NCBI GenBank assembly: GCA_009785325.1
Contig: WQWN01000007.1
Location: 1-43,805 of the forward strand
DNA from: Candidatus Saccharimonadota bacterium
GTDB taxonomy: Bacteria > Patescibacteriota > Saccharimonadia > Saccharimonadales > Saccharimonadaceae
Reading direction: 5' to 3'
DNA: 43,805 nucleotides
Position numbers and translations under genes: made by a program. The notes under the pieces were generated by a model, which was not told the origin of the DNA, ran no database searches, and saw only the letters and a list, made by a program, of their open reading frames with translations. Positions 1 to 43,805 of this stretch are shown piece after piece. Each line of letters starts with the position of its first letter. Within the stretch, counting starts at the first letter, position 1.

Positions 1-442
1 CATCTGCAGGAGCGGAGGCGCTGGAGTCGGTGATACGATCGAAGACGAATTGAGTTATAGCGAAAGCAGAGAGAGAGACGATGAGACCGATGACTGCATA
101 GAGGATGGTGTTTTTGGCGGTGGCGATTTTACCAGGATCACCAGAGGACATGATATATTTAACACCTCCAAAGACAATGAAGAATACTGCGAGGAAGCCG
201 ATGACAAAATAGAACATGTTTAATATCGGCTGGATGTAGTTCTGGACGGTAGGGCTGTCGGGGTTAGTGTATTCGTCGCCAGAGCCGGGTAGGGGGTTGG
301 TTTCACGGCAAAGGGTGTACATTGGGTCGGCGGCGTCGATATTGAGACAAGGATCAAAAGCAGAGGCAGTAGTGGCGAAAATTGTTGAAAAGAGAAGAAT
401 AGCGACGATACAAGTTAGGGGCTTAGTGAGATATTTGATCAT
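1..442 (-). CDS. Pilin-like (VirB2/TrbC-type) membrane protein, 3' end outside window
   Basis: The gene reads leftward from ATG at 440-442 and stays open to the window edge (147 codons visible), so it is partial. The product has an N-terminal signal sequence of about 28 residues ending in a TASA-type site. A short Cys-containing outer segment follows, then a membrane segment, a small polar loop with the motif SSGDPGKIATAK, and a second membrane segment. That hairpin recurs in both halves of the next gene upstream, so the three minus-strand genes here form one paralogous set. Two-helix proteins of this kind beside PrgI/VirB4 genes are usually called TrbC/VirB2-like pilin subunits. The start overlaps the previous stop (ATGA), which implies translational coupling. 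The family call rests on topology and context, not on a diagnostic motif. Confidence 0.6.
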   Translation of the reverse strand, partial: MIKYLTKPLTCIVAILLFSTIFATTASAFDPCLNIDAADPMYTLCRETNPLPGSGDEYTNPDSPTVQNYIQPILNMFYFVIGFLAVFFIVFGGVKYIMSSGDPGKIATAKNTILYAVIGLIVSLSAFAITQFVFDRITDSSASAPAD

Positions 443-1113
443 GTAACTCCTTCTAGTACGAAACTTGTGATTGCCCATGCGGCAATAGCGACAATGAGAC
501 CAACAATAGCGTAGATGATAGATTGTTTAGCTTTTGTGATTTTGGCAGGGTCGCCAGAAGAGGTGATATAGACGAATCCTGAATAGGCGATAACAACAAC
601 AGCTGAAAGTCCTATAGCGAAATAGACAGTATTTAGGATGTTCGTGAGCGGGTCACCACCTCCAGTGGCGTCAAGCCTGACGGTACCGACAATGCCCTGA
701 ACTGTATTGACAATAGCTGAAGCGAGGATAGCGATAACAAGTCCTATGACTGAGTTGAGGATGGTTTTTTTACCCTTTGCGATGCCGTCGGGGTTGCCGC
801 GGGACATGATATACATGAAGCCACCATAGATGATGAAGGCAACGGCGACATAGGCGACGACCTGGATGAGGTTGAAGAGGATGTTGAAGGCGATGAGAAA
901 TACACTATTCGCTAGATCAGCATCATCCGCACATGGTTGCTGTTCACATATTCGAACCTCCCCACCTTCACAAAGACCGCTATACCATGGTCGAAATGTA
1001 AGGAATCGTGCGTCGTTATCACAGGCTGCGACTGAGGTAGGGAAGAGAACGGCGAGAAGACTAGCGCCAACTGCAACTGAAGCGATTATGTATGCGATTT
1101 TTTTAATCACCAA
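439..1113 (-). CDS. Tandem-duplicated pilin-like membrane protein (TrbC/VirB2-like)
   Basis: This 224-residue protein has a signal-like N-terminus and two copies of one two-helix module. The first hairpin carries SRGNPDGIAKGKK and the second SSGDPAKITKAKQ, each followed by a very similar hydrophobic helix (SVIGLVIAI and AIVGLIVAI). It therefore looks like an internal duplication or fusion of the single-hairpin unit seen in both flanking genes. The start is TTG at 1111-1113, preceded at 7 bases by GGAGGT, which lies inside the end of the upstream gene. GTG three bases on is the alternative. It overlaps the upstream gene by 11 bases and the downstream start by 4, so it is part of a coupled three-gene operon. 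A surface or secretion role is inferred from the neighbouring secretion locus. Confidence 0.65.
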   Translation of the reverse strand: MVIKKIAYIIASVAVGASLLAVLFPTSVAACDNDARFLTFRPWYSGLCEGGEVRICEQQPCADDADLANSVFLIAFNILFNLIQVVAYVAVAFIIYGGFMYIMSRGNPDGIAKGKKTILNSVIGLVIAILASAIVNTVQGIVGTVRLDATGGGDPLTNILNTVYFAIGLSAVVVIAYSGFVYITSSGDPAKITKAKQSIIYAIVGLIVAIAAWAITSFVLEGVT

Positions 1114-1486
1114 CGTCTATACCTCCGGGCATTATCAAGACACTGGCAGCAACGAGAATTCCAGCAACTATAAGACCGATGACTGCGCCTTTTATGAGAG
1201 TCTTGGCTTTTCGGACTTGCTCCTCGTTATCTCCTGCAGTGGTATATAGTATGCCTGCAAAAACGAAAGCTCCTACTGCTCCGACACTAATGAGAGCGAT
1301 AAGTATGTTGCGGATAAATATAAGCATACTGATAATCCCCTGACCACTGGTGCCTTCGCACCAAGTTTCAGGAAGTATAGCAGTGCGGCATTCGGCGTAG
1401 GCGGTGGAAACTGGAATGAGCGCAAGTGTGACAGCTAAAGTAATGACAATAGTTAGGCCAGCTAGCCGCGGGAGTAGTTTCTTCAT
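1103..1486 (-). CDS. Pilin-like small membrane protein (TrbC/VirB2-like)
   Basis: This 127-residue protein has a clear signal peptide (hydrophobic stretch at about 8-27, cleavage near STAYA). Two cysteines follow in the outer segment, and then two membrane helices separated by the loop TTAGDNEEQVRKAKTLIK. The size and helix-loop-helix plan match the VirB2/TrbC group of secretion-system pilins. It is the first gene of the leftward operon and lies back to back with the VirB6-like gene. The minus-strand -10 box TATAAT (1493-1498), in the extended form TGGTATAAT, lies only six bases before the ATG, so the message should begin at the start codon. The family is assigned from topology and position. 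Confidence 0.6.
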   Translation of the reverse strand: MKKLLPRLAGLTIVITLAVTLALIPVSTAYAECRTAILPETWCEGTSGQGIISMLIFIRNILIALISVGAVGAFVFAGILYTTAGDNEEQVRKAKTLIKGAVIGLIVAGILVAASVLIMPGGIDVGD

Positions 1487-1516
1487 GGGGCAATTATACC
1501 ATATTTAGGTCGGTGT
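1487..1516 (-). promoter_or_regulatory. Extended -10 promoter, leaderless start of pilin operon
   Basis: On the minus strand, TGG is followed by TATAAT (1498-1493), then six bases, then the ATG at 1486. A TTGACA lies upstream at 15-bp spacing (1514-1519). Transcription should start at or next to the A of the start codon. Confidence 0.7.
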
Positions 1517-1558
1517 CAAAGAGGGAAAAATGAGGAGTGATTTTCTCGGGGTCGTGTA

Positions 1559-1587
1559 TTGACATTCGGCAGTGTTGATGCTACAAT
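1559..1587 (+). promoter_or_regulatory. Consensus promoter for VirB6-like gene, leaderless
   Basis: TTGACA (1559-1564) is followed after exactly 17 bp by TACAAT (1582-1587). The ATG is at 1594, six bases after the -10 box, so the expected transcription start is the start codon itself. Confidence 0.8.
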
Positions 1588-1593
1588 TTGGTT

Positions 1594-4374
1594 ATGCGGT
1601 CCTTGACTGATAATTTTTTTGGTGTATGGAAGAGGCAGTGGCGGAAAATCGTCCTCGCTTTGACTAGCTTTTTGGTGCTAGTAGCGGGGTTATTTGTAAT
1701 TATCCCTGACGCACATGCAATCGAAGCGGTGATGATGGATGGGAATTTGACTTTTAACGGACGAAGCTTCTCTGGGCCAAATGTGACGAATAGCGACTCG
1801 ATCATACCAGCAGGGTCAAACTACTTTTTAGAGGACGTGAGCGATACTGCAGTACTCAGAATGATAATATGGTCGCCGGATGAGATTCGGGCAGGAGGTG
1901 AGGCGACGCTGTCGACGTGGGAATTTGCGGCGCCGAATACCTATGTGCGTGAAGTATCTTCGGTAACGATCCGAGTAGTGGACGGAACAGCGAGAATGAA
2001 TGAAGATGCGCGCTGTACAGCGCAAGTGGGAGCGATTGGATGGATTGTGTGTCCGACACTGAGTTTTTTGGCGCGGGCGACGGACTATATGTTCGGCGTA
2101 CTGGAGCAGTTTCTGTACGTGGAGCCGCTACTAGCTGATGATAATTCGCCAATATTTTTGACCTGGCAACACATGCGCAATTTTGCGAACATCGTGTTCG
2201 TGATATTTATACTAGTGGTGATATTGTCGCAGGTGACAAGTGTCGGGATTAGTAACTACGGAATTAAGAAAGTATTACCGCGAGTAATCACAGCAGCGGT
2301 GTTAGTGAATTTATCTTTTGTGATCTCAGCAGTTGCGGTGGACCTGTCGAACGTCTTAGGTATGCAGATACGGGGGTTGTTTGTGGGGATTCAGGAATCG
2401 GTAGCAGCGAGTGCGGGCGGAACGAATCTAGCTGTGATGCCAAGTATGGTGGAAGTTTTGACTTTTGTGACTGGTGGTATGGTGGCGACGATGGCAGGAC
2501 TAGTGATGGCGGGTGGAGTAGCAGGTGCAGTGTTCTTGCTGATACCTGTGCTATTTGGGGCGATGGTGGCAGTTGTGGCGGCGTTTGTGACGCTGGCAGC
2601 CCGACAAGCTTTGATTATCTTGCTAGTGATAGTCTCGCCGCTGGCTTTTGTGGCGTATCTACTACCGAATACTGAGAAGTGGTTTACAAAATGGAAAGAC
2701 CTGTTTATGAAGATGCTGATACTTTTCCCTGCGTTTGCACTGGTTTTTGGGGCAGCAAGTCTGGCGGGGTGGGCGATCGTGACAAGTGCGACGAATATCA
2801 CGATGTTGATTCTCGGGATAGCAGTGCAAATGATCCCGTTGATATTTGTACCGATATTAGGCAAGCTGAGCGGATCTATGCTGGGAAGTCTCAACTCTAT
2901 GGTCAGAAGGCCTTTTGCTCCAGCAACAAAAGCAGTTACGAATTGGAGTGGCGAGAAGAGAGATATTCAACGGCGAAGACTTGCGGCGGGACAAGGAATG
3001 TTTGGGAGAGAATCAAGATGGAACAGAGCAATGCCTCACGCATGGGCAGCAGGGATGGCTGAGAGGGGTAAAGCGAGACGAGCGAACAAACTAGAACAGG
3101 CGGACGCTAGCGCGAAAGCAATTGCTGAAAGAAGAATGAATGAGTCTATGAGAACTAAAAAGGGTGGAGTGAGTAGGCTAGGTGAACTGAATCTCAATGC
3201 GGGCGAGAAGAAGTACGCAGCAGAAGTGGCTGGAGCGAGGTGGAAAAACGATATGGGATCTATGGGAAGCTTGCTGGATGATTCTGGTAATGAATTTAGT
3301 TCACGTCAGCGCTCTAGGTTGACTAAGAGAGGGGAGCGGATGGGGAATACATTCACGCTTGAACAACTAGAGAAAGCTCGAAGAGTTAACATCGATACAG
3401 CCGACACGACTGATGCAAACAAAACTATTTCTGGCATTGTAGCTGCTGGTGCTGGCGGCCACGATATGTATCGTGATGTCGTACGGGCGGCGGCGCCACT
3501 TGGGGCGGAGCGTGGACTGAAAAGCCTACAGGCGCAATTGGCTACAGCTCAAGACAGAGAAGATAAGCGTATGATTGAAGAAGCGACCACTAGGATCGGG
3601 AAGAGCACGCAGAGTACTCCTGAGGCGCTCGAAAAAGTACTTGGTGAAGCTCTGAAGAAAGGCGATACACACGAAGCGCGTGCTGCAATGAGCTTGTATG
3701 TAACAAAGAACGGATCATATGGCGTAAGCGAGTTAGAAAAGTTTATGCGTAAAAAAGTATTTAACCCAACTGAGGGTGAGTTCCAAGAAGTACGAGACAA
3801 TAATACAACAATGGGGATCCTATCAAACTACATCTCCACTGGTGATATATCTAACGACCTAAGAAAGAAGGCTGGTCTACTCTGGTACTGGGGTGCACAG
3901 AACCGTGGGAAAAATGAGGATGGTACTTACAAAGACCTCAAGAACGTCTACGCTGATATAGGATCAGTACCAGCCGGAATGGAATCGTTCTTTGCTGCAG
4001 AGGGGCCTTCTGGAGCGCAGGGATACGTTAATAACGTATTGACTGGTGCAGGTGACATAATCGCTCAGAGTGGAGGAACACTTAAGCAACTTACGAACAC
4101 GGGCGGTTTAACGGGTAGGAGCTTTATTACGCAAACTCAAGCAAGACAGGCTCTCGTCGAAGGTGGTGTTGACCCAACGCTGGTTGACAATGCACCAGAC
4201 AAATTGTTTTACCTCGGAAAAGTTGCTGGATTGTTTAGCGGTACGCAATTCGAGAATAGGGCGTGGGATGGCGATCTAGAACTCACAGCGAATAAATCCG
4301 ATAAAGATGCAATGCTCAAAATTGTTAACGACTTTATGAACCGATTTAAGCCCGGAAGCGGAATGGGAATATAA
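1594..4374 (+). CDS. VirB6/TrbL-like polytopic membrane protein with long cytoplasmic tail
   Basis: This 926-residue protein probably forms the inner-membrane channel part of a type IV secretion-like machine. A signal sequence or first helix occupies about residues 18-42 (ending DAHA), followed by an outer segment of about 130 residues. Several membrane helices then lie between about 195 and 425, including the stretch around ARQALIILLVIVSPLAFVAY, typical of the TrbL/VirB6 superfamily in CPR genomes. From about 430 to the end it is hydrophilic, Arg/Lys/Glu-rich and helical, with no domain I recognise. The start is ATG 1594 rather than TTG 1588, because the -10 box ends at 1587. It heads the plus-strand secretion locus, although the next gene has its own promoter. 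Confidence 0.65.
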   Translation: MRSLTDNFFGVWKRQWRKIVLALTSFLVLVAGLFVIIPDAHAIEAVMMDGNLTFNGRSFSGPNVTNSDSIIPAGSNYFLEDVSDTAVLRMIIWSPDEIRAGGEATLSTWEFAAPNTYVREVSSVTIRVVDGTARMNEDARCTAQVGAIGWIVCPTLSFLARATDYMFGVLEQFLYVEPLLADDNSPIFLTWQHMRNFANIVFVIFILVVILSQVTSVGISNYGIKKVLPRVITAAVLVNLSFVISAVAVDLSNVLGMQIRGLFVGIQESVAASAGGTNLAVMPSMVEVLTFVTGGMVATMAGLVMAGGVAGAVFLLIPVLFGAMVAVVAAFVTLAARQALIILLVIVSPLAFVAYLLPNTEKWFTKWKDLFMKMLILFPAFALVFGAASLAGWAIVTSATNITMLILGIAVQMIPLIFVPILGKLSGSMLGSLNSMVRRPFAPATKAVTNWSGEKRDIQRRRLAAGQGMFGRESRWNRAMPHAWAAGMAERGKARRANKLEQADASAKAIAERRMNESMRTKKGGVSRLGELNLNAGEKKYAAEVAGARWKNDMGSMGSLLDDSGNEFSSRQRSRLTKRGERMGNTFTLEQLEKARRVNIDTADTTDANKTISGIVAAGAGGHDMYRDVVRAAAPLGAERGLKSLQAQLATAQDREDKRMIEEATTRIGKSTQSTPEALEKVLGEALKKGDTHEARAAMSLYVTKNGSYGVSELEKFMRKKVFNPTEGEFQEVRDNNTTMGILSNYISTGDISNDLRKKAGLLWYWGAQNRGKNEDGTYKDLKNVYADIGSVPAGMESFFAAEGPSGAQGYVNNVLTGAGDIIAQSGGTLKQLTNTGGLTGRSFITQTQARQALVEGGVDPTLVDNAPDKLFYLGKVAGLFSGTQFENRAWDGDLELTANKSDKDAMLKIVNDFMNRFKPGSGMGI

Positions 4375-4428
4375 GAGAGTGGGATGGGTGGAATTTAGTG
4401 TGAGTGGATAGATGGTAGACGGAAGCGT

Positions 4429-4440
4429 TTATGTTATAAT
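4429..4440 (+). promoter_or_regulatory. Extended -10 promoter of PrgI gene, leaderless
   Basis: The sequence TGT-TATAAT places TATAAT at 4435-4440, with six bases to the ATG at 4447. No good -35 hexamer is visible. The TG extension may compensate. Confidence 0.65.
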
Positions 4441-4446
4441 TAACCC

Positions 4447-5451
4447 ATGTCTGTCTACAAAGTACCGCAAGATGTTGAGGCGGAAGATAAGTTGCTTGGG
4501 CCGTTTACTTTTCGGCAGTTTATTTATTTATTGATTGTGGCGGGGGCGATTGCGCTGGGATGGGTATTGGCGTCACAGGTTTTTGTAGGGCTAGCTCTAA
4601 TAGTGTTACCGATTGTAGTGTTTTTTGGCGCGCTAGCATTACCTCTGAAAAAAGATCAACCGATGGAGGCGTATTTATCGGCACTTGTGAGTTTTCATTT
4701 GAAACCCAGGAAGCGACTATGGCGATCTGAGGGTGTAGAGTCGACAATTGAGATTACTGTGCCAAAGAAAGTAGAAGAGCGACTAACAAAAGACTTATCA
4801 GAACATGAGGCAAGTAGGCGATTATCATATCTAGCAAATATTATGGACACAGAAGGATGGGCAGTAAAAGGCGTGATGAGCGGACCTCTCAGAGAGGATG
4901 TATACGCAGAGACTATGGGAATGAGCGATATGCTGGACACAGCTGCGCCAGAGGTGGCCAATCTAGAGCAACTGATGATGAATGCGAATAAATCGCGACA
5001 TGACGAACTGCTAAAAAACACTCAATTAATTGCGAGTGGAGCAGTAGTACCAGCACCTGTGAAGCCAGTTGTACCGCCGAAAACGTTTGAGGTGACTATT
5101 CCAGATATGGCACCAATCGCTCGTACACCTGTAGCTGCAGGCGTGGCCGGACCGGAGGTGGTAGTATCTCCCGCAGAAAATATTGCTGCGCAAAGTTTAG
5201 TCAGTGAACCACCTACGACAGAAAAGCAACCTGCATCAGAAGTTATCGCCACCGAGTCGAAAATAGAAAACTCCACCCAGACTGGGACAGCACCAGAAGT
5301 AAAAGAAGAGGTTGAACCAGAAGTATCTGATGATATACTAAGATTGTTGAATAATAAAGACCTGTCGGTCGAAACGATAGCAAAAGAAGCTAATAGACTA
5401 AAAGAGCAGAAAGCAGCGGCCGACGGCGAAGTCTATGTGTCATTAAGATAA
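4447..5451 (+). CDS. PrgI family secretion protein with long C-terminal tail
   Basis: The N-terminal 100 residues match the PrgI family: a short KVPQDVEAEDKLLGPFTFRQ segment, two membrane helices (about 22-62) and the LPLKKDQPMEAYLSA stretch. PrgI-type proteins sit beside VirB4 ATPases in Gram-positive conjugation loci and are thought to be inner-membrane channel components. At 334 residues it is about three times the usual PrgI length. The extra part from about residue 110 is cytoplasmic, charged and then Pro/Val/Glu/Thr-rich, so probably disordered. The last 35 residues (DDILRLLNNKDLSVETIAKEAN) form a likely helix. The start follows an extended -10 box by six bases, and no SD site is present. 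Confidence 0.8.
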   Translation: MSVYKVPQDVEAEDKLLGPFTFRQFIYLLIVAGAIALGWVLASQVFVGLALIVLPIVVFFGALALPLKKDQPMEAYLSALVSFHLKPRKRLWRSEGVESTIEITVPKKVEERLTKDLSEHEASRRLSYLANIMDTEGWAVKGVMSGPLREDVYAETMGMSDMLDTAAPEVANLEQLMMNANKSRHDELLKNTQLIASGAVVPAPVKPVVPPKTFEVTIPDMAPIARTPVAAGVAGPEVVVSPAENIAAQSLVSEPPTTEKQPASEVIATESKIENSTQTGTAPEVKEEVEPEVSDDILRLLNNKDLSVETIAKEANRLKEQKAAADGEVYVSLR

Positions 5452-5460
5452 GGGGTGGAA

Positions 5461-6378
5461 ATGGATCCGAATACTCAGAACAATTTAGCACAACCGCAAC
5501 CGCAAGTCCCTCCTGTTGGGGGCGGGCAATTGGTAGCTACACCACAAGTAGGCGCAACAGTACCAGAGGAGACAGGGGCTTTTGGATCAAGTGCAGGAGG
5601 AGTGTCAGCGCCAGAGCCACACTCGCCTACAGCAAATGCCCTGCCAACGAAAGAGCCTTCACCAACTTCGACACAAGCTAGTTTACTCCTATCAGAGATT
5701 CGAGACGATATGATCATCATGAAGGACGGGAGTTTTCGTGCAGTAGTTGCGTGTAAATCAATTAACTTTGACCTGATGAGTACGACAGAGAGGGAGGGAA
5801 TTGAATATAGCTACCAGAATTTCCTGAACTCGCTGTATTTCACGACACAGATTTTGATCCGATCACAAAGAGTGGATATTGGTCCGTACTTGGATCGGCT
5901 AGCGGAAATTCGTAATTCGCAGGATAATATGCTCCTCAATATTTTAATGGATGATTATATCGACTTCATCGATGCACTAAGCCAGAAGACGAATATTATG
6001 GATAAGAGTTTCTTTATTGTCGTGCCGCATTATCCGACAGAAGATATGGAAAAGACCCTAAACAAGAGTAAGAGCTTTTTCAAGAGCTTCTTTGGTGCGG
6101 CGTCTACAGAGGTGACGAAAATCGATAAAGTGACTTACTCGAAGGCGATTGAAGAGGTGGATAATAGAGTGTCGAGTGTGGTGGATGGACTGTACCAGAT
6201 AGGAGTGAGCAGTGTGAGGCTGAGAACTAAGGAACTAGGAGAGTTGTTCTATAACTTCAACAACCCAGATACAGCGGTGCGTGAACCACTAGGAGATTTC
6301 TCGAGTACAACGGCTCTATATGTAGCAAAGGGTGATGGCGAAGCGCCGAGACCACATTTGAATAGAGGAGAAATGTAA
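5461..6378 (+). CDS. VirB4/TraC N-terminal-domain protein (split VirB4)
   Basis: This 305-residue protein has a Pro/Gln-rich, low-complexity first 75 residues. A folded domain then begins SLLLSEIRDDMIIMKDGSFRAVV and continues through FDLMSTTEREGIEYSYQNFL and ILIRSQRVDIGPYL. That is the N-terminal (TraC/TrbE-like) region normally fused to the VirB4 ATPase. Here it is a separate gene whose TAA overlaps the ATG of the ATPase by one base, so the two halves are probably made together and work together. The start is ATG 5461, about five bases after AAGGGG; GTG 5455 in the same frame is less likely. The function is inferred from this arrangement. Confidence 0.7.
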   Translation: MDPNTQNNLAQPQPQVPPVGGGQLVATPQVGATVPEETGAFGSSAGGVSAPEPHSPTANALPTKEPSPTSTQASLLLSEIRDDMIIMKDGSFRAVVACKSINFDLMSTTEREGIEYSYQNFLNSLYFTTQILIRSQRVDIGPYLDRLAEIRNSQDNMLLNILMDDYIDFIDALSQKTNIMDKSFFIVVPHYPTEDMEKTLNKSKSFFKSFFGAASTEVTKIDKVTYSKAIEEVDNRVSSVVDGLYQIGVSSVRLRTKELGELFYNFNNPDTAVREPLGDFSSTTALYVAKGDGEAPRPHLNRGEM

Positions 6379-8195
6379 TGGCAAAGAAAGATGCGGTAGA
6401 TTTAGCAGCGGAACAGCGAGCGAGAGAGCAGGCAGAGATTGAGGCGGCGTTTCAAACAGGTGTGACGACTTTACGGGATTTGATTAGCCCGAGTAGCTTA
6501 GAAATTCATGGGAGCTACTTTCGACTAGGCACGAAGTACGGACGAACGATGTATGTCTATGGATATCCGAGGACTTTATATACTGGATGGTTGTCGCCAC
6601 TGATTAATATCGATGAAGTACTAGATATCTCGATGTTTATTTACCCTGTGGAATCGGCAGTGATTCTCAAGAATCTTCAGAAGAAAGTGACACAACTGGA
6701 GGCGAGTATCGCACTAAATAGCGAAAAGGGAAGAATCCGTGATCCTGAAACAGAGGCGGCGATCAACGATGCTGAAGAACTACGCGATCAGCTGCAGCTA
6801 GGAGCGGAGAAGTTTTTCAGGTTTGGGTTGTATGTGACGATTTATGCGGACAGTCTGGAGGAATTATCGTATGTGCAACACACAATCGAAACTCTTTTTG
6901 GGCAGCAGATGGTGTTCTCGAAAGTAGCATCGTCACAGCAAGAACAGGGGATGAACTGTACGATGCCACAATGTACGGATCAGTTGCAGATCAGGCGAAA
7001 CATGAATACGGGTGCTATTTCGACTTCGTTTCCGTTTACGAGTGCGGATTTGACGCAGGAAAAAGGGGTTTTGTACGGGATTAATATGCATAATAATGGG
7101 TTGGTGATTTTTGATCGGTTCAGCCTAGAGAATGCGAATATGGTGGTGTTTGCGAAGTCGGGTGCTGGTAAATCGTTTACGGTGAAGCTGGAAGCTCTAC
7201 GGAGTATGATGGTAGGAGCGGAGGTGGTAATTATTGACCCTGAGAATGAATATCAGAAATTGAGTGATGCAGTGGGTGGAAGTTATGTGCGACTGAGTTT
7301 GAGTTCGGATACGAGGATTAATCCTTTTGATCTGCCGATCGTGATAGATACTGATGAGGCAGATGATGCGCTGCGAGCGAACCTAGTGACTCTGCATGGG
7401 CTATTTAGGTTGATGCTGGGCGGTACGGCGAGTGGACCGAATATGGTGGTAGGGCTAACGCCAGCAGAAGAAGCAGATTTAGATCAGGCGCTGATTGATA
7501 CGTATGCGCGGGCGGGGATTACGAGTGATCCACTGACGCATAGGTCGCCACCACCGACGATCATGAACCTGTACGATACCTTACTACACATGGAAGGAAC
7601 AGGTCCGCAGCTAGCACAACGATTACGGAAATATACAACGGGAACTTTTGCGGGGATCTTTAGTCAGCAGAGTAATGTACGAATTAATAACCAGATGGTA
7701 GTGTTTAATATTCGCGACCTAGAAGATGAACTGAGGCCAGTCGCTATGTATATCGTGCTAAGTCATATCTGGAATGTAGTGAGGACGCAGCAGAAAAAGA
7801 GAATGCTAATAGTGGATGAGGCGTGGCAGTTGATGAAGTATGATGATTCGGCGAACTTCCTGTTCTCGCTGGCGAAAAGGGCGAGGAAATACCACTTGGG
7901 CTTAACGACAATTACACAGGATGTGGAAGATTTCATGGGGTCGAAGTTGGGGCGGGCAATTGTAGCAAACTCGTCGATGCAGTTACTACTGAAGCAGTCG
8001 CCAAGTGCAGTGGATGTTCTGGCTGATGTGTTTAAGTTGACAGATGAGGAAAAGAAGAGGTTGGCGAACTTCCCAGTGGGACAGGGGCTTTTCTTTGCGG
8101 GGCCGAATCACGTGCATGTTCAGATTATTGCGAGCGAGACAGAAACACAGCTGGTAACGACAAATCCTGCGGATAAAGTGAAAGAGAAGAAGTAA
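6378..8195 (+). CDS. virB4: VirB4-family secretion ATPase
   Basis: This 605-residue AAA+-type ATPase should power substrate transfer or pilus assembly at the cytoplasmic face of the secretion complex. Walker A (KSGAGKS) is at about 260-266, Walker B (MLIVDEAWQLM) at 476-486 and an arginine-rich segment (LAKRARKYHLG) just after. The ITQDVEDFM sequence near 515 is the usual VirB4/TraC motif. The first 250 residues include the SPLINIDEVLD and YVTIYADSLEEL segments of the VirB4 middle domain. The more N-terminal TraC-like domain lies in the preceding gene, with a one-base overlap (TAATG). No signal peptide is present. The family is very secure. Which substrate (DNA or protein) it moves cannot be seen, and no relaxase or coupling protein is in the window. 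Confidence 0.93.
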   Translation: MAKKDAVDLAAEQRAREQAEIEAAFQTGVTTLRDLISPSSLEIHGSYFRLGTKYGRTMYVYGYPRTLYTGWLSPLINIDEVLDISMFIYPVESAVILKNLQKKVTQLEASIALNSEKGRIRDPETEAAINDAEELRDQLQLGAEKFFRFGLYVTIYADSLEELSYVQHTIETLFGQQMVFSKVASSQQEQGMNCTMPQCTDQLQIRRNMNTGAISTSFPFTSADLTQEKGVLYGINMHNNGLVIFDRFSLENANMVVFAKSGAGKSFTVKLEALRSMMVGAEVVIIDPENEYQKLSDAVGGSYVRLSLSSDTRINPFDLPIVIDTDEADDALRANLVTLHGLFRLMLGGTASGPNMVVGLTPAEEADLDQALIDTYARAGITSDPLTHRSPPPTIMNLYDTLLHMEGTGPQLAQRLRKYTTGTFAGIFSQQSNVRINNQMVVFNIRDLEDELRPVAMYIVLSHIWNVVRTQQKKRMLIVDEAWQLMKYDDSANFLFSLAKRARKYHLGLTTITQDVEDFMGSKLGRAIVANSSMQLLLKQSPSAVDVLADVFKLTDEEKKRLANFPVGQGLFFAGPNHVHVQIIASETETQLVTTNPADKVKEKK

Positions 8196-8250
8196 CAATT
8201 TAGAGCGGCGAGTAGTTGGAGTTATGTAGTGTATTCACGGGGTTTTTGTA

Positions 8251-8281
8251 TTGCTGACCGAGGTTAGATATGTTATATTAT
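8251..8281 (+). promoter_or_regulatory. Promoter of second half of secretion locus, near-leaderless
   Basis: TTGCTG (8251-8256), 17 bp, then TATATT (8274-8279) preceded by TGT. TATTAT at 8276-8281 is an alternative -10. The ATG at 8289 lies 7-9 bases downstream, so any leader is at most about three bases. No SD site is present. Confidence 0.6.
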
Positions 8282-8288
8282 AGCTATA

Positions 8289-11249
8289 ATGGCGAGGTCG
8301 CTAATCAGAGGTGCGGGGAAGTGGGATTTGAGCTGGGAGAATTCCGAGCTTGCTGGTGATGCGGCGGATAAGTTGCAGGGGATGGAGTCGCGAGTTGCGA
8401 AACCACTACGAAGACTCTCTGAGGCGGTTGAGACGGCGAAGGCAGGAGAAGAGATTTCGTACAGGGGGCGGAGAGACTCATCGAACCGCAAGAAGAGTAC
8501 GACAGGCAGAGCGATGAAATGGATGACGCTGGCGCCGATCGGTGGAGTGATGGCATTGGTGATTTTGGGTATTGTAGTGTTTTTGGGGCTGATTACACCC
8601 GCGGCGCAGATTAATCACATCGTGGAGATGGTGACGGGGAAAAATAATTTCGGGGATATGGTGTGGGATGCACGATTTGTGCGGAATTTAGAACTGAAAC
8701 TGAGCAATACGACAAGTGGAACGCCGACCGGTGTAGAAGCGAGGTTCCGAGTGATGACGGCGGACATAGCAGAGAGATTTGAGGTAAATGGATTTATTTT
8801 GCGCGATGCGGCAGGAGAAGAGATTCCGGCAAGGAGTGGTGATGCGCACTTGGTGGCGTCGATCGTAGATACGCGGGCGAGGAATGCTGTGTATACGGCG
8901 GAAAATATCGCGGCGGCGATGGAGACGAATATGGACCTACGGACGAGGATTGAGCGAGTTTATAACCCGAGGTGGGCAGTTTGGTATGATCAGGGAAGTG
9001 TGACTTTTCGGCAGAGGCATGATCTATGGCGAAACAGCAGTGGAGTGGAGAGGCCTGAGGGCGATGTGACTGATCTGATGGTGTGGGAACAGATGTCATC
9101 CCAGACAGGACAGAATACAAACCCACGAGCAAGTGCTGATTTGATAGCGGTGGACGGCGAAGATAGTGCTGCAGAAGCAGAAGGTATGCGGAGACAAAAT
9201 GCGGTGACGCAGCAAAGAACGCAGGAAATGCAGGGTGTAGTGGAAGGGTTTAATGGAGCGAATGCTAAAGTGATGGCTGAACAGATTATCCGCGGACTGA
9301 GTGCGTTAAATATTGTGCAGGGAATTTGTGACGTATTTGGAATTATTGATTTTGTGGGACGAAATCTAAAAGGAATGTGGGCGGGACAGCTCGGGCAAAA
9401 TTTTATGCAGCTAGGTGCAGTGGCGGGACAAATTCAGGCAGCAGACGGAAGTGCGGATCCTGATGTGATTTCGGCGATCGGGAATCGAATCAATGCGGAG
9501 AGTAGTTTCGAGATGGAAGATGGAAGTATGAGTGCGCCAAGGTCCGGTACTATGGGACAGGCTTTTATGTATGTGTCGGGGGAAGCGCCGATTACAGAAC
9601 TAAATGGCAGTACGAGGCGATGGGTAACGGGCGGGCTGGAAGGACAGCCGCAAGTCGGGGGGGTATTGGCGCAGATGTGGAGTGGTGGAATCGCAGGAAT
9701 ATGTAGTGCAGCAACAAATCCGTCCGTAAGAGTGGCGACGACGATCGCGGGAGTGTTGGTTTTGCCGACACTTGGTGCGGGTGTAGCGATAGGAGGGTTA
9801 TTATTAGGAATAATCGGATCTCGGCAAATGGATTATGTGGCAGGAATGGTGGCGCCGATGGCGGTGAGGATTATGGGCGGGCAGATCGTGGGAGAAGATT
9901 CAGTTGGAGAGGAATATCTGGATGCAACAATAATTGGTGGATTGAATTTGCGCGGACGAGCGAATATGGCGAGTGGGATTCCAGGAATCGGAGTAGGAGG
10001 AGCGCAGGAAGTTTTTGCGGCGCATCAGGCGTATCGAGCGCGGATCGCGAAACAGGAGCGGAGTGAGCGAAGTCCGTTTGACGTGACGAGTCGCCATACT
10101 TTTCTGGGTAGTTTAACTGTGCGGATGATGCCTCATGTGGGTGTGATGAATTCGGCGAGTGGAGTTTTAGGGATGATGGGATCGATGGTGAATCGATCAG
10201 CGCGAATAGTGACACCAGCAGCTAGCGCACTGGATACGGCAGGATTTCAACAAGAGCTGGAAGTATGTAGAGATGCGGATTATCAGGAAATTGGAATTGC
10301 GACGGATCCGTTTTGTAACCCTATTTTCGGAATTCCACAGCGGTATCTGGCGATAAGTCCTGAAGACGTTCTCAGAGAGCTGGAAGCGCGGGGCGAGATC
10401 GAGATAGCGGAAGACGGGCGATCGAGAATTTTGAATAATTATTTCGGTAATCCTGAAAATGATATGACGGGACTGAGGCGATTCGAGAGACACTGCGCAG
10501 GACGACGAGACCCATTAACCGTGGGTAGCTCGGCAGATGCTAGAGGCGAACACTGTGTGGCAAGGGATGGCGAAGATAATCGTGTATTGATGCTTTATGC
10601 GCTGTTTTTGATCGATGACAGGATCGAGGATAACCTGAGCGGGGACGGGATGAGGATCGTGAATAGTACGCCAGAAACAGGCGCGGGAGTGGATGGCGAT
10701 GCGGGATGCGACGATGAGCAAAGTTGTGCTGAGAGAATTGTGGAGCTCGTGGAGGAAGGGCGAATTTCGGATGTGGGGGAGAGTGGGTGGCTGGAGGCGA
10801 TGAGGCGAGTGGCGGCAGGTGAAGGTATGCAGCCGAGTGTTTGCGAAGGGGAAGCGATCGGGCGGGGAAGTATGATGGTGGACGTGACACTAGCGAGCGC
10901 ACTAGTCCGACTAGCAGGAAGATATGAGATTGAGATCGAAGGGTTTGGTTTTGTGGGGGACGAAGCGGTGCGATGTGATGGTGGCTATTTTACGCGAGGG
11001 ATGGCGGTGAGAATTTCGGGATTAGGAGACTTTGAAGAGATTGATTTCGAAGTGGGGCAAGTGGAAGAGATTAGTAGGTTTGTACGAGATTTTGTCGGAG
11101 CGGTGCGGAATATGAATCCGAATGCAACAGTACATATCGGGCAGACTGAATGTAGCGCGATGTTTGCGAGCAGTTTGAGAGGGCTACCGAGAATTTTCCG
11201 TGACGAGGGGCGAGGGTGTGATCATATTTATCTGGCGGTAGTACTATGA
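8289..11249 (+). CDS. Large membrane-anchored secretion-locus protein, unrecognised
   Basis: This 986-residue protein is not matched to a named family. Residues 1-78 are charged and cytoplasmic. A membrane helix lies at about 79-102, followed by a long presumably extracytoplasmic region. A second hydrophobic block is at about 481-510 (TTIAGVLVLPTLGAGVAIGG). The region after about 660 contains many Cys pairs (EVCRDADY, DPFCNPIFG, CDDEQSCAE). The last 120 residues, with DVTLASALVRLAGRYEIEI, FTRGMAVRISGL and a terminal DHIYLAVV, loosely recall the M15/DD-carboxypeptidase layout, but the expected His and Asp zinc ligands of the first motif are missing. It overlaps the hydrolase gene (ATGA), which suggests the two products work on the wall together. 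Confidence 0.5.
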   Translation: MARSLIRGAGKWDLSWENSELAGDAADKLQGMESRVAKPLRRLSEAVETAKAGEEISYRGRRDSSNRKKSTTGRAMKWMTLAPIGGVMALVILGIVVFLGLITPAAQINHIVEMVTGKNNFGDMVWDARFVRNLELKLSNTTSGTPTGVEARFRVMTADIAERFEVNGFILRDAAGEEIPARSGDAHLVASIVDTRARNAVYTAENIAAAMETNMDLRTRIERVYNPRWAVWYDQGSVTFRQRHDLWRNSSGVERPEGDVTDLMVWEQMSSQTGQNTNPRASADLIAVDGEDSAAEAEGMRRQNAVTQQRTQEMQGVVEGFNGANAKVMAEQIIRGLSALNIVQGICDVFGIIDFVGRNLKGMWAGQLGQNFMQLGAVAGQIQAADGSADPDVISAIGNRINAESSFEMEDGSMSAPRSGTMGQAFMYVSGEAPITELNGSTRRWVTGGLEGQPQVGGVLAQMWSGGIAGICSAATNPSVRVATTIAGVLVLPTLGAGVAIGGLLLGIIGSRQMDYVAGMVAPMAVRIMGGQIVGEDSVGEEYLDATIIGGLNLRGRANMASGIPGIGVGGAQEVFAAHQAYRARIAKQERSERSPFDVTSRHTFLGSLTVRMMPHVGVMNSASGVLGMMGSMVNRSARIVTPAASALDTAGFQQELEVCRDADYQEIGIATDPFCNPIFGIPQRYLAISPEDVLRELEARGEIEIAEDGRSRILNNYFGNPENDMTGLRRFERHCAGRRDPLTVGSSADARGEHCVARDGEDNRVLMLYALFLIDDRIEDNLSGDGMRIVNSTPETGAGVDGDAGCDDEQSCAERIVELVEEGRISDVGESGWLEAMRRVAAGEGMQPSVCEGEAIGRGSMMVDVTLASALVRLAGRYEIEIEGFGFVGDEAVRCDGGYFTRGMAVRISGLGDFEEIDFEVGQVEEISRFVRDFVGAVRNMNPNATVHIGQTECSAMFASSLRGLPRIFRDEGRGCDHIYLAVVL

Positions 11250-12544
11250 GACAGCGGGTTTTAATTATACTGTGTGCAGTGGTGGTTGCGGTGGTAAATT
11301 CTGGAGTTGTAGCGGCGGTGCCAGACTGGGACTGGTTTTCGGATAATAATATTTTGTTTTATATACCCGAAGGAGAGATGGGGAGGTTTGCGGGGGCGTG
11401 TGATGTGAGCGATGGGCGAGGACTGAGAATTACGGTTTCGGGAGCGACAGCAGCGGAGAAGATTTGGAGTGGACTGATCCGCGGAGGTCTGAACGCGGCA
11501 CAGGCGGCGGGCGTGATGGGTAATTTGTGGGAGGAGTCGAATTTTTCACCGACGATTCAAGAAATTCAATTCCGCGGACAAAGTATTTGGAATCCGAGTA
11601 CGTCGCATGGAATTGGGCTGGCGCAGTGGAGTTTTGGGCGGAGGATTGCACTGCTGCATGTATTAGAGGAGCGCGGTCTAGTTCATTATATCGAAAATTG
11701 GCAGACATATAGTGTGGGTGGAGATGAGCTGATTGAGCGCGGACTGATCCCGGCGGATGATTTGAATTTATTGTTTGCGATACAAATTCAGTTTATTTTT
11801 GACGAGATGGCGGTGAGGACGCTGAGGAATGGTGGACCAATAACTGAAATAGAAGGACTGCGAGCGACGACGACACCCGAAGAAGCGGCTGAGTTCTTTA
11901 ATTGGAATTTCGAACGACCAGCGAATCCAGATCCAAGGGCGAGGCAGGCGAAAGCACGTGAGATTTATGAGGAGTTTCGTGGGACTGAGGCGAATATCAT
12001 GCCTGAGTGTGATTATGGCGGGCTGATTGAAACTGTGCTGGCGTATGCGTGGCCGACTTATCACGCGCCACCGTTTTTGGAGATGATGCCAGCGTATCGG
12101 GCGGCAGTGGATCGAGCGCGGAGTGAGGGGCGATATGTAGGTGGCGGGATACATCCAGGAATTGATTGTGGTGGATTTACAACAACGCTTATCTATGACA
12201 GTGGATGGGATCGAGGGTTTAATCATAATGCGAGAGGCGGTCCGACAGGAACACAAGAAGCATGGGTGATGAATCCCGCGAATGGTTGGGATCGAGTGAA
12301 CCCACACGGAGTAGTGAATACGGCGGATTTGATACCTGGAGATGTAGCATTTACGACAGGACATACGTTTATTTGGGTAGGAGAGATTCCAGGGTTTGGA
12401 GAGATGGGGAATATGAGACTAATGATCGCGTCGGCGTCTTTTAGTACTACGGGGCGAAGTTGGCGAACGCCGATGGCGGGAATGGAAAGCCCATTTACGG
12501 CAGGAAATGAAATAGTGCGCTGGTACCGAAGGATAGGGCAATAA
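11246..12544 (+). CDS. Bifunctional peptidoglycan hydrolase: tail-lysozyme-like plus NlpC/P60-like
   Basis: A signal peptide (about 1-23) leads to a domain at about 70-215. It contains GLNAAQAAGVMGNLWEESNF and GIGLAQWSFGRR, the pattern of phage tail-tip lysozyme (lysozyme_2) domains. The C-terminal domain (about 258-432) has PGIDCGGFTTTLIYDSG with the likely nucleophile C308, and GDVAFTTGHTFIWVG with H373, as in NlpC/P60 or CHAP-type cysteine peptidases. Together they would cut both glycan and peptide links, as VirB1/T4SS-associated lytic enzymes do to let the apparatus through the wall. It lies in a four-gene overlapping run (ATGA upstream, TAATG downstream). The substrate could be the cell's own wall or that of a host or partner bacterium; the sequence does not tell. 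Confidence 0.8.
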   Translation: MRQRVLIILCAVVVAVVNSGVVAAVPDWDWFSDNNILFYIPEGEMGRFAGACDVSDGRGLRITVSGATAAEKIWSGLIRGGLNAAQAAGVMGNLWEESNFSPTIQEIQFRGQSIWNPSTSHGIGLAQWSFGRRIALLHVLEERGLVHYIENWQTYSVGGDELIERGLIPADDLNLLFAIQIQFIFDEMAVRTLRNGGPITEIEGLRATTTPEEAAEFFNWNFERPANPDPRARQAKAREIYEEFRGTEANIMPECDYGGLIETVLAYAWPTYHAPPFLEMMPAYRAAVDRARSEGRYVGGGIHPGIDCGGFTTTLIYDSGWDRGFNHNARGGPTGTQEAWVMNPANGWDRVNPHGVVNTADLIPGDVAFTTGHTFIWVGEIPGFGEMGNMRLMIASASFSTTGRSWRTPMAGMESPFTAGNEIVRWYRRIGQ

Positions 12545-13221
12545 TGAAACAAGTACAACACGAACAATTAACAGATATTCAGCGAAAGTGGTTGAGGATT
12601 GCTTTTGTTCTTGTGATTGGGTTTTTAGTGGTGTGGGTGATTGGCGTGCAGATTTCGAGGATCGGACGCGTGGCGGTGGAAGTGAAATTTGCGCCGTTTG
12701 ACGCGGTAGTGGAGTTGGATGGAGTGAGAGTGAGAAATGGATCCGTAAATTGGATGAGAGAAGGTAAATACATAGTGACTGTAGAGAGAGAAGGTTTTGA
12801 GCGAGTGGAGAGAGAGATAGAAGTCGCGGAGGAGCAGCAAATCCTGGGAATGATGGTAGCTGTGGATGATATAGGGCGCAATATAACTTTGAGGCGGTCG
12901 AGAGATTTTATGATGGTGGAAAGTTTAGCTGGGGGGTTAGCGCGCGAGACAGGAAGACGAGAACGAGAGGACTGGCCGATTCTCAGACACTTACCTGTGC
13001 GAAATATGTTGTTTTCGATTGGTAGCGAGATTGATGAAGATGGTGAGTTGGTGGTTGTGGTGAGATTGGGAAGTGGGGCATTTCAGGAGGCAGCGGTGCG
13101 GGAACTCTTAAGGATCGAACGAGAGGATGAGGATGTGGATTTGATCGATTATAATATTAGGTTTGAGGGTGGAGAGAATCCATTTCGAAGAAATGGAAGT
13201 AGTATTGGAGGGACTGAGTAA
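12544..13221 (+). CDS. Membrane-anchored PEGA-domain protein
   Basis: This 225-residue protein has one N-terminal membrane helix (about 17-39). A PEGA-like domain follows at about 43-95, with FAPFDAVVELDGVRVRNG and EGKYIVTVEREGFERVEREIEV. PEGA domains are small surface beta modules that often bind envelope components. The remaining 130 residues have no recognised domain. It overlaps both neighbours by one base (TAATG), which places it in the wall-hydrolase operon. The role is probably structural on the outer face of the membrane. The PEGA call is from pattern recognition. Confidence 0.65.
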   Translation: MKQVQHEQLTDIQRKWLRIAFVLVIGFLVVWVIGVQISRIGRVAVEVKFAPFDAVVELDGVRVRNGSVNWMREGKYIVTVEREGFERVEREIEVAEEQQILGMMVAVDDIGRNITLRRSRDFMMVESLAGGLARETGRREREDWPILRHLPVRNMLFSIGSEIDEDGELVVVVRLGSGAFQEAAVRELLRIEREDEDVDLIDYNIRFEGGENPFRRNGSSIGGTE

Positions 13222-13817
13222 TGAATCGATGGCTGGCTATATTTTTGGTAGTAGGGGTACTTACAGGGGGGTGTTGGTGGTTTTTCGCAAATTATAAGCG
13301 AGTAGAATTTGAATTTACTAAAGATGCGCGGGAAGTAGTGATTCTGCGGAACGAAGTGGAAGTAGGGAGGTTTACGGAAAATGCAAGTTTCTGGCTAAGG
13401 CGAGGAGAGTTTGAGATGCGGGCAGAGCTGGAAAATTATACAATATTAGCACCGATATTTATAGTGGAAGAGTGGACGACGATCGATGTGGATGTGATAT
13501 TTTCGGATACGAGACTGGCGGAATTATTGACGGATGAAACATCTGAGAGGCTAGAGGCAGTTTTTTGGCGGAATTACTCTGAACTAGTCAGAGATTTTGA
13601 AGTGGTGGAGCGGAGATTGTTTTTACGCGGTGATTGGTATGGAATAGTATTGGAAGAAAGTGGTGTAGAGCGAGGAAATGAACCTGTACGGGTGAGAGGA
13701 ATAATGCAAAGAGTGAGTGGAGAGTGGAGCATAGTAGGCGAACCAGAAGTACTTTTGACAGCAGCAACACATCCTGAAGTGCCTAGAGATATTCTCAGAA
13801 AAATTAATCGTCTCTGA
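13221..13817 (+). CDS. Membrane-anchored protein, PEGA-related in its first half
   Basis: This 198-residue protein has one N-terminal hydrophobic helix (5-24). A beta-rich segment (EVVILRNEVEVGRFTENASFWLRRGEF) follows, whose spacing echoes the PEGA domain of the preceding gene. A mixed C-terminal half (SERLEAVFWRN onward) could be an NTF2-like or similar scaffold. LTGGC near residue 18 is not a canonical lipobox, so a lipoprotein is not claimed. It is the last gene of the secretion locus, joined to the PEGA gene by a TAATG overlap. A 93-base gap with a new promoter follows. The specific function is unknown. Confidence 0.5.
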   Translation: MNRWLAIFLVVGVLTGGCWWFFANYKRVEFEFTKDAREVVILRNEVEVGRFTENASFWLRRGEFEMRAELENYTILAPIFIVEEWTTIDVDVIFSDTRLAELLTDETSERLEAVFWRNYSELVRDFEVVERRLFLRGDWYGIVLEESGVERGNEPVRVRGIMQRVSGEWSIVGEPEVLLTAATHPEVPRDILRKINRL

Positions 13818-13862
13818 TTATCCTAAGTGAAATCCTAGTTTATGAGTGGTGGAATTCTTGGG

Positions 13863-13887
13863 ATTTGAAGGCGATAAGTGGTAAAAT
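13863..13887 (+). promoter_or_regulatory. Extended -10 promoter of gatCAB
   Basis: TGG-TAAAAT has its -10 box at 13882-13887. The best -35 match is TTGGGA about 18 bp upstream. The start codon is at 13911 with AGGAG at 13902-13906, so this transcript has a normal leader. Confidence 0.55.
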
Positions 13888-13910
13888 TAGAAGAGTAAAT
13901 TAGGAGTGTT

Positions 13911-14210
13911 ATGAAGAGTCTGACGAGAGAAAATGCTGAGGAATACGCAAAAAAGTTGATGTTTAATATCCAAGAGAACGAAGTAGATCAACTTGTGAAA
14001 GATTTTCAGGTGATGGCTCAACAATTAAGATGTTTAGAAAAATTACCTGGAATTGAAAGTGTAGAACCGATGACTTTTCCTTTTGAGAATGAAGATGTGA
14101 GGATGAGGGAGGATGAAGTGACTGTAGAATTGAGTCGAGAAGAGGCTTTTAGCAACTGTAAGGACGTGAAAGACGGTGAAGTAAGAGTGCCGAGAGTAGT
14201 AGGAGAATAA
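13911..14210 (+). CDS. gatC: Asp-tRNA(Asn)/Glu-tRNA(Gln) amidotransferase subunit C
   Basis: This 99-residue protein matches GatC, the small subunit that wraps GatA and GatB in the transamidosome. The helical N-terminal half is followed by ESVEPMTFPFENEDVRMREDEV and ends in the conserved DGEVRVPRVVGE. The length is normal. The start is ATG 13911 with AGGAG four bases before. It is the first gene of gatC-gatA-gatB, with only one base between its stop and gatA. The complex forms Gln-tRNA(Gln) and/or Asn-tRNA(Asn) by amidating misacylated tRNA, which is typical of bacteria lacking GlnRS or AsnRS. Confidence 0.9.
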   Translation: MKSLTRENAEEYAKKLMFNIQENEVDQLVKDFQVMAQQLRCLEKLPGIESVEPMTFPFENEDVRMREDEVTVELSREEAFSNCKDVKDGEVRVPRVVGE

Positions 14211-14211
14211 G

Positions 14212-15705
14212 ATGGGTGATTATGATTTCGGAAAAGGACTAAAGAAGATTAGTGAGGAGTTAATAAGTGGGGAGGTGACGAGTGAAGAGTTGGTGGAGGT
14301 GTCTTTGAGGCGGGCGAAAGAGTTTGAGAAATATGGAGCGTTTGTGACATTGTTGGACGATGAGTCTGACAAGAAAGGACTGACTGCTTCCGCCGAAGAA
14401 ACTTCTTCGACTCCGCCTGAAGCAGGCAAGTCTGTTTTGACAGGAATTCCGTATGCGATGAAAGATAACGTTTCGACTACTGGAGTTTTGACGACAGGGT
14501 CGTGTAATATCTTAAGAGATTATGTGCCGATATTTGATGCAACTTGTTATAGGAAGCTGAGTGAGGCTGGAGCGGTTATGGTGGGGAAAACTGTACTAGA
14601 TGAATTAGCAATGGGAGGAAGTGGATTAACTGGGTATACTGGACCAGTTGTAAACCCATGGGATGAAACAAGGCAGACTGGAGGATCTAGTGCGGGAAGT
14701 GCAGTGGCGGTAGCGCTTGGAGTTGTGCCGTACGCAATAGGTACAGATACAGGAGATTCAATCCGAAATCCGGCAGGTAATTTAGGGGTTGTAGGATATA
14801 AACCAACGTACGGGATGATTTCACGATGGGGAGTGTTTGCTTTTGCTTCTAGCATGGATACTGTCGGAGTTTTGGCGCGAAGTGTGCGCGATGCGGCGAT
14901 TGTGGCTGATACAATGCGCGGGCGGGATGAGTTAGATATGACTTCGTACGATAGCGGGGAGTTGGTTGATGGGTTGGATGGAGACGTAAAAGGTAAGAAG
15001 TTGTTTGTAGTAAAGGAGTTAGCGGAAGAGTTGAAAGAGCATTCACTGGATATTTATGAGAATTATCTAGAGACGATCGAGGTCGCACGAAAAGCTGGGA
15101 TGGAGGTGCTGGAGGAGTCGGTAGACCGAGAACTACTAAAGTGTGTGTGTGGAGTATATTTTGCGATAAGTTGTGCAGAGGCAACAAGTAATAATTCAAA
15201 TTTGACAGGAGTTATTTTCGGGGTGCGAGAGGACGGAGCGACACCGGATGAAGTGATGATCAATACCCGTACAAAAGGTTTTTCTGAATTTGTGAAGAAG
15301 CGATTTGTGCTAGGGAGTTATATTTTACAGGCTGAGAATCAGGAAAAATTATTTAAAAATGCCCAGCGAGTGCGACGATTGGTTGTAGATAGATTTAATG
15401 AATTATTTGAGAAATATGATGGGTGGTTGGCGCCGAATGCGATGGGTATTGCGCCAAAAATTGACGAAGAAGTGGATAGACTAAGTAATAGTTATTTGAT
15501 TTTGAGTCAGTATTTAGCGATTGCTAATTTTGGAGGATTTCCAAGTGTGACGATCCCGAGTGGAGTGGTGCGTAATAATCCAGTCGGTGTGAATATAACT
15601 GCAAAAGCGAAGGATGATGCGGGAGCTTTAAATATCGCGGTGGTAATGGAGAAAGTGATTGGGTTTAAGGCGCTAGACGAAAAGCTTGAGGAGATGAGCC
15701 GATGA
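14212..15705 (+). CDS. gatA: Asp/Glu-tRNA amidotransferase subunit A (amidase)
   Basis: This 497-residue amidase-signature enzyme releases ammonia from Gln or Asn for GatB. The Ser-cisSer-Lys triad is visible. The Lys is K84 in GIPYAMKDNV, and the signature follows as QTGGSSAGSAVAVALG and TDTGDSIRNPAG with the catalytic Ser. The common DTGGS motif reads DTGDS here, a variant I recall from other GatA proteins and so probably functional. Just before the amidase core, 14384-14425 is a C-rich 42-base palindromic segment that fits in frame and makes an odd TSSTPPEAGK stretch (see findings). AGGAG in the end of gatC is the SD site. The stop overlaps gatB (ATGA). Confidence 0.95.
   Translation: MGDYDFGKGLKKISEELISGEVTSEELVEVSLRRAKEFEKYGAFVTLLDDESDKKGLTASAEETSSTPPEAGKSVLTGIPYAMKDNVSTTGVLTTGSCNILRDYVPIFDATCYRKLSEAGAVMVGKTVLDELAMGGSGLTGYTGPVVNPWDETRQTGGSSAGSAVAVALGVVPYAIGTDTGDSIRNPAGNLGVVGYKPTYGMISRWGVFAFASSMDTVGVLARSVRDAAIVADTMRGRDELDMTSYDSGELVDGLDGDVKGKKLFVVKELAEELKEHSLDIYENYLETIEVARKAGMEVLEESVDRELLKCVCGVYFAISCAEATSNNSNLTGVIFGVREDGATPDEVMINTRTKGFSEFVKKRFVLGSYILQAENQEKLFKNAQRVRRLVVDRFNELFEKYDGWLAPNAMGIAPKIDEEVDRLSNSYLILSQYLAIANFGGFPSVTIPSGVVRNNPVGVNITAKAKDDAGALNIAVVMEKVIGFKALDEKLEEMSR
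14384..14425. repeat. In-frame palindromic element inside gatA
   Basis: An outer inverted repeat CTGCTTC (14384-14390) / GAAGCAG (14419-14425) encloses an inner one, CGAAGAA (14394-14400) / TTCTTCG (14403-14409). It is C-rich within strongly G-rich coding sequence and its length is a multiple of three (42 bases). Confidence 0.6.
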
Positions 15706-17153
15706 AAAATGCAATAAAAGATATAACGAAAGAGTTTGATATCGTGATCGGACTAGAAGTTCATTGTGTACTGACGACGAAGTCAAAGAATTTTTCTGGG
15801 GCGCGGAATGAGTTCACGAGTGAGGCGAATGCCAATATTTCGGAGGTTTGTTTAGGGTTTCCTGGAACACTACCTGTAGTGAATAAGGAAGCGGTGCGGA
15901 AAGCGCTGATGGCGGCGCTAGCGATGAATTGTAAGACACCCAATGAAATTGTGTTTGATCGGAAAAATTATTATTATCCCGACGTACCAAAAAATTATCA
16001 ATTAACTCAAGCAACGAAGCCTGTAGGAGTGGATGGGTATGTGATGGTGGTAATGAAGGATGGCGATAAAAGAATTGGGATTCATGACACACACCTAGAG
16101 GAAGACGCGGCGGCGATGGATCATTTTAAGGATTATTCGCTAATTGATTATAATCGGGCGGGCGGGCCGCTATTAGAGACTGTGACGACGCCATGTATTT
16201 ATAGTGCGGATGAAGCGGTGGCGTTTTTAGAAACTCTGCGCTCTATATTTTTGTACTGCGGGATCGCGGAAGCGGATCCGAAGAAAGGACAGATCCGTTG
16301 TGATGTTAACATCAGTTTGAAACCTAAAGGCAGTGAAATATTAGGGACGCGCGTGGAAATGAAGAACATAAACTCGTTCACAAACGTGAGGATGGCGATT
16401 GAGAGCGAAGCTGTGAGACAGGCGGATATTCTAAGGAAAGGTGGGGAGTTAACACAAGAAACCCGGCGGTTTGATGATGTGAAAGGGAAGACTTTTTCGA
16501 TGAGAAGTAAGGCGGACGCAGTGGATTATAAGTACTATTTAGAACCAAATTTAGTACCTGTGAAAGTTTCTGATGAGTGGATTAGTGAGATCCGAGATGA
16601 AATTCCGATGTTGCAATTTGAGAGGATCGAGAAATATATAGAGTGGGGTTTAAGTCGAGGAGATGCGATAGTATTAGCGCGGGAGAAGGGTGTAGCGGAT
16701 TATTTTGAAGATATAGTAAGTGGGGGTGTGACTGTGAGTGTGGCAGCGAACTGGATAGTGGAAGTGATGCTCGGATACCTCGCGAAGCTTGGTTTAGAAA
16801 TTGGTGATATATCGGTAAAATCGGGAATGTTAGTGGAGTTGATTAGTATGGTGGAAAGTGGGAAAGTGTCGAGAAACCAAGCAAAAGACGTATTGGAAAT
16901 AGCAATTGAAAAGAGTGAAGACCCAGTGAAACTAATAGATAAAATGGGAATGAGTCAGATTTCGGATGACGAGGAAATCCGGAATATAGTGAGGGAAGTT
17001 TTAAAGGAGCAGGTAGCAAGTGTAGAACAATATCGTGGCGGAGATGAAAAAGTATTAAACTTCCTAGTAGGACAAGTAATGCGTAAAACTGGGGGTAAGG
17101 CAAATCCAGGAATGACACGAGGAATCGTGGTTGAGGAGATTACGAAGGGGTGA
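15702..17153 (+). CDS. gatB: Asp/Glu-tRNA amidotransferase subunit B
   Basis: This 483-residue protein has all the GatB landmarks. The N-terminal DIVIGLEVHCVLTTKSKNF is followed by VCLGFPGTLPVVN and by FDRKNYYYPDVPKNYQLTQ. The synthetase core continues with EEDAAAMDH, SLIDYNRAGGPLLE, IRCDVNIS and VEMKNINSF. The C-terminal YqeY-like tail ends GKANPGMTRGIVVEE. GatB binds the misacylated tRNA, activates the acyl side chain with ATP and transfers ammonia from GatA. The length is normal. The ATG overlaps the gatA stop (ATGA), so expression is coupled. Confidence 0.96.
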   Translation: MKNAIKDITKEFDIVIGLEVHCVLTTKSKNFSGARNEFTSEANANISEVCLGFPGTLPVVNKEAVRKALMAALAMNCKTPNEIVFDRKNYYYPDVPKNYQLTQATKPVGVDGYVMVVMKDGDKRIGIHDTHLEEDAAAMDHFKDYSLIDYNRAGGPLLETVTTPCIYSADEAVAFLETLRSIFLYCGIAEADPKKGQIRCDVNISLKPKGSEILGTRVEMKNINSFTNVRMAIESEAVRQADILRKGGELTQETRRFDDVKGKTFSMRSKADAVDYKYYLEPNLVPVKVSDEWISEIRDEIPMLQFERIEKYIEWGLSRGDAIVLAREKGVADYFEDIVSGGVTVSVAANWIVEVMLGYLAKLGLEIGDISVKSGMLVELISMVESGKVSRNQAKDVLEIAIEKSEDPVKLIDKMGMSQISDDEEIRNIVREVLKEQVASVEQYRGGDEKVLNFLVGQVMRKTGGKANPGMTRGIVVEEITKG

Positions 17154-17215
17154 TTAGTGAGTTTTAATTTTGTATACAAATATTGTTCAAAATCGTTCGT
17201 CGAACTGAGGTCACA

Positions 17216-18529
17216 ATGAAGAGTGTTGTGATTTTTATCGCGAAGTTTTTGAGTTTTTTTATGAATATACTAGGACGAACTGGAGGGAGTTTGCCTGGTG
17301 TGGTGGCTCTAAAGTTTGACTCGCGGATTTTAGAGAAATTGGTGTGGCCAAAAGATGTAGTGGTAGTGACGGCGACTAACGGGAAGTCGACTATGACAAA
17401 TATGATTGCGGATGTTTTTGAGAAAGATGGGCGACGTGTGGTGGTGAATCGACAAGGGGATAATCTACGGCGAGGGGTGGTGAGTTTGATGATGAAGAAT
17501 GTGAATTTACTTGGGCGGGTGCGGGGAGATGTGGTGGTGCTGGAAGTGGATGAGATGAGCGTTAGAGATTTAATGAGAGAAGTACCAGTGAGTGTTTTAC
17601 TGGTGGGTAATATTTTCCGGGATCAATTAGACCGAGTGGGGTCGATAGAAAATGTGATCTCGCGGCTCGAGGAATGTGTGGTGGAATATTCTGGGAAGTT
17701 GGTTTTATGTGGAGATGATGTGGGGGTAGCGCGGTTGAGTTTGAAAACTAAGGCTGAGGTAGTTTATTTTGGGATAGGGAGAGTAGAGGGGAGTTTAGAT
17801 AAGTGTGACGAGTCGCCGGATGGAAAGATATGTCCGCGCTGTGGGGAGTTGCTGAGATATGAGTTTTATCAGTATTCGCACCTAGGAAGGTTTTTATGTG
17901 TGGAGTGTAGGTTTGGGGATTTTAAAGTGGAGTATCTAATAGATAAAATAAACTTAGATATAGGTAGTTTCATAGTGAGAGGGGTGGAGTTTAAGATTTT
18001 AAATAAGACTACTTACGGGGTTTATAATGCGTTAGGAGTTGTGGCGGTTTGCTCGGAGATGGGGGTGGATGTGAGGGTAGTGAAGGATGTTTTAGTTGAG
18101 TTTGAGATAGGAAATGGGCGAATGGAGGTGTTTGAATTAAAAAATGGAAAGAAGTTAGTAGTGAATGTAGTGAAAAATGTGGCGGGGGCGAATGAGATTA
18201 TAAAGTGGATTATGAGTCAGAGTGGAAAGAAAGAGGTTTTTATCGTGTTGAATAATGCAATAGCAGACGGGGAGGATATTGGTTGGATTGAGGATGTGAA
18301 GTTTGAAATATTAGCAGATGAAAATATAGAAAGAGTGATTTGTGGAGGGATGAAGGTAGAAGACATAAGTATAAGAATAAGGAAGGCGGGCGTGGAAGAT
18401 AGTAAGATTTTAGTAGTGAGAAATATTAAGGAGGGGGTGGAGAAACTGTGTGATAAAAATAGTGATAAGTTTATAATGGTTTCTTACACAGGCGTGAAGA
18501 GTGTAAGGGATGAGTTAAGAAAGTTATAA
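17216..18529 (+). CDS. murT: MurT-like Mur ligase (lipid II isoglutaminyl synthase subunit)
   Basis: This 437-residue Mur-ligase-family protein has the ATP loop TATNGKST at 52-59. The middle domain contains LEVDEMSV, NIFRDQLDR and a four-Cys zinc-ribbon insert (CPRCGELLRYEFYQYSHLG then CVEC, about 205-233), which is characteristic of MurT. A DUF1727-like C-terminal part follows (VVNVVKNVAGANEIIKW). MurT with GatD amidates the D-Glu of lipid II. No gatD is adjacent or elsewhere in the window. The start is ATG 17216, preceded by GAGGT; a TTG at 17183 gives an extension without an SD site. The last two codons overlap recF tail to tail. Confidence 0.85.
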   Translation: MKSVVIFIAKFLSFFMNILGRTGGSLPGVVALKFDSRILEKLVWPKDVVVVTATNGKSTMTNMIADVFEKDGRRVVVNRQGDNLRRGVVSLMMKNVNLLGRVRGDVVVLEVDEMSVRDLMREVPVSVLLVGNIFRDQLDRVGSIENVISRLEECVVEYSGKLVLCGDDVGVARLSLKTKAEVVYFGIGRVEGSLDKCDESPDGKICPRCGELLRYEFYQYSHLGRFLCVECRFGDFKVEYLIDKINLDIGSFIVRGVEFKILNKTTYGVYNALGVVAVCSEMGVDVRVVKDVLVEFEIGNGRMEVFELKNGKKLVVNVVKNVAGANEIIKWIMSQSGKKEVFIVLNNAIADGEDIGWIEDVKFEILADENIERVICGGMKVEDISIRIRKAGVEDSKILVVRNIKEGVEKLCDKNSDKFIMVSYTGVKSVRDELRKL

Positions 18530-19549
18530 CCTAATCGTAGGCTTCATATTTTTTGGGGTTGAAGTGGAAGTTATTAAAGTTTGGTGAGAAGTGAAGTTTT
18601 TTACTAGGTGACACTGATGATTATCGTCTAATTCAGAGAAAATATCATCTAAAAGTATAATTGGGAGTTGATTTAGTTGGTTTTTGATTAGTTCAGATTC
18701 GATGAACTTCAAAGCGATTAAAGTACTTCTTAGTTCGCCGCGAGAGGCGGTGTCGATGGCGAGGCGGGAGTTAAAATGGAAAATAATATCGTCACGGTGA
18801 GGGCCAAAGGAGGTGGAGCCGGTGGCTAGGTCGTGGATTAGTTTCTTAGTTAGTTCAATTAAGAATCGAGATTCATCGATAGAGGTATTAGTGTAGGTTA
18901 GGTGAATTTGGTCGGATTTGTCGGCGATAGAATTATAAGTTTGAGTGATTGTTTGGTTGATTTGGTCGATGAAAAATTTTCTTTTCAGGATGATTTCACT
19001 GCCGTATTTAGCTAAAATAATATCCCATGGGAATAGTTTATCACGGGATGGAGAGTCGGATTTTAAGAGGGTATTTCTTTGTTTTAGGGCTTTTTCGTAT
19101 TTATTAGTGGCTTGGTGGTAGAGAGGGTCAATTTGGGATATGAGAGTATCGAGGAAATCGCGGCGACGGGAAGGGGAGCCGCTGATGAGATTTAAGTGGG
19201 TTGGTTCGAAGAGAACGATAGGGTAACGGTTTTTAGGGGTGAGGCGGGAGGATTTTCGATCATCGATTTGAAATTGTTTTTTATTTATTAATAGATCATA
19301 AGTGACGGTGCGAGGGTTTTGGTTTATGAGGTGGATTTCAATTTTATATGAATCTTTATCGGATTTTATAATATTAGGGTCGGTGGATTTAAAGGATTTT
19401 CCACGAAGGGCGATATGGAGAGCTTCTAGAATAGAGGTTTTTCCACTACCATTTGCGCCAATAATAAGTGTAGTAGGGTCGGTGAGAACTAACTCGAAGT
19501 GATCATGACAACGGAAGTTAGTGACAGAGATTTTTTTAATGATATTCAT
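18524..19549 (-). CDS. recF: DNA replication and repair protein RecF
   Basis: This 341-residue SMC-like ATPase loads RecA at single-strand gaps through RecFOR. Walker A GANGSGKT is at 31-38, the ABC-type signature SRGELRS at 269-275, and Walker B (LPIILLDDIFSELD) at about 295-308. EPTHLNLISGSPSRRRDFLD is the typical RecF segment. The length is slightly under the usual 360. It follows dnaN by 7 bases and ends with dnaA-dnaN-recF in the classical order. Its stop and that of murT share the palindrome TTATAA (18524-18529), so both proteins end in Leu. The SD site is weak (AAAGAG), consistent with coupling to dnaN. Confidence 0.95.
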   Translation of the reverse strand: MNIIKKISVTNFRCHDHFELVLTDPTTLIIGANGSGKTSILEALHIALRGKSFKSTDPNIIKSDKDSYKIEIHLINQNPRTVTYDLLINKKQFQIDDRKSSRLTPKNRYPIVLFEPTHLNLISGSPSRRRDFLDTLISQIDPLYHQATNKYEKALKQRNTLLKSDSPSRDKLFPWDIILAKYGSEIILKRKFFIDQINQTITQTYNSIADKSDQIHLTYTNTSIDESRFLIELTKKLIHDLATGSTSFGPHRDDIIFHFNSRLAIDTASRGELRSTLIALKFIESELIKNQLNQLPIILLDDIFSELDDNHQCHLVKNFTSHQTLITSTSTPKNMKPTIRL

Positions 19550-19556
19550 CGAGTTT

Positions 19557-20657
19557 TTAACTCTTTAAAGGCATAATGATGTGGGTGTAATTATCTATTT
19601 TTGAGTTTTTAACGACAACTGGAGCTAATTTACCACTAAATCCAAATTTAATTTCTGAATCAGAAACGTGATTTAGAGCGTCAATTAGAAATCGTGAACT
19701 AAGAGTGATTTTACTATCAGTATCAACATCAACTGATATAGTTGAGTTATTTTCTCCGACTTCTGAAGCTACGGAACTAATAATTAGATTATTATCTTTA
19801 CTATTTGTTTCAATAATTATAGAACCTCCTGATTCGCGCGCAAATAGACTAGATAACTTAGTAACACGGAGAAATTCACTAGTGTTTAATATAATATTAA
19901 CATCTGTAGTTTTTGGGATGAGCTGGCGATAATTAGGGAAGTTACTGTCGATAATTTTAGAAGTGATTTCAATAGAGTTAAGTTGAAATTTAACTTGGTT
20001 TTCGTCGAATAAGATTTTAATTTCGGTGATTTCTTCACTAAGGGAACGAAGAACTTCTTGGAGAGAAGAAATCGGAACAATTAGAGCGATGTCGTCGGCG
20101 ACGTTCTCGATAAACTTACGTTCAGCGAGGCGATAACCATCAGTAGCGGCGATAAATAAGTCGTTTTCGAAAGTATTAAAATATACACCAATTAAGGCTG
20201 GACGAGTAGTATCATTACTACCTGTGACGATAGTTTGAGTGATAGCTTCTTTAAATTCGTCGGTTGGTATTATGAATGAAACCACTTTTTCTTCATCTAG
20301 AATTGGAAGTTCTGGGAAGTCGTCTGAGTCTATACCATTAATTGTAGATTTATATTGGTCTGAAGTGATTTTTAGGTTGCCTTTTATAACTTCTAGAGTA
20401 ATTGGTTTATTTGGAAGGTTATTAATAAATTCTGCAAGAAGTTTAGCGGGGATTGTAATTGATCCTGGTTTTGAGATTTCCGCAGGAATAGATTCGATAA
20501 TAGCTACTTCTAAGTTTGTTGATGAGATAGTGAGGCTAGATTTGTCGGTGCGAAGAAGAATATTATTAAGAATTGGGAGACCTGCTTTTGGGGTTGCAAT
20601 ACGGGATGCGATACTTAAAGCTTTTGATAATTTATTTTGAGTGATTTGTAGTTTCAT
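19557..20657 (-). CDS. dnaN: DNA polymerase III beta sliding clamp
   Basis: This 366-residue, three-domain clamp has the usual MKLQITQNKLSKALSIASR N-terminus, then LPILNNILL, IPAKLLAEFINNLP, TDGYRLAERK and the C-terminal HIIMPLKS (the family ends M-P-[MLV]-x). The ring holds the replicative polymerase on DNA. GGAG lies eight bases before the ATG. It is downstream of dnaA after a 277-base non-coding region and directly upstream of recF. The length and motifs are normal. Confidence 0.97.
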   Translation of the reverse strand: MKLQITQNKLSKALSIASRIATPKAGLPILNNILLRTDKSSLTISSTNLEVAIIESIPAEISKPGSITIPAKLLAEFINNLPNKPITLEVIKGNLKITSDQYKSTINGIDSDDFPELPILDEEKVVSFIIPTDEFKEAITQTIVTGSNDTTRPALIGVYFNTFENDLFIAATDGYRLAERKFIENVADDIALIVPISSLQEVLRSLSEEITEIKILFDENQVKFQLNSIEITSKIIDSNFPNYRQLIPKTTDVNIILNTSEFLRVTKLSSLFARESGGSIIIETNSKDNNLIISSVASEVGENNSTISVDVDTDSKITLSSRFLIDALNHVSDSEIKFGFSGKLAPVVVKNSKIDNYTHIIMPLKS

Positions 20658-20934
20658 TTTAGAAGCTCCTTATTACTTAAATTATATAGTAGTTGTCGTA
20701 GTAGATGGTTGTGTAATGTGTGGAAAAGTATAGAAATTATAGATATAAAGGTGGTTAGTGGAGTTGTGAGAAAATTGTGGTGTGGGTTGAGGAATAGTTG
20801 TGAGTAATTGTAGTTTTTTGTGGGAAAGTTTAGGTTCTTGTCGTTGCTGTTGTAGGGTTGTGGGAAAGTTTTCAAGGGATTTCCTAATAGTTTTACGTTG
20901 AGATTTCCAGAGAGTTTCCACAGTTGTTATAAAC
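20658..20934. other. dnaA-dnaN intergenic region with DnaA-box-like sites and direct repeats
   Basis: This 277-base region has no gene. It holds DnaA-box-like nonamers TGTGGAAAA (20719-20727) and GTTTCCACA (20914-20922), each one base from the consensus TTATCCACA or its complement. Two identical copies of TTGTGGGAAAGTTT (20818-20831 and 20858-20871) are spaced 40 bases apart. The region is AT-rich in part and is a candidate for part of the replication origin, or for DnaA-controlled expression of dnaN. Confidence 0.45.
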
Positions 20935-22272
20935 TTATACATAAAGTTTTTCTCGGATCTCATTAACTTGTTCGCGGATAAAGTGATCGAGTTTGATAGC
21001 TTTTTCAATTTTCTTAATCGAATGAAGGGCTGTAGTATGGTCTTTACGACCGAGTTCGATAGCGATTTTAGGGTAGCTGAGTTTAAGTTCATTACGGAGG
21101 AGGAACATGGCGATTTGGCGAGGTTCGGCGATATGTCGAGAACGCTCGGCACTACAAATATCCTTTGGGCTGATTTGGAAATATTGAGCTGTTTTATTAA
21201 TAACTTGTTTAGGAGTGAGATAGCGTGGACGGGCTGTTGTAGATAAGTTACTTGTGAGGCCTTCAGCGATAGAGAGGTCTGGTGCTACACCACGCATCTC
21301 GCAGTAAGCGAGGAGTTGGTTGAGGGAGCCCTCAAGTTCACGAATATTAGTTTTAATATTAGTGGCGAGAAACTCAGTAACTTCAGATGGGAGTTCGAAT
21401 CCAGCGGAAGAAGCTTTTGATTCGATAATAGCGGAGCGAGTCTCGAAGTCAGGCATTTGGATGTCGATAGCCATACCCCATTCGAAGCGGTTGCGGAGGC
21501 GGTCGGTTAGAGTAGGAATTTCGCGAGGTGGGCGATCAGAGCTAATAATAATTTGTTTATTCTTTTGATGAAGATCATTGAAGGTGTGAAAGAATTCTTC
21601 TTGAGATTTTTCTTTACCAGTGATGAACTGCATATCGTCAACAATAAGGACGTCTACATTTCGGTATTTATCCGAGAAGCCTTTTGTGAAGCGCATAGCT
21701 GCTACGAATTCTTTATAGAAACTCTCAATTGTTGTATAAAGAACAGTTGTTAACGGATTATTTTTAGTGATTTCATTACCAACAGCCTGCATAAGATGGG
21801 TTTTACCAAGACCGGATCCACCATAAAGAAAGAGAGGGTTGTATTTAGTACCAGGGTTTTTGACGACAGCTTGGCAGGCGGCTACAGCTAAGTCATTATT
21901 TGAACCGATAATAAAATTAGAGAATTGATAACGAGGATTGAGGCCATTATTTATTAATGGGGATTTAGATTTTAAAGATGATTTTATTGTCGCTGTGGCT
22001 GTTTCGTTTTGGCGAGAAGTAGGTTTTTTATTTTTTGAGATAATTATATATTCGATTTTTGTAGACTTGAGACTGTGGTTTTTGAGTGAGGTGGTGATGA
22101 TTTCGTTGAATTTCTTTTCGAATTGAGATTTAGCGAAGATATTAGCTACACCGATAATTGTGAGATTTTTATCATGAGATATAAGTTCTATGTTTTTAAA
22201 CCAGGCTTGAAAAGCGGCATGGGGGATAGTAGATTCCATCTCTTTTAAAGCATCAGACCATAGATCTTGCAT
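20935..22272 (-). CDS. dnaA: Chromosomal replication initiator DnaA
   Basis: This 445-residue initiator has domain I (LWSDALKEMESTIPHAAFQAWF) and a short linker. The AAA+ domain has Walker A GGSGLGKT at 151-158, Walker B VLIVDDMQFI and SSDRPPREIPTLTDRLRNRFEWG. Domain IV contains the signature SYPKIAIELGRKDHTTALHSI that binds DnaA boxes. GGAGG lies five bases before the ATG. A promoter with TAAAAT (22309-22314) and TTGTGG (22332-22337, 17-bp spacer) overlaps a DnaA-box-like site, so autoregulation is likely. Only rpmH is divergent from it. Confidence 0.97.
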   Translation of the reverse strand: MQDLWSDALKEMESTIPHAAFQAWFKNIELISHDKNLTIIGVANIFAKSQFEKKFNEIITTSLKNHSLKSTKIEYIIISKNKKPTSRQNETATATIKSSLKSKSPLINNGLNPRYQFSNFIIGSNNDLAVAACQAVVKNPGTKYNPLFLYGGSGLGKTHLMQAVGNEITKNNPLTTVLYTTIESFYKEFVAAMRFTKGFSDKYRNVDVLIVDDMQFITGKEKSQEEFFHTFNDLHQKNKQIIISSDRPPREIPTLTDRLRNRFEWGMAIDIQMPDFETRSAIIESKASSAGFELPSEVTEFLATNIKTNIRELEGSLNQLLAYCEMRGVAPDLSIAEGLTSNLSTTARPRYLTPKQVINKTAQYFQISPKDICSAERSRHIAEPRQIAMFLLRNELKLSYPKIAIELGRKDHTTALHSIKKIEKAIKLDHFIREQVNEIREKLYV

Positions 22273-22497
22273 GGGTTTCCTCCAGTGGTTTTAACTCTCT
22301 TAAACTCTATTTTAGACTATAGAAAAGTTTTCCACAACTAGGAAGTGGTTTTTAGGAGAGTTACTCGAAAAATAGATTAACAGATGGAAAAGTTTCCACA
22401 ATTAGCGGAATTATCTAAAGGTCTTGTGGATAACCTCTTGAAATCTGTGGAAAAATCAGTATAATTCAGTGGAAATAGAAAGAGGATTAATTTAAGT
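22273..22497. promoter_or_regulatory. dnaA/rpmH divergent region, candidate oriC with DnaA boxes
   Basis: This 225-base region has one perfect DnaA box, TGTGGATAA (22425-22433). There are three one-mismatch sites: TTTTCCACA (22328-22336), GTTTCCACA (22392-22400) and TGTGGAAAA (22446-22454). The first overlaps the dnaA -35 hexamer. The last lies in the spacer of the rpmH promoter, which has TTGAAA (22438-22443), 16 bp, then TATAAT (22460-22465). Confidence 0.6.
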
Positions 22498-22635
22498 ATG
22501 CCAAAGAGAACACATCAACCACATAAACGACACCGTGCAAGAGCGCATGGTTTTATGGCGAAGAATGCAAGTAAAGCTGGTAAAAAAGTGCTGAAGAGAC
22601 GAAGAATTAAAGGTCGGGCAAGGCTAGCGATTTAG
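22498..22635 (+). CDS. rpmH: 50S ribosomal protein L34
   Basis: This 45-codon gene reads [20 protein letters not shown] and ends [13 protein letters not shown]. It is a highly basic protein of normal L34 length and pattern. L34 lies near the exit-tunnel region of the large subunit. It is the first gene of the rpmH-rnpA-yidC-jag run, as in many bacteria. AGAGGA lies about 11 bases before the ATG, and the promoter is at 22438-22465. Confidence 0.95.
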
Positions 22636-22647
22636 GATTATATAAAA

Positions 22648-22995
22648 GTGCTTTCGGGAAAATATCGATTCCATAGTAGAGGTGGGGTGAGGTTTGTGTA
22701 TAAAAATGGTAAATCTATACGTGGATCGAAGATTTCGATAGTTTATTTAAGTGAGAATCGAAGGCGGCAGAGTAGGTTTGCGGTGGTAGTGAGTAAGAAG
22801 GTGTTGAAGGGTGCAGTGGGGCGTAATCGGATCCGGAGAAGGGTTTATGAGGCGGTGCGAGCAGAGATGCCAGAGTTACAAGAAATGATTGATGTAGTAA
22901 TCTCAATATATTCGAAAGATGTGGAAAATATGCCGCACAGTGAGTTAGTGGGGCTTCTCCAAGAAGTTTTTAAAGAAGCGAAATTATATAAGTAA
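22648..22995 (+). CDS. rnpA: Ribonuclease P protein component
   Basis: This 115-residue basic protein assists the RNase P RNA in 5' maturation of tRNA. It has the N-terminal RFHSRGGVRFVYKNGKS, the RFAVVVSKKVLKGAVGRNRIRRRVYEAVR core (the RNR motif) and a short helical tail. The start is GTG 22648, twelve bases after the rpmH stop. The expected yidD gene between rnpA and yidC is missing; only 42 bases separate them. Confidence 0.93.
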   Translation: MLSGKYRFHSRGGVRFVYKNGKSIRGSKISIVYLSENRRRQSRFAVVVSKKVLKGAVGRNRIRRRVYEAVRAEMPELQEMIDVVISIYSKDVENMPHSELVGLLQEVFKEAKLYK

Positions 22996-23017
22996 GTGTG
23001 TAATGTCGGTGGGAGAA

Positions 23018-23028
23018 TGTGGTAGAAT
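23018..23028 (+). promoter_or_regulatory. Extended -10 box before yidC
   Basis: TGG-TAGAAT has its -10 box at 23023-23028, nine bases before the ATG at 23038. The GGGGGAG in those nine bases would act as an SD site only on read-through message from rnpA, not on message started here. Confidence 0.45.
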
Positions 23029-23037
23029 AGGGGGAGT

Positions 23038-24003
23038 ATGTTTGATACGTGGATAGTGCAGCCGATATTTAATTTACTGCTGACGATTTATAATTTCGTA
23101 GGTGATTTTGGTGTTGCGATAATTATATTTACGTTAATTGTGAAGTTTTTGATGTGGCCGCTAGCGAAGAGGCAGATGACACAGACGAAGTTGATGCGAA
23201 AAATCCAGCCAGAGTTAGCAGAAATTAAAAAGAGCTGTAAAGGAAATCGGCAGATGGAGAGTCTGCAAATGATGGATCTTTATAAGCGAAATAATGTGAA
23301 GCCGTTTAGGTCGATTTTAACGCTATTGGTGCAGTTACCGATATTTATTGCGCTGTTTCGTGTGATAAATATGATGTCGACGAGTGGTGAGGATATATCG
23401 AGGTATGCATATGGATGGGTGAGTGATTTAGGGCGAGTGAATGAGTTGATATATAATTTCGAACAGTTCCAACCTAGGTTGTTTGGGGTGATAGACTTAA
23501 ATAGTCGGGCGCTTCCTGTGGAGAGTTGGCATTCGATTGCGATCTGGGTGGTGGTTTTGGCAGCGGTATTTATGCAATATAGGATGGCGAAGCAACAAAT
23601 GCCTTCGAAGTCTGGCGGGAAGAAATTTAAAGATATCATGAAAGAAGCTGCGGGCGGAAAAGAAGCTGATCAGAGTGAAATAAATGGAATTATTTCTGGA
23701 CAAATGACGAAGATTTTACCGATTATGATGTTCTTTATTATGATCGGAATGCCTGGAGCACTGGCGTTTTACTTCTTTATGTCAAATACGGTAACTGCGA
23801 TCCAGCAAAATATCATCTTTAAACAAAAAGAAGAAGAGATGGAAGTAGCAGCCGACAAGAAAATTCTGAAAGAATTACGTGATGTCGATAAAATCAAAGA
23901 AGCGAAAGTTGTGAAAAATAAAAAGAGTAAAAGCTCGAGTAAGGTAAGTAGTAAAGAAAATGTGACGCGGATTTCGGCCTCGGATAAAAAAAGGAGGAAA
24001 TGA
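23038..24003 (+). CDS. yidC: Membrane protein insertase YidC/SpoIIIJ
   Basis: This 321-residue short (Gram-positive-type) YidC has its core at about 1-270. It begins MFDTWIVQPIFNLLLTIYN. The helix IIIFTLIVKFLMWPLAKRQ carries a Lys where many YidC proteins have the functional Arg. The core continues with VQLPIFIALFRVIN and IMMFFIMIGMPGALAFYFFMS. It inserts membrane proteins with or without SecYEG. No lipobox is seen at the N-terminus. The C-terminal 50 residues are Lys/Ser-rich, as in ribosome-binding tails. Its stop overlaps the jag start (ATGA). Confidence 0.93.
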   Translation: MFDTWIVQPIFNLLLTIYNFVGDFGVAIIIFTLIVKFLMWPLAKRQMTQTKLMRKIQPELAEIKKSCKGNRQMESLQMMDLYKRNNVKPFRSILTLLVQLPIFIALFRVINMMSTSGEDISRYAYGWVSDLGRVNELIYNFEQFQPRLFGVIDLNSRALPVESWHSIAIWVVVLAAVFMQYRMAKQQMPSKSGGKKFKDIMKEAAGGKEADQSEINGIISGQMTKILPIMMFFIMIGMPGALAFYFFMSNTVTAIQQNIIFKQKEEEMEVAADKKILKELRDVDKIKEAKVVKNKKSKSSSKVSSKENVTRISASDKKRRK

Positions 24004-24494
24004 TGAGTGAAGATATAAAAGCAGAAATAGATAGAGAAGAGTCAATAATCTTTGCAACGAAGTTTTTAGAGGATATTTTGTCATTTTTTGGAGCGAATTT
24101 GGCGGTGCGGGCTACTACGGATGAGGATGTAATTGAGCTTTCGGTGCCTTCTACGGAATTGAATGCATGTCTCATCGGGCGGAATGCGGAGACTCTGAGG
24201 AGTTTGCAGTATCTAGTGAGTATGGCGCTTTGTTCTAAAGATGCAGAGCTTACTCGGGTGAATGTGGATGTAGCGGAGTATAAAAAACAGCGGGAAGATA
24301 GGATCGCGGAGAAAGCGGAGGTTTGGATAAAGAAGGTGCGTGACACAGGACAATCGTATGAGGTGGGGTTAAATGCGGCGGACCGACGAATTGTGCATAA
24401 AGTGGCGCAAGATTATGGTGATATTGAAACTCATTCGGAAGGTGAAGGACGTGAGCGGCGAATAGTTATTAGTCGGGTGAGTGTTTCTGAGTAG
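24003..24494 (+). CDS. jag: Jag/KhpB-like RNA-binding protein (KH-R3H)
   Basis: This 163-residue protein has a KH domain with the loop CLIGRNAETLRSLQYLVSMAL, and a C-terminal R3H domain (AADRRIVHKVAQDYGDIETHSEGEGRERRIVIS). Jag/KhpB binds RNA and is linked to cell-envelope and division control. It usually sits beside yidC, as here. Two ATGs are in tandem (24000 and 24003). AAGGAGG at 23991-23997 is two bases from the first and five from the second, so the second is preferred. A strong terminator follows. Confidence 0.9.
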   Translation: MSEDIKAEIDREESIIFATKFLEDILSFFGANLAVRATTDEDVIELSVPSTELNACLIGRNAETLRSLQYLVSMALCSKDAELTRVNVDVAEYKKQREDRIAEKAEVWIKKVRDTGQSYEVGLNAADRRIVHKVAQDYGDIETHSEGEGRERRIVISRVSVSE

Positions 24495-24519
24495 ATAGTT
24501 AAAGCTTAAGAGAATAAAG

Positions 24520-24550
24520 AAAACCGCCACAATATCACGTGGCGGTTTTT
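24520..24550. terminator. Bidirectional intrinsic terminator after jag
   Basis: ACCGCCAC (24523-24530) pairs with GTGGCGGT (24539-24546) around an 8-base loop. Flanking A and T runs let it serve both the plus-strand jag operon and the minus-strand gene ending at 24558. Confidence 0.9.
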
Positions 24551-24557
24551 GATTGAC

Positions 24558-25166
24558 TTACACTGACGGTGCTACTAAGACGAACTGGTTTTCTGTGTCG
24601 ATATAGAGGGAGTTAGCGAAATCTTGGAGGACGGGCTGTGCAGCCAGGGCGCAGATCTCGTCTTCTTCGCCTGTAGCTCCGCTGACAGATACGTAAACGC
24701 GAAGGTGGTTTTTCTGGACGACATTGTCGTAAGATCCTGTTGAGGACTGGATATCGAAAACCACGCAACCACGGCTATTTTCTCTGCCGTATGTGTTGTA
24801 CGCGTTGGGTATATCAGAAGATCGACGACCATAGTTGTGTTTCAGTGCGTAAGCGGCTGCGCCGATTTTTAGATCAGCATAGCTGCGGCAGTTGACTTCT
24901 GGGTTGGAGTCGTCACCGCGCCATCCTGCGGGACGAGTGTAGCTGGTTACGCCTTGTTCGAATCCTATAACGGGTTTTATGTGATAGGAAAGTTCGATTT
25001 CGCAATCTGTGTCGAAACCGCCGAGAAAAAGACGTGCTGTTTCTGTGTAGGGTACGAAGCGTATAACTATAGCTCCGTGGTTAAAATCTGGGACATTAGC
25101 GGCTTTTGCTTGGATCGCGATTTGTAGCTTGTTTGCCAGTTCTGGGAAAGTAATAGTGATGCCCAT
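24558..25166 (-). CDS. Possible GlcG/HbpS-like (DUF336) protein
   Basis: This 202-residue protein has no signal peptide. Three segments resemble the GlcG/HbpS heme-degrading-domain family: an N-terminal ITFPELANKLQIAIQAKAANVP, a middle SYADLKIGAAAYALKHNYGRRSSDIP, and VSVSGATGEEDEICALAAQPVL near the end. The last matches the family's VSG-x-EQD block. Between the first two segments lies extra sequence of about 50 residues, so the assignment is tentative. The start is the second ATG (25164-25166), because AGAGGA sits six bases before it and directly abuts the first (25172). Base use is more balanced than in neighbouring minus-strand genes, which may mean later acquisition. A long structured leader precedes it. 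Confidence 0.4.
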   Translation of the reverse strand: MGITITFPELANKLQIAIQAKAANVPDFNHGAIVIRFVPYTETARLFLGGFDTDCEIELSYHIKPVIGFEQGVTSYTRPAGWRGDDSNPEVNCRSYADLKIGAAAYALKHNYGRRSSDIPNAYNTYGRENSRGCVVFDIQSSTGSYDNVVQKNHLRVYVSVSGATGEEDEICALAAQPVLQDFANSLYIDTENQFVLVAPSV

Positions 25167-25206
25167 TTTCATTCCTCTTTTCGTAAGTAGATTTTGGGCA
25201 AATAGT

Positions 25207-25257
25207 GTATTTTACCCTATCCACTTACTGCGCGAGTAGGCGGGTAGGGTAAAATAC
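25207..25257. other. Large inverted repeat in the leader of the minus-strand gene
   Basis: Two 23-base arms (25207-25229 and 25235-25257) surround GCGCG. The outer 13 bases, GTATTTTACCCTA and its complement, match perfectly. One inner pair is a mismatch and two are G-T. It lies between the promoter at 25301-25329 and the start at 25166. Confidence 0.75.
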
Positions 25258-25300
25258 GTGATGTAAGTCTAATTATGAAGGTACGGTGTTAAACCCTGTC

Positions 25301-25329
25301 ATTATAACATAATTTATGTTTATCGGCAA
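25301..25329 (-). promoter_or_regulatory. Promoter of GlcG/HbpS-like gene
   Basis: On the minus strand, TTGCCG (25329-25324), 17 bp, then TATAAT (25306-25301) preceded by TGT. The predicted start near 25294 gives a leader of about 125 bases containing the large hairpin. Confidence 0.7.
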
Positions 25330-25377
25330 GGAATAGGATGAGATATGTGGTAAAATAAAGGGGATTGGAGGTTTTAA

Positions 25378-26271
25378 ATGAGCGAATTTGCGGTTATAGA
25401 AGTGGGGTCTACTAATACGAAGGTTTATTTGAGTCGGGGGGATGAGCCACTGGATTTGGGGTCGAAATATATAGGGTTCAAGAGTGGGTATGGGCGAGAG
25501 GGAAAGTTGCGGGAAGAGGATGTAGCGGAGCTGGTGGAGGTGATACAGGGAGTAAAGGAGAAGGTGAAAGAAGTGTATGTTTTTGGGACGAGTTTATTCA
25601 GGAAGATTTCCGATGGGAAATTGGAGGGGTTTGTGAGTCGGCTGAAGGAGGAGTGCGGGGTGGAGTTTCGGGTGGTTTCGGCGGATGAGGAGAGTGAATA
25701 TACGGTGAAGGGGGTGATTTCAGATATCGAGTATGAGGGGAGGATGGCAGTGGTGATTGGCGGGGGCGGGTCTACGGAGATTGCAGTAGTGGAAGGGGGT
25801 GAGGTGATTAGGCGAGTGAATTTAGAGTTTGGGGCGATGGATGTTACGGAGAGATTTCCGGAACTAGCAGAGGATATTGCGGGAGTGGAGTTTGAGGAGG
25901 TGATGGAGTGGGTGAGGGAGCTGGTGGGAGAACTAGGAGAAGGAGTGGATGTTTTGGTGTTGGCTGGTGGGGATTATATTTATTTTTATGAGACGGTGGG
26001 GTATGAGATGGAGAAAAATCACTTGTACGAGTGTGGGAGGCAGTCGTGGGTGTTGAGCCGGGAAAAGGCGGATTTTTATGATCGGGATGTGATGGAGAGG
26101 TCGTTGGACGAGATCAAGGCTAAGTGTGTGGGGAATGAAAGTTGGTGGGATGGGGCGCGTGGAATGAGGTTTTGTATGGGGGTGGTGGCGGAGAGGCTGG
26201 GAGTGAAGTGGATCGTGCCAACGAGAATTAATATGTTGGTGGGGTTGATTGATGAGATTAAAAAGCTATAG
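25378..26271 (+). CDS. Ppx/GppA-like phosphatase (ASKHA fold)
   Basis: This 297-residue protein has the Ppx/GppA blocks in order: AVIEVGSTNTKVYL (phosphate 1), FGTSLFRKISDG, VVSADEESEYTVKGV, VIGGGGSTEIAVV (phosphate 2) and NLEFGAMDVTERF. The family cleaves polyphosphate and/or pppGpp. The length matches the short Ppx forms lacking the C-terminal HD domain. TGG-TAAAAT lies at 25351-25356 and GGAGG at 25367-25371, seven bases before the ATG. It precedes the ABC exporter operon, which has its own -10 box overlapping this stop region. The true substrate cannot be read from the sequence. Confidence 0.75.
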   Translation: MSEFAVIEVGSTNTKVYLSRGDEPLDLGSKYIGFKSGYGREGKLREEDVAELVEVIQGVKEKVKEVYVFGTSLFRKISDGKLEGFVSRLKEECGVEFRVVSADEESEYTVKGVISDIEYEGRMAVVIGGGGSTEIAVVEGGEVIRRVNLEFGAMDVTERFPELAEDIAGVEFEEVMEWVRELVGELGEGVDVLVLAGGDYIYFYETVGYEMEKNHLYECGRQSWVLSREKADFYDRDVMERSLDEIKAKCVGNESWWDGARGMRFCMGVVAERLGVKWIVPTRINMLVGLIDEIKKL

Positions 26272-26275
26272 AGAT

Positions 26276-26283
26276 GGTATAAT
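26276..26283 (+). promoter_or_regulatory. Extended -10 promoter of ABC exporter
   Basis: TGG-TATAAT has its -10 box at 26278-26283, twelve bases before the ATG at 26296. The leader would be about five bases, without an SD site. Confidence 0.55.
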
Positions 26284-26295
26284 GGCGGGATTAGT

Positions 26296-27273
26296 ATGTC
26301 GGAAAGTTTGAAAAACGAGAGGAGAACGAGTGTGGCTAATAGTGTGATTGAGGTGAAAGATCTAGAGAAGTCGTACAAGGAGCTGAAAGCGCTTGATAAG
26401 GTTTCGTTTGAAGTGAAGAAGGGGGAGATCTTGGGGCTTCTCGGGCCAAATGGGAGTGGAAAGTCTACGACGATTGGATGTCTATTAGCTCTTTTAAAGT
26501 TCGATGGTGGAGAAGTGAAGGTTTTTGGGGAGGAGATGACACCAGAATCGTATGAGGCGAAGCGGAAAATCGGCGTAGTGTTTCAGGATGTGGCAGTTTA
26601 TGATGAGTTGACTGTAGCTGAGAATATTGATTATTTCTGTGGGCTGTATGTGAAGAATAGGGCGGAGCGGAAAAAGTGTGTGGAAGATGTGATCGAATTT
26701 GTGGGGCTGGGGGATTTCAAGAAGTTTCGACCGAAGAAGTTATCAGGTGGGCTTCTGAGGCGATTGAATATTGCGTGTGGAATTGCGCATCGGCCAGAAT
26801 TGATTTTTATGGATGAGCCGACGGTGGCGGTGGATCCACAGAGTCGGAATAATATCTTGGAAGGAATCAAGAAGCTGAACAAAGATGGTGCGACAGTTGT
26901 ATATACTTCACACTATATGGAGGAGGTGGAAGAGATCTGTACACGAATTATTGTGATGGATAAGGGAAGAGTGATTGCGGAGGGAACGGCGGATGAGCTG
27001 AAGGCGGGGGTGAGTATAGGAGAGAAGGTGACGGTGGAGGGTGAGGTTTCAAGGAGAGTTGTGGAGGAGTTGAAGAAGCTGAAAGGAGTGGTGAACGTGG
27101 AGGTGGAAGATAGGAAGGTTGAGGTGGTTTATGAGAAAGGTGTTTCGGGGTTGAGTGGTCTGGTAGCGTTTTTGACAAAGAATGATGTGAAGTATGAGCG
27201 GATTTTCTCGGAGCTGCCGAGCTTGAACGATGTGTTTTTGGAACTCACTGGTAAAGAGCTCAGGGACGAATAG
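26296..27273 (+). CDS. ABC transporter ATP-binding protein (ABC-2 exporter type)
   Basis: This 325-residue ATPase has Walker A GPNGSGKST at 50-58, the Q-loop VVFQD, the signature LSGGLLRRLNIA, and Walker B LIFMDEPTVAVDP with the switch His in TSHYMEE. The C-terminal 90 residues are the extra domain found in drug- or lipid-exporter (DrrA/CcmA-type) ATPases. It is followed after two bases by two ABC-2 permeases, so this is a complete exporter with one ATPase and two different membrane subunits. The substrate is unknown. The VanZ-like gene downstream hints at an envelope or antimicrobial role, which is inference. Confidence 0.9.
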   Translation: MSESLKNERRTSVANSVIEVKDLEKSYKELKALDKVSFEVKKGEILGLLGPNGSGKSTTIGCLLALLKFDGGEVKVFGEEMTPESYEAKRKIGVVFQDVAVYDELTVAENIDYFCGLYVKNRAERKKCVEDVIEFVGLGDFKKFRPKKLSGGLLRRLNIACGIAHRPELIFMDEPTVAVDPQSRNNILEGIKKLNKDGATVVYTSHYMEEVEEICTRIIVMDKGRVIAEGTADELKAGVSIGEKVTVEGEVSRRVVEELKKLKGVVNVEVEDRKVEVVYEKGVSGLSGLVAFLTKNDVKYERIFSELPSLNDVFLELTGKELRDE

Positions 27274-27275
27274 AG

Positions 27276-28409
27276 ATGTTCAGACATTTGTTTAAGTATA
27301 ACCTCAAGATAATGCTTCGGAGTAAGGAAATGATATTTTGGACATTATTATTTCCGATTGCGTTGGCGACGTTTTTCCAGTTGGCTTTTAGCGGAATGAT
27401 GGATGCGACGAGATTTGATCCGATTAGTGTGGCGGTGGTGGAAGTAGGGGGGGCGGATGAGATGTTTGCGGAGACGATAAGAGCGTTGTCTGCTGGTGAT
27501 AATAGGATCTTTGAGTTGATGGACGTGAAGGATGAAGCGGCAGCGGTGGAGTTGTTGCAGGAGGGGGAGATTGTTGGGTTCTTTTTGGTCGGCGAGGTGA
27601 TTGAAGTGGTGGTGCGGCATAGTGGGATAAGTGCGACGATCATGCAGAATGTGGTTGATAGTTACTATCAGACTGGGTCAGTGGTTGCTGGTATTTTGGA
27701 ATTTAATCCAGGGGCGCTTAATATGGAGTTAGTAGCGGGGATTCATACTGGTGAAAGTGTTTTTCAAGACGTGGGAGATAGTGAAGATGCGGATTTTACG
27801 CTGATAATGTTTTATGCGCTGATCGGTATGGTATGTTTGTTTGCGGCGTTTTTCGGGTTGAGTGTGGTGACGGAGACGGAAGCGAATTTGAGTAAAAAGG
27901 CGGCGAGGATGAGTGTGAGTGGGACACATAAAATGGTGGGATTAGTAGTGGGGCTGATTTCTAGTTTTGTCGTGGCGTATGCCGAGATGTTGATACTACT
28001 CGCATTTATGGTATTTGTGTTAGGAGTGAGTTTTGGTAGTCAAGTGGGTTGGATTTTGGTGTTGAGTGCTGTTGGGATTCTAGCCGGAATTGCGATGGGA
28101 ATGGTGATCGGAGCTGCGACGAAGTGGAGCGATAATGCTAAGTATGCTTTAGTGAGCAATATGTCGGTGGTGAGTGCGTTTCTCGCTGGGATGATGTTGT
28201 GGCAGATGCGATATGTGATCGAGGCGCATGCGCCGATTGTAAATCGAATAAACCCAGCAACGCTGATTACAGATGCGCTTTACTCACTGTACTTTTTTGA
28301 CTCGATGGATCGGTATTTTGCGAACCTGATGAACTTGATCTTGATCACAGGGGTATTTGTGTTGATCGCATATGTTTTCGTGAGGAGGAAGCGATATGAT
28401 AGTGTTTAA
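27276..28409 (+). CDS. ABC-2 type permease, subunit 1
   Basis: This 377-residue permease has a first helix at about 20-41, a large outer loop of about 150 residues, and five further helices from about 180 onward. This is the ABC2_membrane_3 (YhgE/LinearmycinR) plan. SLFGLSVV-type and NPATLITDALYSLYFFD segments are typical. It is joined to the ATPase (two-base gap) and overlaps the next permease gene by 14 bases. The two permeases are of similar size and plan but clearly diverged, so they probably pair as a heterodimer. Confidence 0.85.
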   Translation: MFRHLFKYNLKIMLRSKEMIFWTLLFPIALATFFQLAFSGMMDATRFDPISVAVVEVGGADEMFAETIRALSAGDNRIFELMDVKDEAAAVELLQEGEIVGFFLVGEVIEVVVRHSGISATIMQNVVDSYYQTGSVVAGILEFNPGALNMELVAGIHTGESVFQDVGDSEDADFTLIMFYALIGMVCLFAAFFGLSVVTETEANLSKKAARMSVSGTHKMVGLVVGLISSFVVAYAEMLILLAFMVFVLGVSFGSQVGWILVLSAVGILAGIAMGMVIGAATKWSDNAKYALVSNMSVVSAFLAGMMLWQMRYVIEAHAPIVNRINPATLITDALYSLYFFDSMDRYFANLMNLILITGVFVLIAYVFVRRKRYDSV

Positions 28410-29520
28410 GAATTACTTTAAGGTTGTACGGGCGTTGATTCCGACGATATTGGTCCTTATGGGTATATTTGTGGGAATTTCGGCACTGATGATTGGTGCG
28501 AGTGATGGCGATGGATTTACTCCAACTGTAATGAGGACGGGTGTAAGGAACTTGGATGAGAGTGAACTGTCTAGGGTCTTCGTGGAATATGTCGAGGCAA
28601 CTTCTGAAGTAGTGGAAGTGGGAGAAGAAGATGAAGAGGTGATGGATATGTTGTTTGGGCGGATAGTGGATTTTGTAATGGTGATTCCTGAGGGGTTTGG
28701 TGAGGAATTTTTGGCAGGGGGAGATGTGGGGATTGAGACGATGTGGATTCCTGATTCGGCTAGGGGGAGCTTTGCGGAGATGAAGTATGCGAGATTCTGG
28801 AATGTAGCGAGGGTCTACGCGGAAGTAGGAATGAGTGAAGAAGAAATTGCTGTGAGGATTCTAGGAGACCTGGACGGGGCGGCGGAAGTGAGAATTCTGG
28901 ATGCGAGGAAAGAGAGATTGATGGCTGCGCAGGCGTTTTTCGGATTTGCGAACTATCCGATTCTAGCGACGTTGATTTTGGCGGTAGGATTTATTATGCT
29001 GACATTTAATCGGAAGATGATTAAGTGGCGAAATACGGTGAGCGCAATGAGTCATCGGAGGTTTGCGGGGGAGATCTTCCTCGGGCATGTCGTATTGATG
29101 ATTCTGGTGTGGGCGGCATATGCAGCTTTGGGTGTATGGTTCTTCGGAGATGTGATGTGGTCGCAGGAGGGAATTCTGTTGATGGCGAATATGTTTATAA
29201 TGTGCCTAAGTGTGCTGGGACTTGCCTTTTTGATTGGGGTTCTGGTGACGAATAAGGATGCGTTGAATGGAATAGTGAATATCTTGGCGCTGGGGACGAG
29301 CTTTATTTCGGGGGCTTTTGTGCCGCAGGCGATGTTGGGCGGATTTGTCCTGGGGATCGCTAGGTTTTTCCCGTCGTATTGGTATATTCGGAATTCGATG
29401 GAGATTGTGGAAGGAGCGGAACTGGGGGCGATTTTGGGAAATTGGGCGGTGATTTTAGGGTTTGGGGTTTTGTTCTTGGTGGCGGCTAGTGTGGCGATGA
29501 AGAGGCGGGTGAAGAGTTAG
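28396..29520 (+). CDS. ABC-2 type permease, subunit 2
   Basis: This 374-residue permease has the same layout as its neighbour: an N-terminal helix at about 13-33, an outer domain (to about 195) and then six closely spaced helices. It contains the conserved SGAFVPQAMLGGFVLGIARFFPSYWY stretch seen in ABC-2 exporters. The ATG lies inside the end of the preceding gene (14-base overlap, different frame), so the two are coupled. It ends 18 bases before the VanZ-like gene, which has its own SD site and may be in the same transcript. Confidence 0.85.
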   Translation: MIVFKNYFKVVRALIPTILVLMGIFVGISALMIGASDGDGFTPTVMRTGVRNLDESELSRVFVEYVEATSEVVEVGEEDEEVMDMLFGRIVDFVMVIPEGFGEEFLAGGDVGIETMWIPDSARGSFAEMKYARFWNVARVYAEVGMSEEEIAVRILGDLDGAAEVRILDARKERLMAAQAFFGFANYPILATLILAVGFIMLTFNRKMIKWRNTVSAMSHRRFAGEIFLGHVVLMILVWAAYAALGVWFFGDVMWSQEGILLMANMFIMCLSVLGLAFLIGVLVTNKDALNGIVNILALGTSFISGAFVPQAMLGGFVLGIARFFPSYWYIRNSMEIVEGAELGAILGNWAVILGFGVLFLVAASVAMKRRVKS

Positions 29521-29538
29521 TTGTGAGGAGGGAAATTC

Positions 29539-30555
29539 GTGGTTTTTGAGAGGATATTTGCGCTACTATTTAGCTCGATTCCGTTGACGATATATGCGTT
29601 TTTATGTGTGGTGGTTTTTTGTGCTTTATACCAGATTTTTGTGCTGAGGAAGGTGGCGAAGAGGGAGGGAGTGAAGTTGGGCAGGGGGCATTTTGGGTTG
29701 GTTTATCTGCTTCTATTTTATCTTTTGCTGGTGTATCTGGTGACGGGTATGGGGACGGTTTGGGATATTGGGCGGTATGAAACCCTGATTCGGATGAGTG
29801 AGGTGCACTTGGTGCCGTTTGGGACGTTTGCGGATATTACGCCTTATTTGCTGAATGTTTTGATGACGGTGCCGCTGGGGTTTTTGTTGGCGTTTATCTG
29901 GAAAGAATTTCGATGTTGGTGGCGGGTGGCTTTGGCGGGGTTTGGGTTGTCGGTTTTGATTGAGATGAGTCAGCTTTTGAATCGGCGGGGGACAACTACG
30001 GATGATTTGATTATGAATACTCTGGGTGCGGTTTTGGGGTATTTTCTGTGTTTGGCGGTGGTGAAAGGGTTGATGCGGAAGAAGTTTGTGCGGAAGGATC
30101 GGGCGAAGTCGCCTGTGATTCGGCATGAAGCGGTAGTGTATGTAGTGGGATCGTTTATGGGGATGTTCTTGCTGTTTGGAGCGGTTAGTCTGGAGGGGAT
30201 ACATTTTGGGGTTGAGGGGCGTGGGGATGTTGTCATGGTGGAGGCGGATCATATCATGGGTGTGGTTCTCGGCGTGGGTGAGAGGGAGATTCGGGTGGAG
30301 AAGGTGGAGACTTCTGTGCTTGCGGATGGGAGTATGATTGCGGTGGACGCAGATGTGGAGTTGGTGTTTGATATTGGTGAGGGCGTGGTGGTTGAGCTGA
30401 GGCGGACGAATGCGGCGGGGGACCTGGGAGTGGTGGAGACTAGTGTAATTTCGCTTGGTGATGTGAGAGTGGGAGATACTGTACATGTGTTTGGAGAGGA
30501 GGATGGAGATGGGTTTATGGTGGAGAGGGTGGAGGTTTGGCGATTTGATTTATAA
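29539..30555 (+). CDS. VanZ-like membrane protein with extra C-terminal outer domain
   Basis: This 338-residue protein has a VanZ domain at about 60-180, with VHLVPFGTFADITPYLLNVLMTVPLGFLL, IEMSQLLNRRGTTTDDLIMNTLGAVLGY and five or so helices. VanZ-like proteins raise resistance to glycopeptides or other wall-active compounds, but most family members are uncharacterised. After a last helix (about 205-222), a 110-residue soluble, beta-rich segment rich in Val and Glu follows, absent from standard VanZ. The start is GTG 29539, six bases after GGAGGG. It lies just downstream of the ABC exporter. Confidence 0.75.
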   Translation: MVFERIFALLFSSIPLTIYAFLCVVVFCALYQIFVLRKVAKREGVKLGRGHFGLVYLLLFYLLLVYLVTGMGTVWDIGRYETLIRMSEVHLVPFGTFADITPYLLNVLMTVPLGFLLAFIWKEFRCWWRVALAGFGLSVLIEMSQLLNRRGTTTDDLIMNTLGAVLGYFLCLAVVKGLMRKKFVRKDRAKSPVIRHEAVVYVVGSFMGMFLLFGAVSLEGIHFGVEGRGDVVMVEADHIMGVVLGVGEREIRVEKVETSVLADGSMIAVDADVELVFDIGEGVVVELRRTNAAGDLGVVETSVISLGDVRVGDTVHVFGEEDGDGFMVERVEVWRFDL

Positions 30556-30604
30556 CTAGGGGTGTATTCGAATGGGTGGTGGGGCTGATAGTGGGGGAGA
30601 TTAA

Positions 30605-31699
30605 TTATTTTAGGGCTTTTTGGTAGACTTCGTAGGTTTCTTTTGCCATTTTTTCCCAGGAGTACTTGGCGTGTTGTTGTTTGCCTTTTTTGATTAGGCT
30701 GGTGCGGAGGGTTTTGTTGGTTAGGACTTGGTGGATTTTTTCGGTCATGTCATCGGTGTTGTGTGGATCGAAATAGAGGGCAGCGTCACCGTAGACTTCG
30801 GGGAGGCAGGTGGCGTTTGAGCTGATGACTGGGGCGCCGAGGGCCATGGCTTCGAGGCCGGGGAGGCCGAAGCCTTCCATGAATGATGGGAAAATGTAGG
30901 CGCGGCAGTTGGAGTAGAGCCAGGCGAGGTCTGCGTTGTCGGCGCGGCCGAAAAAGTGGATGTTTTTGTAATTTTTGGAGGCGAAGAATTTTTCGTTTTG
31001 GAGGACGGCTTTGTCTTTTGTGTTGGCGAGGACGAGGTGGAGGTCTGGGTGGTTTTTAAGGAGGTTTTGGTGGGCAGCGGCGAGGCGGCGGACGTTTTTG
31101 TAGGTGCTGTGTTTGCCGACGTAGAGGAGGAAGTTTTTGAATTTGAAATTGGGGTTTTTCGCTTCTGATTTGGTGATGTCGGCGGATTCGTAGGTGACGG
31201 TGATTTTTTCTGGGTCGATTTTGGCGAAATTTATTAGTTCGTTTTTAGTGAATTCGGTGGGGGTGATGATCTGGGTGGATTTTCTGGCAGCGCGTTTGAA
31301 GACGGTTTTGCCGACTTGTTGTTTGGACTTGAAGTAGAGGTAGTTTTTGTCTTCGTTGTAGGTTTTGATGAGGGTGAGGTCGTGGAAGGTGGTGACGGTT
31401 TTACCTTTGTAGAGGATGGGTTGTTGGGGCATGCAGAAGTGGACTAGGTCGGCTTGGTGGTTGTTGAGGAGTTTTAGGAATCTGGTTTGTTCGGCGAGGG
31501 AGTAGTTTTTGATTTCACAAGATTCTAGGTGGAAGTTTTTGGCGGTGGGGCGCCAGAAGTTTGACCTGATGTCTTCGGGGGGGATAAGGACGACGTAGCG
31601 GTTTTCACGGTCGATTTTTTGGAGGTAGTGGAGGAGGCGCTCGACGTAGCGGCCGGTGGTGGAGTTGATGATGCGGGCGTCGATGATGATTTTTGACAT
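30605..31699 (-). CDS. Family 4-type glycosyltransferase
   Basis: This 364-residue GT-B glycosyltransferase has an N-terminal acceptor domain (KIIIDARIINSTTGRYVERLL). The C-terminal nucleotide-sugar domain has LLYVGKHSTYKN and the E-x7-E motif in SFMEGFGLPGLEAMALGAPV. Such enzymes build surface or envelope glycans using NDP-sugars. The start is ATG 31699: an extended -10 box (TGT-TATAAT, 31711-31706) lies six bases before it. The longer reading from 31768 crosses that promoter and adds 23 residues unlike the family. It points away from the PurL-like gene. No SD site is present, so initiation is leaderless. Confidence 0.88.
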   Translation of the reverse strand: MSKIIIDARIINSTTGRYVERLLHYLQKIDRENRYVVLIPPEDIRSNFWRPTAKNFHLESCEIKNYSLAEQTRFLKLLNNHQADLVHFCMPQQPILYKGKTVTTFHDLTLIKTYNEDKNYLYFKSKQQVGKTVFKRAARKSTQIITPTEFTKNELINFAKIDPEKITVTYESADITKSEAKNPNFKFKNFLLYVGKHSTYKNVRRLAAAHQNLLKNHPDLHLVLANTKDKAVLQNEKFFASKNYKNIHFFGRADNADLAWLYSNCRAYIFPSFMEGFGLPGLEAMALGAPVISSNATCLPEVYGDAALYFDPHNTDDMTEKIHQVLTNKTLRTSLIKKGKQQHAKYSWEKMAKETYEVYQKALK

Positions 31700-31705
31700 A
31701 GTTGA

Positions 31706-31714
31706 ATTATAACA
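31706..31714 (-). promoter_or_regulatory. Extended -10 promoter of glycosyltransferase, leaderless
   Basis: On the minus strand, TGT-TATAAT (-10 box 31711-31706) is followed by six bases and the ATG at 31699. No clear -35 hexamer is present. Confidence 0.7.
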
Positions 31715-31832
31715 TGTGGGTAAATTGCTTCTGCTTTCTATCTCGCGAGGTCGGTGGTAGTATTGCATTAGTTAATCGCAACTTAACAAGGTGTAATTCT
31801 TCTCGCACAAATTTGATAAAAGGAGTGATTTT

Positions 31833-32954
31833 TTGAACACGATTGAGAAAATTTTGCTGCATGCGCTTCGGGTGCATGCGCACCACAATGCAGATCAGGT
31901 GCTGGATTTTGGTATGTTTACTGAAGTGAATAAGATTGCTAATTTAGAACATCCTGGACTGATGGTGGTGGAGCCTCATCATAATGATGATGCGGGCGTG
32001 ATACGGCTTCCGGGGACTGACATACTTTTAGCGCTGAAGTTGGAGAGTCATTGTTCGCCTTCGGTAATTGAGCCGTGGGGGTCTGTGGTGACTTGTGTGA
32101 CTGGCACTGCTCGCGATATTGTCGCTATGGGGGGGCGGCCTCTTGCTGTTTTGGACTTTATCGGGACTTTGCCGTCTGATGCTGAAGTGCTTGTCGGGCC
32201 GTGTGGGCTGAAAGGTGATGGTAAAACCTGCGACTGTGGGAATTGTGAAACGATGACCGTGGGCGCGAGGAATAAGTTGATGCTCAAGGGGATCTGCGAT
32301 GCATGTAAGGCGCTGAAAATTGGCGTTTCTGCGGGCGGTTTTTCGACTTCTATTCGTGGGGTTGTTCCGGCGGTTGTGGCTGGGATGGTCGGCGAACTGG
32401 TTGTTTCTGAGCCTTTAATGAAGCCTGCCAGGCAAGCTGATGATAGGCTGATTTTGATTGGTCTGACTGGTAATGATGGAAATGACACTGTTTATCGGGC
32501 AGGGTTTGCGGATGCGATGCGTCCGGCGAAGCCCCTACTCGAGGATGAGAAAGTGTCTATGGATGGGGCTTTGGCTGCTTTTGGGACTGGACGTGTTGTT
32601 CGGTGTTCTGATCTCGGGGCGGCGGGAATTGGTGCGGCCGTGCATGAATCGGCAAGGTTTGGCGGGCTGGGTGCTTGGGTCGATTTGAAAGCTGTGCTTT
32701 TGACGGAAGAAGGTGCTGGGAATACGCCGGAGGAGACACTAACCAACGAGACTCAGGGACGGTATATGCTTCATGTTGAGGCTGGGAATGTTGCGGAAGT
32801 ACTGGAAGCGATTCGTGCTACTGGGGCTTTTGCGGTTGAATTTGGTAGGATCACCGATACTGGTGAGACGGTCTTTGTGTATGACGGTGACGTGGTGGCG
32901 GTTTTGCCGAATGAGCTGTCTGAAGAAGCTATGGATGAACTACGGAGTATGTAG
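31833..32954 (+). CDS. PurL-like (FGAM synthetase family) half-length protein
   Basis: This 373-residue protein matches one PurM/PurL unit. LLALKLESHCSPSVIEPWGSV and TARDIVAMGGRPLAVLD correspond to the PurL ESHNHPS and RDI-x-x-MGARP blocks. They are followed by GVSAGGFSTSIRG, RCSDLGAAGIGAAVHESARFGG and NETQGRYMLHV. A full PurL of the small type has two such units (about 720 residues), so this is half length. A Cys cluster (CGLKGDGKTCDCGNC, near 130-145) is an unusual addition and may bind metal. No other purine gene is in the window. The start is TTG 31833, seven bases after AGGAG. Terminators follow. It could be a repurposed ATP-binding enzyme rather than a purine gene. Confidence 0.65.
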   Translation: MNTIEKILLHALRVHAHHNADQVLDFGMFTEVNKIANLEHPGLMVVEPHHNDDAGVIRLPGTDILLALKLESHCSPSVIEPWGSVVTCVTGTARDIVAMGGRPLAVLDFIGTLPSDAEVLVGPCGLKGDGKTCDCGNCETMTVGARNKLMLKGICDACKALKIGVSAGGFSTSIRGVVPAVVAGMVGELVVSEPLMKPARQADDRLILIGLTGNDGNDTVYRAGFADAMRPAKPLLEDEKVSMDGALAAFGTGRVVRCSDLGAAGIGAAVHESARFGGLGAWVDLKAVLLTEEGAGNTPEETLTNETQGRYMLHVEAGNVAEVLEAIRATGAFAVEFGRITDTGETVFVYDGDVVAVLPNELSEEAMDELRSM

Positions 32955-32984
32955 CGAGAAAAGCGAGAGTTGCGATTAACTATC

Positions 32985-33013
32985 TCCCCACTGGGTTTTC
33001 TGGTGGGGATTTT
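32985..33013 (+). terminator. Intrinsic terminator after PurL-like gene
   Basis: TCCCCACT (32985-32992) pairs with GGTGGGGA (33002-33009), with one wobble pair, followed by TTTTCTT. Confidence 0.8.
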
Positions 33014-33020
33014 CTTGTGT

Positions 33021-33050
33021 AAAAAAGAGACTCGTTTGAGCCTCTTTTTT
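33021..33050. terminator. Bidirectional terminator between convergent genes
   Basis: AAAAAAGAG (33021-33029) pairs with CTCTTTTTT (33042-33050), with an inner CTC/GAG stem around GTTT. It serves the minus-strand PTPS gene and backs up the plus-strand terminator. Confidence 0.85.
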
Positions 33051-33064
33051 GGTTGCGCTGCTTG

Positions 33065-33556
33065 TTAGAACTCTTTGCTGGCGGCGTTGATGCTGGAGGA
33101 GCGCATGGTGATTTTTTTGATTGGCATTTTGTCTTTTAGGAGCTCGTAGAAAAGTTCGCAGAGGTTTTCGCAGGTGGAGACTTTTTTGGTGACTACGATG
33201 CGGTATTCGGGGTAGGACCAGGCGAGTTCATGGTCGATTTTGTTAAGTGGGACGCAATGTTCGGGGTCGTTTTTGATACTTTCTTTTTCGTAGACGGTTA
33301 GGATAGCGTCTAGTAGTGGGTCGCCTTCCTGGAATAGTGAGGCGTGGTGGAAGTGGTCGAGGACTTCCCAGGCGATTTTTTGGCCGTCTTTGCACGAATG
33401 AGCGAAGCCGGTCTCTGGATCTACGGTGTCTTCGAGTTCGATAGTGAGGAGGCCGGAGTGGCCGTGGAGGTGTTTTGCCTCGCGTTTCCAGTTCATGAAG
33501 CGGTGGGCGTACTGAAAGTCTAAGGTTACAATTGATCGATATTTATCGTTTGGCAT
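33065..33556 (-). CDS. 6-pyruvoyl-tetrahydropterin synthase/QueD family protein
   Basis: This 163-residue protein has the three zinc-binding His of the family (YAHRF and HLHGH), the LDHFHHASL block (Asp-His of the catalytic relay) and STCENLCELFYELL with the conserved Glu. The Cys that in QueD precedes the LHGH motif by four residues is Ala here, so the standard queuosine step may not be its reaction. It is the second gene of an operon with the Fur-type regulator, 20 bases downstream of it, with AAGGAG six bases before ATG 33556. No other queuosine gene is seen. The link to metal control is inferred from the operon. Confidence 0.8.
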   Translation of the reverse strand: MPNDKYRSIVTLDFQYAHRFMNWKREAKHLHGHSGLLTIELEDTVDPETGFAHSCKDGQKIAWEVLDHFHHASLFQEGDPLLDAILTVYEKESIKNDPEHCVPLNKIDHELAWSYPEYRIVVTKKVSTCENLCELFYELLKDKMPIKKITMRSSSINAASKEF

Positions 33557-33576
33557 TTATTCTCCTTTTATTTGAC

Positions 33577-33942
33577 TTACTGACAGTCGGGGCAGGTGCC
33601 GCGAAGAGTAAGATTTATTTTTTTTATCATCAAGTCGCTATGAGGAGCTAGATGTTTTTCTAGGTCGAAACTGGGAATGTCGATGAGACACTGGCAGGTG
33701 TCGCAGACGAAATGGAAATGGTCGTGGGTGTTATGGTCGAAGTGAGTAGCGCCGTTTATTACGCCTACCTCTGAGATCTCGCTACTAGCTTCTAGGCCGG
33801 CGAGATTGCGATAGACGGTGGCGCGGCTGATGGTGGGGTGGGATTTTATGACGTACTGGTAGATTTGCTCGGCCGTGGGATGGTCTGCGAGGGCGTTTAT
33901 CGCGTCTAGGACTAGTTGTTTTTGGACGGTGTTTCGTTTCAA
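33577..33942 (-). CDS. Fur-family metal-responsive repressor
   Basis: This protein has 121 residues when started at TTG 33942. A winged helix carries the recognition segment TISRATVYRNLAGLE. A dimerisation half follows with HFHFVCDTC and a C-terminal CPDC, the two CxxC pairs forming the structural zinc site. HFDHNTHDHFHF supplies likely regulatory metal ligands. Whether it senses Fe, Zn, Mn or peroxide (Fur/Zur/PerR) cannot be decided. The longer reading to 34005 would start inside the promoter. TTG 33942 lies nine bases after CAGGAG. It leads the operon with the PTPS-like gene and is divergent from recA. Confidence 0.88.
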   Translation of the reverse strand: MKRNTVQKQLVLDAINALADHPTAEQIYQYVIKSHPTISRATVYRNLAGLEASSEISEVGVINGATHFDHNTHDHFHFVCDTCQCLIDIPSFDLEKHLAPHSDLMIKKINLTLRGTCPDCQ

Positions 33943-33976
33943 AATCTTTAGCTCCTGATTACTATTGATATTAGGT

Positions 33977-34005
33977 AGTTTATAGGAATGATTATCATTT
34001 GTCAA
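33977..34005 (-). promoter_or_regulatory. fur promoter with embedded Fur-type operator
   Basis: TTGACA (minus strand, 34005-34000) and TATAAA (33984-33979) or TAAACT (33982-33977) flank the perfect 6-1-6 palindrome AATGATTATCATT (33987-33999). This is close to the Fur/PerR/Zur 7-1-7 operator form, and it fills the promoter spacer. Confidence 0.75.
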
Positions 34006-34046
34006 TGATTTTTGATGGGGTTTTTGTGGAATATGGCGGGGGAAGG

Positions 34047-34055
34047 TGGTAAAAT
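34047..34055 (+). promoter_or_regulatory. Extended -10 promoter of recA
   Basis: TGG-TAAAAT has its -10 box at 34050-34055. The start at 34079 has a purine-rich SD region (AGAGAGG) upstream. No LexA-type operator was recognised. Confidence 0.5.
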
Positions 34056-34078
34056 TGAAGGAAGAAAGAGAGGTTGAA

Positions 34079-35107
34079 ATGGCGAAGAAGAAAGCTGAAG
34101 AAGTGACGGGTGCGGCAGAGAATAGCGGAAAGAATCAGGCGCTGGGACTAGCGATTGAACAGATTACGAAACAGTTTGGTGATGGATCGATTATGAAACT
34201 GGGAGACGCACATAAAGTGGACGTGGAGCTTTTGTCGTCGGGAGCTTTGTCGTTGGATTTGGCACTGGGTGGTGGATATCCGAAGGGGAGGATAATTGAG
34301 ATTTATGGACCGGAATCGTCAGGTAAGACTACGCTGGCGCTACATGCGGTAGCGGAGATTCAGAAGAGCGGCGGGACAGCAGCGTTTATCGATGCGGAGC
34401 ATGCGCTGGATCCTGCGTATGCGAAAAAAATTGGTGTAGATACAACGAATCTTTTGATCTCTCAGCCGGATAATGGAGAGCAGGCGTTGGAGATTTGTGA
34501 GACTCTCGTGCGGAGTGGGGCGGTGGATTTGATCGTGGTGGACTCGGTGGCGGCACTGGTGCCTCAGGCGGAAATCGATGGAGATATGGGTGATTCACAG
34601 ATGGGTCTACAGGCGCGACTGATGAGTCAAGCGATGAGGAAGCTGACGGGGATTATTAATAAGAGCAAGGCGACGGTGATATTTATCAACCAGATCAGGA
34701 TGAAGATCGGGGTGATGTTTGGGAATCCTGAGACGACGACGGGTGGAAATGCACTGAAGTTTTATGCAAGTGTGAGGATCGATATACGGCGAATTGGACA
34801 GATTAAGAAAGGCGAGGAAATCGCAGGAAATCGGACGAAGATAAAGGTGGTGAAGAATAAGATTGCGGCGCCGTTTAGGGTGGCGGAATTTGACATCATG
34901 TATAACGAAGGGATTTCGAAGACGGGGGATGTTCTGGATCTCGCGGCAGAGAAAGGAATCGTGGCGAAAAGTGGGGCGTTTTACAAGTACGAAGATGCGA
35001 CGATTGGTCAGGGGCGCGAGGCGGCGAAGAAATACCTGAAAGAAAATGTGGAAGTGCTGGATGAGATCGAGGGGAAGGTGCGGGAGGCGGTGAAGACGGA
35101 GGAATAG
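34079..35107 (+). CDS. recA: Recombinase RecA
   Basis: This 342-residue RecA has Walker A GPESSGKT at 77-84, Walker [15 protein letters not shown], the DNA-binding loop regions [19 protein letters not shown] and [27 protein letters not shown], and an acidic/charged C-terminus. It forms filaments on single-stranded DNA and drives strand exchange. The start is ATG 34079. The GTG at 34046 seen in the same frame lies within the -10 region. The N-terminal 20 residues are a short basic tail. A terminator follows at 35130. Confidence 0.98.
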
Positions 35108-35129
35108 GAGTTTGTAGAGAAGATGAAAT

Positions 35130-35154
35130 GCCGCTCGGAATGGGCGGCGTTTTG
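35130..35154 (+). terminator. Intrinsic terminator after recA
   Basis: GCCGCTC (35130-35136) and GGGCGGC (35142-35148) pair, with one wobble, around GGAAT, followed by GTTTTGGTTT. Confidence 0.75.
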
Positions 35155-35186
35155 GTTTGATGAGGGAGTTTTAGGGGAGGAAACCC

Positions 35187-35228
35187 AGGGATCCAGTGCA
35201 GGCTTCTTTGAAGATGGCAGTGATCCCT
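35187..35228. other. Imperfect hairpin between recA and next gene
   Basis: AGGGATC (35187-35193) pairs with GATCCCT (35222-35228). An inner CTTC/GAAG stem (35203-35206 with 35210-35213) lies in the loop. The T-tract needed for a terminator is missing on both strands. AGATA-GCTA-TATCT follows at 35232-35245. The function is unknown. Confidence 0.45.
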
Positions 35229-35248
35229 AGAAGATAGCTATATCTGTC

Positions 35249-35758
35249 TTATGAGGATTTGAGCTTTTTTAGGTGGCGATGAATGAGAAGTGTGGCGATG
35301 ATGCCGACAGTGTAGATAGCGAGACTAAGGAGGAATATTCCAAAGGGCCTATTATCTATGGGGCAGGACCCGTATTCGGAGACTGGAGTGCAGTCTACGT
35401 GTCGATAAAACAAGAACTCACCAGCGATACGGTTGAGGAATAGGATTGTAATAAGAATGGGGTAGGAGTAGAGGATGGCGGGTGGAGTTTTGGTGTGTTT
35501 AATAAGGAAGGCGCTGTTGACTATTACGACTAATGCGAAGAGAAGAGGTACGAAGTAGTTGATGAATGCGAAAATTGCAAAATGTGTGTTGGTGTCGGGT
35601 CTCGACAGGCTGCTAAGAAACGGGATAGGACTACCCCAGGAGAAAACGAGCACTATGTAGGCTAGACTTAGTAGGAGTAATATTACACCTAGGAAGGATT
35701 TGCATTTTGGAGATGTGTTTGGTGTTGATTTGCGAGTTTTTGTTTTTGGTTTTTTCAT
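35249..35758 (-). CDS. Small four-helix membrane protein, unrecognised
   Basis: This 169-residue protein has a basic, Thr/Lys-rich N-terminus (1-19). About four membrane helices follow, at about 22-41, 63-84, 92-112 and 139-160, and it ends in a His/Lys-rich tail. A pair of Cys (DCTPVSEYGSCP) lies in the loop before the last helix and may form a disulfide outside the membrane. No family is recognised. The -10 box TACAAT (minus strand, 35773-35768, in TGC-TACAAT) ends nine bases before the ATG, so the leader is at most a few bases. No SD site is visible. Confidence 0.6.
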   Translation of the reverse strand: MKKPKTKTRKSTPNTSPKCKSFLGVILLLLSLAYIVLVFSWGSPIPFLSSLSRPDTNTHFAIFAFINYFVPLLFALVVIVNSAFLIKHTKTPPAILYSYPILITILFLNRIAGEFLFYRHVDCTPVSEYGSCPIDNRPFGIFLLSLAIYTVGIIATLLIHRHLKKLKSS

Positions 35759-35799
35759 GATTATGGGATTGTAGCATAAGCATGGAAAGAAAAAAAGAG

Positions 35800-35827
35800 T
35801 TGATTATCTCCGTTGGCTGCGTAAAAT
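35800..35827 (+). promoter_or_regulatory. Promoter of secreted-protein gene
   Basis: TTGATT (35800-35805), 16 bp, then TAAAAT (35822-35827). The ATG at 35887 has GGGAGG at 35873-35878, which gives a leader of about 50 bases. Confidence 0.55.
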
Positions 35828-35886
35828 GGTTAGGTCGAGCGGAATTCGGACTCGCTGATGAACATTATATTAGGGAGGGTGCTTTA

Positions 35887-36354
35887 ATGAAAAAAGCAAC
35901 GAAAGTAAGGCGAGCTATGGCGGTTTTATTGGTTATAGCGATGGTGGTAGTGATGATGCCCAGTGTAGCTTTTGCTACGGAAAATCGTGGGGTTGCACAG
36001 GAAGAATCATTTGTGGAAGAGGTGATCTCAACTACTGCGCTGATGAATAGTGTAGTGATTACGGGGGAGTGGACAGATATACTGCCTCATATAACGAGCG
36101 GAAATGGTTTTAATAGGACTATTTCTGTTAGCGCAAATAATGGCGCAACTAACCATGTAAACTCCATAAGGATGATTGGTAGAGATGGGCGTACAGTGTT
36201 ATGGGGGTTTGGCAATGCAGTTGGATTTAGTCATCAGAATGTGAGGTTTTGGCTTGGCGCTGATGTGTATAGAGTTCAGATGAGAGTAATATCGACTTCT
36301 GTCGTTAATACAGTCCCGTTTAGAGCTCAGATAATTGTGCGAGATGCGCAGTAA
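35887..36354 (+). CDS. Small secreted protein, unrecognised
   Basis: This 155-residue protein has a classical signal peptide (MKKATKVRRAMAVLLVIAMV onward, cleavage after AFA at about 32). The mature part of about 123 residues starts acidic, then is rich in Asn, Thr, Val and Gly with alternating hydrophobic residues (RTISVSANNGATNHVNSIRM, YRVQMRVISTSVV), so a beta-sandwich is likely. It has no Cys and no sorting motif. ATG 35887 has a good SD site; the same frame is open back to 35782, but that part lacks one. It is followed by a strong terminator, so it is a single-gene unit. Secretion is secure and the function is unknown. Confidence 0.65.
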   Translation: MKKATKVRRAMAVLLVIAMVVVMMPSVAFATENRGVAQEESFVEEVISTTALMNSVVITGEWTDILPHITSGNGFNRTISVSANNGATNHVNSIRMIGRDGRTVLWGFGNAVGFSHQNVRFWLGADVYRVQMRVISTSVVNTVPFRAQIIVRDAQ

Positions 36355-36414
36355 GACGCTTGCGGTGGGAAGATAAAAAAATAAACTGGCGAGTCCGAAC
36401 GCCGACAAGTTGTT

Positions 36415-36445
36415 GCCCTCAGGTAGTCTGAGGGCTTTTTATTTT
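36415..36445 (+). terminator. Strong intrinsic terminator after secreted-protein gene
   Basis: GCCCTCAG (36415-36422) and CTGAGGGC (36428-36435) pair perfectly around GTAGT, followed by TTTTTATTTT. Confidence 0.92.
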
Positions 36446-36451
36446 CCGAGA

Positions 36452-37459
36452 TTATTTTTTGATGCCGTCGAGATGTTTGATGGCTTTTGGGGTGGGTTTG
36501 CGGCCTTTTGGGGTGCGTTCGATGAGGCCGAGTTGCATGAGGTAGGGCTCGTAGAAATCTTCGATTGTGGTGGCTTCGTCGCCGGTGAGGGCAGCAATAG
36601 TGGAGAGACCGACGGGGCGGTCGCCGTAGTTTTCGATCATGAGGCGGAGCATGTTTCGGTCGGCGGGATCTAGACCGAGGTGGTCGATTTCGAGCATTTC
36701 GAGGGATTTGGTGGCGGTCGGGTAGTCGATAATGCCGTCGCCGTTGACGTCGGCGTAGTCGCGGACACGTTTGAGGAGGCGGTTGGCGATGCGGGGCGTG
36801 AGACGGGCGCGGCCGCTGAGGAGTTCGGAGGCTTCGGGGCGGATTTCAGTGTTGAGGATTTTGGCGGCACGGTTGATGATTTGGGTGATTTCGGGTTCTT
36901 GGTAGAATTCGAGACGGTGGATGTGGCCGAAGCGATCGCGGAGAGGGGCGGCGAGAGAGCCGGTGCGAGTGGTAGCGCCGATGACGGTGAAGCGGGGGAG
37001 GTCGAGGCGGACGGAACGTGCGGCGGGACCTTTGCCGATAACGATGTCGAGTTTGTAATCTTCCATGGCGGAGTAGAGGACTTCTTCGACTTGGCGGTTG
37101 AGGCGGTGGATTTCGTCGATAAAGAGGATGTCGCCGTCGGTGAGGTTGGTGAGTATGGATGCTAGGTCGCCGGCGCGCTCGATGGCAGGGCCAGAAGTGA
37201 TGCGGAAATTGCTAACCATTTCGTTGGCGATTACGCCTGCCATGGTGGTTTTGCCGAGGCCTGGCGGACCATAGAGTAAGACGTGCTCGATTGGTTCGGA
37301 GCGTTTTTTAGCGGCAGAGATTGCAAGTTTGAGATTATTTTTGAGGCGGTCTTGGCCGATGTATTCGTCGAAACTTTGCGGGCGAAGAGTAACCTCGATT
37401 TTTTGTTCCTCGGGGTCAGATTCGTTTAGGGTGGTATCTGTGATGCGTTCGATGGGCAT
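36452..37459 (-). CDS. ruvB: Holliday junction branch migration helicase RuvB
   Basis: This 335-residue AAA+ motor has [16 protein letters not shown], Walker A GPPGLGKT at 64-71, Walker [12 protein letters not shown], the [19 protein letters not shown] sensor region and the C-terminal winged helix ([31 protein letters not shown]). With RuvA it moves Holliday junctions. No ruvA or ruvC is adjacent. The -10 box TATAAT (minus strand, 37473-37468) is eight bases before the ATG, so the message is leaderless or nearly so. It converges with the secreted-protein gene. Confidence 0.97.
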
Positions 37460-37467
37460 TTGGTTAT

Positions 37468-37473
37468 ATTATA
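37468..37473 (-). promoter_or_regulatory. ruvB -10 box, leaderless
   Basis: TATAAT on the minus strand, eight bases before the ruvB ATG. No SD site and no clear -35 hexamer. Confidence 0.6.
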
Positions 37474-37561
37474 CTACGTTAACTCTGCTCATTCTCGGAA
37501 TGGTTCAAGCAAGCTTGGCTTTTCGCTCGAATGTTTGAATTATATCATCTGGCGGTGGACG

Positions 37562-37570
37562 TGGTATAAT
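37562..37570 (+). promoter_or_regulatory. Extended -10 promoter of pilin-like gene, leaderless
   Basis: TGG-TATAAT has its -10 box at 37565-37570, seven bases before the ATG at 37578. Confidence 0.65.
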
Positions 37571-37577
37571 TTGGGGT

Positions 37578-37964
37578 ATGAGAAAAGGTTTCACGATGAT
37601 TGAATTAGTGTTTGTTGTGCTGATATTTGGGACGGCAGCGGTGTTCTTTTTTGTGCAAAACCTGCGGGTGCAGGCAGCAACAAGGGATGAGCAGCGGAAA
37701 GTTTCGATTAATGCGATTTTTCATAATTTGGAGCATTATCATGATTTACACGGATATTATCCGGAGGAGATCGGGGAGCATAACCTCAGAGCGATGGATC
37801 CACAGTTGTTTACTGATCCGACAGGGTTTAATCTAGGGGATGAGAGTGGTCTGAGTGACTTCCGGTATGAGCCAACAGGATGTGTGGAAGGACGATGTAG
37901 GAGCTACACACTGAGGAGTGAGATGGAGCGTGAAGGGGATTTTGTGAGAGGGTCGCGGCGGTAA
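37578..37964 (+). CDS. Type IV pilin-like protein (prepilin N-terminus)
   Basis: This 128-residue protein begins MRKGFTMIELVFVVLIFGTA, a class III prepilin signal: basic leader, Gly before the cleavage site, Phe at +1, Glu at +5 and a long hydrophobic helix. The globular part includes HNLEHYHDLHGYYPEEIG, common in pseudopilins, and a single Cys pair (CVEGRC) near the C-terminus. It could be a minor pilin or a pseudopilin. No prepilin peptidase, pilus ATPase or platform gene is in the window. It ends three bases from the convergent PH-domain gene and starts seven bases after an extended -10 box. Confidence 0.85.
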   Translation: MRKGFTMIELVFVVLIFGTAAVFFFVQNLRVQAATRDEQRKVSINAIFHNLEHYHDLHGYYPEEIGEHNLRAMDPQLFTDPTGFNLGDESGLSDFRYEPTGCVEGRCRSYTLRSEMEREGDFVRGSRR

Positions 37965-37967
37965 GAG

Positions 37968-38669
37968 TTATTTGGACTTGGAGCGGGACTTGTTTTCGTT
38001 GACGAGTTTAATGATGTTTTTGACTTGTTCGCTAGGGTTGGAGACGAAGTTGAACTGATATGTGGTGTCTTTGCCGACGGTGGCGAGGCGGATGGTGCCG
38101 AAGTTGATGAGAACTTGGAAGATGTCGGACTGGCGGTAGCTGACGTCCTCAATAGAGCCGAGGTCGATGGTCTGAGTTTTGCGATCGAAGAGACTTGTCA
38201 TGATGCGCTGAATGACACGCTTGTTTGTGACGATGAGTTTGTTGTATTTGAAAATAGTGACACCAACCCAGCCGAAAACGAGACAGAGAGCAATAAGGGC
38301 GATAGCGACAACAGTAATATAAATCCTGGCAGTGTCATGGTATGCAATGGTGTCGATGGGGTCATTTACGAGGAAGAATGCGTAGGCGATGAGAATGAGG
38401 ATGATGGCGAGGGCTTCGCCGACCCAGATAGCAATTATACCAATTTTGTGGCGGATTACAGAAATTTCGACATACTCATCGCTGGCGAGTTCGAGTCCTG
38501 GGTAGTCATGGCGTGAGCGGTCGTGGCGGAGTTTTACGAGGGCTTTTTGTTCTTGGGATTGTTTACTTGGAGCTTTTTTTGTTACTGGTGTGGGCGGGTG
38601 ATAATAGAGCGGGCGACCATCGGCATCATAAGCGTCAGGTATTGGTTCGTTAGGTTTTGTGGGTGTCAT
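37968..38669 (-). CDS. Bacterial PH-domain membrane protein
   Basis: This 233-residue protein has a Pro-rich cytoplasmic N-terminus of about 80 residues, two membrane helices (about 92-112 and 128-150), then a bacterial PH (bPH2/YdbS-like) domain. The domain contains LIVTNKRVIQRIMTSLFDRKTQTIDLGSIEDV and ILINFGTIRLATVGKDTTYQF. Such proteins are membrane-associated and mostly of unknown role. The start is ATG 38669, seven bases after TGG-TATAAT (minus strand, 38682-38677). The longer reading to 38705 crosses this promoter. It converges with the pilin-like gene with a three-base gap. Confidence 0.8.
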   Translation of the reverse strand: MTPTKPNEPIPDAYDADGRPLYYHPPTPVTKKAPSKQSQEQKALVKLRHDRSRHDYPGLELASDEYVEISVIRHKIGIIAIWVGEALAIILILIAYAFFLVNDPIDTIAYHDTARIYITVVAIALIALCLVFGWVGVTIFKYNKLIVTNKRVIQRIMTSLFDRKTQTIDLGSIEDVSYRQSDIFQVLINFGTIRLATVGKDTTYQFNFVSNPSEQVKNIIKLVNENKSRSKSK

Positions 38670-38676
38670 CGATTTG

Positions 38677-38685
38677 ATTATACCA
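38677..38685 (-). promoter_or_regulatory. Extended -10 promoter of PH-domain gene, leaderless
   Basis: On the minus strand, TGG-TATAAT (-10 box 38682-38677), seven bases, then the ATG at 38669. Confidence 0.65.
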
Positions 38686-38711
38686 TTTAATGAGGTAGAG
38701 AGCAATTAAAA

Positions 38712-40058
38712 CTAGGAGAGGTTGAGGTTGAGGCGTTGCTCCTCGGTAATGAAGAGGCCAGTGTCGGGGTTGGCGCGTGCGAGGACTTCGTCGACGATTT
38801 TTTTGGAAACATTGCGGCCGTAGATGTTTTTGACAGCTTTCATCTGTGGGTTGTTGATGGCACCGCGGATGATTTCTACTATAAAGTCGGAATCGATGGG
38901 AGGGGCGGGGACGTTAGCACCTGCAAGGAAGGATTCGCCGCGGTCGGAGCCGAAACGGAGGGTGACACAGGGGACTTGGAGGACGTTTAACTCCTCTTGC
39001 ATAGAGCCGGAGTCGACTACTACCACTGGTGATTTCATCATGAGGGCGACCATGTCGGCGTGAAAAGTGATAGCTTCGGTGTAGATGAAGGTATCGGGGT
39101 AATAGACGGCGAGTTGTTCGATGGTTTTTCGGAAGCCGTAGCGGTCTAAGGCGGATTCGAAAGCGAAGAGAGAAACTAGGAGGACGCTGTCGCCGGATTC
39201 TACTAATTTGACGATGGTCTGAATGATGATTTTGAAGCGATTTTCGTCTTCGCAGGTTTCGCGGCGGTGGATGAATATGGGGATAAATTTACCGCTTTTA
39301 AGTAGTGGGAATTGTTCGAGAAATTTGGAGTTTTTGGCTTCTCGCTTACTTCTAAGGACGGCATCTGCTACTGAGTTTCCGACCACGGCGATTTTGCTGT
39401 CGGAGTAACCTTCGTTTAGAAGAAACTCATGAGTGATGGAGTGAGGGGCAGCGTGGAAGCCAGTGGCGGCTTCGGCCATGCGAGTGTTGATTTGTTCGGG
39501 GTAGGGTTCTAGAGAGCCTAGTTCGAAATTCTCGCGGACTTGCATGGCGGCGTAATACTTGTCCCAGTTGAATTTGCCGGCTTTGAATTCGTTGTAGAAT
39601 TTCTGGTAGACTTTTGCTTTTGGGGTGAGGGTGCGGATGCCAGCTTCGACGTGGACACAGGCGACGCGTTTGAGAATTGAGCCGAGACCGATGGACATGG
39701 CGGTGCTGGTGTCGCCGTGGATGTAGGGGATGGGGGTTTTGTCGTGTTCGATGAGGAAGTCGATGACTTCGCCGAAGCGGTCGATCATCTGGGAGGAGCG
39801 GTTGTTGAGGTTACCGTCAATACCGAGGTGGATGTCGACTTCTATGCCAAATTCCTCGGTGACGCCGCCAGAGTAGCGGTAGTCGTAATGCTGGTCAGTG
39901 TGACAAACTATGACCAGTTCACCTCTGGATTTAAGTTCTAAGTAAAGAGGGGCTTGTTTAACGATGTCAGGTTTAGTGGCGATAATGATGACGTGAGCGA
40001 TTTTTTGAGTGGATTCTTTAATCCTTTCAATCGATTTAGGCTCGATATAATTAAGCAT
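38712..40058 (-). CDS. UDP-N-acetylglucosamine 2-epimerase family protein
   Basis: This 448-residue GT-B-fold enzyme has the WecB/MnaA landmarks: HVIIIATKPDIVKQAPLYLEL, VHGDT-type YIHGDTSTAMS, CVHVEAGIRT, FIHRRETCEDENRF, and VVDSGSMQEELNVLQVPCVTLR. It probably interconverts UDP-GlcNAc and UDP-ManNAc, or a related sugar, for surface glycans. It is about 60 residues longer than usual: extra sequence lies at about 155-185 (FYNEFKAGKFNWDKYYAAMQV) and at the C-terminus. The SD site GAGGA is eight bases before the ATG. The glycosyltransferase upstream is in the same orientation, but this gene has its own promoter. Confidence 0.82.
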   Translation of the reverse strand: MLNYIEPKSIERIKESTQKIAHVIIIATKPDIVKQAPLYLELKSRGELVIVCHTDQHYDYRYSGGVTEEFGIEVDIHLGIDGNLNNRSSQMIDRFGEVIDFLIEHDKTPIPYIHGDTSTAMSIGLGSILKRVACVHVEAGIRTLTPKAKVYQKFYNEFKAGKFNWDKYYAAMQVRENFELGSLEPYPEQINTRMAEAATGFHAAPHSITHEFLLNEGYSDSKIAVVGNSVADAVLRSKREAKNSKFLEQFPLLKSGKFIPIFIHRRETCEDENRFKIIIQTIVKLVESGDSVLLVSLFAFESALDRYGFRKTIEQLAVYYPDTFIYTEAITFHADMVALMMKSPVVVVDSGSMQEELNVLQVPCVTLRFGSDRGESFLAGANVPAPPIDSDFIVEIIRGAINNPQMKAVKNIYGRNVSKKIVDEVLARANPDTGLFITEEQRLNLNLS

Positions 40059-40138
40059 AGAATTAGTCCTCGATTAGCGTTGATGCATTTGCTGTCACCT
40101 CTTGTTGCGGCCAAAGTTTTATAGCCGCTTGAGATCTG

Positions 40139-40147
40139 ATTATATCA
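40139..40147 (-). promoter_or_regulatory. Extended -10 promoter of epimerase-like gene
   Basis: On the minus strand, TGA-TATAAT (-10 box 40144-40139) overlaps the end of the upstream glycosyltransferase. The leader of about 75 bases contains GCGGC/GCCGC, a possible small hairpin, and an SD site. Confidence 0.55.
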
Positions 40148-41287
40148 TGTTTTGGTTTTTGGGAAGTGGGAGGCGTGGGCGTCGGAGACGATTTTGCGGA
40201 TTTTAGTGATGAAGAGAGACTGGGCGAAGCGGTTGGCGTTGTTTTTTAGAGCTATGGGGGAGAAGGTGGTTTTTTGGGACTTTTGAATTGCCTGGGCTAA
40301 AGAATCTGGGGTTTGTTCAGGGAAGAGGATGCCAGTTTGACTATCGATGACGGTTTCTAGAGCGCCGCCTTTTCCGTAGGCGATGACGGGGGCGCCGGCG
40401 GCTTGGGCTTCGATGGGGACGATGCCGAAATCCTCTAGAGGGGGGAAGATAAAGGCTTTGCAGGTGCTGTAGGCTTTTGTGACTTCATCGGTGTCATCTG
40501 GGTGGAAGGTGATGGTGGGACCGGCCATAGCGACTAGTTTTTCGTGTTCGCTGCCGCTTCCGAAGACTTTTAGAGGGAGACCTAGTTTGTTGCAGGCTAG
40601 GATGGCAAGGTCGACGCGCTTGTAAGGGATTTGGCGGGAGTAGGAGAGATAGAAGTCCTCGCGTTTTTTTGCGGGAGTGAAGCGTTTGGTGTCGACGGGG
40701 GGGTGGAGGACTGTCGCGTCACGGTCGTAGTATTTTTTGATGCGCTTTGCCGTCTCGGCGGAATTGGCGAGGAAGAGATCGACTTTTTGAGCGGCTTTGT
40801 AATCGGCGCGCTTGAGAGGGGGGACGAAGAAGGGCATAGCGAGACGGACGAGGAAGTTGAGGCGGCCGAAGCCGGGGTCTTTTTTGTACTCGTGGTAGTG
40901 GGACCAATAGTAGCGGATGGGGGTGTGGCAGTAGCAGATGTGGATTTGGTCGGGGCGAGTTTTTCGGACTTGTTTAGACTCGGCGGAGCTGGAGCTGAGA
41001 ATGATATCGTAGTCACTGAGGTCGAGTTTGCGGAAGGCGCGGACTCGGAGCATGGGGAAGAATTTGTGGAGTTTTCGGAGGGGCTTAGGGAGGTTTTGGA
41101 GGTGGGTGGTGCGGACGTCTTTGCTATGAAACCAGTCTAGGGATTCGGGGGTGTAAACAGAGGTGAATATGGGGGCGTCGGGGAAGGCTTCGGAAAAGGC
41201 GAGGACTACGCGTTCGGCGCCGCCGCGGTTGGTGAGCCAATCGTGGACGATGGCGATTTTGGGGGTTTTTTGGTTTGATTTGGGCAT
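40145..41287 (-). CDS. Family 4-type glycosyltransferase
   Basis: This 380-residue GT-B glycosyltransferase has KIAIVHDWLTNRGGAERVVLAF at the N-terminus, the HTPIRYYWSHYHEY segment, FYLSYSRQIPYKRVDLAI and the E-x7-E block LEDFGIVPIEAQAAGAPVIAYG. This resembles mannosyl- or rhamnosyl-type GT4 enzymes. The start is ATG 41287: an extended -10 box (TGA-TACAAT, minus strand, 41301-41296) ends eight bases before it, so the transcript is leaderless. The in-frame ATG at 41305 lies at or upstream of the promoter. With the epimerase next to it, a role in surface polysaccharide is likely. Confidence 0.88.
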   Translation of the reverse strand: MPKSNQKTPKIAIVHDWLTNRGGAERVVLAFSEAFPDAPIFTSVYTPESLDWFHSKDVRTTHLQNLPKPLRKLHKFFPMLRVRAFRKLDLSDYDIILSSSSAESKQVRKTRPDQIHICYCHTPIRYYWSHYHEYKKDPGFGRLNFLVRLAMPFFVPPLKRADYKAAQKVDLFLANSAETAKRIKKYYDRDATVLHPPVDTKRFTPAKKREDFYLSYSRQIPYKRVDLAILACNKLGLPLKVFGSGSEHEKLVAMAGPTITFHPDDTDEVTKAYSTCKAFIFPPLEDFGIVPIEAQAAGAPVIAYGKGGALETVIDSQTGILFPEQTPDSLAQAIQKSQKTTFSPIALKNNANRFAQSLFITKIRKIVSDAHASHFPKTKT

Positions 41288-41295
41288 TTGAAGTA

Positions 41296-41304
41296 ATTGT
41301 ATCA
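41296..41304 (-). promoter_or_regulatory. Extended -10 promoter of glycosyltransferase, leaderless
   Basis: On the minus strand, TGA-TACAAT, then eight bases, then the ATG at 41287. Confidence 0.6.
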
Positions 41305-41315
41305 TGGCTCTGGGG

Positions 41316-41324
41316 TGGTATAAT
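41316..41324 (+). promoter_or_regulatory. Extended -10 promoter of first module gene A1
   Basis: TGG-TATAAT has its -10 box at 41319-41324. The predicted transcript has a leader of about 57 bases before TTG 41388, holding the SD-loop hairpin. Confidence 0.6.
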
Positions 41325-41365
41325 TTCCTGATCGGGATTTTGATTTTGAAGATCCTGGAATTTTT

Positions 41366-41380
41366 CGCAGAGGAGCTGTG
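41366..41380 (+). promoter_or_regulatory. SD-presenting hairpin in leader of A1
   Basis: CGCAG (41366-41370) and CTGTG (41376-41380) pair, with one wobble, around the loop AGGAG, the presumed SD site. The same layout recurs before A2 with different stem bases. Confidence 0.5.
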
Positions 41381-41387
41381 ATGTAAG

Positions 41388-41573
41388 TTGGTGTCGAGTA
41401 GTCGATGTAAGAAATGCGACACGAAAAAAGGAGAAGGCAGGTGTTTTGACTGTGTGCGTAAGAGAAATGATGTGCGCTGCAGAAATACAGCTAATCGTGC
41501 TGTAAGAAAAAGCACAAATCCTCACCACGATGGACTGAAGGGTAATCGTGGAAACGGTGGGGGTAGGCGCTAG
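41388..41573 (+). CDS. Small Cys-rich basic protein A1, unrecognised family
   Basis: This 61-residue protein has two Cys pairs (RCKKC and RCFDC), as in a small zinc ribbon. A basic stretch with one more Cys follows, then a Gly/Asn/Arg tail RKSTNPHHDGLKGNRGNGGG. The tail is nearly identical in A2 at 43566, and the noncoding sequence after both copies is also conserved. The start TTG 41388 is chosen because A1 and A2 share it, and because a stop (TGA) lies nine bases upstream in frame in both. The SD-to-start distance of 12 is long but identical in both copies. Conservation of tail, leader and frame argues that it is real. The function is unknown; nucleic-acid binding is a guess from the basic, zinc-ribbon-like make-up. 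Confidence 0.6.
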   Translation: MVSSSRCKKCDTKKGEGRCFDCVRKRNDVRCRNTANRAVRKSTNPHHDGLKGNRGNGGGRR

Positions 41574-41581
41574 AGTATTTT

Positions 41582-41621
41582 TGACCTGAGTATGTCGAGA
41601 AACTGCTCAATTTCAAAGGAG
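41582..41621 (+). repeat. Conserved A-B linker, copy 1
   Basis: This 40-base noncoding segment ends in the SD site of gene B1. It is nearly identical to 43767-43805: one substitution and one single-base indel. TGAGT and GCTCA can pair around a loop of about 13 bases. Confidence 0.8.
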
Positions 41622-41626
41622 AAATT

Positions 41627-42049
41627 GTGGGTAAAAAGGTGAAAAAGCAGCGGAATGGAAGGGTGTTGTTTTCGGTTGGATTTGTAGTGGAGGAAACGGT
41701 GAGAGATGACGATGAAGGAGATAGGTTTTTAGAGGAGTTGAATGATTTAAAGGAGAGTCTAGATAAGGTAGTTGATAGGATTCAGGGGGGGTTTGACCCC
41801 AAGTATCGGTCAGGGAGAAAAGAGTGGGGTGTGAATAAGTACAGTGGCTGGGCGGTTTACGGTGGGCAATTTAGTATTATTGCGAACGATAAGATGATGA
41901 TTGAGATAAAGAAGGGGCTGAAGCGAGACTTTCAGAAAATGAAAGATGAAGACGGAGGTAGGGACGAGAACTTGAGAAGGATGAGGATGGCGTTTTGGAT
42001 AGTGAAGAAGAAAGATGGAGATTGGCGACTAGTTTATGGCTTGAAGTAA
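41627..42049 (+). CDS. Basic protein B1, unrecognised family
   Basis: This 140-residue protein starts with Lys/Arg-rich residues (GKKVKKQRNGR), followed by a short hydrophobic strand (VLFSVGFVVEE). A helical acidic segment (FLEELNDLKESLDKVVDRI) comes next, and then a core with NKYSGWAVYGGQFSIIAND, a long basic helix and RMRMAFWIVKKKDGDWRLVYG. It has no signal peptide. The GTG start at 41627 follows AAGGAG by six bases. A frameshifted paralogue (B2) follows 25 bases later. No known family was recognised. Two related copies next to A1, and the linker repeat, suggest a duplicated A-B unit. Confidence 0.65.
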   Translation: MGKKVKKQRNGRVLFSVGFVVEETVRDDDEGDRFLEELNDLKESLDKVVDRIQGGFDPKYRSGRKEWGVNKYSGWAVYGGQFSIIANDKMMIEIKKGLKRDFQKMKDEDGGRDENLRRMRMAFWIVKKKDGDWRLVYGLK

Positions 42050-42074
42050 AGGTCTTGTAGAGGAGAAGTTACCG

Positions 42075-42459
42075 ATGAAAAGAAAAATTAAGAAGAGTCC
42101 GTGCAAGAAGGCGAGATTGACAGTAGTTTTCATATTAGAGAGAGGATGAAGGGTTGTTGGGGGAGTTAAACTTAGTTACGGAAGACTTAACGAAGATGGT
42201 GAGAGATGTCTTGAAAAGGGATGCGCGAGAGGTTTTCTGGCATGATAAATGGTGGACGAATCGGTACTGTGGATGGATGATGTATGGCGGACAATGGGCG
42301 GTCTATGCCAGCAATAAGGAGGTGGAAGAGTTTAAGAAGATGATGAAGCGACAGCTGAAGGAGATGGGCGTAAGACAGGGAAATGAGTATATGAGAGAAA
42401 TGAGGATGAGTTTTGGTGTGGTGAGGAAGTGGGATCGGGAGTGGCAGAGGCTGCATTGA
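42075..42459 (+). pseudogene. Frameshifted paralogue B2 of gene B1
   Basis: An ATG at 42075 opens a frame reading MKRKIKKSPCKKARLTVVFI that stops at 42147-42149. Homology to B1 resumes in the +1 frame from about 42142 to the stop at 42459 (REDEGLLGELN, then NRYCGWMMYGGQWAVYASN and EMRMSFGVVRKWD). The break falls in the run GAGAGAGG. One more GA unit would give a continuous protein of about 128 residues. The rest of the second frame is well conserved relative to B1, so the change looks recent, or it is a switch or a sequencing error. A separate 101-residue reading from TTG 42154 is possible but lacks an SD site at a normal distance. Confidence 0.65.
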
Positions 42460-42482
42460 TTGGAGTGGTGAGGTGGGTGTAG

Positions 42483-42491
42483 TGGTATAAT
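42483..42491 (+). promoter_or_regulatory. Extended -10 promoter of CBS protein, leaderless
   Basis: TGG-TATAAT has its -10 box at 42486-42491, with six bases to the ATG at 42498. Confidence 0.7.
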
Positions 42492-42497
42492 ACGGGC

Positions 42498-43499
42498 ATG
42501 ATAGCTGTGATTGTTTTGATGATTTTGTATACGGGAGTGGTGTTTTTGGTGGCGGTGCGACCGCGGCGGAGTGAACTGAGTGTAGGGGAACTAGAGCGGC
42601 GGGTGAAGCGTGGTAGTGGTGATGCAGAGGAAGTGTTGAGGCGGGAGAAATTATTGCCAGATGTGATGGTTCTGCGGAATTTTAAATTGATGGTGGTGGG
42701 GTTGGCTTTTGTGGGGATAGCAGTTGGAGTTTATGGAGTGTGGCTGGGGATTTTTGTGATGATGATGGCGATGGTGGGCGTGATGCCGCTTTCGCGTGTG
42801 AGGATTTTGAGGCGGCTGGTGGCGAAGTTGTATGAGAGTGTGGAGTGGAGGGTTTTGAATTTTGTGGAGAAGTTCGGAGGGGTGTTCAGGGTGTTTAGGG
42901 AGTTTTCGGAGGAATTTGCGAGTGTGAGAGTGAGTTCGCGGGAGGAACTGGAAGAGGTGATTGCGACGGCGGGGAGTGATGTGATTTCGGATGAAGAGAA
43001 GACGATCATGATGAGTGCGGCGAGGTTTGGCGAGAAGAAGGTGGCGGATGTGATGGTGGTGAAAGATGAGGTGTTTTTTGTGGGTGTGGAGGAGGTTTTG
43101 ACGCCGATGGTTTTGGATAAGTTGCACAAGACGGGGTTTGCGCAGTTTCCGGTGATTGGTGGAGGGGTGGATGAGGTGGAGGGAGTGTTGAGGGCGCGGG
43201 ATGTGTTGAATATCCGGGAAAAAAAGTCGCCAGTGGCGGGAGATGTGATGGAGAAGGGAGTAGGTTTTGTGCGAGATGATCATAGCTTGCGACATGCGCT
43301 GGGGGCTTTTGCGCGGACTGGGTATGGGTTTTTTGTGGTGATAAATAGACGGCGGGAGACGGTGGGGATTTTGACACTGAGAGATCTGATGGAGTCGCTA
43401 CTGGGGCAAAAGATGGAGGATGGGTTTGACGAGGATGATGATCGGGCGGTGGTGGCGGGGCGGAAGTTGGATAGTTCGAAGGGCGGAGTGGATGTGTAG
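42498..43499 (+). CDS. CBS-pair membrane protein (CNNM/CorC-like)
   Basis: This 333-residue protein has one or two N-terminal helices (about 2-20 and 55-95). A segment follows with ISDEEKTIMMSAARFGEKKVADVMV, typical of the CorC/CNNM (UPF0053) family just before its CBS pair. Two CBS motifs come next (about 190-245 and 250-305: GFAQFPVIGGGVDEVEGVLRAR and GYGFFVVINRRRETVGILTLRDL). Related proteins are linked to Mg2+/Co2+ transport, with adenine nucleotides bound by the CBS pair. The usual DUF21 membrane domain is reduced here and the C-terminal CorC_HlyC domain is absent. It sits between the two A copies, so it may have been trapped in the duplication. Confidence 0.72.
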   Translation: MIAVIVLMILYTGVVFLVAVRPRRSELSVGELERRVKRGSGDAEEVLRREKLLPDVMVLRNFKLMVVGLAFVGIAVGVYGVWLGIFVMMMAMVGVMPLSRVRILRRLVAKLYESVEWRVLNFVEKFGGVFRVFREFSEEFASVRVSSREELEEVIATAGSDVISDEEKTIMMSAARFGEKKVADVMVVKDEVFFVGVEEVLTPMVLDKLHKTGFAQFPVIGGGVDEVEGVLRARDVLNIREKKSPVAGDVMEKGVGFVRDDHSLRHALGAFARTGYGFFVVINRRRETVGILTLRDLMESLLGQKMEDGFDEDDDRAVVAGRKLDSSKGGVDV

Positions 43500-43502
43500 G
43501 TG

Positions 43503-43511
43503 TGATATGAT
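43503..43511 (+). promoter_or_regulatory. Extended -10 promoter of A2
   Basis: TGA-TATGAT has its -10 box at 43506-43511, seven bases after the CBS gene stop. The predicted leader is about 48 bases. Confidence 0.45.
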
Positions 43512-43540
43512 TCGAGTATCGGAGTAGTCCGAAATTTATT

Positions 43541-43558
43541 CACAACAGAAAGGTTGTG
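43541..43558 (+). promoter_or_regulatory. SD-presenting hairpin in leader of A2
   Basis: CACAAC (43541-43546) pairs perfectly with GTTGTG (43553-43558) around AGAAAG. It has the same position relative to the ATGTANNTTGGT start region as the hairpin before A1. Confidence 0.5.
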
Positions 43559-43565
43559 ATGTATC

Positions 43566-43757
43566 TTGGTCAGTGGTAGAATTTGTTCATGTGGCTTCAC
43601 GAAGGGAACAAATGCATTTTGTTCAAAATGTAGAAGCAAGATGAACACGCAGAAACAGAGAAGCGGAGCAAATCGTTCCAACAGAAAAAGCACAAATCCA
43701 CACAGCGATGGCCTAAAAGGAAATCGTGGACAAGGTGGCGGCAAGAACCGCCGCTAG
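43566..43757 (+). CDS. Small Cys-rich basic protein A2, paralogue of A1
   Basis: This 63-residue protein reads ICSCGFTKGTNAFCSKCRSK at the N-terminal end and carries four Cys placed much like those of A1. The tail RKSTNPHSDGLKGNRGQGGG differs from A1 at only two of 20 positions. The start is TTG 43566, at the same place relative to the leader hairpin as in A1. The N-terminal halves differ more than the tails, so the tail and the flanking noncoding sequence are the most constrained parts. The linker copy after it ends at the window edge in AAAGGAG, just where gene B would begin. Confidence 0.6.
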   Translation: MVSGRICSCGFTKGTNAFCSKCRSKMNTQKQRSGANRSNRKSTNPHSDGLKGNRGQGGGKNRR

Positions 43758-43766
43758 AACATTTTA

Positions 43767-43805
43767 TGACCTGAGCATGTCGAAAACTGCTCAATTTCAA
43801 AGGAG
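43767..43805 (+). repeat. Conserved A-B linker, copy 2 (runs to window edge)
   Basis: This 39-base copy of 41582-41621 ends with the SD sequence AAAGGAG at the last base of the window. TGAGC and GCTCA pair fully here, where copy 1 has a G-T wobble. Confidence 0.8.

Follow-up and report, generated by a model that had tools for sequence, protein, structure and literature searches.

A palindromic block of 42 bases in the gatA gene of a Candidatus Saccharimonadota bacterium is, on comparison with homologous genes, confirmed as an in-frame insertion, and appears to be a core-less or remnant form of a mobile family of hairpin elements that also enters other protein-coding genes. These two propositions, taken together, are considered likely. 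Sequence comparison supports the core-bearing mobile family itself well, while mobility of the gatA block on its own account is held with less confidence than the combined reading. Palindromic elements that extend essential enzymes by in-frame peptide loops are already on record as a curiosity of Rickettsia. The present elements would be an apparently richer counterpart in a different lineage, where insertions have repeatedly struck the same tsaD linkers in dozens of species. If this is true, the movement of such elements, the complementarity of their arms and their tolerance by proteins become testable by comparison, and loops of this kind in the proteins of these bacteria may represent parasitic DNA rather than adaptation.

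A palindromic insertion in the linker of GatA

The window, meaning the whole stretch of 43,805 nucleotides analysed, is contig 7 of a host genome of 678 kb in 7 contigs that is 76% complete. The features on which the argument depends are the following, all given in window coordinates.

13911-14210, + strand: gatC (Pfam GatC)
14212-15705, + strand: gatA, amidotransferase subunit A, the host gene of the insert (Pfam Amidase, E 5e-98)
15702-17153, + strand: gatB (Pfam GatB_N and GatB_Yqey)
14384-14425, + strand: the palindromic block, inserted in frame into gatA; its bases fall within the codons of TASAEETSSTPPEAG
14384-14390, + strand: 5' outer arm of the insert, CTGCTTC, pairing with 14419-14425
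14419-14425, + strand: 3' outer arm, GAAGCAG, pairing with 14384-14390
14394-14400, + strand: 5' inner arm, CGAAGAA, pairing with 14403-14409
14403-14409, + strand: 3' inner arm, TTCTTCG, pairing with 14394-14400
14386-14406, + strand: stretch identical at 19 of 21 bases to the 5' side of an insert in pgi (G000:C5:66620-66640, - strand)
14407-14420, + strand: match to the 3' side of the pgi insert, TCGACTCCGCCTGA against TCGGCTCCGCTTGA (P ~0.004 for this half alone)

The gatA reading frame is intact across 497 codons and the top NCBIfam match of its product is TIGR00132 gatA at 409.5 bits, which falls short of the curated cut-off of 481.1. A first-pass annotation, made from the sequence alone, had described the block as nested inverted repeats, C-rich within a G-rich gene, and on both points it was accurate: the two 7-bp stem pairs are present with sequence and coordinates exact, and the block holds 15 C and 9 G in its 42 bases, against 13% C and 32% G in gatA as a whole. 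The window holds two nested pairs of perfect 7-bp stems arranged in this way, compared with 0.03 per window after shuffling (maximum 1 in 60), and a further 279 kb sampled from the host genome holds none. The second occurrence in the window (19636-19676) was rejected as a further element, its sequence being ordinary dnaN. As RNA, positions 14370-14440 of the + strand fold at -26.4 kcal/mol (z -3.3), a value equalled by none of 200 shuffles. Genome-wide, however, the block is not an extreme hairpin, the best 72-nt window ranking about 1,100 of 53,634, and because many ordinary places in the host genome fold equally strongly, the gatA hairpin is unconvincing by itself. Elsewhere in the window an intergenic hairpin at 25207-25257, with 23-nt arms (GTATTTTACCCTATCCACTTACT/AGTAGGCGGGTAGGGTAAAATAC) that are 87% complementary, may be a terminator or an element.

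The block is absent from all 80 of the closest homologues (49-59% identical), which read like FVTILDDAKEEK-VTDNVLSGIP where the GatA of the window reads FVTLLDDESDKKGLTASAEETSSTPPEAGKSVLTGIP and which align tightly on both flanks; since none of them carries it, the block was inserted, and it sits in the linker that precedes the amidase core. This comparison, proposed beforehand as a means of telling an insertion from a shared, drifting block, thus came out in favour of insertion, and the proposed location in the linker also held. Of the earlier claim that 14 codons had been added without breaking the frame, the frame was upheld and the count was revised, the net gain over the nearest relatives being about 15 codons (45 nt). 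In an AlphaFold model of GatA (with 22 relatives; mean pLDDT 83, pTM 0.87), residues 51-72 have pLDDT below 50 and are predicted to form a disordered loop. The block might instead belong to an ordinary linker that GatA had ancestrally and that relatives have lost, and the position is indeed that of a variable linker, but this is hardly credible when every one of the nearest homologues closes tightly over the site and the distant GatA of the host's own taxonomic family has a different, shorter linker.

The gene itself may have come from elsewhere. Its product shares 49-59% identity with Bacilli-type GatA of metagenome-assembled genomes and only ~33-39% with the GatA of the host's own taxonomic family (full-length matches), so that gatA was probably acquired horizontally; gatA and the Bacillus-type pgi (L002) are both likely horizontal acquisitions, judging by such similarities. 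Other observations on the window concern its ends and its strands. Sequences from the ends of contigs C6 and C3 recur at positions 1-133 and 41489-43805, where the assembly probably broke at repeats. Between 1588 and 43499, plus-strand genes are mostly G-rich and minus-strand genes C-rich, a bias that does not switch at dnaA/dnaN/recF (18524-22272); the title of a paper on a Microgenomates genome (PMC7143001) mentions a comparable disparity.

Probably related inserts in pgi and argS of the same genome

The 42-mer was said to have no further copy in the window, and none exists there at up to 3 mismatches; searches of the genome likewise returned no exact or near copies. Weak matches on C2, C3 and C4 and at C5:16319 were rejected as copies, being ordinary coding sequence. 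The genome search with mismatches allowed, which had been suggested as a way to find copies in other genes, therefore failed as regards close copies but succeeded in part, through a two-sided match in the insert of pgi, which lengthens the protein by 21 residues relative to Bacillus-type PGI (3ifs). The 5' half of the block matches at E 0.05 and the 3' half independently at P 0.004 (12 of 14 bases in the aligner's local match), and the halves agree in order, orientation and reading frame, with ASA-E/D-E/D-TS in both proteins. The alignment of block and pgi insert was matched in 0 of 20,000 shuffles, and when 107,330 windows of 42 nt from the sampled genome were scored against the insert, only 4 exceeded the block, all of them overlapping an element in argS; as the match came from a genome search with the block, part of its strength is selection. 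Between its two sides the pgi insert has a core of ~37 nt, and the gatA block is without it.

The pgi core recurs in argS with 89% identity across 38 nt (E 2e-8). There it has the opposite orientation relative to the reading frame, and the copy is a near-perfect palindrome of 65 nt sitting in a 46-residue insertion that is missing from 18 relatives. The core-bearing copies in the host genome number two, in pgi and argS, and a hairpin scan over 323 kb, about half of the genome, revealed no others, the remaining half having been covered by search tools; the strong hairpins of that scan include two argS inserts, and some of the remainder are tRNA- or terminator-like. The second argS insert, unrelated to the first, lies near the C-terminal domain (L123:2251-2442; -81.7 kcal/mol) and encodes ASPTTAAPRPSSDRGSPKNDDSRSEEGMSTRNDGMDS. 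A partly similar peptide occurs in the ArgS of another genome (G062, L181).

The missing core would also suit a one-off local event in gatA, such as a fold-back or template-switch duplication or growth of the linker, unrelated to the mobile family. The moderate strength of the hairpin points the same way, as do the 394 genomes of the family in which a DNA search with the block gave matches at about chance level, and the tsaD linkers described below, which vary in length without hairpins too (L345 s1, L346 s3). Such an event is nonetheless rather unlikely: both halves of the block match the pgi insert, among sampled windows only the argS element does so better, and the C-rich composition is foreign to gatA. 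The block is probably a core-less relative of the core-bearing hairpin family, as far as sequence likeness can indicate.

The core family, its reading frames and the tsaD linkers

A search of 294 further genomes of the family revealed relatives of the argS copy in 21 of them, frequently more than one to a genome. Within one genus the core pattern was found in 14 of 60 genomes, at 1-7 copies each, with a reversed control giving 0 everywhere. The 48 distinct copies that were read each contain a core of ~30 nt, AGTAAGACTTGGGCTAGCGCCCCGGAGCGCT or a variant, flanked by arms of 15-30 bp which differ among copies and pair within the copy in nearly all 48. Host genes include pgi, argS, uvrB, lepA, ligA, valS, tsaD, tgt, trmD, queA and others, names that come from reading the translations and were not in every case compared with a family library. 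In viral contigs, two core patterns found no matches. Variant copies with a longer apex insert (GGACGTGAGCGGAGCGAACCC) occur in genome G266 (L165, L211, L222), mostly outside genes.

ORFs of 200 or more amino acids contain 33 of the 48 copies. Four of the six frames through the core are free of stops (KTWASAPER, VRLGLAPRS, GASPSLT and GALAQVL), and 32 of these 33 copies use an open frame, with 1 in a closed frame. This bears on whether the inserts reach the protein or are skipped in expression, by byp-like translational bypassing or by RNA excision. Palindromic inserts within genes that are transcribed and left untranslated are on record for yeast mitochondria, as cited in PMC6649704. Skipped inserts would need no open frame, however, so the 32-to-1 avoidance of the two stop-containing frames argues against skipping; the tsaD linker segments, moreover, are all open with lengths of 3n, and the tsaD matches listed show no stop codon. 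Skipping is accordingly regarded as very improbable.

In a sample of about 86 tsaD genes of one genus, one per species, three linkers (s1, s2 and s3) yielded 82, 80 and 84 segments respectively, the 3n length of which is partly by construction, the segments having been drawn from open ORFs. Long linkers are hairpins (z <= -3.5) in 45 of 64 cases, over all three sites. Split by site, hairpins account for 31 of the 35 long and 1 of the 47 short linkers at s1, for 10 of 16 and 2 of 68 at s3, and for 4 of 13 and 1 of 67 at s2. The argS/pgi core is only one among several families of elements harboured there. Further palindromic families of these linkers (L293-L351) encode, for example, the peptides SSDTLKGARPSLRSSE, SSAGLEFSSTSYAG, SLRNAPSRPSSRGSVAP and ATTGASRRGAPVTTGR.

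In three tsaD genes, from three genomes, one element occupies both s1 and s3 with an identity of ~91-99% (127 of 128 nt in L343, ~98% over ~119 nt in L339 and ~91% over ~130 nt in L337). Such pairs are the best evidence of movement that the sequences provide, and gene conversion within tsaD could have contributed to the identity between s1 and s3. The stems extend past the shared element into site-specific sequence, the s3 arm of L337 covering conserved LRE codons; an origin of the arms as simple inverted copies of the host flank would fit site 3 in both L337 and L339 (arm over LRE/LRK codons). A decayed copy is found at site 3 of another tsaD (L320, genome G342), where the 5' arm and core are kept and the 3' arm is missing.

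The arms covary. Comparison of 16 copies belonging to a single subtype gave double changes at 21 of 29 pairs, with a covariation score of 0.391 against 0.159 for shuffles (0 of 500 as high) and 86% paired against 38-61% in slid controls, in a test that favours the structure since the pairs were placed on one derived from the same sequences. Five species share an insertion site in tsaD, and in their inserts double changes affect 24 of 61 pairs, with 94% paired. A one-base bulge was rejected as a conserved arm feature, about half of the copies being without it. Either selection acting on structure or a templated correction of one arm from the other could account for the arm covariation. The former would be expected if the hairpins were functional RNAs, regulatory or ribozyme-like, selected locus by locus and not selfish insertions, and the near-invariant core and compensatory arm changes, seen also at that one tsaD site in five species, are in keeping with this. 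Against it, copies are scattered in both orientations across unrelated genes and linkers, they are sporadic among species (14 of 60 genomes), they repeat within one gene and no Rfam family matches them; templated arm conversion, furthermore, could yield equal covariation without function, as has been argued for nematomorph mitochondria (PMC6649704). A functional RNA is therefore thought unlikely.

Proposed origin and comparison with known elements

The explanation preferred here is that the gatA block derives from a short palindromic element, non-autonomous and inserting in frame, of which it is a remnant or a version without the core. In the family represented in the host genome by the pgi and argS copies, a core with complementary arms would enter protein-coding genes and be tolerated at flexible linkers when one of the four stop-free frames of the core falls in register, the tolerated insert then being translated as an additional loop. 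Copies may spread through a hairpin intermediate, single-stranded or by template switching, with arm complementarity maintained by templated copying between the arms, and the gatA block would descend from this core-bearing family. A more speculative extension, held tentatively and with clearly less than even confidence, is that these are mobile coding hairpins of an undescribed class, in which the core alone is transmitted and the arms are rebuilt or corrected from host sequence by templated copying, so that each insertion would build its own palindrome and leave the gene translatable.

Literature searches found no palindromic elements or in-frame insertions for Saccharibacteria, and no miniature inverted-repeat elements for the Candidate Phyla Radiation. 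The byp elements of Magnusiomyces mitochondria are palindromic and interrupt coding genes, and are not translated. The elements described here are alike in being palindromic interruptions of coding genes, but they keep the frame open, as seen in the 32-to-1 avoidance of closed frames and in the open frames of tsaD.

MITE and REP-type repeats (ERIC, Coxiella QMITE1, REPs) are small, and some are intragenic and fused in frame (PMC10969869). They are defined by shared terminal inverted repeats together with target duplications, or by extragenic location. The terminal arms of the present elements, by contrast, differ among copies, a partial likeness being confined to the GGGTGGCC..GGACAGGACCC subtype, and unlike the extragenic REP/RAYT repeats, 33 of 48 copies are within long ORFs. 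In nematomorph mitochondria, long complementary arms persist in coding sequence, for which templated repeat conversion or template switching has been proposed (PMC6649704). Both arms of those palindromes encode conserved protein, with no insertion element or shared core, whereas the present elements are inserted and have cores common to different genes.

The Rickettsia palindromic elements (RPE) are short, belong to several families and lie in frame in unrelated genes, where they are tolerated (PMC10969869; PMC6649704). Their repeat identity reportedly declines with age (PMC6649704), whereas the arms here covary (0 of 500 shuffles), despite which some copies have decayed (e.g. L320 site 3). 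The elements differ further in their conserved core of ~30 nt, with arms that are copy-specific yet complementary, and in their host, a distinct lineage with a very small genome; they are likened to RPE by behaviour and not by RPE sequences. Within those terms, the likeness to Rickettsia drawn by the first-pass annotation is functionally apt, related DNA lying in frame in pgi, argS and many other genes. In both systems palindromic inserts sit within genes with the frame kept (here in gatA, pgi and argS relative to homologues, and in 33 of 48 core copies), and one element recurs in several unrelated genes, a likeness in which the gatA block itself shares only through its partial match to pgi.
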